Of a stretch of DNA of 64,000 bases, positions 1-64,000 are shown one piece after another (position 1 is the stretch's first letter; every line of letters starts with the position of its first letter). A model generated the notes under the pieces. The model saw only the letters and a list, made by a program, of their open reading frames with translations, was not told the DNA's origin and did not search any database. Source of the stretch: Halobellus sp. LT62 (GTDB lineage Archaea; Halobacteriota; Halobacteria; Halobacteriales; Haloferacaceae); assembly GCF_037031285.1 (NCBI RefSeq), contig NZ_JAYEZO010000002.1:806001-870000 (forward strand), given 5' to 3'. The translations under genes and the position numbers were made by a program.

Positions 1-27
1 CTCGATTCGATCCTCGGGAGCGAGTGA
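1..27 (+). CDS. 3' end of an upstream gene (partial, uncertain)
   Basis: The first 27 bases read as eight codons (LDSILGSE) followed by TGA at 25-27, which would be the tail of a gene entering from outside the window. In haloarchaea a DUF1611-type protein often precedes the dipeptide epimerase found next, which fits, but eight residues cannot identify the product, and another frame stays open a little further. Confidence 0.25.
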   Translation, partial: LDSILGSE

Positions 28-80
28 CCGATGCGCTCGACGAGACGAGGTGTGAGAATGCGCTCGGAGGACCTGTGACG

Positions 81-1118
81 ATGCTCTCGACGGAGTTCGA
101 GCGCGTCTCGCTCCCGCTCGCGGACGCGTTCACGATCTCTCGCGGGACCCAAGAGGTCGCCGAGAACGTCGTCGTTCGGATCTCCGACGACGAGGGACGG
201 ACGGGCGTCGGGAGCGCGGCCCCGGCCGGCCACTACGGCGAGACACCCGAGACGGTCGAGGCCGTCCTGCCGGAGCTTCTCACTGTCGTCGAATCGATCG
301 GCGACCCCCACGCGATCGAGCGGATCGAGCGCGGACTCCGCGGCGTCGTCGAGGACAACCCCGCCGCGCGGGCCGCCGTCGACGTCGCGCTGCACGACTT
401 GGCCGCGAAGCGTCTGGACGTCCCCCTCTACCGCCAGTGGGGACTCGACCCCGAACGGGTCCCGAAGACGTCGTTCACGATCGGACTCGACACCACCGAG
501 CGAATGCGCGAGAAGACCCACGGCGCGGTCGAGGCCGGCTACGACGTCCTGAAGGTGAAGCTCGGGACCGATCGCGACGCGGAGGTCGTCGCCGCCGTCC
601 GCGAGGAGGCCCCCGAAGCCAGAATCCGCGTCGACGCCAACGAGGCGTGGACGCCCCGGGAGGCGGTCCGGATGACCGAGCGACTCGACGCCCACGACGT
701 CGAGTTCGTCGAACAGCCCGTTCCGGCGAGCGATCCCGAGGGGCTCAAATTCGTCTACGAGCGTTCGTCGCTGCCGATCGCCGCGGACGAGTCCTGCGTG
801 ACGCTTCCCGACGTCCCGGCGGTCGCCGACCGGACGGACATCGTGAACCTGAAGCTGATGAAGACCGGCGGGCTCACCGAGGCTCGCCGGATGATTCACA
901 CCGCGCGGGCGCACGGCCTCGACGTGATGCTCGGCTGTATGATCGAGTCGAACGCGTCGATCGCGGCCGCCTGCCACCTCGCGCCGCTCCTCGATTACGC
1001 CGACCTCGACGGCGCGCTACTGCTCGACGATGACGAGTACGCGGGGGTTCCGATCGAGAGAAGCGAGATCCGACTCGCCGACTGCGACCGCCCGGGAACG
1101 GGCGCGCGGCGAGCGTAA
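81..1118 (+). CDS. Dipeptide epimerase (enolase superfamily)
   Basis: 345-residue member of the mandelate racemase/muconate lactonizing group, most like L-Ala-D/L-Glu-type dipeptide epimerases, which invert a stereocentre in dipeptides via an Mg-stabilised enolate. An N-terminal capping domain (about 1-110) precedes the TIM barrel. Expected catalytic residues are visible: the KxK pair K158/K160, metal ligands D185 (DAN), E211 (EQP) and D236 (DES), and an opposite-face Lys in LKLMKTGG (about 258-261). A GTG at 24 is in frame, but family members begin near the ATG at 81, and the extra 19 residues look like untranslated sequence. The preceding reading frame ends at 27, so the two genes are probably co-transcribed. 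Exact substrate cannot be told from sequence. Confidence 0.87.
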   Translation: MLSTEFERVSLPLADAFTISRGTQEVAENVVVRISDDEGRTGVGSAAPAGHYGETPETVEAVLPELLTVVESIGDPHAIERIERGLRGVVEDNPAARAAVDVALHDLAAKRLDVPLYRQWGLDPERVPKTSFTIGLDTTERMREKTHGAVEAGYDVLKVKLGTDRDAEVVAAVREEAPEARIRVDANEAWTPREAVRMTERLDAHDVEFVEQPVPASDPEGLKFVYERSSLPIAADESCVTLPDVPAVADRTDIVNLKLMKTGGLTEARRMIHTARAHGLDVMLGCMIESNASIAAACHLAPLLDYADLDGALLLDDDEYAGVPIERSEIRLADCDRPGTGARRA

Positions 1119-1198
1119 CGCACAGGCGAGCCGACCACGCGGCAGCGATATCGCAGTCGACGACACGCGCGACCGTGACGACTGACTGATTCCTCGGC

Positions 1199-1350
1199 GA
1201 GTGTTTATATACGAACGCGCGGCCAACGGCGGTGTGATCTGACCCGGGCCCCGTATCGAGACGCGGTTGTGCGGCACATCGACGGGGTAGCGACGGCGAC
1301 GACGCTGGCGAGGGCGTCGTCGCGACGGGTGCTGCCTGTTCACCAACGCC
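1199..1350 (+). ncRNA. TATA-driven structured non-coding element, copy A
   Basis: Consensus-like TATA box (TTTATATA, 1204-1211) followed by about 140 nt that align with 52429-52570, although the loci are 51 kb apart and neither is coding. Hairpin 1: CCCCG+TCGA (1249-1253, 1256-1259) pairs with TCGA+CGGGG (1279-1287), leaving a 2-nt bulge. Hairpin 2: a perfect 10-bp stem 1296-1305/1314-1323 with an 8-nt loop. A conserved single-stranded block resembling CTGTTCRCCA follows (about 1335-1344). No start codon or conserved frame runs through it. Strand is chosen from the TATA box. Function unknown. Confidence 0.5.
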
Positions 1351-1408
1351 GATCAGCGATGCGACGATGCCGAACTCCGCGCTATCGGGCGAAAACGTTT
1401 TACTTGTT

Positions 1409-1474
1409 GTCGGTGAGTTGTCGTGACGCGTTCGTGGCTTGCCCACGGACGCGAGGTCGGGGGCCGCTCACCGG
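1409..1474. other. Nested strong hairpin in intergenic DNA
   Basis: A perfect 11-bp stem allowing one G-T pair (1427-1437 with 1443-1453, 5-nt loop) sits inside a 7-bp outer stem (CGGTGAG 1411-1417 with CTCACCG 1467-1473). It lies 60 bp beyond copy A of the structured element, after a T-rich stretch at 1391-1402. It could be the 3' part of the same transcript, a terminator-like structure between convergent genes, or an independent small RNA. The remaining 1475-1616 shows nothing I recognise. Confidence 0.35.
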
Positions 1475-1616
1475 ATGGCACCAGTAGCGGTCCTCCCGGT
1501 CCTCCGAGAGAACGCCGAACGGGCGGCTGTTACACGGGCACGTACGGCGTCGCCGCTGCGCTCGAAAAGCGGGGTGTATAGCCGCGCGTCCGAGTGCCCG
1601 GAGACGCCGTGGCCGG

Positions 1617-1946
1617 CTACTCGGCCAGACTGTCGAGCAGTTCTTCGGCGACGACGTCGGGGGCGAGGAGCGCGGGGTCGACCGCCAAATCGGTCTGTCC
1701 GCGCGCGAACTCGGGCAGCGAGTCGCGGCTGTAGGTGAGGACCCGGAGTTCCGGGCGCAACTCCTTGGCGACGGGGATCGCCGACGCGTCGTCCATCTCG
1801 GTGAGCACGAGCGCCCTCGCGTCGTCGATTCCGGCGTCGACGAGCGACTGCTTCGTGGCGGTTCCCTCGACGCGGACGACGTCCGCGCCGAGCGCTTCGA
1901 GCGCGTCGCCCAGCCCGTCGTCGTCGGCCCCTGCGAGCAGAATCAT
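1617..1946 (-). CDS. Small TrkA-N/Rossmann-like protein (DUF7126-type)
   Basis: 109 residues resembling the first half of a TrkA-N (RCK) Rossmann domain: a hydrophobic first strand ([10 protein letters not shown]), then [18 protein letters not shown] and a third strand ARALVLTE, the layout of proteins that locate a nucleotide between neighbouring strands. The canonical GxGxxG loop is replaced by GADDDG, so NAD binding is uncertain. The ATG overlaps the guaAb stop by 4 bp (1943-1946), so it is the last gene of a pyrG-guaAb operon. This small protein is a usual companion of guaAb in haloarchaea; its role is unknown. The longer upstream frame is the antisense shadow of guaAb. Confidence 0.8.
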
Positions 1947-2860
1947 TCGTACTCGATGGTCGCGGGCGGTTTGTGCGTCACGTCGTAGACGACGCGGGCG
2001 ACGTTCTCGTTCTCGCCGGTGATCCTCGATTGGATGCGTTGGAGCGTCTTCCACGGGAGCTCTTGGGCGCGGGCGGTCATCCCGTCGCGGGACTCCACCG
2101 AGCGGACCGAGACGATCCAGCCGTGGACGCGGTTGTCGCCTTTCACCCCCGTTGCCTTGCCGACGACGGCGGCGAACGCCTGCCACGGGTCGTGTTCGGC
2201 GGTCTCCTCCTCGACGATGTGACACGCTTCGCGGGCGACCTCGACCTTCTCTCTCGTCGCCTCGCCGACGACGCGGATGGCGAGCCCCGGGCCGGGGAAC
2301 GGCATCCGCTCGGAGATGATCTCTTCGAGACCGAGTTCGCGAGCGACCTCGCGGACCTCGTCTTTGTACAGTTCGCGGACGGGCTCGACGAGCCCCTCGA
2401 AGTCGACGACCTCCGGCAGCCCGCCGACGTTGTGGTGGGACTTGATGTTTCCCTCCGACTCGATGCGGTCGGGGTAGATCGTCCCCTGTACGAGGTAGTC
2501 TGCGTCGGCCTCGATCGCCTCGCGCTCGAACTCGCGGATGAACTGCTCGCCGATCGCGTGGCGCTTCTCCTCGGGGTCGACGATGCCCGAGAGCGCGTCG
2601 AGGAAGCGGTCCTGCGCCTCGACGACTCGCAGCGACTCCATATAGTCGAACGTCTCGCGGATCTGCTCGGTCTCGCCCTTTCGCATCAAGCCGGTATCGA
2701 CGTAGACGGGCGTGAGTCGGTCGCCGATCGCGCGGTACGCGAGGGCTGCGGCGACCGACGAGTCGACGCCACCGGAGAGGGCGATGACCGCGTTCGCGTC
2801 GCCGACCTGTTCGTCGATCTCTGCCACCGCGTCGTCGATGAAGGAGTTGACGTTCACCAT
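1943..2860 (-). CDS. guaAb: GMP synthase, ATP-pyrophosphatase subunit
   Basis: 305 residues; the archaeal two-subunit form of GMP synthase, carrying only the synthetase half. It adenylates XMP and aminates it to GMP with ammonia supplied by a separate glutaminase subunit (GuaAa), which is not in this window. The PP-loop SGGVDSS is at residues 29-35, the XMP-site [10 protein letters not shown] is in the second half, and the protein ends in the dimerisation domain ([17 protein letters not shown]). Its ATG overlaps the pyrG stop (TGATG), so the two are translationally coupled. Pairing CTP and GMP synthesis in one operon links the two glutamine-dependent nucleotide aminations. Confidence 0.96.
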
Positions 2861-4521
2861 CAGGCTTGCACCTCGGTTTCCCCGGAGAGTTTACGGGCGT
2901 CCAAGTCCCCAGTAATCGCGTCGAGCAGGCCGACGAAGGGCGGACTGGCCCGGTCGGGTCGCGATCGGAACTCGGGGTGGAACTGCGTGCCGAAGAAGTA
3001 CGGATGGTCCGTCCGTTCGAGGATCTCCATCCGGTTGTTCGCGCGTCCAGAGAACGAGAGCGGGCCGTCCTCCAGTCGCTCGATGTACTCGGGATTTACC
3101 TCGTAGCGGTGCCGATGCCGCTCGGTACAGACCGTGTCGCCGTAGACGGCCTCGGCCAGCGAGCCCGCCTCGATCTCGGTGTCGTGTGCGCCGAGACGCA
3201 TCGTCCCGCCCATATCGTCGATTTCGTACTGCTCGGGGAGGATGTCGATGACCGGATGCGGCGTCTCCGGTTCCAGTTCCGCGGAGTGTGCGCTCTCTAG
3301 TCCGAGGACGTTCCGCGCGTGTTCGACGACCGCCATCTGGAAGCCGAGACAGAGCCCGAGGAAGGGCACGTCGTTCTCGCGACAGTACTGGATCGCCTTG
3401 ATCTTCCCGGCGGTCCCGCGGGAGCCGAACCCGCCTGGGACGACGACGCCGTCGGCCTCCTTTAATCGATGCTCGTGGCGGTCGAGCATCTCGTCGGAGT
3501 CGACCCACAGGACGTTCACCTCCGTCCGGCGTTCGATCCCGGCGTGCTTCAGCGCCTCGTGGACGGACATGTACGCGTCTTCGAGGTCGTATTTCCCGAC
3601 TAAGGCGATGTCGACCTCCTCGGTCCGCTCGCGGGTCACGAGCTCGCGCCAGCGGTTGTCGCGCTCGGGTTTCGGCAGCGCCTCCGGTCGGAGGTCCAGT
3701 CGCTCCATCACGTACTCGTCGAGTCCCTCCTCTTCGACCATCAGCGGGACGTGATAGACGTCTTCGACGTCGGAGTTCGAGAACACCGCCTCCGTCGGCA
3801 CGTCGCAGAAGAGCGCGATCTTCTCCTTCGTCTCCGGGTCGAGTTCGTTCTCGCAGCGCCCGACGAGGACGTCAGGTTGCAGGCCGATCGAGCGGAGTTC
3901 CTTCACCGAGTGCTGCGTCGGCTTCGTCTTCTGTTCGCCGTTCTTCGAGTACGGGACGAGCGTTACGTGCGTAAAGAGGATGTCGTCGTCGTCCTCCTCG
4001 TGGGCGAACTGCCGGAGCGCCTCGAGGTAGGGCATCCCCTCGATGTCGCCGACGGTGCCGCCGACCTCGACGATACAGACGTCCGTTCCCTCGGCGGCCT
4101 CCCTGATTCGGCGCTTGATGTCGTCCGTGATGTGCGGAATGATCTGGACGGTCTTTCCGAGGTAGTCGCCCGCGCGCTCCTTCTCGATGACGTGCTGGTA
4201 GGTCTTCCCGGTGGTGACGTTGTGATCGGAAGTCATGTCGACCCCGAGGAAGCGCTCGTAGTTCCCCAAGTCGAGGTCGACCTCGCCGCCGTCTTTCAGT
4301 ACATACACCTCGCCGTGCTGGTACGGGTTCATCGTCCCAGCGTCGACGTTGAGGTACGGATCGATCTTGACCGCGGTCACGTCGAAGCCGGCGTTCGACA
4401 GGAGGCGACCGGTGCTCGCCGCGGTGATTCCTTTGCCCAGTCCGGACATCACCCCGCCGGTCACGAAAATGAACTTCCGACCCAGTGTCGGGTCGTACCC
4501 AGTATCGGGTTCCTTCGGCAT
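2860..4521 (-). CDS. pyrG: CTP synthase
   Basis: 553 residues, the usual length. Converts UTP to CTP using ATP and glutamine. The N-terminal amidoligase domain opens with [13 protein letters not shown] (P-loop) and continues to about residue 270, with the [11 protein letters not shown] and GGTVGDIE motifs. The C-terminal class I glutamine amidotransferase domain has the nucleophile in GLCLGFQ (about residue 390) and the His/Glu pair in FHPEF near 518. It is the first gene of the pyrG-guaAb-DUF7126 operon. The start is the only ATG before the conserved core. Divergent from the aldo/keto reductase. Confidence 0.97.
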
Positions 4522-4681
4522 ACCGAGTGTGCGCGAGGGCCCATCAAAACCGTTTCGGAGCGACCGATCCCCTGCGAGAACCTCGCACGCATTCTACACG
4601 ATCGTTCGCTCGCGCTACCGGGCCGAACACGCTGATTGCGACACCGAAAGTGACGTTGGTGTCGCGTGCGACGGTCCGAGT

Positions 4682-5482
4682 ATGGCACTCCCACCGCTCG
4701 GTTTCGGCACGTACAAACTGACCGACCCGGAAGCGGCCCCGACCGCCGTCTCGACGGCCGTCGACCTCGGTTACGACCACGTCGACACCGCCCAGAGCTA
4801 CGGTAACGAGGAACTCGTCGCCGAGGGGCTCGCACGCGCCGATCGCGACGCCGACGACGTGTTCGTCTCGACCAAACTCGACACCGCGAACCTCGCGTAC
4901 GACGACGTGCTCTCGACCGCGCGTGAGAGCGCCGACCGGCTCGGTGTCGACTCGATCGACCTGCTGTACGTCCACTGGCCGATCGACACCTACGACCCCG
5001 AGGAAACCCTGCCCGCCCTCGACGAACTCGTCGACGACGGCGTCGTCGACAACGTGGGACTGAGCAACTTCCGCCCCGACCAACTCGAAGACGCCATCGA
5101 GCGACTCGACGCGCCACTCGCGGCCCATCAGGTCGAGATGCATCCGCTGCTTCCGCAGCGGGAGCTCCACGAGCTGGCCGTCGAGTCTGGCCACCGACTG
5201 GTCGCGTACTGTCCGATCGCGCGCAACCGGGTCGCGGAGGTCGATGCGATCGTCGACGTCGCAGAGAAACACGACGCGACGCCCGCGCAGGTGTCGCTCG
5301 CGTGGCTGATGGCAAAGGAGAACGTCACGGCGATTCCGAAGTCGGGGACGCCGGCGCACATCCGGGAGAACTACGGCGCGCTCGACGTCGACCTCGACGC
5401 CGAGGACGTCGCCGCCGTCGACGCGGTCGAAGAACGTCACCGCATCGTCGACTTCGAGGCCGCGCCCTGGAATCAGCGCTAG
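4682..5482 (+). CDS. Aldo/keto reductase
   Basis: 266 residues; NADPH-dependent aldo/keto reductase of the short 2,5-diketogluconate-reductase type. The tetrad is complete: D35 and Y40 (DTAQSYGNEE), K65 (VSTKL) and H98 (YVHWP). The C-terminal half has the cofactor-site AIPKSGTPAHIREN segment. The frame stays open upstream of the ATG at 4682, but that part only mirrors pyrG and its leader. Monocistronic, between the divergent pyrG operon and the convergent ppc gene. Physiological substrate unknown; it could be a sugar or aldehyde reductase. Confidence 0.9.
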   Translation: MALPPLGFGTYKLTDPEAAPTAVSTAVDLGYDHVDTAQSYGNEELVAEGLARADRDADDVFVSTKLDTANLAYDDVLSTARESADRLGVDSIDLLYVHWPIDTYDPEETLPALDELVDDGVVDNVGLSNFRPDQLEDAIERLDAPLAAHQVEMHPLLPQRELHELAVESGHRLVAYCPIARNRVAEVDAIVDVAEKHDATPAQVSLAWLMAKENVTAIPKSGTPAHIRENYGALDVDLDAEDVAAVDAVEERHRIVDFEAAPWNQR

Positions 5483-5539
5483 GATTCGCGAGACGTCGGT
5501 ACGTCCGCGGGTGCAACGGACCCGAGACGTCCGCGCCGA

Positions 5540-8233
5540 CTATCCCGTGTTCTTCATCCCGGCGGCGATCCCCTTGACCGTCAGCCGCAGCGTCTGCTCC
5601 TCGTCGTCGGTGCGGTACTCCTGTTCGAGCAGGTGCGTCTGCAGGAGGTTCAGCGGATCGACGTAGGGGTTGCGGCGGCGGAGGCTCTCGTCGAGCCACT
5701 CGCGCCTGAGCAGCGAGTCGTGACCGGTGACCTCGAGGACGGCGTCGCGGGCGCGCTCGTACTCCGCCGAGAGGTGCGGGAAGAACTCCTCGCGGAGTTC
5801 CGGGTCGGCGAGGTCAGCGTAGTACTTCGCGATATCGAGATCAGTGCGCGCGAGCGCGAGCGAGGCGTTGTCGAGCGTCGTCCGGAAGAACGGCCACGAA
5901 TCGTACATCTCCTGCAGCATCTCGAGGTCGCCGCCGTCGTCGAGATACGTTCGGATACCGGTCCCGAGAGCGTACCAGCCGGTGATGATGCAGCGCGACT
6001 GGGTCCACGAGAACACCCACGGGATCGCCCGGAGGTCCTCGACGGTGCGTTCGCCTGAGCGCGACGCCGGACGGGAACCGAGGTTCAGGTTCTCGATGAC
6101 GCCGATCGGCGTCGCCTGCCCGAAGTACGTCACGAACCCGTCTGATTCCAGCAGATCGCGGTACTGCGCCCGCGCGGTCGCCGCCATCTCGTCCATCGCG
6201 TCGAGCCACTCCTCGCGGACGTCCTCCTCGGGCTCTCGAATGGCCTGATGGCGCGAGCGGACCTGCGCGTTCAGCATCTGTTCGACGTTGCGCTCGGCGA
6301 TCTGGGGGTTCGCGTACTTCTCCGCGATGGCCTCGCCCTGCTCGGTGAACTTGATCTGGCCCGTGACCGTCTCGTTCGGCAGCGCGAGCATCGCCTCGTT
6401 CATCGGACCGCCGCCGCGGGAGATCGATCCGCCGCGGCCGTGGAACAGTCGCATCTGCACGTCGAAGTCGTCACAGATCGTCGCGAGGCGGCGCTGGTTC
6501 TTGTAGAGGTCCCAGTTCGCAGCTAAAAAGCCGTTCTCCTTGTTCGAGTCCGAATACCCGAGCATAATCTCTTGGACGTCGTCGCGCGCGGCCAACGCCT
6601 GCGCGTACGCCTCGTTCTCGAACAGCGTCCCCATGATCCGACGCGCGCCGTTGAGCGCGGACTCGGTCTCCAAGAGGGGGACGACGTCGAGGCCGCAGTG
6701 GTCCGGCAGTGAGACGACGCCCGCCTGATCGGCGAGAAAGAGCACTTCCAGCACGTGGCTCGGCTCCTCGGTCATCGAGATGCAGTAGGTGTCGATGGCG
6801 CTGACACCGAACTCGCGCTGCCACTCCCCGAGCATCTCGAAGCGTTCGAGGACGCGTTCGGCCGTCTCGGAGATGTCGCCGGGGTCCTCGAGATCGATCA
6901 CCGGCTGCTCCTGAAGGATCGCCTCGGTCAGCACGTCGATTCGCTCCGATTCGTCGCGGCTCCGGTAGTCGATGCCCTCCTGCGTGAGCGCCTCGTGGAC
7001 CGCTTCGGTGTGGTTCTTCTGGTGGTCTCGGAGGTCGAGACTCGCCAGCGTGAACCCGAACGTGTCGACTTGGCGCATCAGCGGCTCGACGTACTCGTCG
7101 GCGACGACGCCCGCGCCGATCGAGCGGAGGCTCCCGTCGATCACGTCGAGGTCGGAGAGCAGGTCCTCGGGTTCGCCGTACCCGTCGGGGCGGACGTCCT
7201 CGATGCGCCGGAGCCGCTCGCGCATCAGTTTCAACTTCTGTCGATACGGCTCGCCGGGGTAGCGTTCCTCGGCCTCGTCCGCGACGCCCGGCAGCCGCGC
7301 GCGGTCCGCCTGCAGCGACCGTTCGAGGTCGGCACCGACGTCGACGCGTCTGCCGTCCTGACTCAGGACGCCCGAGAGTCGCTTGAGCGCTTGGCTGTAC
7401 TTTTCGAGGACGACCGCCCGCTGCCGTTCGAGCGTGTCGGTCGTCACGTCGGTCGTGACGAAGGGGTTGCCGTCGCGGTCCGACCCCGCCCACGAGCGGA
7501 ACTCGAAGAGCTTTGGGACGTCGACGTCGGGGTACTCCTCGGCGAGGAGATCCTCGAACTCGGCGTACACCTCGCCGACGACGTCGAAGAGGATCGATTC
7601 GAGGTACCACTGGACGTTTCGGGCCTCGTCCTGCGGTTCGGGACGGCGCTCGCGCACCTGTGAGGTCTGCCAGAGGCTCGTGACCTCGGAGTCGACCTTT
7701 CGCCACAGTTGATCGTGCTCTCGATCGGTGACGCGGCGCTCGTCGAGTTCTTCCAGTCGGCTCGCGATCGATCGGAGCTTCGCCTTCACGGTCTTTCGAC
7801 GCGCCTCCGTCGGGTGAGCGGTGAACGTCGGTTCGATGAGGACGTCGTCGAGCACCCGCTGGACGGTTTCGGCGTCGGTGTCGGCGTCGACGAGCGTCTC
7901 GACGGTCGCGACGAGCCCATCTTCGAGTTCGCCCGCCTGCGATGACTCGCGGACGACGCGTGCGCGCTCGCGCTCCTCGGCGAGGTTGATCAGTTCAAAA
8001 TAGGTCGTGAACGCGCGGGCGACGACGCTCTCGTCGTCGGGGTCGAGCCCGTCGAGCAACCGGTCCAGTTCGGCTCTCGACTCTCGTTCGCCCTTCCGGT
8101 AGTCGATCGCCGCGGTCCGAATGTCTTCGACCGTCTCGAAGGACCGGTCGGAGGTCTGCTCGGCCAACACGTCGCCCAGCAGTGCCCCGAGTTCACGGAC
8201 GTCCTGTTTGACGTCCCTGCTGTGTAATCCCAT
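5540..8233 (-). CDS. ppc: Phosphoenolpyruvate carboxylase
   Basis: 897 residues, bacterial-type PEPC, adding bicarbonate to PEP to give oxaloacetate for the TCA cycle. Catalytic signatures are present: TAHPTEARR (catalytic His), WAGSDRDGNPFVT, GYSDSNKENGF, the glycine-rich loop FHGRGGSISRGGGP and the C-terminal KGIAAGMKNTG tail where inhibitors bind in the family. An open frame continues to 9424, but the family starts at the ATG at 8233, which sits about 29 nt after a TATA-like TTTTTACT, giving an almost leaderless mRNA. Confidence 0.96.
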   Translation of the reverse strand: MGLHSRDVKQDVRELGALLGDVLAEQTSDRSFETVEDIRTAAIDYRKGERESRAELDRLLDGLDPDDESVVARAFTTYFELINLAEERERARVVRESSQAGELEDGLVATVETLVDADTDAETVQRVLDDVLIEPTFTAHPTEARRKTVKAKLRSIASRLEELDERRVTDREHDQLWRKVDSEVTSLWQTSQVRERRPEPQDEARNVQWYLESILFDVVGEVYAEFEDLLAEEYPDVDVPKLFEFRSWAGSDRDGNPFVTTDVTTDTLERQRAVVLEKYSQALKRLSGVLSQDGRRVDVGADLERSLQADRARLPGVADEAEERYPGEPYRQKLKLMRERLRRIEDVRPDGYGEPEDLLSDLDVIDGSLRSIGAGVVADEYVEPLMRQVDTFGFTLASLDLRDHQKNHTEAVHEALTQEGIDYRSRDESERIDVLTEAILQEQPVIDLEDPGDISETAERVLERFEMLGEWQREFGVSAIDTYCISMTEEPSHVLEVLFLADQAGVVSLPDHCGLDVVPLLETESALNGARRIMGTLFENEAYAQALAARDDVQEIMLGYSDSNKENGFLAANWDLYKNQRRLATICDDFDVQMRLFHGRGGSISRGGGPMNEAMLALPNETVTGQIKFTEQGEAIAEKYANPQIAERNVEQMLNAQVRSRHQAIREPEEDVREEWLDAMDEMAATARAQYRDLLESDGFVTYFGQATPIGVIENLNLGSRPASRSGERTVEDLRAIPWVFSWTQSRCIITGWYALGTGIRTYLDDGGDLEMLQEMYDSWPFFRTTLDNASLALARTDLDIAKYYADLADPELREEFFPHLSAEYERARDAVLEVTGHDSLLRREWLDESLRRRNPYVDPLNLLQTHLLEQEYRTDDEEQTLRLTVKGIAAGMKNTG

Positions 8234-8257
8234 ACCCAGACGTATACTCTCACCCGA

Positions 8258-8265
8258 GTAAAAAG
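8258..8265 (-). promoter_or_regulatory. TATA box of ppc
   Basis: TTTTTACT on the minus strand, centred about 28 nt before the ATG at 8233, the spacing expected for an archaeal leaderless transcript. It supports the short start for ppc over the long upstream open frame. Confidence 0.55.
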
Positions 8266-8483
8266 CACCGTGTTGTCGAGAGAATTGCAGTCGTCGAAAG
8301 CGGGTGTTGACGCTGGAGACTGACGTTTTCGGTCGACGATCGTTGAGACAGCTCTCGACGACCAACGTTTCGAGATCGGTAGCCGCCGTGACGGCCCTTG
8401 TTTGACTCGGTGGAATCGGACCCCTCCTCGGTCGGGATCCAGTCGGTGTGAGAAGACGATCGCGGACCGGGGGTTTCGTCATC

Positions 8484-8491
8484 CTTTTTAC
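8484..8491 (+). promoter_or_regulatory. TATA box of the Rieske gene
   Basis: CTTTTTAC centred about 25 nt before the ATG at 8513. It implies a leaderless mRNA and fixes that ATG as the start. The rest of the 279-bp ppc/Rieske intergenic region shows no further feature. Confidence 0.55.
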
Positions 8492-8512
8492 CGGCGGGTC
8501 GAAGTATCTCGT

Positions 8513-9358
8513 ATGAGCGAGCGCGACAAGTATCCGGCGGAGTCGGGTCGACGCCGGTTCGTGAAGGGTGTCGTGGGGGGTGCGACGCTCGCGGGCGTCG
8601 GCGCAACGGGCGCGACCGCGATCAACTCCGCGACGCAGGCCGCCGGAGCGGGCGGCGGATCGACCGTGGCGTACGCGATCGAGAACACCGACGGTCCCGC
8701 GCCGCGCGGTATGCCCCAGATTCCGGTCGAGATCGACGACGAGGGGTACCTTCGCGGCGTTTGGCCGGAAGTGAAGACAGTCGACCAGAACGGAATTCAG
8801 GTCACTATCGCCGAGACCGCGGACTTCAAAGGCTCGGGCGTGACCTACGGGTCCGACTGGTTCCAGTACTGCGGCGTCGAGTCCTACGGCGGGATCGACC
8901 CCGAGTACGACTCGGACAACTACTTCCGATCGGGGTCGGAGCCGGGCTACGAGTGGCAGAGCGAGGCGTACTCCGAGGGCGATCGGCTGCACGTCGACGA
9001 CTTCGACGACTATCAGGACTGGTCGAACGGTATCGGTTCCGATGGGCTCGGAAAGCCCGCGACCGGCCGCTGGCGCTCCGAGGACGCCGAGGACGTCATT
9101 CCGATTCAGGTCATCAAATCCGACCGAGTGATGGAGTTGGCGCAGAACAATCCGTGGCTCGAAGCTTCGACCGAGGAGGGCTACATCGCGTGGCTGAACA
9201 AGTGTACGCACTTCTGCTGTGTGCCGAAGTTCAAGTCTGAGGGGTCGGCGAAGTTCAACGCCGAAGACGACGTCTACTGTCAGTGCCACCAGTCGGTCTA
9301 CGACCCGTTCAGCATCGTCGAGACGCTGTTCATCGCGCGGCCGCGTCCGACCGGATAA
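8513..9358 (+). CDS. Rieske 2Fe-2S protein of a cytochrome bc-type complex
   Basis: 281 residues. A Tat motif (RRRFVKG, 13-19) and a following hydrophobic Ala/Gly stretch suggest a twin-arginine signal or anchor with the iron-sulfur domain outside the membrane. The cluster motifs CTHFCC (231-236) and CQCHQS (256-261) are intact, with a tail ending SVYDPFSIVETLFIARPRP, typical of the haloarchaeal quinol-oxidising complex subunit. Unusually, no cytochrome b genes follow: the next gene is a membrane regulator. It therefore either serves a bc complex encoded elsewhere or is a second, orphan copy. Electron acceptor unknown. Confidence 0.85.
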   Translation: MSERDKYPAESGRRRFVKGVVGGATLAGVGATGATAINSATQAAGAGGGSTVAYAIENTDGPAPRGMPQIPVEIDDEGYLRGVWPEVKTVDQNGIQVTIAETADFKGSGVTYGSDWFQYCGVESYGGIDPEYDSDNYFRSGSEPGYEWQSEAYSEGDRLHVDDFDDYQDWSNGIGSDGLGKPATGRWRSEDAEDVIPIQVIKSDRVMELAQNNPWLEASTEEGYIAWLNKCTHFCCVPKFKSEGSAKFNAEDDVYCQCHQSVYDPFSIVETLFIARPRPTG

Positions 9359-9497
9359 CCGCACGCGCGCCCGACTGACCTCACGCACGATCGGACGCGA
9401 ACCGATCGGACGGTGATCGCACACCCGGACATCCGCGCCGCGCGCGTCTGCCGATTAGGACAGTTTCATGTAGTGCGGCTTCCGAGAGTACAGTAAC

Positions 9498-10049
9498 ATG
9501 ACCGGACCCGAGGACGACCCACCGCCCGGCGACGGGACGCTGGACGCCTCCGAGATCCACGACGTGCTCCGGAACGACCGTCGTCGGCTCGTCCTCGAAC
9601 GACTTCGTTCGGGAGCGGGGACCGAGGCGGTATCGGATCTCGCAGAGCGCATCGGGGCCGTCGAAGCCGGGGAGTCGCCGCCGCCCCGAAACGTCCGCCA
9701 GAGCGTGTACGTCTCACTGCACCAGACGCACCTGCCGAAACTGGACGAACTGGGCATCGTCGAGTACGACCCGGACGCGAAGACGGTGACGATCGCCGAC
9801 AACGCCGCCGACGTCGCCGTGTATATGGAAGTGGTTCCGCAGTACGGGATCTCGTGGGCGGAGTACTACCTCGGGTTGGGACTGCTCGGTGGCCTCTCGC
9901 TGCTCGCTGTGGCCGTCGGCGTCCCGTTCTTTCGGACGTTGTCGCCGGGGATCATCTCCGCGGGGATCTCCGTGGCGCTCGTCGTGTCGGCACTGTATCA
10001 ACTGCTCGACCAGCAGAGTTCGCTCCTCCACCGACTCAGAGACGACTGA
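9498..10049 (+). CDS. Winged-helix membrane protein (DUF7344-like)
   Basis: 183 residues. Residues about 15-100 form a winged-helix domain of the DUF7344 type (HDVLRNDRRRLVLERL start, then RQSVYVSLHQTHLPKLDELGIVEYD), followed by two hydrophobic helices (about 115-135 and 142-162) and a short charged tail. This architecture is common in haloarchaea and suggests a membrane-tethered DNA-binding regulator. Targets are unknown and nothing in the neighbourhood suggests them. The start ATG is the only one ahead of the domain. Confidence 0.8.
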   Translation: MTGPEDDPPPGDGTLDASEIHDVLRNDRRRLVLERLRSGAGTEAVSDLAERIGAVEAGESPPPRNVRQSVYVSLHQTHLPKLDELGIVEYDPDAKTVTIADNAADVAVYMEVVPQYGISWAEYYLGLGLLGGLSLLAVAVGVPFFRTLSPGIISAGISVALVVSALYQLLDQQSSLLHRLRDD

Positions 10050-10052
10050 CGA

Positions 10053-10097
10053 AGGGCGACTGGTGGAAGGCAACTGATAGAGGGCGACTGGTGGAAG
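10053..10097 (+). repeat. Short direct repeat downstream of the DUF7344 gene
   Basis: The 17-mer AGGGCGACTGGTGGAAG occurs at 10053-10069 and again at 10081-10097, just after the stop codon at 10049. It is probably a local slippage duplication, with no evident function. Confidence 0.5.
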
Positions 10098-10141
10098 CGG
10101 TTCGTCGAGCGATACGATGATTACGGAGCCCGCGCCGACAC

Positions 10142-10561
10142 TCACGCGTCCGCGCGAGTCAGCCACACACCGACGGACAGCCCCGTCACGAGGACGAACG
10201 CGATCAGCGAAAGGCGCGGTATCGTGAGCAGGCCGCCGAGCATCGGATACAGGACCGCGGAACAGCCGCCGTCGACCGAGCAGGTCGCCCCGATGGTCGG
10301 CCGGACTTGGAGCACGACGTGGTAGGCGGCGACGACGACGCCGAGTCCCGAGAGCGGGAGCACCGTTAGAACGACTCGCGGTCGGTCTTCGATCGTCGCC
10401 ACCCCGAGGACGACCGTCAGCGGATACAACAGAATCCGTTGATACCAGCACAGTTCGCACGGAACGAGCCCGAGCACGAGACTGAACCAGAGGCTCCCGA
10501 TCGTTCCGACTACCGCGACCGCCGTCGTGACGCCGAGGAGTCGCTGCGTCCGAGTCGACAC
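10142..10561 (-). CDS. DsbB-like disulfide bond formation protein
   Basis: About 139 residues with four transmembrane helices. It has the DsbB cysteine pairs CELC (after helix 1) and the looped pair in GATCSVDGGC, which reoxidise a thiol:disulfide partner and pass electrons to quinone. I place the start at the GTG at 10561 (VSTRTQRLLG), right before helix 1, because TATA-like AT-rich DNA at 10621-10640 would put the transcript start near 10600. An in-frame ATG at 10672 would add 37 residues but lies upstream of that box. Divergent from the liv transporter; no DsbA partner is in the window. Confidence 0.82.
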   Translation of the reverse strand: MSTRTQRLLGVTTAVAVVGTIGSLWFSLVLGLVPCELCWYQRILLYPLTVVLGVATIEDRPRVVLTVLPLSGLGVVVAAYHVVLQVRPTIGATCSVDGGCSAVLYPMLGGLLTIPRLSLIAFVLVTGLSVGVWLTRADA

Positions 10562-10709
10562 GGGTACGTCGAAGCGCCGAAGTAGCTTGATACTGTCGAC
10601 GAGTCGTCTGTTCTCCCGATTATTTTGTGCTATTTTACCGCTCGATGGGAAGCGGGAAGAAAGACTTATCATCGCTTCCCGACGGCAACTACCGTGAGGA
10701 TAGTTATCA

Positions 10710-11816
10710 ATGGGTATCGCCGAGACATATACACGCGGACGGCAGTTCGCGGTCGCACGACCGGGCACCGTACTGCTGGCGCTCGTGGGGGGCGTGCTGC
10801 TGGCGGATCTGCTCACGGGTCTCGCAACGGGACGGCAGTCCTTCAGCGGCGTCGGGTCGCTCGTCTGGGACGGGCTGATGCGGGGGCTGGTCGTCGGTCT
10901 CGCGGGCATCGGGCTCTCTATGACGTACAGTATTCTGAACTTCGCGAACTTCGCGCACGGTGATTACATCACTGCGGGCGCGTTCTCCGGTTGGGCGACC
11001 ACGTATCTCATCGCCGGATTCGGGCGCGCCGACGTGGGGGCGCTGTTGCTCGTCGGCGCGGGCGGGTCCGTCTTTGGCGGGTCGCTCGGTATTGGAATCA
11101 CGGGGACGCCGATCGCGGTCGTCGCGGGCATTCTCGTCGCCGGGATCGTCACCGTCGGACTGGCGCTTTTCATCGACCGAACCGCGTTCCGTCCGATCCG
11201 CGACGCCGACGGGATCACGCTTCTCATCACCAGTATCGGCGTGGCGTTCGCGCTTCGCTACCTGATGCAGTTCGTCTTCGATTCGAGCGTTCGGGGGACG
11301 ACGTCTCAACCCCCCGCCCTCGGGCTATATCTCGTCGACGGGTTCGTCCGCATCAACGCACACGATATCGCGCTCGCCGTGGTCGCGGGCGGGTTGATGC
11401 TCGGGGTGCATCTCCTCCTCCAGCTGACGAAGCTCGGCAAGGCGATGCGGGCGATGGCGGACAACGAGGATTTAGCGCAGATCACGGGAATCCCGACCGA
11501 ACGCGTCGTCCGCGCCGTGTGGGTGATCGGCGGCGGACTGACGGGGATCGCGGGCTATATGTTCATTCTCTGGAAGGGGACGCTCGGCTTCAACGACGGG
11601 TGGCTGCTTTTGCTCTTGATCTTCGCGGCCGTCATCCTCGGCGGAATCGGCTCGATCTACGGGGCCATCGTCGGTGGTCTCGCAATCGGGCTGACGGCGT
11701 CGCTATCTGTCATCTGGATCCCCTCGGCGTTCACACGCGCGGCCGCGTTCGCGGTGATGATCGTCTTGCTCTTGGTGAAACCTGAGGGGCTCTTCTCCGG
11801 GAGGACGACCGCATGA
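10710..11816 (+). CDS. livH: Branched-chain amino acid-type ABC transporter permease
   Basis: 368 residues, LivH family, one of two membrane subunits of a high-affinity importer. Typical features are the early SMTYSILNFANFAHGDYITAG segment, about eight transmembrane helices, and the EAA-like loop AMADNEDLAQITGIPTERV that contacts the ATPases. The N-terminal 60 residues include an extra hydrophobic helix. First gene of livHMGF: the stop overlaps livM by 4 bp. A TATA-like element (TTATCA, near 10666) lies upstream. Substrate could be branched-chain amino acids or related amides; context does not decide. Confidence 0.9.
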   Translation: MGIAETYTRGRQFAVARPGTVLLALVGGVLLADLLTGLATGRQSFSGVGSLVWDGLMRGLVVGLAGIGLSMTYSILNFANFAHGDYITAGAFSGWATTYLIAGFGRADVGALLLVGAGGSVFGGSLGIGITGTPIAVVAGILVAGIVTVGLALFIDRTAFRPIRDADGITLLITSIGVAFALRYLMQFVFDSSVRGTTSQPPALGLYLVDGFVRINAHDIALAVVAGGLMLGVHLLLQLTKLGKAMRAMADNEDLAQITGIPTERVVRAVWVIGGGLTGIAGYMFILWKGTLGFNDGWLLLLLIFAAVILGGIGSIYGAIVGGLAIGLTASLSVIWIPSAFTRAAAFAVMIVLLLVKPEGLFSGRTTA

Positions 11817-13147
11817 GCGTCCGAAACGACATCGCCGACCGCATTCCGGGAGGCGACGCGGGGCTGATCGTGGCCGTCTTACTCACCGTCTACGCCACGT
11901 ACGTACTCGCCGGCGTGGTGCTCGGCTACTCACTCCGCGGGCAACTGAACACAATTGCGGTCCTGACGTTCTACATCGCCGTCTTCGCGATGCTCGCGCT
12001 CGCACTCAATCTCCATTGGGGGTACACGGGGCTGTTTAATATCGGGATTGTCGGGTTTATGGCGGTCGGAATCTACGTGATGGCGCTGGTGTCGAAACCG
12101 GTGTACACCCCCGGCGGTGCAGCACAGGTCGGCGGGCTCGGGCTCCCGCTCATCGTCGGAATCATCGCCGGGATGGCGGCCGCCGCGCTGTTGGGGTTGG
12201 TGATCGCGTTACCGGCGTTGCGGTTGCGTGCGGACTACTTGGCGATCGTCACGATCGCGATGTCCGAGATCGTGCGCTTTTCGTTCCTCTCCGGGGACTT
12301 AGGCAAGTTCCAGCTGTTCGGCAAGCGCGTCGGGTTCGGCGGCGGCTCCGGACTCATCCTCGATTTCACCGATCCGATGGAGGCGTTCTTCCAGTTCTTC
12401 GGCCTGTGGGACGCGTATCTCGGGTTCGTCGGTGCGTTCGAGATCATCATTCCGAACAACCCGAAGCCCGTCGTCGACGGACTCGTCTACGGCGTGGTCC
12501 TCTTGGGTTTCGTCGGTAGCTACTACTGGCTGCTCAAGCGGACCGGCGAATCGCCCTTCGGACGCGTGTTGAAGGCGATTCGCGAGGACGAAGACGCCGC
12601 GAACTCTCTCGGAAAGAACACGAACCGCTTCAAGATCAAGGCGTTTATGCTCGGGTGTGCGCTGATGGGACTCGTCGGAATCCTGTGGCTGATGACGAGC
12701 GGCTCGATCACGCCGAACTTCTTCCGGCCGCGCGTTACCTTCTTCATATGGATCGCGCTCATTATCGGCGGTTCGGGGTCGAACACCGGCAGCATCCTCG
12801 GCGGAGCGGTCTTCGCCGCGCTGCTGTTTCAGGGACCGCGGTACGCGAAAAACCTTATCGATACCGTGCTGCCGAATGCCGACGCACCGTCGAGCTTCGG
12901 TCCGGCGGTCGCCCCGCTGTTCACGAACTTCGATCCGGCACCGCTGTTTTTCTACACCATCGACAGCGTCAGACAGCTTCAGTTGGTGTTTATGGGGCTC
13001 GTGCTCATCTGGTTGATGCATAACCGCCCCGAGGGGATGCTCGGCCACCGCAAGGAGACGGCCGCGGGCATTCCGTTGACGGCATCGCGAGCCCGCGGTC
13101 CGGCGAGTGCAGACGGCGGCGAACGTGGAGGTGAGGTCGATGAGTGA
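11813..13147 (+). CDS. livM: Branched-chain amino acid-type ABC transporter permease
   Basis: 444 residues, LivM family. It carries the signature NLHWGYTGLFNIGIVGFMAVG and the coupling loop GRVLKAIREDEDAANSLGKN that meets the ATP-binding subunits. It is longer than bacterial LivM because of an extracellular insertion around residues 160-220 and a hydrophilic C-terminal tail. ATG overlaps the livH stop and the stop overlaps livG, indicating tight co-translation. Confidence 0.9.
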   Translation: MSVRNDIADRIPGGDAGLIVAVLLTVYATYVLAGVVLGYSLRGQLNTIAVLTFYIAVFAMLALALNLHWGYTGLFNIGIVGFMAVGIYVMALVSKPVYTPGGAAQVGGLGLPLIVGIIAGMAAAALLGLVIALPALRLRADYLAIVTIAMSEIVRFSFLSGDLGKFQLFGKRVGFGGGSGLILDFTDPMEAFFQFFGLWDAYLGFVGAFEIIIPNNPKPVVDGLVYGVVLLGFVGSYYWLLKRTGESPFGRVLKAIREDEDAANSLGKNTNRFKIKAFMLGCALMGLVGILWLMTSGSITPNFFRPRVTFFIWIALIIGGSGSNTGSILGGAVFAALLFQGPRYAKNLIDTVLPNADAPSSFGPAVAPLFTNFDPAPLFFYTIDSVRQLQLVFMGLVLIWLMHNRPEGMLGHRKETAAGIPLTASRARGPASADGGERGGEVDE

Positions 13148-14036
13148 TGCGGACGCCTCGAACGCCGACGTTACGGTCGACGAGTCGACCGAAACGGCCG
13201 GGTCCGGAAGGAATCCTGCGGCGTCGAGTAGACTGGATCTCGGCTCCGGCGGCCCCGACGTCTCCGAACAGTACCCGCTGCGGGTCGACGATCTCCGGAA
13301 GACCTTCGGCGGGATCACCGCCGTCGACGACGCGTCGTTCCGAGTCGAACGCGGGACCCTCACCGGTCTCATCGGTCCGAACGGGGCCGGTAAGTCGACG
13401 ACGTTCAACCTCATCACCGGGATGTTGGCCCCGGACTCGGGCACCGTCACGTTCGACGGCGAGGAGATCACCGGTCAGCGGCCCCACGCGATCGCGAACA
13501 AGGGACTCGTCCGGACGTTCCAGATCGCGAGAGAACTTCGGGATATGACCGTCTTGGAGAACCTGATGCTCGCACCGAAGGGGCAGCGCGGAGAGGAACT
13601 GTGGCGCTCCGTCACACCGGGCTTTCGCGACGACGTCATCGAGCAGGAGGAGGAACTCCTCGAACGGGTCTGGAACGTCCTCGAGTTCTTCGATATCGAT
13701 CACATCGCCGAGGAGTACGCGGGGAACCTCTCGGGCGGACAGCGAAAGCTGCTGGAGATGGCCCGAGCGCTCCTCACCGATCCGGATATGCTCCTCCTCG
13801 ACGAACCGTTCGCGGGCGTCAATCCGTCGCTGGAGAAACGCCTGCTCGAACACATACACGAACTGCGCGAGCAGGGCTACACGTTCCTGCTCGTCGAACA
13901 CGATATGGACTTGATTATGGAGAACTGCGAGCGAGTGATCGTCCTGCACCAGGGGCGCGTCCTGACTGAGGGAACCCCCGCGGAGATTCAGGCGGACGAG
14001 GAGGTTATCGAGGCCTACCTCGGAGGGAACGTATGA
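13140..14036 (+). CDS. livG: ABC transporter ATP-binding protein
   Basis: 298 residues from the ATG at 13140, which overlaps the livM stop. Walker A GPNGAGKST, a LivG-specific NLITGM and TFQIARELRDMTVLENLM Q-loop region, the ABC signature LSGGQRKLLEMA, Walker B MLLLDEPFAGV and the switch His in LLVEHDMD are all present. The first 45 residues are a low-complexity acidic extension not found in bacterial LivG. It supplies one of the two ATPases of the liv importer. Confidence 0.93.
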   Translation: MSDADASNADVTVDESTETAGSGRNPAASSRLDLGSGGPDVSEQYPLRVDDLRKTFGGITAVDDASFRVERGTLTGLIGPNGAGKSTTFNLITGMLAPDSGTVTFDGEEITGQRPHAIANKGLVRTFQIARELRDMTVLENLMLAPKGQRGEELWRSVTPGFRDDVIEQEEELLERVWNVLEFFDIDHIAEEYAGNLSGGQRKLLEMARALLTDPDMLLLDEPFAGVNPSLEKRLLEHIHELREQGYTFLLVEHDMDLIMENCERVIVLHQGRVLTEGTPAEIQADEEVIEAYLGGNV

Positions 14037-14812
14037 GCGCCGACGCGGAGCGAGAGCCGTCGCACGACGCGGACGTGTCCCAAGAGACCATCCCGGATCG
14101 AGAGGGACAGTCGCTCCTCGAAGTTCGCGACCTCGACGCGGGGTACGGTGACCTGCAGATCCTGACCGGCGTCGATATGGACGTCGCGGGGGGCGAGTAC
14201 GTGACCATCGTCGGCCCGAACGGCGCGGGGAAGTCGACGGTGATGAAGTCCATCTTTGGGCTCACGTCCCTGATGGGCGGAACGGTGACGTTCAAGGACA
14301 GAGACATCACCGGACTCCGACCCGAGGAGGTCATCCACGAGGGGATCGGCTACGTTCCGCAGAACGATAACGTGTTCCCCTCGCTGACGGTTCGGGAGAA
14401 CTTGGAGATGGGCGCGTACATCCTCGATTCGGTGCCGCAGGACGCGCTCGACGCCGTCTTCGAGCGCTTCCCGATCCTCGAAGAGCGGCAATCGCAGAAG
14501 GCCGGGACGATGTCCGGCGGCCAACAACAGATGCTCGCGATGGGCCGCGCGCTGATGCTGGAGCCCTCGCTGCTCCTGCTCGACGAACCGTCCGCGGGGC
14601 TCGCGCCCGACCTCGTCGACGATATGTTCGACCGAATCGACGCGATCAACGACGACGGGACGGCGGTCCTGATGGTCGAACAGAACGCCAAGGAGGCGCT
14701 GCGACGGTGCGACCGCGGCTACGTCCTCGCGAACGGACGGAACCGGTATATGGACGACGGCGACGCGCTCTTGAACGACGAGCAGGTCCGAAAGGACTTC
14801 CTCGGCGGGTAG
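14033..14812 (+). CDS. livF: ABC transporter ATP-binding protein
   Basis: 259 residues with Walker A GPNGAGKST, Q-loop VPQNDNVFPSLTVREN, signature MSGGQQQMLAMG, Walker B LLLLDEPSAGL and switch His replaced by Gln in LMVEQNAKEAL, as is normal in LivF. It overlaps livG by 4 bp and closes the livHMGF operon. The cognate binding protein is probably the convergent gene at 14960-16342. Confidence 0.93.
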   Translation: MSADAEREPSHDADVSQETIPDREGQSLLEVRDLDAGYGDLQILTGVDMDVAGGEYVTIVGPNGAGKSTVMKSIFGLTSLMGGTVTFKDRDITGLRPEEVIHEGIGYVPQNDNVFPSLTVRENLEMGAYILDSVPQDALDAVFERFPILEERQSQKAGTMSGGQQQMLAMGRALMLEPSLLLLDEPSAGLAPDLVDDMFDRIDAINDDGTAVLMVEQNAKEALRRCDRGYVLANGRNRYMDDGDALLNDEQVRKDFLGG

Positions 14813-14959
14813 ACCGATACTGGACGAATCAATCGATCTTGGACCGGTTCGTCCATCCTCGACGAGACCGATCGAGCGATCGTTTTCGAGACGGTTCCGG
14901 CAGCGCGGTCGCCCCGGGCAGACAGGTCGCAAAGAATCGAACGTTCCGAGAGCAGCGCG

Positions 14960-16342
14960 TTACTCGCCCGAGCTGGACAGCGCTTCGCTAATGGCGGAGG
15001 AGTACGAGGACTCGCCGATGTTGATCCCGAGTTGGTCGTACACTGCGCCATCGAACTCGTCTTCGAACACGTTACTGAAGCGCTCGGAGAGCTGCTGGCC
15101 GTAGTCGTTGTTAATGTAGATCGTCGCGACCGTGCTCACTTCCAGCCGTTCGGCCATCACTTGCGCCATCACGCGGCCTTGGAGTCTGTCGGAGGGGGCC
15201 GTCCGGAAGATGTAGTCGTCGTCTTCGAGGTTCGACACCGATAGCGCGGTGGAGGACGGAGACATTCCCACGATCTGGTTCGGAATGAAGACCTCCTGAG
15301 CGACGGCGACGTTCACACCCGATGACGCTGAGCCACAGACGCTCGGTACGCCCGCGCTCGCGAGCGATTCGGCGGCCGCCGTCCCGGCGCTCGGCGAGGT
15401 CTGGGAGTCTTCGACCTGCGCATCGACCGAGAGACCGGCCGGATTCGCGTCGTTGACCTGCGTTACGGGCAGTTCTGCGGCTTGGATCATCGGTCCGCCC
15501 ACGGAGGCCAGATCGCCCGTCTCGGGGAGGAGAATGCCGACCGACATCTCGCGGTCGCTCCCGCCGGACGCGCTGTCGGCGGCGGGACCGCTGCCGTCGG
15601 GGTTCGCTCCCTCGAAGTTCTGCACTTCGAGTGTCTCGTCGGTTTCGTTGTTGAACTCCCAGACGGCGTAGGCCGCAGAGGCCGGATCGCCGTTCTCATC
15701 GAAGTTCGTCGCCGACGATGCGCCCTGATAGTTCACGTCATCGCCGTTCGCGGCCGCCTCGATTCCCTCAACGAGGTTCTCCGGTGTGACTTCCATCCCG
15801 CCGGGGTTGGCGATCCGACGCATCTGATCGCGGACCGCGGTCCCGCTGTTCTCGCCGGCCGCGGCGTTCGCGAGCAGTTGGAGCGCGACCGAGTCGTACG
15901 ATTGGGACGTGAACACGCCCGGTGAGGCGTCGTACTCCTCCTCGAAGAGGGAACTGAAGGCCTCTTGGCTCGGACCGCCCGCCGCGGGCGCGGTCCCGGT
16001 GACGTTCGCCATCTCGTTCCCGACCTGTCCCGGCAGGTCCCCGTCGCGAAGCCCGTCTGGAACGAGGATCGTTTCGCTTCCGTCCGACTGACTGTAGTAG
16101 TCGCGGAACAACTGAATTCCGCTTTCGGGGTAGCAGATGAAGACGAGACCTTCCGGCCCGTCTCCGGATCCCCCGCTGTCGCCGCCACTGTCGCTGTCGC
16201 CGCTGCTGTCTCCACCGCTGTCTCCGCCACTGTCGCCGCCGTCGTCTGGGCTACCAACACACCCGGCGATTCCGCTCGCGCCGATCGCTCCCGCCGCGCC
16301 CACTCGCTTCAGGAATCTACGCCGTACGATATCACGTGCCAT
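14960..16342 (-). CDS. LivK-type substrate-binding lipoprotein, circularly permuted
   Basis: 460 residues. A Tat-type RRRFLKR leads to lipobox GIAGC (Cys28), then a Gly/Ser/Asp-rich tether (29-63). What follows is the family fold in swapped order. Residues about 65-245 match what is normally the second half (FICYPESGIQLFRDYY, VPDGLRD, NVTGTAP, NYQGASSATNFDENGD). A linker (246-264) leads to 266-460, normally the first half (MSVGILLPETGDLAS, AQVEDSQTSPSAG, SGVNVAVAQEVFIPNQIVG, YINNDYGQQLS). The chain ends at SYSSAISEAL, exactly where the usual protein would continue into the strand that begins the first half here. The ATG at 16342 lies 27 nt after a TATA box, so the in-frame GTG at 16348 is unlikely. 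Likely partner of LivHMGF. Confidence 0.88.
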   Translation of the reverse strand: MARDIVRRRFLKRVGAAGAIGASGIAGCVGSPDDGGDSGGDSGGDSSGDSDSGGDSGGSGDGPEGLVFICYPESGIQLFRDYYSQSDGSETILVPDGLRDGDLPGQVGNEMANVTGTAPAAGGPSQEAFSSLFEEEYDASPGVFTSQSYDSVALQLLANAAAGENSGTAVRDQMRRIANPGGMEVTPENLVEGIEAAANGDDVNYQGASSATNFDENGDPASAAYAVWEFNNETDETLEVQNFEGANPDGSGPAADSASGGSDREMSVGILLPETGDLASVGGPMIQAAELPVTQVNDANPAGLSVDAQVEDSQTSPSAGTAAAESLASAGVPSVCGSASSGVNVAVAQEVFIPNQIVGMSPSSTALSVSNLEDDDYIFRTAPSDRLQGRVMAQVMAERLEVSTVATIYINNDYGQQLSERFSNVFEDEFDGAVYDQLGINIGESSYSSAISEALSSSGE

Positions 16343-16364
16343 AAACACGGAATTGATTCACCTC

Positions 16365-16373
16365 ATTATAAAT
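16365..16373 (-). promoter_or_regulatory. TATA box of the substrate-binding protein gene
   Basis: ATTTATAAT on the minus strand, about 27 nt before the ATG at 16342. It predicts a leaderless transcript and decides the start. The remainder of 16374-16650 is AT-richer than its surroundings and shows no gene; it must also hold the udk promoter. Confidence 0.55.
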
Positions 16374-16650
16374 GTATCCGTCACGACACTGGGTACAACG
16401 GATCCTTGACGAACGATAAGTGACGTCTTCCGGCCATAATCCAGTTTCACTACGGATTCGATCCCCGGAAAGAAACGTCCCCTTTCACATTTTATCAGAA
16501 AATATAGGTGATCTGTTCGCGATTTCGCCTTGCGGTCGCGCCCCGCTGCCGGTTCCGACGGGCGTTTCGTCGGCGTTTGAAGGTCGGGTTTCGGAGCCAT
16601 CGTTCGACGAATCGCCACGCTCAAGCGCTCGGAGCCTCCTCTTTCAGAAA

Positions 16651-17340
16651 ATGACTATCCCCTCGTTCGTCATCGGGATCGCCGGCGGCACCGGCGCGGG
16701 GAAGACGACGGTCGCGCGTCTCATCACGCGGAACGTCGGCGACTCCGTCACGAGGATCCCGCTGGACAACTACTACGAGGATCTGAGCCACCTCGATCTC
16801 GAAGCACGCGAGGACGTGAACTACGATCACCCCTCGGCGTTCGAGTGGGAACTCCTCCGTGAGCAACTCGGGACCCTGCTCGAAGGACAGTCGATCGAGA
16901 TGCCGACGTACGACTTCGAGATCCACAACCGAACCGACGAATCGGTCCGCGTCGAGCCGACGGACGTCATCATCTTGGAGGGGATTCTCACGCTCTACGA
17001 CGAGGAGATCAACGAGATGCTCGATCTCAGGCTCTACGTCGAAACCGACGCCGACACTCGCATTCTGCGTCGGATCCAGCGCGACGTCATCGAGCGCGGT
17101 CGGGACCTCGAAGGCGTCATCGACCAGTACCTCTCGACGGTCAAACCGATGCACGAGCAGTTCGTCGAGCCGACGAAGAAGCACGCGGATCTCATCGTCC
17201 CCGAGGGCGCGAACTCCGTCGCGGTCGACCTGCTCGAAGAGAAGATCCACGCCGAGGTCGACGGCACGTCCGGACGCGACTGGGAGCGGACGTCGACGGA
17301 GGAGTTCGCAGACCAACTCGTCGTCGACCCCGACGAGTGA
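16651..17340 (+). CDS. udk: Uridine kinase
   Basis: 229 residues; phosphorylates uridine and cytidine for pyrimidine salvage. P-loop GIAGGTGAGKTT at the N-terminus, then RIPLDNYYEDLSHL, the substrate-binding YDHPSAFEW, the P-loop-kinase Asp/Glu strand VIILEGILTLYDEEI and the lid RRIQRDVIERGRDLEGVI. The ATG at 16651 starts directly before the first strand; the longer frame to 16420 is intergenic. The stop overlaps the next gene's GTG, so the hydrolase is likely co-transcribed. Confidence 0.94.
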   Translation: MTIPSFVIGIAGGTGAGKTTVARLITRNVGDSVTRIPLDNYYEDLSHLDLEAREDVNYDHPSAFEWELLREQLGTLLEGQSIEMPTYDFEIHNRTDESVRVEPTDVIILEGILTLYDEEINEMLDLRLYVETDADTRILRRIQRDVIERGRDLEGVIDQYLSTVKPMHEQFVEPTKKHADLIVPEGANSVAVDLLEEKIHAEVDGTSGRDWERTSTEEFADQLVVDPDE

Positions 17341-18266
17341 CCGTCCGCGATCGCGACCGGCACGCTCGGTCGAGGCCGCGCGGCCTGTTCCCGAACGACG
17401 TCGATATCGACGCCGACTCGCGGTTCGTCGACGTCGGCGAGGTGACGCTGCACGTCGTCGACGCCGGTCCCGAAACCGGCGAGCCCGTTGTCCTCTTGCA
17501 CGGCTTTCCGGAGTGCTGGTACGGCTGGCACGAGTACGTCGAACCGCTGGCCGAGGCCGGCTATCGGGTGCTCGTGCCCGACCAGCGCGGCTACAACGCG
17601 AGCGAGAAGCCCGCCGAGGTCGGCGCGTACCACGTCGATTCGCTCGCGGACGACGTGACGGGACTGCTCGACGCGCTCGACGTCGACGACGCCCATCTCG
17701 TCGGTCACGACTGGGGCGCGTACGTCGCGTGGTGGGTCGGGCTCCATGCGCCCGCTCGGCTCCGAACGCTGTCGGTTCTCAACGTCCCGCATCCGACGGC
17801 GTTCCGACGGGCGCTCACGCGCGAGCCGCGACAGCTGCTGCGGAGCTGGTACGTGCTCTTTTTCCAACTGCCGCGCCTCCCGGAGGCGCTCGCCCGGGTC
17901 GGAAACTGGCGGACGCTCACGGACCTGTTCGAGCGTAGCAGCCGGCCGGGAACGTTCGACGAGGCCGACTTCGCGCGCTATCGGACCGCGTGGGAGGTCG
18001 ACGGCGCGTACCGCTCGATGCTGAACTGGTATCGAGCGATTGTCCGCGCTGATCCGCGTCCGCGGGCGATGCGCGTGCGGCCGCCGACGCTCGTCTGCTG
18101 GGGAGCACAGGACGACTTCCTGCTCGAATCGCTGGCGAGCGAGAGCGTCCGGTTCTGCGAGGAGGGCCGGCTCGTCGTCCTCGACGACGCGACGCACTGG
18201 CTGCACCACGAGTTTCCCGAGCGGGTTCTCCACGAGCTCACGGACCAGTTCGAGCACGACGCGTAG
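17337..18266 (+). CDS. Alpha/beta hydrolase (epoxide hydrolase/dehalogenase-like)
   Basis: 309 residues, alpha/beta-hydrolase fold. Oxyanion motif LLHGFPECWYGW, nucleophile elbow VGHDWGAYVAW with Asp as nucleophile (as in epoxide hydrolases and haloalkane dehalogenases) and a C-terminal His in DATHWLHHEFP. A cap domain lies in between (about 135-225). The GTG start overlaps the udk stop by 3 bp. The start could also lie slightly downstream, since residues 1-25 are poorly conserved in kind. Substrate unknown. Confidence 0.84.
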   Translation: MTVRDRDRHARSRPRGLFPNDVDIDADSRFVDVGEVTLHVVDAGPETGEPVVLLHGFPECWYGWHEYVEPLAEAGYRVLVPDQRGYNASEKPAEVGAYHVDSLADDVTGLLDALDVDDAHLVGHDWGAYVAWWVGLHAPARLRTLSVLNVPHPTAFRRALTREPRQLLRSWYVLFFQLPRLPEALARVGNWRTLTDLFERSSRPGTFDEADFARYRTAWEVDGAYRSMLNWYRAIVRADPRPRAMRVRPPTLVCWGAQDDFLLESLASESVRFCEEGRLVVLDDATHWLHHEFPERVLHELTDQFEHDA

Positions 18267-18603
18267 GTTCGATCGCGACGCGTAGATGCGTTGCCGCCCA
18301 CGAGCGAGCTGAGCGCGGGATCCACTACCGACCGCTCCGCCGTACTATATATCAGTCCGGACGGCTCTTAGCGAGCTTCTTGTCGTAGAGGCGGAGACTA
18401 CCACACGACGCGAGACCAATCACGTGCCTACCGTCGCCTCCGATGAAATGAGCTCCGTCGGGGTCGCGCTCGCGTCACTTCGTGAGCCGGTGGGTCGAGC
18501 TCCCCCAGCTCGGCCGACCGCCGTTCTGAGCCGCTCTCCGTTGATCGAGGACCCCAGCGTCGCACAGCGCTACGTTCAAACCGTCCCACCGAGACGAACG
18601 CGT
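18267..18603. other. Intergenic region with likely promoter
   Basis: 337 bp without a convincing gene. ACTATATATC at about 18345-18354 is a TATA-like element on the plus strand, too far (250 bp) from the next start for a leaderless mRNA, so a long 5' leader or unannotated short transcript is possible. The frame that opens at 18424 continues into the next gene but has no family-like sequence before 18604. Confidence 0.4.
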
Positions 18604-19629
18604 ATGACGGATCTCGGGAAGGTCGACCGGGAGTTCTTCGACGAGCACGTCTTCCCGCGGCTCGGAGCCGACCGCGACGATGTCGCCGTGGGACCGACAC
18701 ACGGCGTCGATTTCGGGCTCCTCGATATCGACGGAACCGCGGTCGCCATCGCGACCGATCCGGTATCAGTGCTGCCGGGGCTCGGATTCGAGCGTGCCGG
18801 TCGCTTCGCGCTCGACTTCGTCCTCGCCGACGTCGCGGTTTCGGGGCTCCCGCCCTCGCATCTTGCGATCACCTTCACGCTGCCGCCGACGATCTCCGAC
18901 GAGTCGTTCGCGACGCTCTGGGAGTCGATGCACGCGGAGGCCGAAGACCTCGGCGTCTCGATCGTCACCGGTCACACCGCCCGCTACGCCGGCTGTTCGT
19001 TCCCGTGGGTCGGCGGCGCGACCGCACTCGCCGTCGGCGAGTTCGACTCGGTGATCCGCCCGGACGGCGCGCGCGTCGGCGACGACGTGCTCGTGACGAA
19101 CGGCCCCGCCGTGGAGGCGACGGGGCTGCTCACGACGCTGTTTCCCGACCAGTTCGATCTCGACGAGGCGACGCTGTCGGCGGCGCAGGCCCGACTCGAC
19201 GAGGCCTCCTGCGTCCGCGACGCGATGACCGCCGCGGCGGTGGGCGGCGTCCACGCGATGCACGACGCGACCGAGTGCGGGCTCTTCGGCGCGTTCGTCG
19301 AGATGGCGGCGGGCGCGGATGTCCGGCTCGACCTGTCGACGGCGGAGATCCCGATTCGACCGGGCGTCCGCGAGACCTGCGAGGCGCTCGGCATCGATCC
19401 GTGGTCGGCGACGACCGGCGGGACGCTGGTGCTGGCGGTCGATCCCGACCGCACGGCGGACGTGGTCTCGGCGCTCGAAGCCGAGGGGACGCCCGTCGGC
19501 GTCGCCGGACGCGTCGAATCCGGATCGGGCGTCGTCGTCGACGGCGAGGCGGTCGACCACCCCGAGGTCGACCCCTCGTGGGCGGCCTACGACCGCCTCG
19601 CCGACGCCAGTGGTGAAGAAGACAGTTAA
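18604..19629 (+). CDS. AIR synthase-related protein (PurM/HypE fold)
   Basis: 341 residues, PurM-like superfamily, whose members bind ATP between two domains (PurM, ThiL, HypE, SelD). Visible are an N-terminal [15 protein letters not shown] strand with the metal/ATP Asp, the GTGxx-equivalent [10 protein letters not shown], and the C-terminal [16 protein letters not shown] and [10 protein letters not shown] motifs. It lacks the C-terminal Cys motif of HypE, so it is probably the archaeal AIR-synthase-like family of unknown substrate. ATG 18604 begins at the conserved MTDLGKVD. Ends next to the convergent DUF309 gene, overlapping by 4 bp. Confidence 0.85.
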
Positions 19630-20120
19630 TCGAGCGCTTCGGCGTACTCGCGGTCCAGTTGGTCCGCCTCCGGCCGTCCCCCGTCGAGTTCGATCTTCCA
19701 CCCCTCCAGCGTCGACGGCTCGTCGAGAGCGGCCTCGATCGTCGCTCGAACGTCGGCGACGTCGACGCCGTAGTAGTCGTCCGGGACGCCGTCGAGGTAC
19801 TGCAGCGCCGTCCGAAAGAGCGAGCGCATTCCGGTATCATCCTCAAAGTCGAAGTGCTTGTACGCGCCCGCGGCGACCTGCACCATCCCGTGGAGGAACG
19901 CGCTCTCGATCGTGCCGGAGCCGTAGTTGTACCACTCGTCCTCGAAGCAGTCGTGCGATTCGTGGAACTCGCCCGAATTGTAGAGCCGGACGCCGTGGAC
20001 CGTCGCGCGGCGGAGCGTCCCGTGCTCCCACCCGTTCGACACTCGTCGCTCGCGGTCCCAGCCGGTTGGCGCGCCGGTCATCGGCGGCGCGACGGTGTCG
20101 TCGCGGGTGTGCTCGTTCAC
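19626..20120 (-). CDS. DUF309 domain protein
   Basis: 164 residues. The DUF309 signature is present: [17 protein letters not shown], then [18 protein letters not shown], a small all-alpha family with conserved His/Glu/Asp residues of unknown function. The start is the GTG at 20120 ([13 protein letters not shown]), 25 nt after a TATA box at 20141-20148, giving a leaderless mRNA; an internal ATG fourteen codons on is the alternative. Convergent and 4-bp overlapping with the AIR-synthase-like gene. Confidence 0.82.
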
Positions 20121-20140
20121 GGCTCGCCTTTCGTCCCGAC

Positions 20141-20148
20141 AAATAAAG
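20141..20148 (-). promoter_or_regulatory. TATA box of the DUF309 gene
   Basis: CTTTATTT-like box on the minus strand, 25 nt before the GTG at 20120, supporting that GTG as a leaderless start. The same AT-rich patch is about 30 bp before the divergent ATG at 20181 and may serve both directions. Confidence 0.5.
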
Positions 20149-20180
20149 AGATTTGACCCTTCACCGCTTGCCGGGTACCA

Positions 20181-20999
20181 ATGCGAATCTACGAACTCGG
20201 GGAGGGGACACCCGAGGTCGCCGTCGTCGGATCGGTTCACGGGGACGAACCCTGCGGAAAGCGGGCCATCGAGCGCCTCCTCACCGCCGAGCCGGACGTC
20301 GAGCGACCGGTCAAACTCGTCGTCGCGAACGAGGAGGCGCTCGACGCCGGCGTCCGCTACCTCGATGAGGACCTGAACCGCGCGTTTCCGGGCGATGCGA
20401 ACGCCGAGAACCACGAGCGTCGCCTCGCGTACGACCTCGTTCGCGAGCTCCGCGGGACGACGGTGCTGTCGCTGCACTCGACGCAGTCGTACGCCGAACC
20501 GTTCGCGCTCGTCGACGAGGTGGATGCGGTGTCGCGGTCGATCTGTCCGCACCTGCCGATGGAGTACCTCGTCGAGACGGGCGCGTTCGCGGCCGGGCGG
20601 CTCATCGACCACGCGCACACGATCGAAGTCGAGTGCGGGCTGCAGGGAACCGACAGCGCCGCCGCCAACGCGTACTGGATCGTTCGCGCCTTCCTGTCGG
20701 CGACGGGTGTCCTTCCAGCGCCGGTCGAGGGCGAGGAGGAGCCGCCGCTGTCGCTGCACCGCCGCGACGCGGCCGACGTGACCGTCTTCCGGATGCTCGA
20801 TCGGATCCCGAAGGGGCCGGCCGAGGAGTACCGCGTCTTCGTCGACAACTTCCAGCGGGTCGCGCCGGGCGATCTCGTCGCCGCCGCCGACGGCGACGAA
20901 CTCAGCGCCGACAGCGAGTTCTACCCGGTGTTGCTCTCGGCGAACGGTTACGAGGACGTGTTCGGCTACGCGGCCGACCGGCTCGGGACGCTGGCGTGA
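20181..20999 (+). CDS. AstE/AspA-like zinc metallohydrolase
   Basis: 272 residues of the succinylglutamate desuccinylase/aspartoacylase group (M14 peptidase fold). Zinc ligands GSVHGDE (residues 17-23) and LSLHST, with the substrate-arginine motif DLNRAFPG between them. A C-terminal beta domain (about 200-272) matches family length. These enzymes deacylate N-acyl amino acids; the substrate is not evident and no arginine catabolism genes are nearby. Confidence 0.85.
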
Positions 21000-21027
21000 A
21001 ACCGACTGCTGGCTAGCCTTCTGCCGG

Positions 21028-21477
21028 CTACTCTTCTGGCGGCGCGAGTTCGACGAGCGTCAGCTCCCGGTCCAGATAGCAGAACTCGTGGGGCGGGTCC
21101 CCGACGATCTCGTCGATCCGGTACTCGGTCTCGAAGTCCGCGCCCTCGGGGACGCAGTACTCGTGGCTCGGGCACTCCGTGTGGGGGCACGGACCAGGAA
21201 GGCTCACCTTACTTCCGGCGTATGCGCCCTTCGCGGCGACGTTGGCGGTGATCGACGCGGGCTCGACCTCGACGGCGCGGACCCCGGTGTCGTGGACGGC
21301 GCAGTCTAAGAGCTGTCCGGCCTCGCGGACGCCCGTCACCTCGTAGCGGACGCCCTCCGTGAGATTCAGACACTGCTGTCGGTACGGACAGCCCTCGCAC
21401 GCCGTCGACTCGCCCTCGTAGACGAACTCCGTTCCCGGGGAGGCGAGTCGGTCGCCGATGAGCGTGACTTGGGTCAT
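21028..21477 (-). CDS. UPF0179 family cysteine-rich protein
   Basis: 149 residues, archaeal UPF0179. Eight cysteines, including [10 protein letters not shown] and [12 protein letters not shown], suggest a zinc or iron-sulfur site. The family is widespread in archaea and of unknown function. The ATG at 21477 begins the conserved MTQVTLIGD. Neighbours face other directions, so it is probably transcribed alone. Confidence 0.9.
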
Positions 21478-21570
21478 TGGGTGGCGGTAGTCGTCGCTCG
21501 CTGTTAAGCCTGTGCGTCGATCATCGCGATGTCGTTACGAGGAGTACAGATCAGCCGTGATCGGTGACGA

Positions 21571-21697
21571 GACGACTCCGGAAGCCCCCGCGCTCTCGAC
21601 TCGGTGCGCTCGCTGTGCTCCTCGCTCACTGCGTTCGCTGCGGTGCTTGCGTCGCGCGCCTACGCCGAGAGCGCGGCCCCTTCCATTCCCTCCCGTG
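21571..21697 (+). repeat. Dispersed hairpin element, copy 1
   Basis: About 125 bp shared in inverted orientation with 52634-52760. Its ends form a perfect 10-bp stem, CGCGCTCTCG (21588-21597) with CGAGAGCGCG (21665-21674). Beyond the stem both copies carry GGAAGCCCC on one side and GGCCCCTTCCATTCCC on the other. The interior is less conserved. Translated, it gives Arg/Cys/Ser-rich nonsense (STRCARCAPRSLRSL) of a kind familiar from spurious haloarchaeal ORFs. The rest of 21478-21741 shows nothing else. Confidence 0.6.
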
Positions 21698-21741
21698 GCA
21701 GTTCTTTGCTAGCAAGTGCGCCTCCAAGATGGGGCGTCCGA

Positions 21742-22755
21742 TCACAACAACACGTCTTTGACGTCCGACGAGCCCGCGCGGCGGACGACCGCGCGGACGA
21801 CGTCCTGCGCCCCGGCGAGGTTGTCGGAGTCGCCGTCGAGGACGAGCAACTTGGCGTCGCGGCCGGGTTCGATGACCCCGCAGTTCAGGTCCGCGATCTC
21901 CGCGCCGTTGACGGTCGCCATCTTGAGCACCTTCCGCGCGGGAACGTCGGCGAGTTTGGCGGCGAACTCCATCTCGCGGAACATCGACGGCGAGTTCAAC
22001 ATCACGTTGTCGGTGCCGAGCGCGACGGTCGTCCGCTCGACCAGCTCGCGGATCGGTGGGACGCCGACGTCGGTAACGAGGTTCGAACGCGGGCAGACGA
22101 CGACGGGGATGTCGTTGTCCGCCAGCCGCTCGTAGTGGATCGACTCGGGGTGGACCATATGGACCACGAAGTCGGGGGCGAGATCCAGCGCGGGGTTGAT
22201 GTCGTGGGGGTCGCGCTCGCCCGCGTGGATGCCGAACAGCTTCCCGGCCTCTCGGGTCGCGTTCCGCAGTCGGTCGAAGTCGGCGTCACGCGCGCCCGAC
22301 GCCCCGAATCCGTCGGACTCGTGCATCGCGTCCTCGGACTCGCGGCCGAGGACGACCGGATCGATTGGCAGGCCTTGCGCCGCCTCGCGGATGTACTCGA
22401 CGCCCTCGACGCCGCCCTCTCGGAATTCGAGACACGCGGCCGTGCCGGTATCGGCCATCATCCGGAGCGATCGACGCATCGCATCGACGGTCTCCCCGCG
22501 GCTGGCGGCTCTGAGCAGCCGGTGTTTCAGGCCGTCCGGCGGCGCGACGAGCTCGTCGAGCGAGAGCCCCGCGCCGGCCTCCTTGGCGATCGAGTCGCCG
22601 ATGTGGGTGTGTGCGTTGACGAACGCCGGGAGCACGATATCGTCGGAATACACGTCAGCCTCCTCGACGGCGACGATCTCGCCGTCCTCGACGACGACGC
22701 GTCCCCGGATCGGTTCGAGTTCGGGGCCACGCAGTACGGTTCCCTCGACGATCAT
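21742..22755 (-). CDS. Amidohydrolase family protein
   Basis: 337 residues, metal-dependent amidohydrolase of the chlorohydrolase/cytosine deaminase-like branch. The metal motif VNAHTHIGDS follows the small N-terminal beta sandwich, FGIHAGERD and VVHMVHPESI supply the next His ligands, and VALGTDNVMLNSP carries the metal Asp. Such enzymes deaminate or hydrolyse cyclic C-N compounds; the substrate cannot be assigned. No operon partner is obvious: the HD-domain gene upstream is separated by 106 bp. Confidence 0.85.
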   Translation of the reverse strand: MIVEGTVLRGPELEPIRGRVVVEDGEIVAVEEADVYSDDIVLPAFVNAHTHIGDSIAKEAGAGLSLDELVAPPDGLKHRLLRAASRGETVDAMRRSLRMMADTGTAACLEFREGGVEGVEYIREAAQGLPIDPVVLGRESEDAMHESDGFGASGARDADFDRLRNATREAGKLFGIHAGERDPHDINPALDLAPDFVVHMVHPESIHYERLADNDIPVVVCPRSNLVTDVGVPPIRELVERTTVALGTDNVMLNSPSMFREMEFAAKLADVPARKVLKMATVNGAEIADLNCGVIEPGRDAKLLVLDGDSDNLAGAQDVVRAVVRRAGSSDVKDVLL

Positions 22756-22828
22756 TGCTTCCCCGTCGCCGGTACAGCGGCTTGAAACTCCCGGAGGGAG
22801 ACGGGCGTCGGTTGACGACGGGATATCG

Positions 22829-22889
22829 CGGTCACGATTCCGTATTCGTCGAGCGTCACGGTCACGATTCCGTGAACTCGTCGAGCGTC
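22829..22889. repeat. Tandem duplication at the 3' end of the HD gene
   Basis: The block CGGTCACGATTCCGT...TCGTCGAGCGTC occurs twice about 30 bp apart (22829-22857 and 22859-22889). One copy encodes the last residues of the HD protein (TLDEFTES) and the other lies just past its stop at 22862-22864, where it would read TLDEYGIVTA. It looks like a recent slippage duplication that left an extra gene end outside the frame. Confidence 0.55.
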
Positions 22890-24091
22890 GCGGTCACGCC
22901 GGGGCGAACGTCGGAGACGAGCGCGCCGTCGATATCGAGCCCGAGCGTCTCGACGGCCGTTCGCCCGACGGCGTCGGTCTCCGCCTCGGGGACGTAGACG
23001 CCGAGTCGCCACTGCTGGCGCTGCGCCGTCCGGAGCGCAGACACCAGCGGCGACTGCTTGCCCAGTCGGCGCATCTCGCCGCTCACCATCACCCGCGAGG
23101 TCGACTCCGTCATCGCGGGCCGCGCCGGAACGTCGACGACGACCCGTTCGGGCGGGAGGTCCGCACGGGCCGCGATCTCGGCTTCGAGGTCGCGGATCGT
23201 CTCGTAGTCGGCGTCGACGACGTCCGCCGGCACGGCGTCGATTTCCGCCCAGACGGCCCGCTTGTACAGGTCGCGAGTGCGGAGGCGACGCGCGGTCTCC
23301 GCGGTCGCGTCCGTCGTCCGAAGCGCGACGAGGAGGTCGTGATCGTCCATCCGCCGGAGCGCCTCGGGCGAGGTGTCGGTGACGTCGAGCAGCCGCTCCG
23401 CGCCGCGCCGGAGCATCGTCTTCGAGATGCGGGCGACGTGGTGCTGATAGACGGTCGGATTCATCAACGCACGCGCGAGCAACAGCGACTCGGCGGTCTG
23501 GACGTTCCCCTCCGCGAGCACGAGCTCGCCGTCGACGAACGTGAGTTCGCGGACGAGTCGCCCGTGGTCGATCGTCCCGTAGGGAACGCCCGTGTGGTGG
23601 GCGTCGCGGACGAGGTAGTCCATCCGGTCGACGTCCAGTTCGCCGGAGACGAGCTGGCCGTACTGGCCCTCGCCCGCGACGAGATCGGCGACGCGGCCCG
23701 GATCGATGTCGTGCTCGCGAAGGATGTCGCCCACCGATCCCGCCGCGAGCAACTCGGTGACGTCGTCGTGGTACTTGCCCGTGTACCGGTGCGTCACGGG
23801 TTCGACGTTGTGGCTGTACGGCCCGTGGCCGACGTCGTGCAATAGTGCGGCGGCGCGGATCTCCTCGGCGCGTCGCCCCTCGATTCCGAGGTGCGAGAGC
23901 GCGCGGTCGGCGAGGTGGTAGACGCCCAAGGAGTGCTCGAAGCGGGTGTGGTTCGCGGAGGGGTAGACCAACTGGACGGTGCCCAACTGCTTGACGTGTC
24001 GGAGTCGCTGGACCGGCTCGGTGTCGAGAAGGGCGGCGGCGACGCCCTCGACCTCGATGTGGTCGTGGACGCTGTCCTTGATCGTCGTCAT
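22862..24091 (-). CDS. HD-domain phosphohydrolase
   Basis: 409 residues, dGTPase/SAMHD1-like HD superfamily. The metal-binding motif is seen as HTRFEHSLGVYHL, LLHDVGHGPYSHN (HD) and the later Asp in VDRMDYLVRDAHHTGV. Such proteins hydrolyse dNTPs or related phosphates. The ATG at 24091 precedes the conserved KDSVHDHI; an upstream in-frame extension to 24151 is discounted. The C-terminal 100 residues are haloarchaea-type and of unknown role. Its 3' end is duplicated in tandem. Confidence 0.87.
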   Translation of the reverse strand: MTTIKDSVHDHIEVEGVAAALLDTEPVQRLRHVKQLGTVQLVYPSANHTRFEHSLGVYHLADRALSHLGIEGRRAEEIRAAALLHDVGHGPYSHNVEPVTHRYTGKYHDDVTELLAAGSVGDILREHDIDPGRVADLVAGEGQYGQLVSGELDVDRMDYLVRDAHHTGVPYGTIDHGRLVRELTFVDGELVLAEGNVQTAESLLLARALMNPTVYQHHVARISKTMLRRGAERLLDVTDTSPEALRRMDDHDLLVALRTTDATAETARRLRTRDLYKRAVWAEIDAVPADVVDADYETIRDLEAEIAARADLPPERVVVDVPARPAMTESTSRVMVSGEMRRLGKQSPLVSALRTAQRQQWRLGVYVPEAETDAVGRTAVETLGLDIDGALVSDVRPGVTATLDEFTES

Positions 24092-24644
24092 ACGTCGCGT
24101 TGGCGCGGCATCGTACAAAAACCGTCGGGCGTACCGGCAAGCGACCGCCACGGTTCACCCCAATTTAGCCGGATTTAGCCCCCGTCTAAGGTGTGAATTC
24201 GGATTGACTGTCGGCCCGGTTGAAGTCCCCTCGCACTCACAATCTAGTTGCGACGTCGTGCCGCGCCGCGCGGCGTCGCTGCGCGGTCGAACCGATGGAT
24301 GGTCGGTGACGCCGCACGCCCACATGGACGGCTTCGGACGCTCCCCCACTGGCGTTCGCGGCCTCCCCCGTGGGATAGCGCACCGACGTCGACCGATTCT
24401 CCCGTCTCGGTCCGTCGGTGCGCTCGCGAGCGGGTATGACCACCCGCTCGCAGACACCTCCGCTTCCGATCGGCCGACGCCACCCGGCGACCGGTCGACA
24501 GAGGCACCCGAACGCGGATGGCTCACCATCCACGCGATCGACACCCCTTTTGCTCGTAGTCGGCGTCGACGACACGAGACAGTAGCTGGGTTCGACAGCT
24601 GACTCGAACCGAGAACAGTCCGGTGAGTCACGCGATTCGGTGGG
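24092..24644. other. Long intergenic region, possible relic
   Basis: 553 bp between divergent genes with no gene I can support. Frames are open on both strands because of GC content, but none resembles a known family. It contains Arg/Pro-rich translated text in several frames, typical of decayed or non-coding haloarchaeal DNA. It must contain promoters for the HD gene and the sensor kinase. A degraded transposon is possible but unproven. Confidence 0.4.
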
Positions 24645-24686
24645 TTGATAGTGATCCCGGCTAATTCGGGACTACGACTGGTCCGG

Positions 24687-26369
24687 ATGCTCTCGTTGTC
24701 CTCGCAAAGCGCGCTGTACGGCGCGTACGTCTTCGCTTTTGCGGCCGCTGCTGTCGTCTGCTTTGCGATGGTGCCGCAGGCACGTCGAATCGAACACGAG
24801 GAGACGAGACGGGGGCTCTTCTGGCTCCTCGTCACGAGCGGCGGTTGGGCGGCGGCACACGTCGGATACCTCACGCTCCCGACGATCGGACTTCGGTACG
24901 GTTCGTACGTCCTTGGTCTGGTCGTCGGCATCGCCTCGGTCGGACCGTGGCTGTACTTCTGTTCTGCGTACACCGGCCGGTCGATCCACCGCGACCCGGC
25001 AATCAGACGGGCGTTTCTGGTCGTCTTTCTCGTGATCGTCGGGGTGAAGCTCACGAACCCGATCCACCAGTGGTACTTCGTCGCCGAGTGGGCGACAGAA
25101 CCGTTCGCGTACCTCGAAATGCGTCACCGGGCGTTCCACTGGATCGTGATGGGGCTGGCGTACGCGCTCGCGTTCGTCGGATTCTTCATGCTCTTCGAGC
25201 TGTTCGTCCGCGTCAACTCCGACACCCGACCGCTGTTCGTGCTAATCGGACTGACCGGCATTCCGGTCGTTCTCGACGTCGCCGGCGCGGTCTCGCCTAA
25301 CATCCTCGACATCACCTACTCCTCGATCGGCGTGGCCGCCTTCTCCGTCGGCGTGTTCTCGCTGTACTTCGATCAGTTCCAGTTCGTCCGCGTCGCGGGC
25401 GAAACAACCGATCCGATCGTCGTCGTCGACGAGAGCGGCGACCTCCGAGATTACAACCAACGCGCCGCTGAGCTGTTCCCCGAACTCTCGAACTCGATCG
25501 ACGAGCCGCTCTCGACGCTGGCCCCCGACCTCGCCGCTGCGATCGACGAACAGGATTCGATACTCCAACTCGAGGATAGCGACGGGACCCGCTACTACAA
25601 CGTCTCCTCGAACCCGTTCATGACGGGGGGTGCCCAGACCGGCCGCTCCATCGTCCTGACGGACGTGACCCACCGCGAACAGTACCGCCAAGAGCTCGAA
25701 ACGAAGAACCAGAAGCTCGAACAGTTCGCGAGCATCGTCTCGCACGACCTCCGGAATCCGCTGCAGGTCGCGAAGGGACGCGTCGAACTCGCGATCGAGG
25801 ATCAAGACGTCAAGCACCTCGAACCGGTCGTCCGGGCACACAAGCGGATGGAGCAGCTGATCGAAGAGATGCTGACGCTCGCCCGCGAGGGCGTCGCAAT
25901 CGACGAGACCGAGGCCGTCGACCTCCGGCGACTCGCCGAGCAGTCGTGGGAGATGGTCGCCGCCACCGATGCGTCGCTCTCGGTCGATATCGGCGACGGG
26001 ACGACCGTTTCAGCGGATCCCGAGCGACTCCAGCAACTGTTCGAGAACCTCTTCCGAAACGCCGTAGAGCACAGCTCTACGAGCCCTCCGTCGCAAACTC
26101 CGGAGGACGCCGTGGAACACGGCGGAAGCGACGTGGTCGTGACCGTCGGCGTCCTCGCCGACGGCGCGGGTTTCTACGTCGAGGACAACGGCCCCGGCAT
26201 TCCGCCTGACGATCGCGAGCAGATCTTCGAGACGGGCTATACGACCTCAGAGGGCGGCACCGGGTTCGGTCTCGCTATCGTCTCCGAGATCGTCGACGCT
26301 CACGGCTGGGACATCCGCGCGGTGGAGGGGAGCGCGGGCGGCGCACGCTTCGAGATCCGGACAGAGTGA
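24687..26369 (+). CDS. Seven-helix sensor histidine kinase
   Basis: 560 residues from the ATG at 24687 (an in-frame GTG at 24645 would add 14). Residues 1-220 are seven transmembrane helices of the HisKA_7TM type, followed by a degenerate PAS domain (about 230-320). The HisKA helix pair has the phospho-acceptor in SIVSHDLRNPL, and the HATPase has the N box ENLFRNAVEH, G1 VEDNGPGIP and G2 GGTGFGLAIV. A 16-residue insert (AVEHSSTSPPSQTPED) sits right after the N box and is shared with two other kinases here. No response regulator is adjacent, as is common in haloarchaea. Signal unknown. Confidence 0.9.
   Translation: MLSLSSQSALYGAYVFAFAAAAVVCFAMVPQARRIEHEETRRGLFWLLVTSGGWAAAHVGYLTLPTIGLRYGSYVLGLVVGIASVGPWLYFCSAYTGRSIHRDPAIRRAFLVVFLVIVGVKLTNPIHQWYFVAEWATEPFAYLEMRHRAFHWIVMGLAYALAFVGFFMLFELFVRVNSDTRPLFVLIGLTGIPVVLDVAGAVSPNILDITYSSIGVAAFSVGVFSLYFDQFQFVRVAGETTDPIVVVDESGDLRDYNQRAAELFPELSNSIDEPLSTLAPDLAAAIDEQDSILQLEDSDGTRYYNVSSNPFMTGGAQTGRSIVLTDVTHREQYRQELETKNQKLEQFASIVSHDLRNPLQVAKGRVELAIEDQDVKHLEPVVRAHKRMEQLIEEMLTLAREGVAIDETEAVDLRRLAEQSWEMVAATDASLSVDIGDGTTVSADPERLQQLFENLFRNAVEHSSTSPPSQTPEDAVEHGGSDVVVTVGVLADGAGFYVEDNGPGIPPDDREQIFETGYTTSEGGTGFGLAIVSEIVDAHGWDIRAVEGSAGGARFEIRTE
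26061..26123 (+). repeat. 48-bp palindrome-bearing unit inside a kinase gene
   Basis: One full unit (26061-26108) plus the first 15 bp of another (26109-26123). The unit starts with the inverted repeat GTAGAGC-ACA-GCTCTAC (26064-26080). It is in frame, encoding AVEHSSTSPPSQTPED, and interrupts the region between the N box and G1 box. Related units occur at 28088-28198 and 60562-60609 in the other two kinases. Confidence 0.7.
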
Positions 26370-26514
26370 CCGCCGTGATGGAGAACCGAGAATGGCCGTG
26401 AGAGTCGAAGATGGCTGTGAGAGCCGACGACGTTCGAGACGATTGACTCATTCTCGGACTGACGCGTTCGCGGCGACCGACATCCTATAGGCGGTTCCGC
26501 CACACTGGCTAGGT

Positions 26515-26844
26515 ATGACGACACTCGACCTGTACGACGACGTCCGCTCGACGCTCGACCCCGAGGAAGGGGAGATCCAGACCGCGGAACTGGTCGTCAC
26601 CGACGACGTGCTCGTGAAGGCGTTCGCGCTCGGCCCCGGAGCCGAACTCGAACCGCACGAGCACGCCGAGAGCACGAACGTCTTCCACGTCCTCGAAGGA
26701 TCGGTTATCGTCCTGCGCGACGACGAGCGCGAGACCGTCGACGCGCCCGGCGTCGTCCGACACGATCGCGGCGCGATCCACGGCGCGCGAAACGAGACCG
26801 ATGAGGTCGTCGTGTTCACTGCGAGCCTCTGTCCACTCCCCTGA
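26515..26844 (+). CDS. Small cupin-domain protein
   Basis: 109 residues, single cupin barrel. Motif 1 is seen as ELEPHEHAESTNVFHVLEG (two His, one Glu as metal ligands) and motif 2 as PGVVRHDRGAIHGARN with the last His. Such small cupins bind a metal and may sense or modify small molecules; the function cannot be assigned. It follows the sensor kinase by 145 bp in the same direction. Confidence 0.82.
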   Translation: MTTLDLYDDVRSTLDPEEGEIQTAELVVTDDVLVKAFALGPGAELEPHEHAESTNVFHVLEGSVIVLRDDERETVDAPGVVRHDRGAIHGARNETDEVVVFTASLCPLP

Positions 26845-26947
26845 TACTGCGTCGATCTTGCGCGGACACCTCGCATCGTAGTCACGGCCGCACACGGCAG
26901 CGGTGACCGCCCGAAACGATTAACGGCACCCCACGAGACGGGCGCGT

Positions 26948-27784
26948 ATGGATCGCATCCCGTTCGGCGTGTCGCGCTTCGACAGCGTCGTCGGCGGCGG
27001 CGCACCCTCGGGAACGGTCGTGCTCCTCGTCGGCGAACCCGGCGCGGGCGCACGGGAATTTATGTACACGAGCGCGACGATGAACGCGGTCGCGCACGCC
27101 GATCCCGAACTGTTCGAGCTCCACTACGGCGACCTCCACGAAACCGCGCGGCTCCCCGATGCAGTGCAGTACCTCTCGTTCACCGACGACGAGGAAAAGC
27201 TGCGGCGTGAGATGTCCTACGTGCTCGACGACAAACTCGTGAATGCCGCGGCGGACCGCATCGAAGTCCGCGATTTCTCCCCGGAGTACTTCCAGTTGAG
27301 CCCGGTCCCCCGCGAGTGGTACCTCGGCGAGACGACGAAGCTACAGGATCTCGGCGGGCGCGAGGAGCGATCCTCGGTGCTCACCGCGCTCGGCCGCCAC
27401 CTCAACGCGCACGCGCCGGAGAACCTCGTGGTCATCGATTCGATAACCGATCTGCTCGCGGCGATCTCCGACGAGATGGCGTGGAACGACATCGCGATGG
27501 TGCTGCGCGGGCTGGCGAAGGCCGCGCACCGCTGGGACGGCCTCGTGTTGGCGTACGCGAGCCGAGAGGCGATCGGCGAAACGCAACTCGGCCACCTGAT
27601 GGACGCCGCCGACGGGACGCTGCAGTTCGAGTGGGAATCGGGCGGGTCGAAGCGAGCCCGCACGATGGTCGTCCAAGAATTCCGTGGCGTCCTCTCGCAG
27701 ATCGAACGCGAGGACATCGTCCGATTCGAGACGGAGATCCACGAGGGCGGCTTCGACGTCAGCGACGTGCGGAAGATCAGGTGA
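26948..27784 (+). CDS. RecA-like (RadA/KaiC-type) ATPase, HTR-like
   Basis: 278 residues with the RecA-superfamily core: the opening RIPFGVSRFDSVVGGG, a Walker A position reading GEPGAGAREF and a Walker B strand LVVIDSITDLLAAI. The Walker A Lys and Ser/Thr are missing (GAR-E instead of GKT/S), so ATP hydrolysis is doubtful. In haloarchaea such proteins are annotated as HTR-like or RAD55-family and often lie beside sensor kinases, as here between two kinases (the second convergent). A role in signalling is an inference. Confidence 0.78.
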   Translation: MDRIPFGVSRFDSVVGGGAPSGTVVLLVGEPGAGAREFMYTSATMNAVAHADPELFELHYGDLHETARLPDAVQYLSFTDDEEKLRREMSYVLDDKLVNAAADRIEVRDFSPEYFQLSPVPREWYLGETTKLQDLGGREERSSVLTALGRHLNAHAPENLVVIDSITDLLAAISDEMAWNDIAMVLRGLAKAAHRWDGLVLAYASREAIGETQLGHLMDAADGTLQFEWESGGSKRARTMVVQEFRGVLSQIEREDIVRFETEIHEGGFDVSDVRKIR

Positions 27785-27829
27785 CGTCGGCGACTTCGAC
27801 TGCAACTGATGCGCCGGTCGAAGAGACAT

Positions 27830-30229
27830 TCACTCTTTGATGTCGACGCCGGTGATCTCGAAGCGAGCACCGCCGTCTTTCCCTTCGACCGCGTGGATTT
27901 CCCACCCGTGCGACATCGCGCACTGTTGGACGATCGAGAGGCCGAATCCGGTTCCCTCGTGCGTCGTCGAGTAGCCGTACTCGAAGATCTGCTCGCGATC
28001 GTCGGGCGGAATGCCGGGGCCGTTGTCCTCGACGTAGAAACCCGCGTCGTCGGCGAGGACGCCGACGGTCACGACCACGTCGCTTCCGCCGTGTTCCACG
28101 GCGTCCTCCGGAGTTTGCGACGGAGGGCTCGTAGAGCTGTGCTCTACGGCGTTCCCCTGAGTCTGCGACGGAGGGCTCGTGGAACCGTGTTCCACGGCGT
28201 TTCGGAAGAGGTTCTCGAACAACTGTCTGAGCTGCGTCTCGTCGGCGCTGATCGTGCCGGAGACGTCGACAGCGAGGTCGGCGTCGCCGGTGTCGACGTT
28301 CCGCCAGCACGCTTCGACGAAATCGGCCAGCGAGACGGGCGTCAGGTCGAGGTCGGTGTCGCGATCGCGAGCGAGGATGAGTAAGTCGTCGATGAGTTCG
28401 GCCATCCGCTCGTGGGCGTTGGCGACGTGTTCGAGTTCCTCGCTGTCGCATTCAGATCTGGCCAGCTCCAAGCGCCCCTCGGCGACGTTCAGCGGGTTCC
28501 GGAGGTCGTGTGAGACGACGCTCGCGAACTCCTCGAGCCTCGCGTTCTGTTTGGTCAGCTCGCGCTCGCGTTCGCGAAGTCGTTCGTTCCGCTGGACCTG
28601 TTCGAGCGCGGTGACGATGTTGACCCCGAGGATCTCGCCGAGGACGACGTCCTCCGGACCGAAGGCGTCCGGCGTGGGCGACCCCGCGATGAGAACGCCG
28701 TACTCGTCGAGTGGAACGTACAGCTCACTTCGGATCTGTGTGTCCGTGTTGTAGACGTCCGGGTCGGTGAGGACGTTCCCGATGGACTGTGCCTCGCCCT
28801 GTTCGTAGACGCGCCACGCGATCCCCTCTCCCTCGGAGAACGTCGGCAGATCGCCGACGAGTTCCGTCGCCGTCTCGCTGTAGGCGATCGGCACGAGTCC
28901 GACGCCCTCCTCGTGAAAGTTGATCACGCTCGCATCGAGGTTGAGGACGGTCTCGGCGGCCTCAACGCCGATCTCGGCCACTTCGGTACAACTTTCGGCC
29001 GTCATCAGCTCTCTGGCGGTCTCGTTCAGCGCTTCGAGGCGCTGTTCGCGTCGTTTGCGCTCCGTGACGTCGTAGTACACCCACAAGTGGCCCTGTCCGT
29101 CGGGGAGTTCGATGGGTCGGTAGTTCCGCTCGTATGCGCGGCCGTCTTCGAGCAGGAGTTCGTCGTTCCAGATCGACTCGCGCGCGTCGATGAGCTCCTC
29201 GGTTCGCGAGACGAATGCCTCGGGATCCGCAAAGCGGTCGCTGATCTGTCGGGCGAACGCTTCGCAGTCGGTCCCGATCACGTCGTCCGGGTCGGCGGAG
29301 ATCTCGAAGAGTTCTAACAGCCGCTCGTTGACCCGGAGGACGTTTCGGTCCGCGCCCTCCGCGAGGACGCCGACCGGAAGCGTCTCGAAGAGCGTCGAGC
29401 GGAGGATGTTCGTCTGTTCGAGCTCCTCGCGCTGTCGCTGTTCCTCGGTGATGTCCTCGAACTGCGAGAAGATCGTGATGATGTCGCCGTCGTCGTCGGT
29501 GACGACCCGGTTGTGCCACGCGCACAGCCGCCGAGTGCCGTCTGCTCGAACGATGTCGTTGACGCTCTGGTAGCCGCCGCGATTTGCGAGCAACTGGCGC
29601 TCGACCTCGGCGACGTGCCGCCGTTCGTCCTCGGGGACGATCGGCAGCCACGTGCCGCCGACGAGTTCGTCCGCTGAATACCCCGTGATCTCGGCCGCCG
29701 CCTCGTTGACGCGGACGATCGTGAACGACTCGTCGTACTCGATCGTCCCCAGTGGAGACTGCTCGATGAACCGCGAGAGCCGCTTTTCGCTCTCGGCTAA
29801 CGCCTGTTGCGAGCGGGTCTGCTCGACGGCGTTCTCGATCCGGTTCGCGAGGACGGTGTACTGCTCGGTGCCGGTCTCCTTCTGGAGGTAGTCGGTCACC
29901 CCCGCGGAGATCGCCTTGCTCGCGATCTCCTCTGAGCCGCGGCCCGTAAAGAGGATGAACGGCACGTCGCGACCGAGACCTCTGACGCGTTCGAGGAGTT
30001 CGAGACCGTCCATTTCGGGCATCTCGTAGTCGCTGACGACGCAGTCGATTCGCTCGCCTTCGATCCGTTCGAGGGCGCTCTCGGCGTCCGTCGAGGTGTA
30101 GACGGTGAACGAATCGTCGAACCGGGTCAAAAATGCGGCCGTGAGGTCGACGATCGCGGGATCGTCGTCGACGTGGAGCACGCGGATCTCCGTCGAGGAG
30201 TCCCGCGCTTCTCCCGTCGTTTCAGCCAT
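27830..30229 (-). CDS. Hybrid sensor kinase: receiver-PAS-PAS-GAF-HisKA-HATPase
   Basis: 799 residues, soluble. An N-terminal receiver domain (LHVDDDPA, phospho-acceptor in VVSDYEMPEMDG, switch Thr in LFTGRGSEE and Lys in YLQKETG) is followed by two PAS domains (about 150-265 and 275-390), a GAF domain (about 400-550), HisKA with VVSHDLRNPL and an HATPase with ENLFRNAVEH, VEDNGPGIP and GTGFGLSIV. Between N and G1 boxes there are two and a third 16-residue repeats. The ATG at 30229 lies 28 nt after a TATA box, so the longer frame to 30553 is rejected. 170 bp of the HATPase are nearly identical to the kinase at 24687. Confidence 0.9.
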   Translation of the reverse strand: MAETTGEARDSSTEIRVLHVDDDPAIVDLTAAFLTRFDDSFTVYTSTDAESALERIEGERIDCVVSDYEMPEMDGLELLERVRGLGRDVPFILFTGRGSEEIASKAISAGVTDYLQKETGTEQYTVLANRIENAVEQTRSQQALAESEKRLSRFIEQSPLGTIEYDESFTIVRVNEAAAEITGYSADELVGGTWLPIVPEDERRHVAEVERQLLANRGGYQSVNDIVRADGTRRLCAWHNRVVTDDDGDIITIFSQFEDITEEQRQREELEQTNILRSTLFETLPVGVLAEGADRNVLRVNERLLELFEISADPDDVIGTDCEAFARQISDRFADPEAFVSRTEELIDARESIWNDELLLEDGRAYERNYRPIELPDGQGHLWVYYDVTERKRREQRLEALNETARELMTAESCTEVAEIGVEAAETVLNLDASVINFHEEGVGLVPIAYSETATELVGDLPTFSEGEGIAWRVYEQGEAQSIGNVLTDPDVYNTDTQIRSELYVPLDEYGVLIAGSPTPDAFGPEDVVLGEILGVNIVTALEQVQRNERLRERERELTKQNARLEEFASVVSHDLRNPLNVAEGRLELARSECDSEELEHVANAHERMAELIDDLLILARDRDTDLDLTPVSLADFVEACWRNVDTGDADLAVDVSGTISADETQLRQLFENLFRNAVEHGSTSPPSQTQGNAVEHSSTSPPSQTPEDAVEHGGSDVVVTVGVLADDAGFYVEDNGPGIPPDDREQIFEYGYSTTHEGTGFGLSIVQQCAMSHGWEIHAVEGKDGGARFEITGVDIKE
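28088..28198 (-). repeat. Tandem 48-bp palindrome-bearing units inside a kinase gene
   Basis: Reading on the minus strand: unit 1 (28198-28151), unit 2 (28150-28103) and a 15-bp partial unit (28102-28088). The palindrome of unit 1 is GTGGAAC-ACG-GTTCCAC (28179-28195) and that of unit 2 is GTAGAGC-ACA-GCTCTAC (28131-28147). Both arms differ between units by matching changes, so the inverted repeat is kept while the sequence changes. Confidence 0.7.
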
Positions 30230-30252
30230 ACGAGAGTATACAGAAACGACTG

Positions 30253-30260
30253 GTATATAT
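30253..30260 (-). promoter_or_regulatory. TATA box of the hybrid kinase gene
   Basis: ATATATAC on the minus strand, about 28 nt before the ATG at 30229, indicating a leaderless transcript and fixing the start. Confidence 0.6.
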
Positions 30261-30346
30261 GTTCGCGCCGGATCTCGGGGGTCGAAACCGAACGGTTCGT
30301 CGCCGTCGGGCAGTACACCCTTGTCGATCGAGCGCCTATCCGGGGT

Positions 30347-31087
30347 ATGCTCACGGGGCTCCGACGGCTCGGTCTCGAAGTGAAGTCGCTCGACCGCGCG
30401 CGCGGGTTCTACGAGGGTCGACTCGGTCTCACTCGGGCCGGGTCCGATGGCCGAGAGCGCGTCTGCTATCGAGTCGGCTCCGGGGACGCCACCCCCACCG
30501 CGCTGCTGCTCCGACGTCCGACGGACAGGCCCCGCGGCGGGGTGCACACCCACTACGCGTTCTCGACGACGGCGGCGGCGTACTCGCAGTGGCGACGCCG
30601 ACTCGCGGATCTCGATCCCGTCGAGTTCTCGTTCGGATCGAGCGACTCACTGTACGTCTACGACCCGGACGGAAACTGCGTCGAGATCGGAAGCGTCGAC
30701 GCTTCGACGGCGGGTGAATCTGTTGCGCCCCCCGACGCCGACGAGTCGGCCCCGCCGCTCACGGGCATCTTCGAGGTCGTCTTAGAGGTGATGAATCTGC
30801 CCCGCGCGGAGGCGCGTTACCGACGCTTGGGATTCGAGGTCATCGACCGGGGCTCCGAACGCCACCGGGTCCGACTCGACGGGCCGGTCGCGCTCGAACT
30901 CTGGGAGCCGCAGTTGGGCATCGCGGACGCCCGCGGCGGACTGCACGTCGACCTCGCCTTCCTCACGCCGAACCCCGACGCCGCGGTCGAGGCCGGCGGG
31001 CCGTGGCCGAGCGATCCCGAGGCGGTCGACGGGGGCGTCCGCGTCGTCGACGACGACGGGCACGTTTTGACGTTTCTTCGCGCGTGA
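30347..31087 (+). CDS. VOC (glyoxalase/bleomycin-resistance fold) protein
   Basis: 246 residues made of two vicinal-oxygen-chelate repeats: 1-120 (LGLEVKSLDRARGFYEGRLGL ... YVYDPDGNCVEIGS) and 135-246 (FEVVLEVMNLPRAEARYRRLGFEV ... VVDDDGHVLTFL). Possible metal ligands are the His in GVHTHYAF and the Glu in NCVEIG. The fold covers dioxygenases, isomerases and resistance proteins, so the function is open. The start is the ATG at 30347, after which similarity to the fold begins. Confidence 0.83.
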   Translation: MLTGLRRLGLEVKSLDRARGFYEGRLGLTRAGSDGRERVCYRVGSGDATPTALLLRRPTDRPRGGVHTHYAFSTTAAAYSQWRRRLADLDPVEFSFGSSDSLYVYDPDGNCVEIGSVDASTAGESVAPPDADESAPPLTGIFEVVLEVMNLPRAEARYRRLGFEVIDRGSERHRVRLDGPVALELWEPQLGIADARGGLHVDLAFLTPNPDAAVEAGGPWPSDPEAVDGGVRVVDDDGHVLTFLRA

Positions 31088-31167
31088 CGCGCGAGCGAAG
31101 TCGCGGCGGTGATGCCGTTCAGACGTATTCTGGACGATGCCGTCAGATGTCCCCCGCGACGCCGCGC

Positions 31168-31452
31168 TTAGAGCCGGTCAGTGTCGATATCGACGCCCGG
31201 CGGGGCGACGACGAGGAATCGGCGGAAGTGCGTCAGCGAGCCCCCGAGGTCTCTGACCGGTCGCGCGAATCCCTTCGCCAGTTCGTTGAGGTCGCCGTCG
31301 ACGGCGAGGACGAGCACGTTGTCGGACTCGACGGCGTCGATCCACACGTCGGGGTCGGTCGAACCGTCGAGAACGCCGAGCACCACGTCGCCCTCGACGT
31401 CGTCGCCGAGGTGTTCTTCGGCCTCCGAGAGGTTCAGGTTGAAGTCGCTCAT
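31168..31452 (-). CDS. DUF5779 family protein
   Basis: 94 residues, haloarchaea-specific DUF5779 (MSDFNLNLSEAEEHLGDDVEGDVVLG start region; DLGGSLTHFRRFLVVAPPG near the end). No catalytic motif is evident. The longer frame up to 31791 is upstream non-coding sequence. Convergent with the VOC gene and divergent from leuA. Confidence 0.85.
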   Translation of the reverse strand: MSDFNLNLSEAEEHLGDDVEGDVVLGVLDGSTDPDVWIDAVESDNVLVLAVDGDLNELAKGFARPVRDLGGSLTHFRRFLVVAPPGVDIDTDRL

Positions 31453-31800
31453 ACTCTGCCCCACGCGAAGCGGGACGAAAAGGATTCGGACGCGTGCGAC
31501 GGAGGTCCGACGGTCTCTTCGGCGCTCCGTTCCGGTCGGCCGCAGCCACAACGACGGCAAGGTCAGTTCCACTCCGACGTGCGCGCGAGCGTGTTCCGCG
31601 ATCGATCGTCCGGATTCGAGGCGGAAATTGCGCCAACCCGGCAGTAGTGACACGGGCTCGTCGCCCTGTAGGGCCGGATCGAGAGCGTGCTCGGTTCGGT
31701 CGAAAAACGCAGAGGTTCCCGATATTCGGCGGGTACGAACCGATTCCAGCCGATATCCGCTCGTCCGAACGCGGCCGTCGCGACCACTCACAGCGAAAGC

Positions 31801-31810
31801 CTTTAATATC
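31801..31810 (+). promoter_or_regulatory. TATA box of leuA
   Basis: CTTTAATATC about 29 nt before the ATG at 31835. It points to a leaderless transcript starting at that ATG, which is out of frame with the main leuA reading frame (see the leuA entry). Confidence 0.55.
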
Positions 31811-31834
31811 TATCCGGATCAGTGATCAGACACA

Positions 31835-33080
31835 ATGTCTCACGACGACATGGAGGCTCAGTCGGACACCCCGGCTGGTCGAGTTCTTCCAGGGCACGTT
31901 AGCCCAAATAACTGAATCCGAGATCGAGAACGTACGGATTTTCGACACGACGCTCCGCGACGGTGAGCAGTCACCACGCACCTCGTTCAGCTACGACGAG
32001 AAGCGCGACATCGCGGCGACGCTGGACGAGATGGGGACGCACGTCATCGAGGCGGGGTTCCCGGTCAACTCCGACGCCGAGTTCGAATCCGTGAGTGACA
32101 TCGCCGCCGCGACGGACACGACCGTCTGCGGGCTGGCGCGCGTGGTCGACAAGGACGTCGAGGCCGCGATCGACTCCGGCGTGGGGCTGGTCCACGTCTT
32201 CGTCAGCACGAGCGACGTGCAGCTGGCGGACTCGATGCACGCCTCCCGCGAGGAGGCCGTCGAACGCGCTGTCGCGAGCGTCGAGCGGGTGAAGGAGGCG
32301 GGCGTCGAGGTGATGTTCTCACCGATGGACGCCACCAGAACCGACATCGACTTCTTGGCCGACATCCTGAGCGCCGTCGACGAGGCGGGCGTCGACTGGG
32401 TCAACATCCCGGACACCTGCGGCGTCGCGACGCCGACGCGCTTCGCGAGCATGGTCCGCGAGGTGCGCAAGCACACCGACGCGCGAGTCGACGTGCACGC
32501 GCACGACGACTTCGGGCTGGCCGCCGCCAACGCGATGGCCGGCTTCGAGGCGGGCGCGTCCCAAGCGCAGGTGTCGGTCAACGGTATCGGCGAGCGCGCC
32601 GGCAACGCCGCCTTCGAGGAAGTAGTGATGTCGGCGGAGTCGCTGTACGGCGTCGACACGGGGATCGACACCACCCGAATCACCGAACTGTCGCGGATGG
32701 TCGAGGAGGCCAGCGACATCCCGGTTCCGGCGAACAAGCCGGTCGTGGGACGAAACGCCTTCTCACACGAGAGCGGAATCCACGCCGCGGGGGTCATCGA
32801 GAACGCCGACACGTTCGAGCCCGGCGTGATGACACCCGAGATGGTCGGGGCCCAGCGGGAGTTCGTCCTCGGCAAGCACACCGGCACTCACTCCGTCCGC
32901 AAGCGACTGGAGGAGTCCGGGTTCGCGCCGACCGACACGGAGGTCCGCGAGGTCACCCGGCGGGTCAAGGACTACGGTGCGGAGAAAGAGCGCGTCACCG
33001 TCGACGTGTTGACGCGGTTCGCCCGCGAGGCCGACGTCGAACGGCCCGACGAGGACGAACAGGAGGAGGTCCGCGCCTGA
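31835..33080 (+). CDS. leuA: 2-isopropylmalate synthase, apparent frameshift near start
   Basis: Condenses acetyl-CoA with 2-oxoisovalerate in the first committed step of leucine synthesis. The DRE-TIM barrel is intact: RIFDTTLRDGEQSPR at the start and the metal His pair in VDVHAHDDFGLA; a short C-terminal domain follows (about 390 residues in all). The main frame has no ATG or GTG before MGTHVIEAG, deep inside the barrel. The ATG placed correctly behind the TATA box (31835) opens a frame reading MSHDDMEAQSDTPAG that stops at 31909-31911. Removing one C from the run at 31869-31872 joins it to RLVEFFQGTL in the main frame. So either a frameshift (real or sequencing) is present, or translation starts at a non-standard codon such as CTG 31878. 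Confidence 0.85.
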
Positions 33081-33163
33081 TGGCGCGCGCGCCGGTTGCT
33101 CGATCCGACGAGCCTCGGGTGCGCTGCCGACCGACTTCCGTGAACGGGCGCGCGGCGCGAAAC

Positions 33164-33171
33164 GTTAATAA
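33164..33171 (+). promoter_or_regulatory. TATA box upstream of the ilv leader
   Basis: GTTAATAA about 30 nt before the ATG at 33198. It suggests a promoter for ilvB-ilvN-ilvC-leuC-leuD-leuB distinct from that of leuA. Confidence 0.5.
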
Positions 33172-33197
33172 CCGACGAGACGAATCTGTGGAGTACG

Positions 33198-33320
33198 ATG
33201 CGACGACGGCTCGCCGACGCGACGGACGCCGCACCGAAAGCGGTGCCGCTCGCTCGCGTGCGCCGGTCGATCGGCGTCGCTACCGACGTCGACACGCGGA
33301 TCATTGTAGGGGCCCTATAG
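33198..33320 (+). CDS. Putative 40-residue leader peptide of the ilv operon
   Basis: ATG-started ORF placed at leaderless distance from a TATA box and 223 bp before ilvB. Its last residues are RIIVGAL, ending with two Ile, one Val and one Leu, the end products of the pathway encoded downstream. The stop codon (33318-33320) overlaps the 3' arm of a GGGGC-N6-GCCCC hairpin. The arrangement recalls bacterial ilv/leu leader peptides; such attenuation is not established in archaea, so this is a hypothesis. It could be a chance ORF. Confidence 0.35.
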   Translation: MRRRLADATDAAPKAVPLARVRRSIGVATDVDTRIIVGAL

Positions 33321-33339
33321 CCCCGCATAGCCACATTTT
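33309..33339 (+). terminator. Hairpin plus T-run after the leader ORF (possible attenuator)
   Basis: GGGGC (33309-33313) pairs with GCCCC (33320-33324) around a 6-nt loop, and TTTT follows at 33336-33339. Short U-runs terminate archaeal transcription. The hairpin overlaps the leader ORF stop codon, so a ribosome there would mask it. Weak by itself: the T-run is only four long. Confidence 0.3.
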
Positions 33340-33543
33340 CGCCTCGATTCCGTCCGCGTCCACCGTTCGACCAACCAGCGACTGTCACACACCGACTATG
33401 GAACACGCTCGATCCGCACGACCGACACCGACGTACCGCACGCAGACCACACACGCGTCCTATCGCACGACGGCTCACCGACGCGACGGACGCCGCGCCG
33501 AGGGCGACGCCGTCCGCTCGGCCACCACGCGGGGTGAGCATCG

Positions 33544-35331
33544 ATGAGCAAACAGGCTCCGTCCTCGCCGAACGCGACGTCCGAGGCCGCTGAGGCCGAC
33601 GAAGAGACACCCGAATCCGGGGACGCCGACGCGGCACAGTCTCCCGTCACGACCGGGTCGGAATCGGTCATCCGCGCGCTCGAAAACGAGGGCGTCGAGG
33701 CGGTCTTCGGCGTTCAGGGCGGCGCGATTATGCCCATCTACGACGCGCTGTACCACTCGGATATCCGCCACATCACGATGGCGCACGAGCAAGGGGCGGC
33801 GCACGCCGCCGACGCGTTCAGCGTCGTCCGGAACGAACCGGGCGTCTGTCTGGCGACGTCGGGGCCGGGCGCGACGAACCTCGTCACGGGTATCGCCGAC
33901 GCCAATATGGACTCCGACGGACTGCTCGCGTTGACCGGGCAGGTCCCGGTCGATATGGTCGGCTCCGACGCGTTTCAGGAGACCGATACGACCGGCGTGA
34001 CCGCGCCGATCACGAAGCACAACTACTTCGCGAGCGATCCCGACACCGTCGGCGACACCGTCGGCGAGGCGCTCGCGCTCGCAGGCGAGGGGCGCCCCGG
34101 CCCGACGCTCGTCGACCTCCCGAAGGACGTCTCTCTCGACGACACGGAGGTCGAACCCGGCCCGGCCGAACCGCCGGAGACGACGCGACCCCAGTACGTC
34201 GCCGACGAGAGCGACGTCCAGACCGCCGCCGAGGCCATCGAGGCCGCCGAACGACCGCTGCTGCTCTTCGGCGGCGGCGTCATCAAGGCCGACGCGACGG
34301 ACGAGGCCCGCGCGTTCGCCGACGAGTACGAGCTCCCGGTCGTCACGACGATGCCGGGCATCGGTTCGGTCCCCGAGGACGACGAGTTGTGTCTCTCGTG
34401 GGCGGGTATGCACGGTACCGGTTACGCGAATATGGCGATCACGCACACCGATATGCTGATCGCGGTCGGAACGCGCTTCGACGACCGCCTGACCGGCGGC
34501 GTCGACACGTTCGCGCCCGAAGCCGAGGTCGTTCACATCGACATCGACCCGGCGGAGATGTCGAAGAACGTCCACGCGGACTATCCGCTCGTCGGCGACG
34601 CGGGGATCGTCCTCGACCAGCTCGACGACGCCATCGGCGCGACTCCCGACGCCGACGAGTGGCGCGAGCAGTGTCGCACGTGGCAAGACGAGTATCCGAT
34701 GGACTACGCGACCCCCGACGACGAGCCGCTGAAACCGCAGTTCGTCGTCGAGATCCTCGACGAGGCGACCGACGACGACACCATCGTCACGAGCGGCGTC
34801 GGCCAGCACCAGATGTGGGCCGCTCAGTACTGGACATTCTCCGAGCCGCGGACGTGGGTGTCGTCTCACGGCCTCGGGACGATGGGCTACGGGCTGCCCG
34901 CGGCGATCGGCGCGCGCATCGCCGCTGATGACGAGCAGGACGTTGTCTGCGTCGACGGCGACGGCTCGTTCCTGATGACGATTCAGGAGCTTTCGGTCGC
35001 CGTCCGCGAGGAACTGGACATCACTGTCGCCGTTCTGAACAACGAGTACATCGGGATGGTCCGCCAGTGGCAGGACGCCTTCTTCGAGGGCCGACGGATG
35101 GCCGCCGAGTACAACTGGTGTCCGGAGTTCGACAAGCTGGCCGAGGCGTTCGGCGCGCGCGGGTGGCGCGTCGACGACTACGACGAGGTCGCAGACGCCG
35201 TCGAGGAGGCGCTCGACTACGACGGGCCGTCGGTCATCGACTTCCATATCGACCCGGCGGAGAACGTCTATCCGATGGTCGCTTCCGGCGGCGCAAACGG
35301 TAAGTTCGCCCTGACGGAGGACCAACTATGA
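33544..35331 (+). CDS. ilvB: Acetolactate synthase large subunit
   Basis: 595 residues, ThDP-dependent enzyme making acetolactate or acetohydroxybutyrate for valine, leucine and isoleucine. An acidic N-terminal tail (about 40 residues) is followed by the pyrimidine domain with the catalytic Glu in MAHEQGAAHAAD and CLATSGPGATNLVTG, the central FAD-type domain, and the PP domain with the ThDP/Mg motif VCVDGDGSFLM ... VLNNEYIGMVRQW. The start overlaps an upstream ORF stop (ATGA) and the stop overlaps ilvN, so translation is tightly coupled downstream. Confidence 0.96.
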   Translation: MSKQAPSSPNATSEAAEADEETPESGDADAAQSPVTTGSESVIRALENEGVEAVFGVQGGAIMPIYDALYHSDIRHITMAHEQGAAHAADAFSVVRNEPGVCLATSGPGATNLVTGIADANMDSDGLLALTGQVPVDMVGSDAFQETDTTGVTAPITKHNYFASDPDTVGDTVGEALALAGEGRPGPTLVDLPKDVSLDDTEVEPGPAEPPETTRPQYVADESDVQTAAEAIEAAERPLLLFGGGVIKADATDEARAFADEYELPVVTTMPGIGSVPEDDELCLSWAGMHGTGYANMAITHTDMLIAVGTRFDDRLTGGVDTFAPEAEVVHIDIDPAEMSKNVHADYPLVGDAGIVLDQLDDAIGATPDADEWREQCRTWQDEYPMDYATPDDEPLKPQFVVEILDEATDDDTIVTSGVGQHQMWAAQYWTFSEPRTWVSSHGLGTMGYGLPAAIGARIAADDEQDVVCVDGDGSFLMTIQELSVAVREELDITVAVLNNEYIGMVRQWQDAFFEGRRMAAEYNWCPEFDKLAEAFGARGWRVDDYDEVADAVEEALDYDGPSVIDFHIDPAENVYPMVASGGANGKFALTEDQL

Positions 35332-36008
35332 GTTCCGAGGATTCCGATTCCACCGACGACCTGCCGAAGCACGGACTGAAAGGACCGGAACCGGAGGAGC
35401 GGCCGCATCCCGAGGGACGGCGGAACGCCCAAGGGATCCGCATCGACCCCGAGGCCGAGGCCGAACACGAGCCGCGTCGCGCGGTGCTGTCGGCGCTCGT
35501 CGAGAACGACCCCGGCGTGCTCTCGCGCATCGCCGGGCTGTTCTCGCGGCGGCAGTTCAACATCGAGAGCCTCACCGTCGGGCCGACGACCGTCGAGAAC
35601 CACTCGCGGATCACGATGGTCATCGAAGAGCCCGACCCCGGGATCGACCAGGCCGAGAAGCAACTCGCTAAACTCAAGCCGGTCATCTCCGTCGGTGAAC
35701 TCGACGACGACGCCGTGCGGACCGAACTCGTCCTCCTGAAAGTCGAGGGCGACGAACCCGACAAGGTGCACGCCGTCACCGAGATGTACGACGGACAGAC
35801 GCTCGACGCCGGCCCGAAGACCATCACGGTCCAACTCACCGGCGACGAACAGAAGATCGACGACGCGATCGACGCGTTCGACCAGTTCGGCATCATCGAG
35901 ATCGCTCGGACCGGCTACACCGCGCTCGCGCGCGGCGATCAAGCGACGGTGCCGGGCGAGAAGCCGGGGACCGCGAACGAACCGACGAAACCGACGAACA
36001 CGCAATAA
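35328..36008 (+). CDS. ilvN: Acetolactate synthase small (regulatory) subunit
   Basis: 226 residues. The ACT domain ([33 protein letters not shown]) that binds the feedback inhibitor valine in the family lies at about 50-130, followed by the ALS_ss C-terminal domain. It is longer than the bacterial protein because of a 45-residue acidic N-terminal and a 25-residue C-terminal extension. ATG overlaps ilvB by 4 bp; ilvC follows after 10 bp. Confidence 0.95.
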
Positions 36009-36018
36009 CGATACTAAA

Positions 36019-37056
<1,038 letters not shown>

Positions 37057-37064
37057 ACGAGGAG

Positions 37065-37115
37065 ATGACTGTGACACAGGTATTCGCGACAACAGACGGT
37101 GATGTATATGAGTGA
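37065..37115 (+). CDS. 16-codon ORF overlapping the leuC start (doubtful)
   Basis: ATG at 37065 preceded by GAGGAG, encoding [16 protein letters not shown] and ending 8 bp inside leuC (ATG 37108). The purine-rich stretch in front looks like a ribosome-binding site. It might couple translation of leuC to upstream ribosomes, or be chance. Confidence 0.2.
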
Positions 37116-38529
37116 GGGAACGCTGTACGACAAGGTGTGGGAGGAGCACACGGTCTCTGAGCTGCCGACGGGACAGACGCAGTTGTTCGTCGGGCTGCAC
37201 CTCATCCACGAGGTGACGAGTCCGCAGGCGTTCGGGATGCTGCAGGAGCGCGACCTCGAGGTCGCCTACCCCAAACTGACGCACGCGACGGTCGATCACA
37301 TCGTCCCCACGTCGGACCAGTCGCGGCCCTACCGCGACGACGCCGCCGAAGAAATGATGTCCGAACTCGAGGAGAACGTCCGCGAGTCGGGTATCCAGTT
37401 CTCCGATCCGACGTCGGGCAATCAGGGGATCGTCCACGTCATCGGGCCCGAGCAGGGAATCACCCAGCCCGGCAAGACGATCGTCTGCGGCGACTCTCAC
37501 ACTTCGACGCACGGCGCGTTCGGCGCGCTGGCGTTCGGGATCGGGACGAGCCAGATCCGCGACGTGCTGGCGACCCAGACCGTCGCGATGGAGAAAAAGA
37601 AGGTCAGAAAGATCGAGGTCACCGGTGAACTCGGTCCCGGCGTCGAGGCGAAGGACGTCATCCTCGAAGTGATCCGCCGGCTCGGCACCGAGGGCGGCGT
37701 CGGCTACGTCTACGAGTACGCCGGCGAGGCAATCGAGAACCTCGATATGGAGGGTCGGATGAGCATCTGCAATATGTCCATCGAGGGCGGCGCTCGCGCG
37801 GGCTACGTCACCCCCGACGAGACCACCTACGAGTGGATGAAAGAGACCGACTACTTCCAAGAGCGCCCCGAGAAGTTCGAGGAGCTCAAGCCCTACTGGG
37901 AGTCGATCAGCTCCGACGACGACGCCGAGTACGACGACGTCGTCACGATCGACGGCTCCGAACTGGAGCCCGTCGTCACGTGGGGAACGACCCCCGGACA
38001 GGGCGTCGGCATCACGGAGCCGATTCCGGAGCCCGAATCGCTGGCCGCGGACAAACAGGACACCGCCCGACGCGCCCAAGAGCACATGCGCGTCACGCCC
38101 GGCGAGACGATGGAGGGCTACGAGATCGACGTCGCCTTCCTCGGCTCGTGTACGAACGCGCGCCTGCCCGACCTCCGCCGCGCCGCGGAGGTCGTCGAGG
38201 GCCGGCAGGTCCACGAGGACGTCCGCGCGATGGTCGTCCCCGGCAGCCAACGCGTGAAATCCGCCGCCGAGGCTGAGGGCCTCGATGAGATCTTCGAGGC
38301 GGCCGGCTTCGAGTGGCGCAACGCGGGCTGTTCGATGTGTCTGGGAATGAACGAGGACCAGTTGCAGGGCGACGAGGCCTCCGCGTCGTCGTCGAACCGC
38401 AACTTCGTCGGTCGACAGGGCTCGAAGGACGGCCGGACAGTCCTGATGAACCCCCGGATGGTCGCCGCCGCCGCGATCGAAGGGGCGGTAACTGACGTGC
38501 GCGAACTGAAGGAGGTGACCGTCGCATGA
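37108..38529 (+). CDS. leuC: 3-isopropylmalate dehydratase large subunit
   Basis: 473 residues, aconitase family, bacterial-type length. The 4Fe-4S ligands are visible in [13 protein letters not shown] and [11 protein letters not shown]. Other family segments are [24 protein letters not shown] and [16 protein letters not shown]. Isomerises 2-isopropylmalate to 3-isopropylmalate with LeuD. The ATG at 37108 gives the expected start [14 protein letters not shown]. LeuD follows after 55 bp. Confidence 0.95.
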
Positions 38530-38584
38530 GCTGTCTGCGACAGCGAATGCGAGTACGCCGGAGCGGAGCTCCGGAGGTGGCGGT

Positions 38585-39193
38585 ATGACAGACGAGATCC
38601 CCGAGATCGACTCCGTGGCCGGCACGGGCGTTCCCGTCCGCGGGAATGACATCGACACCGACCAGATCATCCCCGCGCGCTTCATGAAGGTCGTCACGTT
38701 CGACGGCCTCGGCGAGTTCGCGTTCTTCGACCTCCGGTTCGACGACGAGGACAACCAGAAGGAGCACCCGTTCAACGAACCGCAGTTCCAGGACGCCTCG
38801 GTCCTCGCGGTCAACGCCAACTTCGGGTGCGGCTCCTCCCGCGAGCACGCCCCGCAGGCGCTGATGCGCTGGGGGATCGACGCCATTATCGGCGAGTCGT
38901 TCGCCGAGATCTTCGCCGGCAACTGCCTCGCGCTGGGCATCCCGACGGTCACGGCCGACCACGACACCATCGTCGAACTCCAAGAGTGGATCGACGAGAA
39001 CCCCGACGGCGAGATCCACGTCGACGTCGAGGCCGAGGCCGTCACCTACGGCGACACGGTCATCGAGGCGACGGTCGATGACGCACAGCGACGGGCGCTC
39101 ACCGAGGGCGTCTGGGACACCACGGCGCTGATGAAATCGAACGCCGACGCGGTCGCCAACAAGGCCACCGCCCTGCCGTATATCGATGAGTGA
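38585..39193 (+). CDS. leuD: 3-isopropylmalate dehydratase small subunit
   Basis: 202 residues, swivelling domain partner of LeuC. Typical motifs: [31 protein letters not shown] and [18 protein letters not shown]. Overlaps leuB by 8 bp, so the two are co-translated. Confidence 0.95.
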
Positions 39194-40166
39194 GGAGATC
39201 GTCGTTATCGAGGGCGACGGCATCGGCAAAGAGGTCGTTCCCGCCGCAGTCTCGGTTCTCGAAGCGGTCGGCGACTTCGAGTTCGTCGAGGCCGAGGCCG
39301 GCGACGGCGTCCTCGCGGAGACGGGCGAGGCGCTCCCGCGGGAGACGTACGACACCGTCGCCGACGCGGACGCGACGCTGTTCGGCGCGGCCGGCGAGAC
39401 CGCCGCAGACGTCATCCTCCCGCTTCGGGAGGCGGTCGGCTCCTACGTCAACATCCGCCCCGCGCGGGCGTACCCCGGCGTCGACGCCGTCCGACCGGAG
39501 ACGGATCTGGTCTTCCTGCGCGAGAACACCGAGGGCGTCTACTCGGGTCACGAGGACCGCCTTTCGGACGATCTCTCGACGCTCACGCGCGTCGTGACGA
39601 CCTCCGCGAGTGAACGGCTGGCGAGGTTCGCCTGCGAGTACGTCACAGAGCAGGGGAAAGACGGCTTCCAGGTCGTCCACAAGGCGAACGTGATGCGCGA
39701 GACCGACGGGCGGTTCCGCGACGCGGTCGTCGACGTCGCCGACGAGGCCGGCGTCGAGACCGAGGAGGTCCTGATGGACGCGTTCGCGACGCGCGTCTGT
39801 CTGGATCCCACGCAGTTCGACGTCGTCGTCTGTCCGAACCTCGCGGGCGACGTGCTCTCGGATCTGGCGGCCGGGCTCGTCGGCGGGTTGGGGCTGCTTC
39901 CCTCCGCCAACGTCGGCCCGGATAACGCCCTGTTCGAGCCGGTCCACGGCACCGCCCCCGACATCGCGGGCGAGGGCGTCGCCAACCCGTCGGCGGCGAT
40001 CCTCTCGGCGGCGATGCTGCTGGATCACCTCGGCTACGCCGACGAGGCGGCAAACGTCCGCACCGCGGTCGAATCCGTCCTCGAAGACGGGCCGCGAACC
40101 GCCGATCTCGGCGGCGATGCGGACACCGAAGCGGTCACGAACGCGATCCTCGATCGCCTCGACTGA
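39186..40166 (+). CDS. leuB: 3-isopropylmalate dehydrogenase
   Basis: 326 residues, isocitrate/isopropylmalate dehydrogenase family. Opening [15 protein letters not shown], substrate-binding [10 protein letters not shown], catalytic Lys in VVHKANVM, Mg Asp residues around [21 protein letters not shown] and cofactor loop [22 protein letters not shown] use is typical. Oxidative decarboxylation to 2-oxoisocaproate completes the leucine branch. Last gene of the cluster. A homoisocitrate- or isocitrate-type substrate is less likely given the context. Confidence 0.94.
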
Positions 40167-40344
40167 GGGCCTCAGTTCACTCCGAACAGCGCGTTTCGCC
40201 TTTTGCTTCTGGCTTCTCGCACACGCGATCTCAGCGTCCCGGGAAGATCCGACAGTGACAGCATAGGTCGCACTGACTGAACCGTTGAGGCGGTCGTATC
40301 CGCCCGCGTCTGACCGTTCGTGATTGTTCGATGGGTTATTCATC

Positions 40345-40362
40345 CGTATCCGATCCGATACG
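40345..40362. promoter_or_regulatory. Palindrome upstream of glpR
   Basis: CGTATC-N6-GATACG inverted repeat ending 9 bp before the TATA-like CATTAACA (40372-40379). Its position and symmetry suggest an operator for a dimeric regulator, possibly GlpR itself (autoregulation). Confidence 0.45.
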
Positions 40363-40412
40363 AACACAAACCATTAACAATACACAGATCGAATCCCGGA
40401 TAGACGACCCTC

Positions 40413-41192
40413 ATGTTACCCGCTGAGAGAAAACGGCGTATCGTTGAACTCGTCACCGCCGCGGACGGCCAGTCGGTCGAAGCCCTCGCCGACGAACTGG
40501 GATACTCGAAAGCGACGATCAGGCGTGACCTCCACGAACTGGAGGATCGCGGCCTCATCTCGCGGTCTCACGGCGGGGCGGTCCCCGTGACGAGCGTCGG
40601 ACACGAGCAGGCGTACGGACAGAAGGAGGTCCAGAACCTCGATTCGAAGCGCGCGATCGCCGAGCGCGCCGTCGAGGAGATCACGGACGGTCAAGTGGTG
40701 TTCTTCGACGCGGGCACGACGACAATGCAGGTCGCCCAGAACGCGCCGAAGGACGGCTCGATCTTGGGAGTGACGAACTCGCCGCGGCTGGCGGTCGAAC
40801 TCGGCAAAGAGGACAACGACGTGAAGCTGACCGGGGGGACGCTCCGCCGCCGGACGCGCTCGCTCGTCGGACCGACGGCGGAGTCGTTCCTCGAACGGAC
40901 GAACTTCGATCTGCTCTTCTTGGGCGCGAACGCGGTCGACGCCGAGACCGGCCTCACGACGCCGAACGAGGAAGAAGCCCGCGTAAAGGAGCTAATGGTC
41001 CAGCGCGCCTCGCGCGTCGTCCTCGTCGCCGACGCGACGAAGATCGGCGAGCGGTCGTTCGTCACGTTCGCGGACCTCACTGACGTCGACGTTTTCATCA
41101 CCGCGGGCGAGGTCTCCCCGGAGGCGATCGAGCGCTTCGAGGCCGAAGACGTCACCGTCGTCGTTGCGAACGCGGAGGCGGTCGCCCAATGA
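40413..41192 (+). CDS. glpR: DeoR-family regulator of fructose/glycerol metabolism
   Basis: 259 residues. The N-terminal DeoR helix-turn-helix (RKRRIVELVTAADGQSVEALADELGYSKATIRRDLHELEDRG) and a C-terminal sugar-phosphate-binding DeoRC domain with DAGTTTMQVAQ and LGANAVD motifs. In Haloferax volcanii GlpR represses pfkB and other sugar genes; the same gene order here argues for the same role, probably with fructose-1-phosphate as effector (inference). It overlaps pfkB by 4 bp. Confidence 0.9.
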   Translation: MLPAERKRRIVELVTAADGQSVEALADELGYSKATIRRDLHELEDRGLISRSHGGAVPVTSVGHEQAYGQKEVQNLDSKRAIAERAVEEITDGQVVFFDAGTTTMQVAQNAPKDGSILGVTNSPRLAVELGKEDNDVKLTGGTLRRRTRSLVGPTAESFLERTNFDLLFLGANAVDAETGLTTPNEEEARVKELMVQRASRVVLVADATKIGERSFVTFADLTDVDVFITAGEVSPEAIERFEAEDVTVVVANAEAVAQ

Positions 41193-42157
41193 AGCGGGCG
41201 GCGGACGCGATCGCGCGGACCGACGGGGGCGACCGCACGAGCGGCCCGGACGTCCTGACGGTGACGATGAACCCGGCGGTCGATCACACGCTCACGATCG
41301 AGGGATCGCTCCGCGAAGGCGAAGTCGCCAGAACGGACGACGCGCAGTTCGATGCCGGCGGAAAGGGGATCAACGTCTCCCAATACCTCACCGAACTGGG
41401 CGTCGACGCACCGGCGACGGGCTTTCTCGGCGGGCCGTTCGGTCGGATGATCGGCGACGCGCTTGACGACGACGGGATCGCTCACGACTTCGTCGACATC
41501 GACGGTCGAACCCGCCTGAATACGACGGTGTTGAGTCCCGACGGCGAGTACAAGATCAATCACAACGGGCCCGTCGTCGGCGACGCCGACGTCGATTCGC
41601 TCGTCCGAAGGGTCGAGGTACGCGATCCGAAGCGCCTCGTCGTCGCAGGCAGCCTCCCGCGCGGGATCGACGCCGACGCCGTCGACCGGCTGGCGAACGC
41701 TGGCCCGTGGGAAACGGCCGTCGATATGGGCGGGTCGTTCCTGCAGCGACTCGACGCCGAGTACCTCGTCTGCAAACCGAACAGAGACGAACTCGCGGCC
41801 GCCACCGGCCGTGCGGTCGAAACCGTCGACGACGCCGCCGCAGCCGCGCGCGATCTCCGCGGGCACGGCTTCGAATACGTGTTGGCATCGCTGGGATCCG
41901 ACGGCGCGCTGTTGGTCACCGACTCGGACGCGTACTACGCCCCCGCGCTCTCGGTCGACGTGGTCGACACCGTCGGCGCGGGCGACGCGCTGCTGTCGGG
42001 CTTTCTCGCGGGACTGGCGCGCGGCGAGTCGGTCGAGATGGCACTCCGAACCGCGGTCGTGGTCGCCGCCCGCGTCGTGTCCGTTTCCGGAACCAGCGTC
42101 CCAGTCTTCGACGACGTCTTCGCGGACCGCGAGCGCGTCGATCTCTCGGGTAAGTAA
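41189..42157 (+). CDS. pfkB: 1-phosphofructokinase
   Basis: 322 residues, PfkB/ribokinase family. Motif 1 FDAGGKGINVSQYL and motif 2 DTVGAGDALLSGFLAG with the catalytic Asp are intact, with the family segment CKPNRDELAAATGR. The first 25 residues are an acidic extension. It phosphorylates the fructose-1-phosphate delivered by the PTS to fructose-1,6-bisphosphate. Co-transcribed with glpR. Confidence 0.93.
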   Translation: MKRAADAIARTDGGDRTSGPDVLTVTMNPAVDHTLTIEGSLREGEVARTDDAQFDAGGKGINVSQYLTELGVDAPATGFLGGPFGRMIGDALDDDGIAHDFVDIDGRTRLNTTVLSPDGEYKINHNGPVVGDADVDSLVRRVEVRDPKRLVVAGSLPRGIDADAVDRLANAGPWETAVDMGGSFLQRLDAEYLVCKPNRDELAAATGRAVETVDDAAAAARDLRGHGFEYVLASLGSDGALLVTDSDAYYAPALSVDVVDTVGAGDALLSGFLAGLARGESVEMALRTAVVVAARVVSVSGTSVPVFDDVFADRERVDLSGK

Positions 42158-42196
42158 TCGCGATGTCCGCTTCTGCGTTGTTATCGAATAAATAAC

Positions 42197-42210
42197 GCAG
42201 AAACGAACAC
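42197..42210 (+). promoter_or_regulatory. Shared motif upstream of ptfC
   Basis: GCAGAAACGAACAC, matching 13 of 14 bases at 46547-46560 in front of fba; the core ACGAACAC also occurs at 40360-40367 in front of glpR. It lies just upstream of a T-rich TATA-like element (42220-42227) in a position suited to an activator site. Confidence 0.45.
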
Positions 42211-42259
42211 GAACGAAAGTATTTTTGAGGACCTTCAGCAATATCCGTGATGGAGACTT

Positions 42260-43408
42260 ATGTCAAGCAAAGCTGAGAGCAAGATGCGGTCTCACTTGAC
42301 GAAGGTCAAGGAGGACCTCATGACTGGCGTATCGTACATGATCCCGTTCGTGACGATCGGCGGGATCTTCCTCGCGCTCGGGTTCGCCGTCGCGCCGACG
42401 GGAGAGAGCGGCGCGCCCGATACGTCGCAGGTAGGGACGCTCGCGTACTTCCTCGGGCAGATCGGTGGACTGGGACTGACGATTATGGTCCCGATCCTCG
42501 GAGCGTACGTCGCGTACGCGATCGCGGATCGACCGGGACTCGCGCCCGGTTTCCTCGCGTCGTATCTGATCCAGCAAGGTGAAGTGCTGGTCGCCGCCGG
42601 AGAAGTGATCGGTCTGCAAGGTGGTGAAGCCGGTGCGGGCTACCTCGGCGCGCTCGTCACTGGCCTCCTCGTCGGATACGTCGCGAGGTGGATCAAGAAC
42701 TGGAGCGTTCCGGACTTCATCCGGCCGATGATGCCGGTCCTCATCGTACCGGTGCTGACGATGGCGATCGTCTCGCCGATCGTCCTGTTCGTCCTCGGCG
42801 TGCCGGTCGCGATCGCGAACGCCGGGCTCACGGCGTATCTCGAGGGCCTGCAGGGAAGTCAAGCCCTTCTGGTCGGTGCGCTCCTCGGCGCGATGATGGC
42901 GTTCGACATGGGAGGACCGGTCAACAAGGTCGCGTACGTGTTCGCGGCAGGGCTGATCACTGAGGGGATCACCCAGCCGATGGCGGCGGTGATGATCGCC
43001 GGGATGATCCCGCCGATCGGACTGGCGATCTCGAACTTCATCGCGCCGCACAAGTACGCCGAAGAGATGTACGAGAACGCCAAATCCGGCATCGTCCTCG
43101 GGTTCTCGTTCATCACTGAGGGCGCGATCCCCTACGCCTCGGCCGATCCGCTCCGGGTCATTCCGTCGATTATGGTCGGCAGCGCCGTCGGTGCCGCGAT
43201 GTCGATGTCGCTCGGGGTTTCGATGCCCGCTCCACACGGCGGCATCTTCGTCGTCCCGCTGTCGAACAGTCCGCTGCTGTTCCTCGCCGCGATCGTCATC
43301 GGATCGCTCGTGACGGCCGCGCTCGCGACAGTCCTCAAGCCCGACTACGAGGAGGGCGTCGGTGCGGGCCAGACTGAATCTGCCGGGGCGACCACCGCCG
43401 ACGACTGA
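42260..43408 (+). CDS. ptfC: PTS fructose permease, EIIC component
   Basis: 382 residues with about nine hydrophobic helices. Family motifs of fructose EIIC are present: MTGVSYMIPFVTIGGIFLALGFA, DMGGPVNKVAYVFA and the conserved FSFITEGAIPYASADP loop. Transports fructose while it is phosphorylated by EIIB. It is encoded separately from EIIA and EIIB, as in Haloferax. First gene of the ptfC-ptfA-ptsH-ptsI-ptfB group. Confidence 0.94.
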   Translation: MSSKAESKMRSHLTKVKEDLMTGVSYMIPFVTIGGIFLALGFAVAPTGESGAPDTSQVGTLAYFLGQIGGLGLTIMVPILGAYVAYAIADRPGLAPGFLASYLIQQGEVLVAAGEVIGLQGGEAGAGYLGALVTGLLVGYVARWIKNWSVPDFIRPMMPVLIVPVLTMAIVSPIVLFVLGVPVAIANAGLTAYLEGLQGSQALLVGALLGAMMAFDMGGPVNKVAYVFAAGLITEGITQPMAAVMIAGMIPPIGLAISNFIAPHKYAEEMYENAKSGIVLGFSFITEGAIPYASADPLRVIPSIMVGSAVGAAMSMSLGVSMPAPHGGIFVVPLSNSPLLFLAAIVIGSLVTAALATVLKPDYEEGVGAGQTESAGATTADD

Positions 43409-43540
43409 TCGAGTCTGTAACACCGCCGTCCGTGACGGGTCAACTCCCCGTCCACCGCGGCAACAGTTTCTTATTTTCGTATCGTTTGACGAATCAAAGA
43501 GAAAATTCCTTACGGTTCGCGTGCACATATTCGATCGGTT

Positions 43541-44005
43541 ATGCTCGAAGATGACATCGACCGGCTGCTCCCGCTCGCGCACATCTCGCTGTCGGAGCCG
43601 CCGGCAACGAAAGAGGCCGCGATCGAGTTCCTTCTCGATCTCATCGCGGACAACGGCCGTGTGACAGATCGTGCGGCCGCGCTGAAGGCGCTCCGAGAGC
43701 GCGAACAGGAGGCGACGACAGGGGTCGGAATGGGTATCGGCATCCCGCACGCGAAGACGAGCGCCGTCGACGAGCCGTCCGTCGCGTTCGCGCGCTCCAG
43801 CGAGGGGATCGACTTCGACGCGATGGACGACAAACCCGCGCGCCTGCTGTTTATGATTCTCGTCCCCGCCGAGGGCGGCGAGGAACACTTACAGATCTTG
43901 AGCGCCCTCTCGCGAGCACTGATGCACGAAGACGTTCGCGAGACGCTGCTGGAGGCCGAGGACGCAGAAACCATTCAGAACACCGTTCGGGAGGCCGTAA
44001 ACTGA
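43541..44005 (+). CDS. ptfA: PTS fructose EIIA component
   Basis: 154 residues, fructose/mannitol-type EIIA. The phosphorylated His is in GMGIGIPHAKT (about residue 68). Receives phosphate from HPr and passes it to EIIB. A 132-bp gap from ptfC contains a TATA-like CTTATTTT, so a second promoter is possible. The stop overlaps the HPr start (TGATG). Confidence 0.93.
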   Translation: MLEDDIDRLLPLAHISLSEPPATKEAAIEFLLDLIADNGRVTDRAAALKALREREQEATTGVGMGIGIPHAKTSAVDEPSVAFARSSEGIDFDAMDDKPARLLFMILVPAEGGEEHLQILSALSRALMHEDVRETLLEAEDAETIQNTVREAVN

Positions 44006-44274
44006 TGCCCGAGCGCGTCGTTACGATCGTTCCGGAAGACGGGCTCCACGCGCGCCCGGCGTCGAAGTTCGTCGAGGCGGCCAACGGGTTCGATTCGGAG
44101 ATCCACGTCGGTCACGTCGACGGCGAGTCGGTGAATGCGGCCAGTATGCTCGCGGTCACCGGACTGGGGGCGGCCGCGGGTGACGAGGTCAGGCTGACCG
44201 CCGAGGGCGAGGACGCGGAGGCCGCGCTCGACGAACTGGAGCGCATCCTGACGACGCCCGAGGAAGACCTCTGA
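44005..44274 (+). CDS. ptsH: Phosphocarrier protein HPr
   Basis: 89 residues. The active-site His is in EDGLHARPASKFVEAAN, and a Ser lies in the MLAVTGLG region where regulatory HPr kinase acts in bacteria (GESVNAASMLA here). Shuttles phosphate from EI to EIIA. The very tight spacing on both sides indicates coupled translation. Confidence 0.95.
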   Translation: MPERVVTIVPEDGLHARPASKFVEAANGFDSEIHVGHVDGESVNAASMLAVTGLGAAAGDEVRLTAEGEDAEAALDELERILTTPEEDL

Positions 44275-44278
44275 GGCG

Positions 44279-45979
44279 ATGACAGAGCGACGACTCTCCG
44301 GCGTCGGCGTCACGCCCCTCTCGGGCGTCGGCACCGCCGTCTGGTACGCGCCCGACGCGGACCTCGACGAACCGCCCGCCCCCGAAACCGTCGACGCCGA
44401 CGCGGAAATCGAACGGTTCGAGACCGCCCGAACCGACGCCCGCGCGGAGATCCGAGCCGAGCGCGAGCGGACGGCCGAGCGCGTCGGCGAGGCGGAGGCC
44501 GAAGTGTTCGACGCGCACGTCCAGTTCCTCGACGACCCCCAGATCACCGAGGGCGTCGAGGGCGAAATCGAATCGGGCCTCCCCGCCGAGCACGCAGTCA
44601 CCCGGACGTTCGAGGGATTCATCGAACAGTTCGAGGGAATGGAGGGCCGGATGGCCGAGCGCGCCGACGACCTCCGCGACGTCAGGGATCGGCTGGTCCG
44701 CGTCCTCGTCGGCGGCGACCGGATCGACCTCGCGAACCTCCCGGAAGGCAGCGTCGTGCTCGCAGAGCGGTTGACGCCGAGCGACACCGCGCAACTCGAT
44801 CCCGAGCGCGTCGCCGGGTTCGCCACCGTCACCGGCGGACGGACGTCGCACGCGGCGATATTCGCGCGCTCGCTCGCTCTCCCCGCCGTCGTCGGCGTCG
44901 GCGAGGAGCTACACGACGTCGCCGACGGCTCCGAAGTCGTCGTCGACGGCACCGAGGGGACGCTCGTCGTCGATCCCGACGACGCGACGCGCGAGGCCGC
45001 GGCGGGCGGCGAGGACGTCGAAATCAGGCCCGAATCGGTCGAGACCGCCGACGGCACGCCGATCGAGGTCGCCGCGAACGTCGGCACGCGCGCCGACTTG
45101 GGACCGGCCGCCGAGCGCGGCGCGGACGGTATCGGGCTGTTCCGAACGGAGTTTCTCTTTCTCGATAGGCAGTCCCCGCCGGACGAAGACGAGCAGTACG
45201 AGGCGTATGTCGACGCGATAGAGCGTTTTCCCGACAGCCGGGTCGTCGTCAGAACGCTCGATATCGGCGGCGACAAGCCGATCGAGTACCTGGACCTCCC
45301 CGAGGAGGAGAACCCCTTCCTCGGCGAGCGCGGCATCCGCCGCTCGCTCGGTCCCGACGCGGACCTCTTCGAGACGCAACTGCGCGCGCTCCTGCGGGCG
45401 GCCGGCAGCGACGGGGGCGGCCAGCTCTCGGTGATGCTGCCGCTCGTCTCGACCGTCGAGGAAGTGCGCGAGGCGCGCGAGGTGCTGGAGTCGGTCGCGG
45501 CCGATCTGGAAGACGAAGGTGTCAAACACGCGATCCCGGAGTTCGGCGTGATGATCGAGACGCCCGCGGCGGCCTTTCTCGCCCCGGACCTCGCCGAGCA
45601 CGCCGACTTCTTCAGCATCGGCACCAACGACCTCGCCCAGTACGTGATGGCCGCCGAGCGCGGTAACGGTCGGGTCGCCGAACTCGGCGACTACCGCCAG
45701 CCCGCGGTGCTCCGGGCGATCCGCGCGACGGTCGAGGCCACCGAGAGAACCGACGTCTGGGTCGGGATGTGCGGAGAGATGGCCGGCGATCCCGACCTCA
45801 CCGAGCTGCTCGTCGGACTCGGGCTCGACGAACTGAGTATGAGCGCGGTCACGGTACCGCAGGTGAAGCGCGCGGTGACAGAAACGACGACCGAGAGTGC
45901 GCGGGCGCTCGCCGAGCGGGCGCTCGCCGCCAGTACGAAAGCTGAAGTCGAAGGCGTGTTAACGGAGACCATACAATGA
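44279..45979 (+). CDS. ptsI: PEP-protein phosphotransferase, Enzyme I
   Basis: 566 residues, full length. The phospho-His is in GGRTSHAAIFARS, the PEP-binding barrel shows GIGLFRTEFLF, DIGGDKPI.YLDLPEEENPFLGERGIR and the ending SIGTNDLAQYVMAAERGN ... WVGMCGEMAGDP. It takes phosphate from PEP and gives it to HPr. Overlaps ptfB by 4 bp. Confidence 0.96.
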   Translation: MTERRLSGVGVTPLSGVGTAVWYAPDADLDEPPAPETVDADAEIERFETARTDARAEIRAERERTAERVGEAEAEVFDAHVQFLDDPQITEGVEGEIESGLPAEHAVTRTFEGFIEQFEGMEGRMAERADDLRDVRDRLVRVLVGGDRIDLANLPEGSVVLAERLTPSDTAQLDPERVAGFATVTGGRTSHAAIFARSLALPAVVGVGEELHDVADGSEVVVDGTEGTLVVDPDDATREAAAGGEDVEIRPESVETADGTPIEVAANVGTRADLGPAAERGADGIGLFRTEFLFLDRQSPPDEDEQYEAYVDAIERFPDSRVVVRTLDIGGDKPIEYLDLPEEENPFLGERGIRRSLGPDADLFETQLRALLRAAGSDGGGQLSVMLPLVSTVEEVREAREVLESVAADLEDEGVKHAIPEFGVMIETPAAAFLAPDLAEHADFFSIGTNDLAQYVMAAERGNGRVAELGDYRQPAVLRAIRATVEATERTDVWVGMCGEMAGDPDLTELLVGLGLDELSMSAVTVPQVKRAVTETTTESARALAERALAASTKAEVEGVLTETIQ

Positions 45980-46437
45980 ACATTGTCGCAGTCACATCCT
46001 GTCCGACCGGAATCGCACACAGCCAGATGGCCGCCGAGAACCTCGAACAGACGGCCGAACGCCTCGGCCACGAGATCAAAGTCGAGGTGCAGGGCGCGAT
46101 GGGCGCGCAGAACGAGCTCACGACCCAAGAGATCGCCGACGCCGACGCGGTCATCATCGCCTCCGACACCGCCGTCAGCCGCGACCGCTTCGAGGGCAAG
46201 CCGCTCGTGAAGGGGACGGTGAAAGACGGCGTCAACGACCCCGAGAGCCTCTTCGAGCGCGCCGCGGAACTCGTCGAGGAAGGGGAAACCGGGGCGGTCG
46301 ACCTCGGCGGAGAGGACGACGATGGCGACGACGCCGATAGCGATGATACCGCCGACGCGACGCCGTCGAACGCGAGTCGCCGCGGTGGGGATCGAGAGAA
46401 GGGACTGTTCGCCCGCATCAAGCGACTGTTCTCCTGA
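45976..46437 (+). CDS. ptfB: PTS fructose EIIB component with basic tail
   Basis: 153 residues. The EIIB fructose domain (1-100) has the phosphocysteine in VTSCPTGIAHSQMAAENL. An acidic low-complexity linker (about 113-130) leads to a short basic/amphipathic C-terminus (EKGLFARIKRLFS) that might attach to the membrane near EIIC. Donates phosphate to incoming fructose, giving fructose-1-phosphate. Last gene of the PTS operon. Confidence 0.94.
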   Translation: MNIVAVTSCPTGIAHSQMAAENLEQTAERLGHEIKVEVQGAMGAQNELTTQEIADADAVIIASDTAVSRDRFEGKPLVKGTVKDGVNDPESLFERAAELVEEGETGAVDLGGEDDDGDDADSDDTADATPSNASRRGGDREKGLFARIKRLFS

Positions 46438-46546
46438 TCTACGCGATCCGTTCTCGGCCGGTTCCAGCTGGCGATACACGGACTGACACGGCTGTTCGCT
46501 TTGTCGCCGGTGATGCGCGGGCGACGATCAAAACGCGCAATTTCGT

Positions 46547-46560
46547 GCAGAAACGGACAC
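46547..46560 (+). promoter_or_regulatory. Shared motif upstream of fba
   Basis: GCAGAAACGGACAC, 13/14 identical to the motif before ptfC. It lies about 10 bp before a TATA-like CTTATGG (46572-46578), suggesting that fba and the PTS operon answer to one regulator. Confidence 0.45.
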
Positions 46561-46614
46561 ATTCCGCATACCTTATGGCGGCGGCGCAAGAACGCACACG
46601 TGAGGTGACACACA

Positions 46615-47607
46615 GTGCCGTTCTACGGCGGGAGTGAACTCGCCAACGTCTACGACGACGCGCTCGAGGAGGGATTCGGCCTCGTCGCGTCGAACATCGC
46701 CGAACCGAACGTGATGATGGGGCTGATGGAGGGCGCATCACGGGCCAACTCGGATCTCCTCTTACAGCTCAGCGGCGGTGCCTGCACGTTCGCGGGCAAC
46801 GAGGATCCGGTCGACGGGCTGGAGGCGATGGGCGCGTACATCGACACCATCGCCGACCAGTACGACATCGGCGTCTTCCTCAATATGGACCACCAGACCG
46901 ACCCCGAGTTCATCGAGGCGCAGATGGATCTCGGGATCCCCTCCTCGATTATGATCGACGCCTCCCACGAGCCGTTCGAGGAGAACGTCGCGACGAGCAG
47001 GGAGATCGTCGAGATGAAAGAGGAGAAGGGCGCGGACGTCCTCATCGAGGCCGAACTCGGCCAGATCAAGGGCGTCGAAGACGAGATCGAAGCCGAGGAG
47101 GCGTTCTACACCGACCCCGAGCAGGCCGTCGAGTTCGTCGACCGGACGGGCTGTGACCTGCTCGCGATCTCGGTCGGCACCCAGCACGGCGTCGCGAAGG
47201 GCAAGGACTTGGAACTCCGTCCGGACCTCGCGGGTGAGATCCGCCAAGCGCTCCGCGATCACGGCCTCGACACGCCGCTGGTGCTGCACGGCTCCTCGGG
47301 CGTCCAGCCCGACCAACTGCAGCGGATGCTCCAACACGGCATCTGCAAGGTGAACAAGGACACCCGATACCAGTACGAGTACACCCGAACGGCGTACGAT
47401 CTCTACGACGAGGACCCGACGAACATCGTTCCGCCCGAGGGCGTCGACGGCGACCGCGACACGTTCTTCAACGACACCGACTGGTCGCCCAACAAGGACG
47501 TCTTCGACCCCCGCGTCGTGGGGCGGAAGATCCGCGAGCGCATCGCCGACGTCCACGCCGACCTCGCCGAGGTCTCCGGAAGCGCCGGACAGACCCGGTA
47601 CGCGTAG
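46615..47607 (+). CDS. fba: Class II fructose-bisphosphate aldolase
   Basis: 330 residues, zinc-dependent aldolase. Ligands and substrate motifs: [44 protein letters not shown] and [14 protein letters not shown]. The GTG start ([17 protein letters not shown]) is the only one that yields the family N-terminus. Cleaves the FBP made by PfkB; in Haloferax this gene is needed for growth on fructose. Separate promoter from ptfB (177 bp gap). Confidence 0.94.
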
Positions 47608-47670
47608 ACGGGGCTCGGCCCACCCGTCTCGGTCCCCGGATTTAAGTCTCGACGCGGCTTTCTCTCGCGT

Positions 47671-47820
47671 ATGCCACAGATTCACCTCGACGAGGAAACG
47701 GTGAAGCGATTAGACGCGCTCCGGGTGGAAGACGAAGACTACGACGAGATCGTCACCGAACTCATCAACATCTACGAGGCCGGGGAGCTGACGCTCTTTC
47801 ACGGCGGCGACGAGGTGTAG
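47671..47820 (+). CDS. Small DUF7557-type protein
   Basis: 49 residues (MPQIHLDEETVKRLDALR ... LTLFHGGDEV). The beginning resembles ribbon-helix-helix/VapB-type antitoxins (a strand followed by ETVKRLDALR), but no toxin gene follows. Haloarchaeal genomes carry many proteins of this size and pattern, annotated as DUF7557. It follows fba by 63 bp and could be co-transcribed. Confidence 0.75.
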   Translation: MPQIHLDEETVKRLDALRVEDEDYDEIVTELINIYEAGELTLFHGGDEV

Positions 47821-47903
47821 CACGGGGCAGTTCCGTCGAACCGCTCCGCAGACGCGTTTCTGACCGGCACGTAGATGTCAGCGAGAATCGTATAGGTATT
47901 GAA

Positions 47904-48431
47904 ATGAAACCGATTATTACCGAGCGAATGGCCGCTGAAATCGACGGGGAGTACGTGATCTACATCAACGGGATGCGGCTGAACAAGCTCCGAGCGCTTC
48001 CCAAGTACCTGCGTGCGGGACTCAAAGCCGGGAAGATGTTCGAGCAGTTAGCGGCGGATCCAGACAGCGGCTTTCTCGGCTATCTGCCGGCGTATATGGG
48101 CCTGCGGAGCGGCGCGGCGATCCAATACTGGCGATCGCTCGAAGACATCAAGCGCTTCGCACAGGATCCGAACGGGACGCACGTCCCGGCGTGGCAGTGG
48201 TACGAGGAGGAGGTCGGAACCAACGGCGAACTCGGCTTCTGGGCCGAACTCTACGTCGTCAAAGACGGCAGTTTCGAGACCTTCTACCGGAATATGCCGC
48301 CGACCGGGCTGGGTGAACACGGGTCGCTCGTGCCGATGGAGGACCATCGCCGTAACCTCGGGCTCTCCGAAACGGGGACGCCGACGCGGCCGGCTGATAC
48401 CGCGAGCGAAGCGCCTCGTCGCGACAGATGA
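47904..48431 (+). CDS. DUF4188 domain protein
   Basis: 175 residues, DUF4188 (related in fold to small heme/monooxygenase-like ferredoxin-fold proteins): ITERMAAEIDGEYVIYINGMRLNK, YWRSLEDIKRFAQDP and FWAELYVVKDGSFETFYRNMPP are characteristic. The function is unproven. Promoter AT-rich DNA (TATTGAAATG) is just in front of the ATG. Confidence 0.85.
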   Translation: MKPIITERMAAEIDGEYVIYINGMRLNKLRALPKYLRAGLKAGKMFEQLAADPDSGFLGYLPAYMGLRSGAAIQYWRSLEDIKRFAQDPNGTHVPAWQWYEEEVGTNGELGFWAELYVVKDGSFETFYRNMPPTGLGEHGSLVPMEDHRRNLGLSETGTPTRPADTASEAPRRDR

Positions 48432-48551
48432 GACGCTACTAGGGTGCTTTTGCGATCCTTTGGGTCACAAATTCGACCGATAGGTGATCGAAGGTAATCC
48501 CTCCCGAGCAGTCATCAGCAGCCTTATGTCAATTTATTATGATGGCTTCGT

Positions 48552-49304
48552 ATGCAGCCGTTTCCCGACGATCTCGGCTTCGCCACTGGAAGCGACTCTT
48601 CGACTCGGCGGGCGCAAGTTATCGCAGTAACTGAATCTGTCAGTCTGACCATCGGGAGTGTACTTGCCGGAATCGGTGCCGTGTTGATCGTAGCCACTGG
48701 CATACAGGCGATTGACGTCCCGTCGATGGATGCGGTTCAACTCCTGCGTTCACGGGCGATCCAACTCGGCTTTCTCGGCGTTTCGCTCGCCTACCTCACC
48801 GTCCGTGAGTTCCCGTTGGACTCGATTACGTTTCGCGTCCCGTCGCTCCGGGGAGTGGCTTGGATTGTCGCTATCCCCGTGTTGACCGCGGGAGCCGGAT
48901 TCGTGCTCGAACCCCTGTTGGCGGCGGTCGGCATCGTCCAACCGCCCGCATCCCCGGGGATGGGAATCGACGGCTTCGGGACACGTCCGCTCCTGTGGAT
49001 CGTCGTCTTCGTCGGCTGGTTCGTATTCGCCGCACCTGCGGAAGAACTCCTTTTCCGGGGTATCATCCAAGGCCGGTTGCGACAGACGTTCGAGGGAGTG
49101 CCGGGGATTCTTCTCGCCGCCGTCTGCTTCGGACTGATGCACGTGCCAGTCGCTGCCCTGTCGGCGGGAATGGGGCCAGCCAGCGCATTCGTCGAAACGT
49201 CCGTGAGTGGCGCGATTTTCGGAGTTGCGTACGAACGAACCGGGAACCTTCTCGTGCCGTCTGTTGCCCACGCGTTGCTGTGGACAGGCGGGCTTGTCCT
49301 GTGA
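48552..49304 (+). CDS. CPBP-family intramembrane metalloprotease
   Basis: 250 residues with about seven hydrophobic helices. The CPBP/CAAX protease motifs are present: EELLFRGIIQGRL (catalytic Glu pair and Arg), CFGLMHVPVAAL (His) and SVAHALLW (final His). In archaea such proteins may process prenylated or other membrane proteins. Monocistronic; its codon usage and base composition are slightly less GC-biased than its neighbours. Confidence 0.87.
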   Translation: MQPFPDDLGFATGSDSSTRRAQVIAVTESVSLTIGSVLAGIGAVLIVATGIQAIDVPSMDAVQLLRSRAIQLGFLGVSLAYLTVREFPLDSITFRVPSLRGVAWIVAIPVLTAGAGFVLEPLLAAVGIVQPPASPGMGIDGFGTRPLLWIVVFVGWFVFAAPAEELLFRGIIQGRLRQTFEGVPGILLAAVCFGLMHVPVAALSAGMGPASAFVETSVSGAIFGVAYERTGNLLVPSVAHALLWTGGLVL

Positions 49305-49460
49305 CGAGGCGTCCAAGCGACGGCGTCGGTGGCCAGTGTCTCAGCGGGCAATCGGTACGCACGTCTACCGAACCGCCGTTTCAGTGGGGACGCATTGAAC
49401 AAATAGAACGGTAACAGCACCGATAGCCACAGACGGGTCGCTGGCGGTCTCGACGGGGAG

Positions 49461-49700
49461 CTAACAGAGCTGGTAGCGCTCGCAGTCCTGATCGACGAGG
49501 CCGCGTTCACAGAGCGTCGAGAGGATGCTGTACAGCGAGATCTTTTTCATATCCAGTCCGGTTTCCAGTTCCGAGAGGGTCGCTTCCCCGTGTGTCGAAA
49601 GGAACAGATAGACGAGTTTCGCACGCGGTGATTCGAGTTCCGTCGGGATCGACGGCGTCTCGATCCCCGCCGTCGGTCGTGAGTGCATCGTGCCCTGCAT
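49461..49700 (-). CDS. Small winged-helix transcriptional regulator
   Basis: 79 residues: LESPRAKLVYLFLSTHGEATLSELE (helices 1-2), MKKISLYSILSTLCERGLVDQD (recognition helix and wing) and ending CERYQLC. It resembles the single TrmB-type winged-helix proteins frequent in haloarchaea. A TATA-like TTTATTAT at 49729-49736 lies about 32 nt before the ATG, so the longer frame to 49793 is unlikely. Targets unknown. Confidence 0.82.
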   Translation of the reverse strand: MQGTMHSRPTAGIETPSIPTELESPRAKLVYLFLSTHGEATLSELETGLDMKKISLYSILSTLCERGLVDQDCERYQLC

Positions 49701-49899
49701 TGTTGTTACCAACCTCTTGTCTTCGACGATAATAAAACTCATCCACGACGATCGTCGAAACACCTCAGATACGAATATAGCGATAGCGGGCACGTACTGC
49801 GTATTTCTCGAAAAGTGGACGAACGTTCACGTCGGATCCGCCGCCGATTTCGGCCGATTTTTTCGACTGGCGACGACAGTGTCACCGACTCACAGACAG

Positions 49900-49993
49900 T
49901 GGAAGGGGCGGGAGTCGAACCACGCGAAGCCGTAATCCGGCGCGACCGAGTGACGGCCACTGCCGGAACGCTCTACCACTGAGCCACCCTTCC
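49900..49993 (-). tRNA. tRNA-like gene with abnormal anticodon arm
   Basis: On the minus strand, GGAAGGG/CCCTTCC gives a perfect 7-bp acceptor stem, GCTC-AGTGGTA-GAGC a canonical D arm, and TTCGACT a T loop. The T stem GCG-t-GG/CCCGC carries an extra base. In place of a 17-nt anticodon arm there is a long hairpin (outer TCCGGC/GCCGGA, inner TGGCC-GTCACTC-GGTCG with CAC in anticodon position). A TATA-like box lies 29 nt upstream (50020-50028). It is either an intron-containing or odd functional tRNA, or a decayed one. Confidence 0.5.
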
Positions 49994-50061
49994 ATCGCGT
50001 AACAACGGTTCGTACCGGTAAATGCGTAGCGGCAGCCCGATTCGACTCAGCGTCCGGTGAC

Positions 50062-51576
50062 TCACTCCAGCAGCGACACGCCCGTCATCGCCGTCGGCTG
50101 CTCGACGCCGATCAGTTCGAGGATCGTCGGCGCAATGTCACACAGTGATCCGCCGTCGCGAACTCGCCGCCCGCCGTCGTCGCCGTCGGGCGTCAGGTAC
50201 ACGAGCGGGACCGGGTTCGTCGTGTGGGCGGTATGCGGCTTCGTGGCAGTCCCCATATCGTCAGCGTTGCCGTGGTCCGCCGTGAGGAGGACGTGTCCGC
50301 CGGCCTCCCGTACCGCGGCGACGAGGCGTCCGAGTTGCTCGTCGACGGCCTCGACGGCCTCGGTGGCGGCGTCGAAGTCGCCGGTGTGGCCGACCATATC
50401 CGGGTTCGCGTAGTTGAGCACGAGCACGTCGGGGTCATCGGAGTCGATCACCGCGATGGCGGCGTCGGTGACGCCTTCGGCGCTCATCTCCGGCTGAAGG
50501 TCGTAGGTGGGGACGTCTGGACTTTCGACGATCCGGCGGATCTCGCCGTCGAAGGCGACCTCGCGGCCGCCGTTGAGGAAGTAGGTCACGTGCGCGTACT
50601 TCTCGGACTCGGCGATCCGGAGCTGGGTCTTTCCGGCCGCCGCGAGCGTCTCGCCGAGCGTGTCCCTCGGCTCCTCGGGCGGGAACGCCACCGAGAGGTC
50701 GAACGTCTCGTCGTACTCGGTCATCGTGACGATCCGGGTCGCCGGCGGGGCGGTCTCGAAGGGCCACTCGGGGTCGATGTCCGCGAGGAGTCGGACGAGT
50801 TGACGCGCGCGGTCCGGGCGGAAGTTGAAAAAGAGGACCACGTCGCCGTCTTCGAGCGCTGGCTCCCCCTCGACGAGCGTCGGCTCGACGAACTCGTCGG
50901 TGTCGCCGCGGTCGTAGGAGTCGCGGACGGCCTCGACGGCAGAGGGGGCCTCGTGGTCGGCCTCGCGGTGGACGATGGCGTCGTAGGCGCGCTTCGTCCG
51001 TTCCCAGTTCCGATCGCGGTCCATCGCGTAGTAGCGCCCGGAGACGGTGGCGACATCGCCGGTGCCGTGCTCGTCGACGACCTCGGCGAGCGTTTCGAGG
51101 TAGCCCTCGCCGCCGTGCGGATCGGTGTCGCGGCCGTCGGTGAACGCGTGCGTGACGGCGTCGACGCCGCGGTCGGCCGCGATCTCGAGCAGCGCGTGGA
51201 GGTGGCCCTGCTCGGAGTGGACGCCGCCGTCGCTCAGGAGGCCCATACAGTGGACGCGGCCGCCCGTCTCCTCGGCGTGGTCGAAGGCGGACGCGATGGC
51301 CTCGTTGGTCGCGAACGTACCCTCGGCGATCGAATCCTCGATGCGCGTGTACGCCTGCTTGACGACGCGTCCCGCGCCGATGTTGAGGTGGCCGACCTCG
51401 CTGTTGCCCATCTGTCCCTCCGGGAGGCCGACGCGGCGGCCCGAAACGTCGAGGGTACCGTACGCGCCGGACTCGGCGAGGCGATCGAAGTTCGGCGTCG
51501 ACGCCGCCTTCACCGCGTCGCGTCGGTCGTGGTCCCCGAGTCCCCAGCCGTCGAGGATAACGAGCGCTGCCTGCAT
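50062..51576 (-). CDS. gpmI: 2,3-bisphosphoglycerate-independent phosphoglycerate mutase
   Basis: 504 residues, alkaline-phosphatase superfamily. The nucleophile Ser is in GQMGNSEVGHLNIGAGR, metal ligands in LVILDGWG, VLNYANPDMVGHTG and LLTADHGNADDM. Interconverts 3- and 2-phosphoglycerate with two Mn. The ATG at 51576 starts the conserved MQAALVILDGWG; the open frame to 51639 lies upstream of it. Confidence 0.95.
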   Translation of the reverse strand: MQAALVILDGWGLGDHDRRDAVKAASTPNFDRLAESGAYGTLDVSGRRVGLPEGQMGNSEVGHLNIGAGRVVKQAYTRIEDSIAEGTFATNEAIASAFDHAEETGGRVHCMGLLSDGGVHSEQGHLHALLEIAADRGVDAVTHAFTDGRDTDPHGGEGYLETLAEVVDEHGTGDVATVSGRYYAMDRDRNWERTKRAYDAIVHREADHEAPSAVEAVRDSYDRGDTDEFVEPTLVEGEPALEDGDVVLFFNFRPDRARQLVRLLADIDPEWPFETAPPATRIVTMTEYDETFDLSVAFPPEEPRDTLGETLAAAGKTQLRIAESEKYAHVTYFLNGGREVAFDGEIRRIVESPDVPTYDLQPEMSAEGVTDAAIAVIDSDDPDVLVLNYANPDMVGHTGDFDAATEAVEAVDEQLGRLVAAVREAGGHVLLTADHGNADDMGTATKPHTAHTTNPVPLVYLTPDGDDGGRRVRDGGSLCDIAPTILELIGVEQPTAMTGVSLLE

Positions 51577-51700
51577 ACGCGGACCGAGGGCGGGTGCCCG
51601 GGAATAGGCTTCGCTTCGTCGGGGTCGCTTCGGGTGCACGCTCGTTCGCGGCCACGACGACGCGACAGCTTCTTTCGAGGCGCTGCCGTGGTCTCCCCTA

Positions 51701-52396
51701 ATGGCCGAGGACGCAGTCGGGGCGACAGACCGAGACGGGTGGCGCGCGCGACTCCGACGCCCGTTCCCCGAGCGGTGGGTCCAGTACTACCTCGGAAACG
51801 GCGCGAGTCTCGGGTGGCTGCTCGTCGTCGACGGCGCGGCGTTCCTCCTCGGCGTCAGCTTCTACGTCCACAGCGACCCGTCGCTCCGAGAGATCAGTTC
51901 GCTCGCGTACCCGCTCTTCGGCGACTCGCCGACGGCGCTCGCGCTCGTGACGCTGTCGGTGGCGACGCTCCTGTCGCACCTCGGCAACGAGATCACGGAG
52001 GCACCATCGAACCGCCTGCTCGCGCTCGTTCACACGCTCGCGTTCGTCTGGCTCCTGAAATACGGGCTCTGGACGGCTATCGCGCTCAACCTTCGACCCG
52101 ACCTCTACGTCGGATTCACGCCCGCGCTGCTCTGGGAGTACTGGGGGATTCTCCTCACGCACCTGTTCTTCCTCGTGCACGCGGCGGTGATCCCCTATTA
52201 CGGGAAAACCACGCGCGAGGCGTTGGTGGCGGCACTCCTCCTGCTGCTCGTCAACGACGCGTTCGACTACGGACTCGGGCTGTATCCGCCGCTCCGCTAC
52301 GAGGCTGGGGTGCTGCTGGCGGGGATCACGGTCGCGCTCTCGTTCGTCGTCGTCGGCTACGCGGCGTGGGCGTTCGATCGACACGAGTCGGGCTGA
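51701..52396 (+). CDS. DUF1405 membrane protein
   Basis: 231 residues with about six hydrophobic helices, DUF1405 family (YYLGNGASLGWLLVVDGAAFLLG, SLAYPLFGDSPTALAL, WGILLTHLFFLVHAAVIP). Function unknown; the family occurs in haloarchaea and bacilli. Divergent from gpmI with 124 bp between. Confidence 0.87.
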   Translation: MAEDAVGATDRDGWRARLRRPFPERWVQYYLGNGASLGWLLVVDGAAFLLGVSFYVHSDPSLREISSLAYPLFGDSPTALALVTLSVATLLSHLGNEITEAPSNRLLALVHTLAFVWLLKYGLWTAIALNLRPDLYVGFTPALLWEYWGILLTHLFFLVHAAVIPYYGKTTREALVAALLLLLVNDAFDYGLGLYPPLRYEAGVLLAGITVALSFVVVGYAAWAFDRHESG

Positions 52397-52428
52397 ACGG
52401 CGGTGGCCGGCCGCGACCGGCACCCGGC

Positions 52429-52600
52429 GAGCGTTTATATACGAAGACGCGGCCAACGTCGCCGTGACGTGACATCCGCCCCGCGTCGTTCGCGATAGTT
52501 CGGCACAGCGACGCGGGAACAAGCGGCGGCTGTGTTCCGACCGCAGCCCGTGCCGACTGTTCGCCAGCGAACGCAGCACAGCGTTGCTATCGGAGCGGTA
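52429..52600 (+). ncRNA. TATA-driven structured non-coding element, copy B
   Basis: Same TATA box and following 40 nt as copy A at 1199-1350 (shared TTTATATACGAA, CGCGGCCAACG, GTGA...TGAC). Hairpin 1: CCCGCGTCG (52480-52488) pairs perfectly with CGACGCGGG (52509-52517) although its bases differ from copy A. Hairpin 2: GGCTGTG (52528-52534) with CGCAGCC (52542-52548), 7-nt loop. A block resembling CTGTTCGCCA follows (52557-52566), then AACGC/GCGTT (52570-52585). No conserved reading frame. Probably a small RNA of unknown function. Confidence 0.52.
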
Positions 52601-52633
52601 CCGACGGCGCGCGACGACAACTCATCCAGTCCA

Positions 52634-52760
52634 CGTCGGGTGGGAATGGAAGGGGCCGCGCGCTCGGCGTAGACGCGCGAAGTAAGCACTGCAGGAGTGA
52701 GCGGAGCGAACGACGAAGCGCGCAGCGAGCGCATCGAGTCGAGCGCGCGGGGGCTTCCGA
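52634..52760 (-). repeat. Dispersed hairpin element, copy 2
   Basis: Inverted relative to copy 1 at 21571-21697. The terminal stem is CGCGCGCTCG (52657-52666) with CGAGCGCGCG (52740-52749), 10 bp, with changes on both sides compared with copy 1. Flanks AAGGGGCC and GGGGCTTCCG are shared. It directly follows the structured element copy B and precedes a regulator gene by about 90 bp. Confidence 0.6.
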
Positions 52761-52848
52761 GGTTGTCATATCTCCCATAGCCGCAACAGAAACGACGTCA
52801 ACCGAGAAATGCGTCAGCGTCTTACGTCCCGGCGATTTACCTATCGTT

Positions 52849-53697
52849 ATGGACGCTGCGGTACTGCTGGATCTCCTCGGGAACGAGAACCGGCGGCGCA
52901 TTCTCCGGCTTCTCTCGCACAAACCGTGCTACGTCACCGAGATCAGCGAGTACCTCGGGGTCAGTCCGAAGGCCGTCATCGACCACCTCCGGCGGCTCGA
53001 AGAGGCGGGACTCGTCGAGAGTCGCACGGACGACCAGCGTCGGAAGTACTTCCACATCGCGCGGAACCTCCGATTAGAGGTGAGCGTCTCGCCGTACCGC
53101 TTCGGCGCGAAGAGCGCCTACCCGGCCAGCCGGAGCCTCGATATGCGCGGTCGCTGCCAGCACATCTCGTTCGACGTGCCGGAGTCGACTGACGGCCACG
53201 CTGACCGAGTCGGACGGGACGAGACGCAGCGTGGGGATCGAGGCGGCGAGATGGACGACGAAACCGACGATGAAACCGACGGCGACCGCAACGACGACCG
53301 CGACGCAGCGAGACGGGAGGACGCCCCCGACAGAGCGGGACGTCGACCCGCTGAAGCGGCGGTCGCGACCAACGGCGGGGCAGAATCCGGAGACGTCGCC
53401 GATCTCGCGAGACAATACGCCTACCTCGAAGACGTCGAGAGCGAACTCTCCTTGGCGCAGCGGTGGGTCCACGGTCGCGTGACCGACGTGCTCGACGACC
53501 TCTCGGAGCGTCTCGGCTCGGAGGCGGACAGCCGGTTCTACGCCGAACTCCTCTCGACGCTCGTTCGCGGTCCGAAGAGCGCCCGCGATGTCGCCCGCGA
53601 ACTCAACGCGAGTCTCGACCGAGTCGAGACCGCGCTGGAGCGACTCTCCGAGCGGGACCTCGTCGAGAACGACGGAAGCGGCTGGCGGATCCACTGA
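52849..53697 (+). CDS. ArsR-like transcriptional regulator with acidic linker
   Basis: 282 residues. The N-terminal winged helix (LLGNENRRRILRLLSHKPCYVTEISEYLGVSPKAVIDHLRRLEEAGLV) is followed by a YFHIARNLRLEVSVSPYRFG segment, a long Asp/Arg-rich disordered linker (about 112-175) and a C-terminal domain (about 185-282) that itself looks like a second helix-turn-helix (GPKSARDVARELNASLDRVETALERLSERDLV). A Cys pair (C25 and C105) could sense redox, but that is speculation. Confidence 0.82.
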   Translation: MDAAVLLDLLGNENRRRILRLLSHKPCYVTEISEYLGVSPKAVIDHLRRLEEAGLVESRTDDQRRKYFHIARNLRLEVSVSPYRFGAKSAYPASRSLDMRGRCQHISFDVPESTDGHADRVGRDETQRGDRGGEMDDETDDETDGDRNDDRDAARREDAPDRAGRRPAEAAVATNGGAESGDVADLARQYAYLEDVESELSLAQRWVHGRVTDVLDDLSERLGSEADSRFYAELLSTLVRGPKSARDVARELNASLDRVETALERLSERDLVENDGSGWRIH

Positions 53698-53767
53698 GCG
53701 ACGTCTCCGATCGATTGCGACGCTTCTTCGGCGGCCGACCGATCGCCGCGCTTCGACGACCCACTAC

Positions 53768-54307
53768 TCACACCTCGCGGGTGAGCCCGTCGCGAAGGTC
53801 GCGACCGAAGTAATGGCCGAGGAGCGCCGCGAGCAGCCCCGTTCCGGTGCCGACCCCGGCGATCGCGACGCCGTAATCGGCGATAACCCCGACGGCGAGC
53901 GGCGCGAAGACGCTGGTGAGCGTCCCGAGGACGAACGCGAGTCCGGCGGCGGCCGCGCCGGCGAGTCCGACTTCGAGATACCGTGTCCGCGAGCCGACGA
54001 GGCCGATCGCGAAGGCGGCGACGAACAGCCCGATGAGCTGGCCGAGCGTTCCGACGAACGGGACCGACCCGCCGGCGACGATGCCGACTACCGACAGCGC
54101 GAGGACGACGAGAAAGGACCGAACGGAAAACGACGGCCGCGGTACTGACGGGAGCGACGGCGTCAGCCGTCGGATCAACCCCTCGTCGTTCGAGCCGCGG
54201 TCGTCCCGACGGGCTGACGTTCGCGCCTCCGTGTCGATCTCGCGGTCGTCGCGGATCCCGCCCGTTTCGGCGCGGGACTGCTCTCGACGCTCGTCCGTGC
54301 GTTGCAT
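53768..54307 (-). CDS. Small haloarchaeal membrane protein
   Basis: 179 residues: a charged cytoplasmic N-terminus (about 60 residues, Arg/Asp-rich) and four hydrophobic helices rich in Gly/Ala/Val. No family recognised with confidence. Convergent with the regulator gene and divergent from the spermidine-synthase-like gene. Confidence 0.72.
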   Translation of the reverse strand: MQRTDERREQSRAETGGIRDDREIDTEARTSARRDDRGSNDEGLIRRLTPSLPSVPRPSFSVRSFLVVLALSVVGIVAGGSVPFVGTLGQLIGLFVAAFAIGLVGSRTRYLEVGLAGAAAAGLAFVLGTLTSVFAPLAVGVIADYGVAIAGVGTGTGLLAALLGHYFGRDLRDGLTREV

Positions 54308-54455
54308 ACGGGGACATCGTGCTCACGAGTCGTGACTCTTGTGCCGTTGGAGTCGTAGCGCTTGCCCTACTGAAGACGCGGCGCTTGCCCCGCTCCGAGC
54401 GGCGACAACCGCGCGGCCGCGGCGTTGAAGTCGACGGAGGCCGTTCTCCCACTGG

Positions 54456-56036
54456 ATGGAATCGCGGTTTCTCCCGCAGCGGTGGCCGACCCGACCGGAG
54501 ACCGCCGTGTTCGTCTCCGGCGTCACGAGTATGGGACTGGAGATCCTCGCCGGGCGGATCCTCGCGCCCGAGTTCGGCAACAGCATCTACACGTGGGGCG
54601 GCATCATCGGCGTCTTCCTCGCCGCGCTGAGCCTCGGCTACCACCGCGGGGGCAAGCGCGCCGCGTCGAACGCGTCGCACGCGAGGCTGGTCGGCGTGTT
54701 TCTCGCGAGCGCGCTGTACGTCGCGGGCGTCGTGCTGTTCGGCGATATGGTCGTCCAGTCGACCGGCCTCCTCCCGCTCCCGAGCCAGTTCGCGTCGCTT
54801 CCGGCGATCACGCTGCTGTTCGGCCCGCCGACGTACCTGCTGGGTTACGTGAGTCCCTACGCTGCGGAACTCGCCGGCGGCGACGTCGGCGCGACCGCGG
54901 GCCACGTCTACGCGCTCGGAACGATCGGGAGCATCGTCGGCGCGTTCGCGACGACGTACGTCCTCGTGCCGACGCTGTCGGTGCCGCAGATCGGGCTCGT
55001 GCTCGGGCTCTCGGCGGTCGTCGCGGCCGCCGCGGTCGCCGCCCCGGATCTCCGCGGAGAGACGGGACTGCGCGTCGGCGTCGTCGCGCTCGCGCTCGTC
55101 GCGGCCGCCGCGACCGGCGGCGTCGGCCCGGGAATCGGCGGTGACGTCGTCCACGCCGAGCAGACAGCTTATCAGGAACTCCGCGTGGTCGACCGCGGCG
55201 ATACCCGGACGCTGTACCTCGACGGCCAACCGCACAGCGCGATGGATCTCGAGGATCCGAACCGGCACGTCTTCGAGTACACGCGCTACTTCCACGCGTC
55301 GTTGCTGTTCACCGAGGGGGAGGTCGAGGAGATCGACCGCGTGCTGTTCGTCGGCGGCGGCGGGTTCACCGGACCGCGGATCTTCCACGACCGGTATCCG
55401 AACGTCACCGTCGACGTCGTCGAACTCGACCCCGCCGTCGTCGACGCGGCCGACGAGCACTTCGGGATCCCCGACTCCTCGCGGATGAACGTCCATACCG
55501 GCGGCGGTCGTCAGTACCTCGAAGAGACGAATCGCACCTACGACGTGATCGTCCTCGACGCCTACCGGAAGGACACCGTACCGTTTCAGCTGACGACGGT
55601 CGAATTTATGGGACTCGCGTCGGATCGGCTCGACGACGGCGGCGTCCTCTTGGCGAATCTCATCTCCGCGCCGACCGGCCCCGCCTCCGAGTTCTACCGC
55701 GCGGAGTACAAGACGATGCGAGAGGTCTTCCCGCAGGTCTACAGCTTCCCGACCGCGGGCGGCCCCGTCGTCCAGAACATCGAGATCGTGGCGACGAAGA
55801 ACGGTGAGCGCCTCACGCAGTCGGAGTTGCAGGCCCGGGCTGAGCGACGGGACGTCGGTATCGACCTCTCGACGGACCTCGACTCCTACCGGACTGACGA
55901 ACCCACCGACGACGTCCCCGTCCTCAGAGACGACCGCGCGCCGGTCGACAGCCTGTTGGACAACGCCGTCGGGCAGCGGTACGTCCGGGTCCGCGCGGAC
56001 GGCTCGAACGGGACAGCGGTATCGACGTCAACCTAA
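54456..56036 (+). CDS. Membrane-fused spermidine synthase-like protein
   Basis: 526 residues. The N-terminal half (1-225) has about seven transmembrane helices in the pattern of fused spermidine synthases (GVTSMGLEILAGRILAPEFGNS). The C-terminal half is a SpeE-type methyltransferase fold: VLFVGGGGFTGPRIF, VVELDPAVVDAADEHFG and YDVIVLDAYRK. The substrate-site Asp of true aminopropyltransferases appears in the DAYR motif, but polyamine synthesis is not certain. Monocistronic. Confidence 0.86.
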   Translation: MESRFLPQRWPTRPETAVFVSGVTSMGLEILAGRILAPEFGNSIYTWGGIIGVFLAALSLGYHRGGKRAASNASHARLVGVFLASALYVAGVVLFGDMVVQSTGLLPLPSQFASLPAITLLFGPPTYLLGYVSPYAAELAGGDVGATAGHVYALGTIGSIVGAFATTYVLVPTLSVPQIGLVLGLSAVVAAAAVAAPDLRGETGLRVGVVALALVAAAATGGVGPGIGGDVVHAEQTAYQELRVVDRGDTRTLYLDGQPHSAMDLEDPNRHVFEYTRYFHASLLFTEGEVEEIDRVLFVGGGGFTGPRIFHDRYPNVTVDVVELDPAVVDAADEHFGIPDSSRMNVHTGGGRQYLEETNRTYDVIVLDAYRKDTVPFQLTTVEFMGLASDRLDDGGVLLANLISAPTGPASEFYRAEYKTMREVFPQVYSFPTAGGPVVQNIEIVATKNGERLTQSELQARAERRDVGIDLSTDLDSYRTDEPTDDVPVLRDDRAPVDSLLDNAVGQRYVRVRADGSNGTAVSTST

Positions 56037-56089
56037 CTCGCCAAGATACCCGTCGGCACAGCCGAGTCAGCGTCGGTTCCCCGACCCCT

Positions 56090-57382
56090 TCACGACCTGC
56101 TCAGCCGACCAGAAAGCGCGCGCCGGCACTGACGGGCGAGCCCTCGGCAGCCGCCGGCAGCGATCCGGACGCCGTCACCGACCACTCTCGCGAGGCGGCG
56201 GCCCGCTCCTTCGGTCTGGTTTCTCAATCTCTGACCCGCATCCGAAACCCGGCTCGCGATCGAACTGATCTTTCGCCCGAGTCGTGAAGGGGCCACTACA
56301 CTCGTCGTTGCGATAACGCCCGCGGCGGCGACCGCCGGAACAGTCGCGATCGATCGCAGCTTCGAGCTCTCGGCGATATCGGGGCCGACCTCGGGCGACT
56401 CATCGGCGTGGGGGATGGCATACGGATCCGGGTCCTCGAGGTCGAGCAGCACGTGCCGCGCGATAAACGTGGCCCCGTTCGAGAACGCCGGGTCGGACGG
56501 CGGGTCGGCGACAGCGTCCAAGACGTCGATCGGATCCGGGGCGACCGTGAAGCCCCCCACGTCGAACCGTGCTAAACAGTCGGCGACGGCGTCCTGTTCG
56601 TCTGTCGCCGGGTGTACGATACAGGGTGTGCCGGCGACGGCGGCGTCCATAATCGTCGAGTACCCCGAACAGACCACGACGTCCGCGCCGCGGATGTACG
56701 GCAGGAGCGACTGGACCGGATCCCAGTCCTCGTCGGCCACGTTGAGCACGTCGTAGCCCTGTCGCCGGAGATGCTCGGATACACGCGACAGCGAGGAGTA
56801 GTGACTGGGGACGACGACGACGTCCGCGGAGTCTTGGATCGGCGAGTGACCGTCCAGCGCCACCGGCGGAATGCGCGTCGCCTGCGCCGGATCGACAGGT
56901 GATTCGGGCCAAACCACCGGATAGAAGAACTCCCGTGCGGTCGCCAGCTGGAACAACGTGTGAAACCGCGCCCCGGCGCGTTCCGTGAAGTCGTCGTACA
57001 GCCCCGGCATATCGTGCTTCAGCACGTACAATGGAACGTCACAACGGTTTGCAGCCATCGCCGCGAACATATCGTCCGTGACTAACGCGTCCGGTTCGGT
57101 CGCCGAAAGCCACGCCTGATAGTCAGCAATCCGACTGAGACTGGCTGGAAGGCTCCGCTTTGCGGTCTGCCACAGCGACCCATTCTGGTAGGTGTCGATG
57201 TAATCGACGTTCGTCGGTTCGAACTCGTCGAAGCCGTTGAGCGCGACGAACTCCGTTCCGGCCCCGCCACCCGCCATCCGTACTGATCCGCCAGCGGATT
57301 CGATGGCCTTGGCGATAGCGAGCATTCGCGTCGCGTGTCCCGCACCTTCGGGGTAGTGCGCGACGGCTACTGTCGGTGGCAT
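56090..57382 (-). CDS. MurG-like glycosyltransferase
   Basis: 430 residues, GT-B fold. The N-terminal VAVAHYPEGAGHATRMLAIAKAIE has the Gly-rich loop of GT28 enzymes, and the C-terminal half shows GADVVVCSGYSTIMDAAVAGTPCIVHP with the acidic DEQ motif typical of nucleotide-sugar binding. A basic C-terminal tail (about 355-430) with one hydrophobic segment may bind the membrane. Possibly involved in glycolipid or surface glycan synthesis. The ATG at 57382 precedes the first strand. Confidence 0.83.
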   Translation of the reverse strand: MPPTVAVAHYPEGAGHATRMLAIAKAIESAGGSVRMAGGGAGTEFVALNGFDEFEPTNVDYIDTYQNGSLWQTAKRSLPASLSRIADYQAWLSATEPDALVTDDMFAAMAANRCDVPLYVLKHDMPGLYDDFTERAGARFHTLFQLATAREFFYPVVWPESPVDPAQATRIPPVALDGHSPIQDSADVVVVPSHYSSLSRVSEHLRRQGYDVLNVADEDWDPVQSLLPYIRGADVVVCSGYSTIMDAAVAGTPCIVHPATDEQDAVADCLARFDVGGFTVAPDPIDVLDAVADPPSDPAFSNGATFIARHVLLDLEDPDPYAIPHADESPEVGPDIAESSKLRSIATVPAVAAAGVIATTSVVAPSRLGRKISSIASRVSDAGQRLRNQTEGAGRRLARVVGDGVRIAAGGCRGLARQCRRALSGRLSRS

Positions 57383-57454
57383 TGGCGCTGTGGACCTCTT
57401 CGGATCGTATAATATGTGTCTTGTGGCTGGGTCCAACCGGAATCTGTCGGGGTC

Positions 57455-58177
57455 TCAGAACCCGAAGCCGCCCCAGCGGATATACACCATCACCGCGACG
57501 ATGCTGAGCTGCAGGACGCCCTCAACACCGCTGAGCTTCGCGTTCCGCATCCCGATCGCACCGATGAGTTCCACGTCGGGATCCGCCGATATCATTTCGA
57601 GATACATCCGCGCCTCCCCCGGCAGCAACACGCCGAATCCGATGATGGTGAGGAGACTGACGATGCCGAGCGCCAGCAGAATCGGCGCGCCGGGCAGGGC
57701 GAAGGTCCCGAGGTTCGCAACGAAGGAGGCCGCGCCGCCGCCGACGATGAGAACGAACAGCGCGAGCCAGCGCCAGTCGGTGAAGGAATCGAACTGATAC
57801 GCCACGGCCAGAAGCGCCGGACCCATCGCGACGATCGAGAACAGTCCGCCCCACGCGGCGAGCCCGGGAAGCAGCCCCATCTTCGCCGCCAACACCATTC
57901 CAGCGAAGATAGTGGTAAAGGCGAGCGTCGGCATCAGGAACGTCATTTTCGGCGTGAACCGCTGAAACACCGCCGCGCGTTCTTCGACGTCCAGTCCGCC
58001 GAGGACGGGACCGAGGACCATCGCCATAAACAGGTCGATGCCGGTCCAGAGCACGCCCGTCATCACGTGGACGTACGTCAACTGCTGAACCGTCCCGAAC
58101 AGCACGGCGGCGACGAACAACGTCACCGGCACGAGCACCGCCCCCGCGCCGAAGGCGGGGTTCGCTCGATCGGCCAT
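57455..58177 (-). CDS. Six-helix membrane protein (CopD-like)
   Basis: 240 residues with about six helices. The segment YVHVMTGVLWTGIDLFMAMVLGPVL has the conserved His and Trp seen in CopD-type and related quinol/heme-binding membrane proteins, but the assignment is loose. Start at the ATG 58177; the preceding 14 codons are upstream sequence. Probably co-directional with the glycosyltransferase (72 bp apart). Confidence 0.72.
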   Translation of the reverse strand: MADRANPAFGAGAVLVPVTLFVAAVLFGTVQQLTYVHVMTGVLWTGIDLFMAMVLGPVLGGLDVEERAAVFQRFTPKMTFLMPTLAFTTIFAGMVLAAKMGLLPGLAAWGGLFSIVAMGPALLAVAYQFDSFTDWRWLALFVLIVGGGAASFVANLGTFALPGAPILLALGIVSLLTIIGFGVLLPGEARMYLEMISADPDVELIGAIGMRNAKLSGVEGVLQLSIVAVMVYIRWGGFGF

Positions 58178-58289
58178 ACCCCGAACCGTGGCAGTGATAG
58201 AGACACTCACACTCTGCATCGAACGGACGGGCGATAAATATTCTATCGATTGTCACAACAAATAGCTGAAATTCGTCCGTGCGACGGTA

Positions 58290-58307
58290 GCCCCGTCGCT
58301 ACGGGGC
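58290..58307. terminator. Hairpin between CspA and the membrane protein gene
   Basis: GCCCCGT-CGCT-ACGGGGC, a perfect 7-bp stem with a 4-nt loop, downstream of cspA (minus strand) and upstream of the next gene. It could end or stabilise the cspA mRNA. There is no long T-run. Confidence 0.4.
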
Positions 58308-58367
58308 GTAGTTCGATGGAAAATTGTGCGGGTCATCTGTCGCCTGACGGCGACGGTCAGAACCGAC

Positions 58368-58562
58368 TTAGACGCGGACGACGTTCGTCGCGCGGGGGCC
58401 CTTGGGGGCCTGTTCAATCTCGAATTCGATCTCCGTTCCCTCGGTGAGGTCTTCGCCGCCGACGTCTTCCATGTGGAAGAACACGTCCTCGTCTGCGTCC
58501 TCTGTCTCGATGAAACCGTAACCGCCCGTGTCGTTGAAGAAATCAACCGTACCGTTTGCCAT
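58368..58562 (-). CDS. cspA: Cold-shock domain protein
   Basis: 64 residues, single cold-shock domain with RNP1-like GGYGFIE and RNP2-like DVFFHMED, binding single-stranded RNA/DNA. It starts MANGTVDFFNDTGGYG. The ATG at 58562 is about 29 nt from a TATA box (58588-58595), giving a leaderless mRNA typical of highly expressed haloarchaeal csp genes. Confidence 0.95.
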   Translation of the reverse strand: MANGTVDFFNDTGGYGFIETEDADEDVFFHMEDVGGEDLTEGTEIEFEIEQAPKGPRATNVVRV

Positions 58563-58587
58563 TGCAAATAGACGGATGGCGAGTACA

Positions 58588-58595
58588 CAAATAAG
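58588..58595 (-). promoter_or_regulatory. TATA box of cspA
   Basis: CTTATTTG on the minus strand, about 29 nt before the ATG at 58562, supporting the short start. Confidence 0.55.
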
Positions 58596-58806
58596 ACTTC
58601 TGTATTCTTTTTCAAAATGTCTCGGTAGAGAAAACGAATATCCGATTACTGTAGAATGCAGTTCTGTCTCCGGTGTACAGTCGGTTCCGGACGGCAAACG
58701 ACGACTGTTCGTCGGAACATACCGCTCATTCGAATCGAACCGGAATTCCGGGAACCCGGGAGTCGTGATAACGCCTCGCAGGCGCAGACGACGCGTTTCC
58801 GGGGGT

Positions 58807-60147
58807 CTACTCGGCGTGCGGGAAGTTCTCGATCGTGTCCGCGCGGAAGGCCTCCTCGTCGAACTCGTACGCCTCGTCGAAGCAGTCTAAGACCGTCTTT
58901 GTGTCGCGCATCGCGTTCTTCAGGCTCGTCGACGCGCCCGGCGAGGGCGTGATGTTGAAGATGATGTCGTCGCCGACGATCTTCGCTTCGCCCATATCGA
59001 GGGATTTCCGGCTGGTGTCGACGATCTGCGGGCGGACGCCGCCGTACCCCTTCGCACGCTCGATGTCGTCGAGTTCGACGCTCGGGACGACCTTCCGGAC
59101 CTCCGAAAGGAACGACCGCCGGCCGAGTTCGGGCACGTCGTAGAGGAGGTTTGTCAGGACGTACGGGAGCAGGATCCGATCCGCGAGGATGTTCGCGTAG
59201 CTGAGGAACGACGCGGCGTTGAGCCCGAACACGTCGAGGAAGTCCTCGACCGTCGAGAACCGGCCGCGTTCGAGGGTGGGAACGAGCTTCGCCGTCGGGC
59301 CGAACCGGGTGATGCTGTCGTCGTGGACGTCGGCGTCGCCGTGGACCGCCGCGAACGGGAGTTTCTTCATCTGCAGTGTGTAGACCTTCCCGTTCAGGAG
59401 GTCGTCGGCGAGGAAGAAGCTCCCCGCGACCGGCAGCAACACCTTGTCCTCGCCGTAGCCGAGTTCCTTCGCGATCTGGAGGCTGTGCGAGCCGGCGGCG
59501 ACGACCGCGACGTCGCAGTCGAACGGCCCCCGACCCGTGGTGAGCGTGTATCCCTCGGTGGTCTCTGTGACGTCTTCGACTTTCGTCCCGGTGAAGACGT
59601 CGACGGTCGCCTCCTCGCGGGCGACTTCGACCATCGATTTCGCGGTCTCACCGTAGTCGACGACGTAGCCGTCGGGCGTCTGCAGTGCGAGCATCTCGAC
59701 GTCGGGATCGCGTCCCTCGACGACCTTCGGCTCGATCTCTGCGATCTCCTCGCGACCGATCGGTCGGAGCTTCGGGAACAGATCGCCGAAGCCCTCCTCG
59801 TGGTACCGCGCTTCGAGCTTCTCGACCTCTTCGTCGCCGACGCCGAGCACCATCTTGCTGCGTTTGGCGTGCATCTCGCGGTCGGGATCGTGGTTCTCCA
59901 GATAGCCCGCGAGCAGTTCAGCGCCCGTCTTGACGCCCTCGGCCTTTTCGAGCGTGTAGTTGGTCTCGATGTCCCCGAAGTGAAGCGTCTGGGAGTTATT
60001 CGTGTGATGAGAGTTGATCGCGGCGATCTCCGCTTCTTTCTCGATCAGCGCGATCGAGTCGATGTCGGTGAACTTCGCCGTCGTATACAGGAGTGATGCC
60101 CCGCTGATGCCGCCGCCGACGATAACGAGATCGTATTTTCCAGACAT
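58807..60147 (-). CDS. mqo: Malate:quinone oxidoreductase-type FAD enzyme
   Basis: 446 residues. The FAD motif DLVIVGGGISGASLLYTTAKF opens the protein; SHHTNNSQTLHFGDIETNYTLEKA and GYGGVRPQIVDTSRKSLDMGEAKI are typical of Mqo. It oxidises malate to oxaloacetate and reduces membrane quinone without NAD. The C-terminus ends TIENFPHAE. The ATG at 60147 begins MSGKYDLVIV; the open frame to 60201 has no family sequence. The L-2-hydroxyglutarate oxidase branch is a less likely alternative. Confidence 0.87.
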   Translation of the reverse strand: MSGKYDLVIVGGGISGASLLYTTAKFTDIDSIALIEKEAEIAAINSHHTNNSQTLHFGDIETNYTLEKAEGVKTGAELLAGYLENHDPDREMHAKRSKMVLGVGDEEVEKLEARYHEEGFGDLFPKLRPIGREEIAEIEPKVVEGRDPDVEMLALQTPDGYVVDYGETAKSMVEVAREEATVDVFTGTKVEDVTETTEGYTLTTGRGPFDCDVAVVAAGSHSLQIAKELGYGEDKVLLPVAGSFFLADDLLNGKVYTLQMKKLPFAAVHGDADVHDDSITRFGPTAKLVPTLERGRFSTVEDFLDVFGLNAASFLSYANILADRILLPYVLTNLLYDVPELGRRSFLSEVRKVVPSVELDDIERAKGYGGVRPQIVDTSRKSLDMGEAKIVGDDIIFNITPSPGASTSLKNAMRDTKTVLDCFDEAYEFDEEAFRADTIENFPHAE

Positions 60148-60306
60148 AATCGGTTTTGAGGGGTATATCTCGTCGAGTGCACTCCATAGGGATAACTCCA
60201 TATTTTTCGATCGACGTTTAGACGATCGACGAAGCCCATTTTCGACGGAATTGGCGTTCGCGACGCCGACGTGGTCGACCCCAACACGGATACGGAGGCT
60301 CCGGCG

Positions 60307-62235
60307 CTATTGCGTCTCGAAAACGAACCGTGCCCCGCCGGACTCGCTCGCTTCGACGCGCATCGACCACCCGTGACCGGTCGCGATTTCGTTGACGATC
60401 GCCAAGCCGAACCCCGTGCCGCCCTCCCGCGTCGTGTATCCCTGTGCGAGCACCGCTTCGCGTTCGGATTCAGGGATTCCCGGGCCGTTGTCTTCGACGG
60501 CGAACCCCGACTCCGTCGAGACGACTCGGACGGTGACGTCGCCGTCGTGTTCGTCGACGGTATCCTCCTGAGTTTGCGACGGGGGGCTCGTAGAGCTATG
60601 CTCTACGGCGTTCGTAAAGAGGTTCTCGAAGAGCTGTTGGAGTCGCTCGGGGTCGGCTTCGAGCGTTCGTTGTCCGTCGACTTCCAGCGTCGCGTCCGCG
60701 GTTTCCGTGTTGTCCCAAGCTCGCTCGGCCACCGAGCCCAACGCCACCGGCAGTACTTCGTCGATCGCCTCGCCCTGCCGCGCGAGCGTCAGCAGGTTCC
60801 CGATCAGCTCGTCCATCCGGTCGAGCGCGCCTTCGACGCGGTCGAACGCCTCCTCGTCGCCTTCGCGGGCGAGTTCGAGGTAGCCGCTCGCGACGCCGAG
60901 CGGATTTCGCAGATCGTGTGAAACGATGCTCGTGAACGTCTCCAGCTGCTCGTTCTGCTGTTCGAGTTGCGCCTCGCGCTCGGCTCGCTCCATCGCGACC
61001 TCGACGTTCGCCCCGAGGATCTTCGTGAGCGAGAAGTCCGAATCGTCGAAGGCACGCGGCGTCTCGGCCCCAATCAGCAGGACGCCGAAGTCCTGTAACG
61101 GTACGATAAGTTCGCTCCGCACCGGCGACTCGCCGTTATAGGAGTCTGAATCGGCGTGCACATCTTCGACGTACCGCGCCGTGCCCGTCTCGAATACCTC
61201 CCACGCGATCGCTTCGCCCGGTCCGAACGACGGCGGTTCTCCGAGGAGCTCGTCGACATCGCTGGAGTGGGCGACCGAGCGTAACCGATCGGTGTCGGCG
61301 TCGTACAGATGGACGCTACTGTAGCTGAGGCCCAACACGTCCTCGACGGCGGCGACCGTGGCCGCGGCGATTCCCTCGACCGAACTGATCGTCACCAGTT
61401 CGCGCATCGATTCGTGTAGCGCCGTGATTCGCTGTTCGTACTTCCGCTCGGCGGTGACGTCCGTGTAGACGGCGTACAGATCGGCTTCCGACGGGGTCCC
61501 CGACAACGGAACGACCTGCAACCGGACGACTCGGTGGTCGCCGTCGGCGGTCCGTCGGATCACTTCGTCGATCTCGAACTGTTCGCCGCGGTTCGCCCGT
61601 TCGGAGAGCTCAGTCGCCCTGTCGAACTCTGACTCGGGAACGACCGTTTCATCCAGCGATTCTCCGATGATCTCCGCTCGACCGTATCCGAAGACCTCGA
61701 GGAACGCGGGGTTGACCCCGCGTACGATCGGACGGCCGTCGACGAACGCCACCTCGGCGATGCAGTCGGTACTGTTCTCGAAGAGCGCCAGCAGTTTGTC
61801 GTGTTCGTCAGTCAGTTGCTCGGCGCGGTCACGCCGCTGGCCGTCGTAGATGCCGACGGCCAGCCCCGCGACCGCACCCATCGAGACGACGTTACTGAAC
61901 AGAATGAATGGTTCGACGTCGTTTTGCAGAGACTGAAAGTAGTACACCCAGCCGGTGACCACCAGCAACGACGAGGCCCCGAGGAGCGTCCACTTCGTCG
62001 CCCGAGTCACGGCGGCCACCCGGATCGATTCATCGGCGACGATCATCAAGCCCGCGGCGACGAGCGCGACATTGAGTACCAGCGGCAGCGCGCTCTCCAA
62101 CAGCGTAAGCGACAGCGGACTGCCCTGCAGCACGGCGTCTTGGTAGATATCAAACAGCGTGATGGTCGCTGCTACGCCCCCGAATGCCGAGATCCCACCA
62201 CCGCCGAGCACTCGCTTCGTCTCGCCACCGATCAT
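60307..62235 (-). CDS. Membrane sensor histidine kinase with PAS and GAF domains
   Basis: 642 residues. Four hydrophobic helices (about 10-125), a PAS domain (about 145-265), a GAF domain (about 280-430), HisKA with TSIVSHDLRNPLGV, and an HATPase with N box ENLFTNAVEH, G1 VEDNGPGIP and G2 GGTGFGLAIV. One copy of the 16-residue insert (AVEHSSTSPPSQTQED) follows the N box. Lies 64 bp downstream of the response regulator gene in the same direction, so the two probably act as a pair. The frame to 62388 is open, but the ATG at 62235 is the best start. Confidence 0.88.
   Translation of the reverse strand: MIGGETKRVLGGGGISAFGGVAATITLFDIYQDAVLQGSPLSLTLLESALPLVLNVALVAAGLMIVADESIRVAAVTRATKWTLLGASSLLVVTGWVYYFQSLQNDVEPFILFSNVVSMGAVAGLAVGIYDGQRRDRAEQLTDEHDKLLALFENSTDCIAEVAFVDGRPIVRGVNPAFLEVFGYGRAEIIGESLDETVVPESEFDRATELSERANRGEQFEIDEVIRRTADGDHRVVRLQVVPLSGTPSEADLYAVYTDVTAERKYEQRITALHESMRELVTISSVEGIAAATVAAVEDVLGLSYSSVHLYDADTDRLRSVAHSSDVDELLGEPPSFGPGEAIAWEVFETGTARYVEDVHADSDSYNGESPVRSELIVPLQDFGVLLIGAETPRAFDDSDFSLTKILGANVEVAMERAEREAQLEQQNEQLETFTSIVSHDLRNPLGVASGYLELAREGDEEAFDRVEGALDRMDELIGNLLTLARQGEAIDEVLPVALGSVAERAWDNTETADATLEVDGQRTLEADPERLQQLFENLFTNAVEHSSTSPPSQTQEDTVDEHDGDVTVRVVSTESGFAVEDNGPGIPESEREAVLAQGYTTREGGTGFGLAIVNEIATGHGWSMRVEASESGGARFVFETQ
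60562..60609 (-). repeat. 48-bp palindrome-bearing unit in the third kinase
   Basis: Single unit with the inverted repeat GTAGAGC-ATA-GCTCTAC (60590-60606 on the minus strand). About 42 of 48 positions match the unit at 26061-26108. It sits at the same place after the N box and has no second copy; the following residues (TVDEHDG) look like a decayed one. Confidence 0.65.
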
Positions 62236-62299
62236 CTGTCGGATAACACACTCAGTGGCCGTAAAACGGTTTGGAAGATCCGATCTCGGGTGTTCGACG

Positions 62300-63463
62300 T
62301 CACTGACGCGTCCGATCGACCTTTCGGCCGACGCCACAGATGCCGAGGACCTCGCCGTCTTCTTCGATCGGTGATCCGGCGAACTCATACCGGACAGCCC
62401 CGCCGTCCTTCCGACGGAGATCCGCCTCGACAGTCACCTGCCTTCGGCCCGAGAGCGCGTCGTTGATCGCCCGTTTGATGCGGTCTGTGTCCTCGTCGAA
62501 CAGATCCGCCGGTGACAGCTCGGCCAGTTCGGCCGCAGAGTAGCCCGTCACCTCTTCGAGGCGGTCGTTCCAGCGGAGGAAATTCAACTCTTCGTCGAAG
62601 ACGTAAAACAGGTCGCCGAGCGCGTCGAGCGCGGTGTTCAGGAACTGCTGTTCGCGGTGGAGGTCTCGCTCGCGCGCCTTTCGATCGGAGATATCGCGGA
62701 CGACGCAGACGTGCCCGCCGTCGTTCATATGTGTGAGCGCGAGCGATTCCGGCACTTTCTCGCCGTGTTTGGTGACGCCGACGGACTCCCCCCGCCACCA
62801 GCCTTGGCGTTCGAGGGTGGGGAGGATCTCGTCGTAGAACCGTTCGGCCTCCGCCTCGGGATAGAGTTTCTCCCAGTGCTCACCGATGAGCTCTACCGGC
62901 TCTCGGTCGTATATCTCGGCGTACGAGCGGTTCATATACTGATACGTGCCGTCCTCGTTGATGATTCCGATTCCCTCTTGCGCCGATTCCATTGCCTGAA
63001 AGCCACGATACACTTCCCGTTCGGCACGCCGTCGCTTTACCGCCTGTTCGATCCGGTTCGCGAGGACGGTGTACTGGTCAGTGCCGGTCTCCTTCTGGAG
63101 ATACTCGGTCACGCCCGCGGAAATCGCCTCGCTCGCGATCTCCTCAGAGCCTTTGCCGGTAAAGAGCACGAACGGGAGTTCGGGGAATTCTTCGCGGACC
63201 GTCGCGAGGAACTCCAACCCGTTTTGGCCTGGCATCTCGTAGTCGCTGACGACGCAGTCGATCTCGCGGTTCCGGAGGACGTCCAAGCCGTCCGCGACGT
63301 TCGTCTCCGTGCATACTCGGAACGAACTGGTCTCTCGTTGGAGAAACGTCGCGGCCAGTTCGACGAAATCCGGGTCGTCATCGACGTGGAGGATCGTTAT
63401 CTCGTCGCCGCTGCCGACGATGTCGAGATGTTCCAGTTTGACACCCTCTTTCACGGCCATCAC
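62300..63463 (-). CDS. Response regulator with two PAS domains
   Basis: 387 residues. Receiver domain (LHVDDDPDFVE, phospho-Asp in VVSDYEMPGQNG, LFTGKGSEE, YLQKETG), then two PAS domains (about 150-270 and 275-387). It ends after the second PAS with no DNA-binding or kinase output, so it likely acts by contacting another protein, most simply the kinase encoded just downstream. The two Met residues at the start leave the choice between MMAVKEG and MAVKEG open. Confidence 0.87.
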   Translation of the reverse strand: MMAVKEGVKLEHLDIVGSGDEITILHVDDDPDFVELAATFLQRETSSFRVCTETNVADGLDVLRNREIDCVVSDYEMPGQNGLEFLATVREEFPELPFVLFTGKGSEEIASEAISAGVTEYLQKETGTDQYTVLANRIEQAVKRRRAEREVYRGFQAMESAQEGIGIINEDGTYQYMNRSYAEIYDREPVELIGEHWEKLYPEAEAERFYDEILPTLERQGWWRGESVGVTKHGEKVPESLALTHMNDGGHVCVVRDISDRKARERDLHREQQFLNTALDALGDLFYVFDEELNFLRWNDRLEEVTGYSAAELAELSPADLFDEDTDRIKRAINDALSGRRQVTVEADLRRKDGGAVRYEFAGSPIEEDGEVLGICGVGRKVDRTRQ

Positions 63464-63627
63464 AGCGTGCCCCTACTCGCTACCGCATCAAAATACTACT
63501 GGCGTTGCAGACTGTCTTCCGATACGGACGAAGCGTCGGCACCGACAACAACCTATGCGACGTGTCCCCACGGGTCGCTGCTCGATCGCTTCGTGTGGTT
63601 CTTCAGTAACCGAACGAAATTCCGGCT

Positions 63628-63798
63628 ATGGGCTTCGGGAGCTACGACGAATCCGAGCAGCAAGAACAGAACACCGAAGAGGACGACGGCGAGACCGTCA
63701 ACGTCCACGAACACGACCACGACGGCGACGTCAGCGTCCACTCCGACGTCGAGACCGACGCGCTCGTCGATCGGCTCGGCGAGATGCGCGAGGAGTGA
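63628..63798 (+). CDS. DUF5786 family small acidic protein
   Basis: 56 residues beginning MGFGSYDESEQQEQ and ending in LVDRLGEMREE. DUF5786 proteins are short, very acidic and found only in haloarchaea; function unknown. The His/Asp-rich centre (NVHEHDHDGDVSVHSD) could bind metal. Divergent from the response regulator; the 164-bp space shows no clear TATA box. Confidence 0.85.
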   Translation: MGFGSYDESEQQEQNTEEDDGETVNVHEHDHDGDVSVHSDVETDALVDRLGEMREE

Positions 63799-63811
63799 AT
63801 CGGGCGTATCG

Positions 63812-64000
63812 CTACTCGTCGGCGGGGAACCCCTCGACGATGTCGACGCCCGAGGACGCGCCGATCCGCACGGCTCCGACCTCGAACATCGCTATCGCTT
63901 CCTCGTAGGAGCCGACGCCGCCGCTGGCCTTGACCGGTAGGTACTCGGCCATCAGTTCCACGTCGTCGACGGTCGCGCCGCCGTCGGCGAAGCCCGTCGA
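63812..64000 (-). CDS. deoC: Deoxyribose-phosphate aldolase (partial)
   Basis: The C-terminal 62 residues are in the window; the gene continues past 64000. [20 protein letters not shown] and [35 protein letters not shown] match DeoC, including the catalytic-Lys strand (VKASGG). The enzyme cleaves 2-deoxyribose-5-phosphate to acetaldehyde and glyceraldehyde-3-phosphate in nucleoside breakdown. Stop codon at 63812-63814. Confidence 0.92.

Follow-up and report, generated by a model that had tools for sequence, protein, structure and literature searches.

Analysis of a 64,000-nucleotide stretch of the Halobellus sp. LT62 genome (hereafter the window) showed that one of its genes encodes a true circular permutant of the LivK-type (Peripla_BP_6) fold, in which the usual second half of the family precedes the usual first half. 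We are highly confident in the reading as a whole, namely that this is a lipid-anchored LivK-like protein serving a LivHMGF transporter, that its gene was permuted in place with at least two and probably three origins, and that a second permutation followed later. A first-pass annotation of the same DNA had proposed a natural circular permutant, and the order of the profile matches, the predicted structure and the conservation of the arrangement across many genera all bear this out. It had missed that the permutation is widespread and has probably arisen more than once, with second permutations in two lineages.

The two halves of the window protein are in swapped order

The lipobox, tether, second half, linker and first half lie in the order given by the first-pass annotation, and the features are collected in Table 1. 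The Pfam profile Peripla_BP_6 matched the window protein in two stretches with an E value of 6.3e-27, exceeding the cut-off. Profile positions 3-189 corresponded to residues 267-457, and positions 199-311 corresponded to the early segment, residues ~71-177 (E 1.9e-5 when this segment was scanned alone). Matching of the separate halves to Peripla_BP_6/LivK, proposed earlier as a check, thus gave the swapped and not the native order. When the protein was rotated back, a single collinear match was obtained (residues 6-313 to profile positions 3-311) and the score rose from 95.6 bits as found to 109.2 bits. A phmmer search against the PDB showed that residues 265-455 align with the start of LivK/leucine-binding chains, and the rotated copy aligned with 4gnr and 3td9 without a break at the old junction. 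Assignment of the usual second half is based on the Pfam match and the rotated-copy PDB alignment, and that of the usual first half on the profile match, phmmer and the predicted-structure alignment.

Table 1. Features of the permuted gene and the adjacent transporter genes (window positions)
Feature	Position	Strand	Basis or remarks
LivH-like permease	10710-11816	+	NCBIfam matches below cut-off
LivM-like permease	11813-13147	+	NCBIfam matches below cut-off
LivG-like ATPase	13107-14036	+	NCBIfam matches below cut-off
LivF-like ATPase, tail-to-tail with permuted gene	14033-14812	+	NCBIfam matches below cut-off; synteny survey
Permuted lipoprotein gene	14960-16342	-	Intact ORF, 460 aa; ATG at 16342, stop 14960-14962
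Tat-like signal (RRRFLK) and lipobox to Cys28	16259-16342	-	Sequence; motifs in permuted relatives
Gly/Ser/Asp-rich tether, residues 29-62	16157-16258	-	Sequence; tether lengths in relatives
Usual second half, now first, residues 63-244, GLVFICYPESG to LEVQNFE	15611-16156	-
Linker of 19 residues, 245-263, GANPDGSGPAADSASGGSD, old C-terminus to old N-terminus	15554-15610	-
Usual first half, now last, residues 264-460, REMSVGILLPETGD to SAISEALSSSGE, plus stop codon	14960-15553	-

The computed order cannot be ascribed to chance, because the mean column identity of 66 aligned permuted proteins is 69% over the entire permuted order. With two intact collinear blocks in exchanged order and a linker that bridges the old termini, the window protein meets the description of a natural circular permutant. 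It has the profile match over both halves that marks a LivK-type/Peripla_BP_6 protein and, as a permuted variant, lacks the usual LivK arrangement in which the first half precedes the second. The new termini lie in a helix-strand loop of lobe 2 (native ...ALS/x-PD-VLVVIGYP..., the slash marking the cut). Across the main permuted clade the linker keeps a similar length and motif.

The permutant is predicted to keep the fold and the ligand pocket

Structure prediction, the second check proposed earlier, was carried out on the mature window protein by AlphaFold2 without templates, and returned a confident bilobed fold (pLDDT 92.5, pTM 0.90). A structural alignment in chain order placed model residues 203-398 on LivK residues 1-194 (Z 15.3, rmsd 1.9 A). 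Such an aligner covers only about half of a permuted model, so the missing other half is what is expected of a permutant and is not evidence. The type I bilobed periplasmic-binding fold is thus supported for residues 203-398 by structure and for the other half by sequence.

Pocket-type residues from both halves are conserved in the 66 permuted sequences: D96, S341 and T365 are invariant and position 71 (Y71) is Y or F. We take these four to be the positions that contact the ligand in the E. coli LIV-binding protein. At residue 70 (codon at window 16133-16135, minus strand) the window protein has Cys, where Gly stands in the GYP motif of the remaining 65 permuted relatives in the alignment. This replacement is the one point in favour of a decaying pseudogene, or of a protein that has lost ligand binding, an explanation we regard as very improbable in the face of dN/dS values of ~0.13-0.26 in comparisons with the window protein, the invariant pocket-type residues, the confident fold and the conserved linkage to the transporter. 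Among the permuted relatives dN/dS was 0.13-0.31, indicating purifying selection.

Permuted genes are widespread in Halobacteria

A scan of GTDB contigs gave 30 relatives, including ones from Halobellus, Haloquadratum, Halorubrum, Halorussus, Halospeciosus and Haloglomus. The order of the window protein was shared by 27 of them, and the other three (L071-L073) are permuted in a different way. With a permuted-order profile and a threshold of E <= 1e-105, the permuted gene was detected in 171 of the 391 Halobacteria genomes in the sample, spread over 34 of 86 genera, a count that includes three carriers (G330, G394 and G402) of a second form, CP2, described below. Among the matches listed at this threshold, nearly all were full length and had the permuted order. 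An assembly or annotation artefact in the LT62 genome can for practical purposes be dismissed, as the same order recurs in many genomes that were assembled independently, both from isolates and from metagenomes; the search of related genomes, also suggested by the first-pass annotation, thereby rules out misassembly.

No permuted form was found outside Halobacteria among the phylum matches listed, which were half-length only, and where both half-matches were listed they stood in native order. A tblastn search against plasmids gave only matches below 60% identity, the piece order of which was not read.

The distinct genes compared comprised 140 once-permuted (CP1), 57 native-order and 5 twice-permuted (CP2) genes. 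A lipobox-like motif was present in 137 and an RR motif in 139 of the 140 distinct permuted relatives, and the median tether length was 34 residues in permuted relatives versus 27 in native-order ones. One permuted gene (L241, G103:C2:2081012-2083870), from the group named clade B below, is apparently interrupted, perhaps by an insertion element, with query residues 13-393 and 386-496 matching sites ~1.4 kb apart. Another (L108, G008:C1:1456937-1458028), a second permuted gene, runs at its C-terminal end into masked bases and unrelated sequence and is possibly truncated.

Permuted and native genes occupy the same locus beside livHMGF

The first-pass annotation had stated that the protein keeps a secretion signal and lies next to its livHMGF transporter. 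Both statements hold, the former by the RR signal and lipobox and the latter by LivH/M/G/F-like genes spanning 10710-14812. Among the loci examined, the binding-protein gene lay tail-to-tail with LivF at 67 of 75 CP1, at all six CP2 and at 32 of 45 native ones. Native-order sisters, which share 47-60% identity with the first half of the window protein, hold the identical syntenic position in other species. Since CP1, CP2 and native genes usually share this position convergent with LivF, the data indicate in-place rearrangement of a single orthologous locus.

Elsewhere in the window, an ORF at 8402-9358 (plus strand) carries a CTHFCC...CQCH motif. We presume this motif to be of Rieske type, and a minus-strand neighbour to be phosphoenolpyruvate-carboxylase-like; both assignments rest on sequence motifs only.

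A second permutation occurred in two sublineages

In the CP1 order the second half is followed by the linker and the first half. In CP2 genes (L071-L073, L114, L116 and L121) the chain begins with the first half from strand 2 on and continues with the second half, the linker and the first strand-helix unit. The model of a CP2 protein (pLDDT 83.7, pTM 0.81) aligned over residues 2-340 with 3td9 (LivK) residues 55-367 (Z 30.8), so the first strand-helix unit of the family now stands last in the chain. The linkers in CP2 are similar to those of the main CP1 clade (GDNPEGSGPSADE...), which suggests that CP2 is derived from CP1. The CP2 genes form two separate groups, both inside the clade of the window protein (clade A), and their union into one clade was rejected on the binding-protein tree (p-AU 0.00026). 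Two sublineages of the main clade were permuted again, the new N-terminus now being in the loop that precedes strand 2 in lobe 1.

The same cut arose more than once

Rotated sequences were aligned and trees were computed under LG+C20+F+G4 PMSF with 72 and 85 rows. Six architecture changes were needed with either data set, and also in the separate tree of each half. Gene conversion as the cause of the scattered permuted genes is unlikely, because the two halves give concordant trees. Clade A received support of 100/100. Clade B (L166, L208-210, L238 and L240; 100/100) was nested within native-order genes, and clade C (L182, L200, L206 and L260; 100/100) formed a third permuted group. A further gene, L207 (clade D), may belong with clade C.

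On the binding protein, the AU tests rejected all permuted genes as one clade (p-AU 0.003), A with B (p-AU 0.0006) and B with C and D (p-AU 0.006); C with D was not rejected (p-AU 0.34). L207 also groups with C in the transporter tree, and an origin of clade D independent of C is not supported. On an independent marker of LivM, LivG and LivF, one clade of all permuted loci (p-AU 0.002) and A with B (p-AU 0.001) were again rejected, and joining B and C was not (p-AU 0.34). In a quick transporter tree some few native loci fell within clade A, and A as one clade was not rejected (p-AU 0.33). These p-values are optimistic, as the clades were named after the first tree had been seen.

A single ancestral permutation, with the scattered native genes explained by a subsequent return to native order, by the substitution of native paralogues or by errors in the tree, would fit the nearly equal cut point and linker length of all permuted genes: clades A, B and C and L207 are all cut at one loop, to within about two residues, and linkers are ~17-22 residues long. 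It would also fit the failure of the transporter tree to separate B and C. Nevertheless, one clade of all permuted genes and the pairing of A with B are each rejected on both markers, the halves analysed separately show the same pattern, and the linkers of B and C have no visible sequence similarity to that of A. We therefore reject a single origin, to which we still allow a small residual chance. There is good support for at least two origins of the same cut, and three is the most likely number; the count of three rests on the binding-protein tree only, because the transporter tree does not separate B and C.

A possible route and working of the permuted protein

There is no experiment on ligand binding, transport or lipidation, and the functional role is inferred. 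Both halves would cofold into an ordinary Venus-flytrap with the ligand pocket rebuilt from the two, and the flytrap would capture an amino acid and hand it to LivHMGF. That the ligand is branched-chain or similar is likewise inferred, in the absence of a binding assay. In CP1 the lipid tether is inferred, without lipidation data, to leave lobe 2 instead of lobe 1, a shift that follows from the anatomy of the protein; in CP2 it would emerge from lobe 1 again. Any benefit of the shifted anchor is speculation.

The first-pass annotation had suggested that tandem duplication followed by loss of the outer halves produced the permutant. Duplication and trimming, in place at the locus convergent with livHMGF, remains the likeliest route by inference. 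The suggestion is plausible and has not been demonstrated, as the ORFs of the loci examined included no fused double-length (N-C-N-C) intermediate. Tandem pairs of CP1 genes lie by one livHMGF set in L106 (4799-7630, plus strand) and L107 (6380-8994, minus strand), so the locus does duplicate; in both pairs, one gene is without a clear lipobox.

Permutation may also have been neutral, any tolerated loop being able to serve. The same loop would then recur since few sites tolerate termini, or since the Gly/Asp-rich tether DNA resembles that of the Gly-Asp-Pro-Asp loop and leads to the same deletions. The cut loop does join a helix and a strand, and Gly/Asp richness is common to tethers and loops. 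Against this, the termini moved again in two sublineages and permuted forms persist through much of the class, although neither observation excludes neutrality. We consider the matter evenly balanced; neutrality concerns the cause of the permutation and is compatible with repeated in-place permutation of a LivK-like gene.

Comparison with known systems

The window protein shares both halves, the bilobed fold, the pocket-type residues and the adjacent livHMGF genes with LivK/LivJ proteins of the Peripla_BP_6 family (PF13458), such as Thermotoga TM1135 (3td9) and Atu2422 (3ip5), and differs in the rotated chain, the linker joining the old termini and the tether on lobe 2. Its native-order haloarchaeal sisters (e.g. 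L117, L118, L134 and L298) have the same livHMGF synteny, with the ordinary N-then-C order and no linker.

One precedent for a natural circular permutant of a type I binding protein has been described, TpMglB-2 (Tp0684) of Treponema pallidum, which has relatives among Gram-positive bacteria. The authors of that study proposed the class 'Type Ic / Cluster Bc' and suggested a tie to tethering (PMC4990184). In TpMglB-2 the first three N-lobe strands lie at the C-terminus, there is a fourth hinge crossing, and the moved part is poorly similar in sequence (PMC4990184). Both systems are tethered type I binding proteins with a natural circular permutation. TpMglB-2, however, belongs to the sugar (MglB) branch and the haloarchaeal protein to the LivK branch, in which the halves are clearly alignable, the cut lies inside lobe 2 (CP1) or before strand 2 (CP2), and permutation has more than one origin and was repeated. 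The Cluster Bc arrangement, with three N-lobe strands moved and the C-lobe order unaffected, is not met because the cut of the window protein is inside lobe 2 and the sister forms move the first strand-helix unit only. No earlier report of haloarchaeal or LivK permutants was found in the open-access papers searched, which leave out most subscription journals.

It is rare for a natural circular permutation to have close relatives that are not permuted. In this case a single gene exists in native, once-permuted and twice-permuted form at a shared syntenic position, in related organisms some of which can be cultured. This opens to direct test both how the change came about (duplication and trimming) and why (anchor position, folding or neutrality). 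The rearrangement is missed by annotation with domain names. The permuted pairs are natural templates for the design of binding-protein sensors, and the case is a rare natural experiment in rewiring protein chains without loss of fold.
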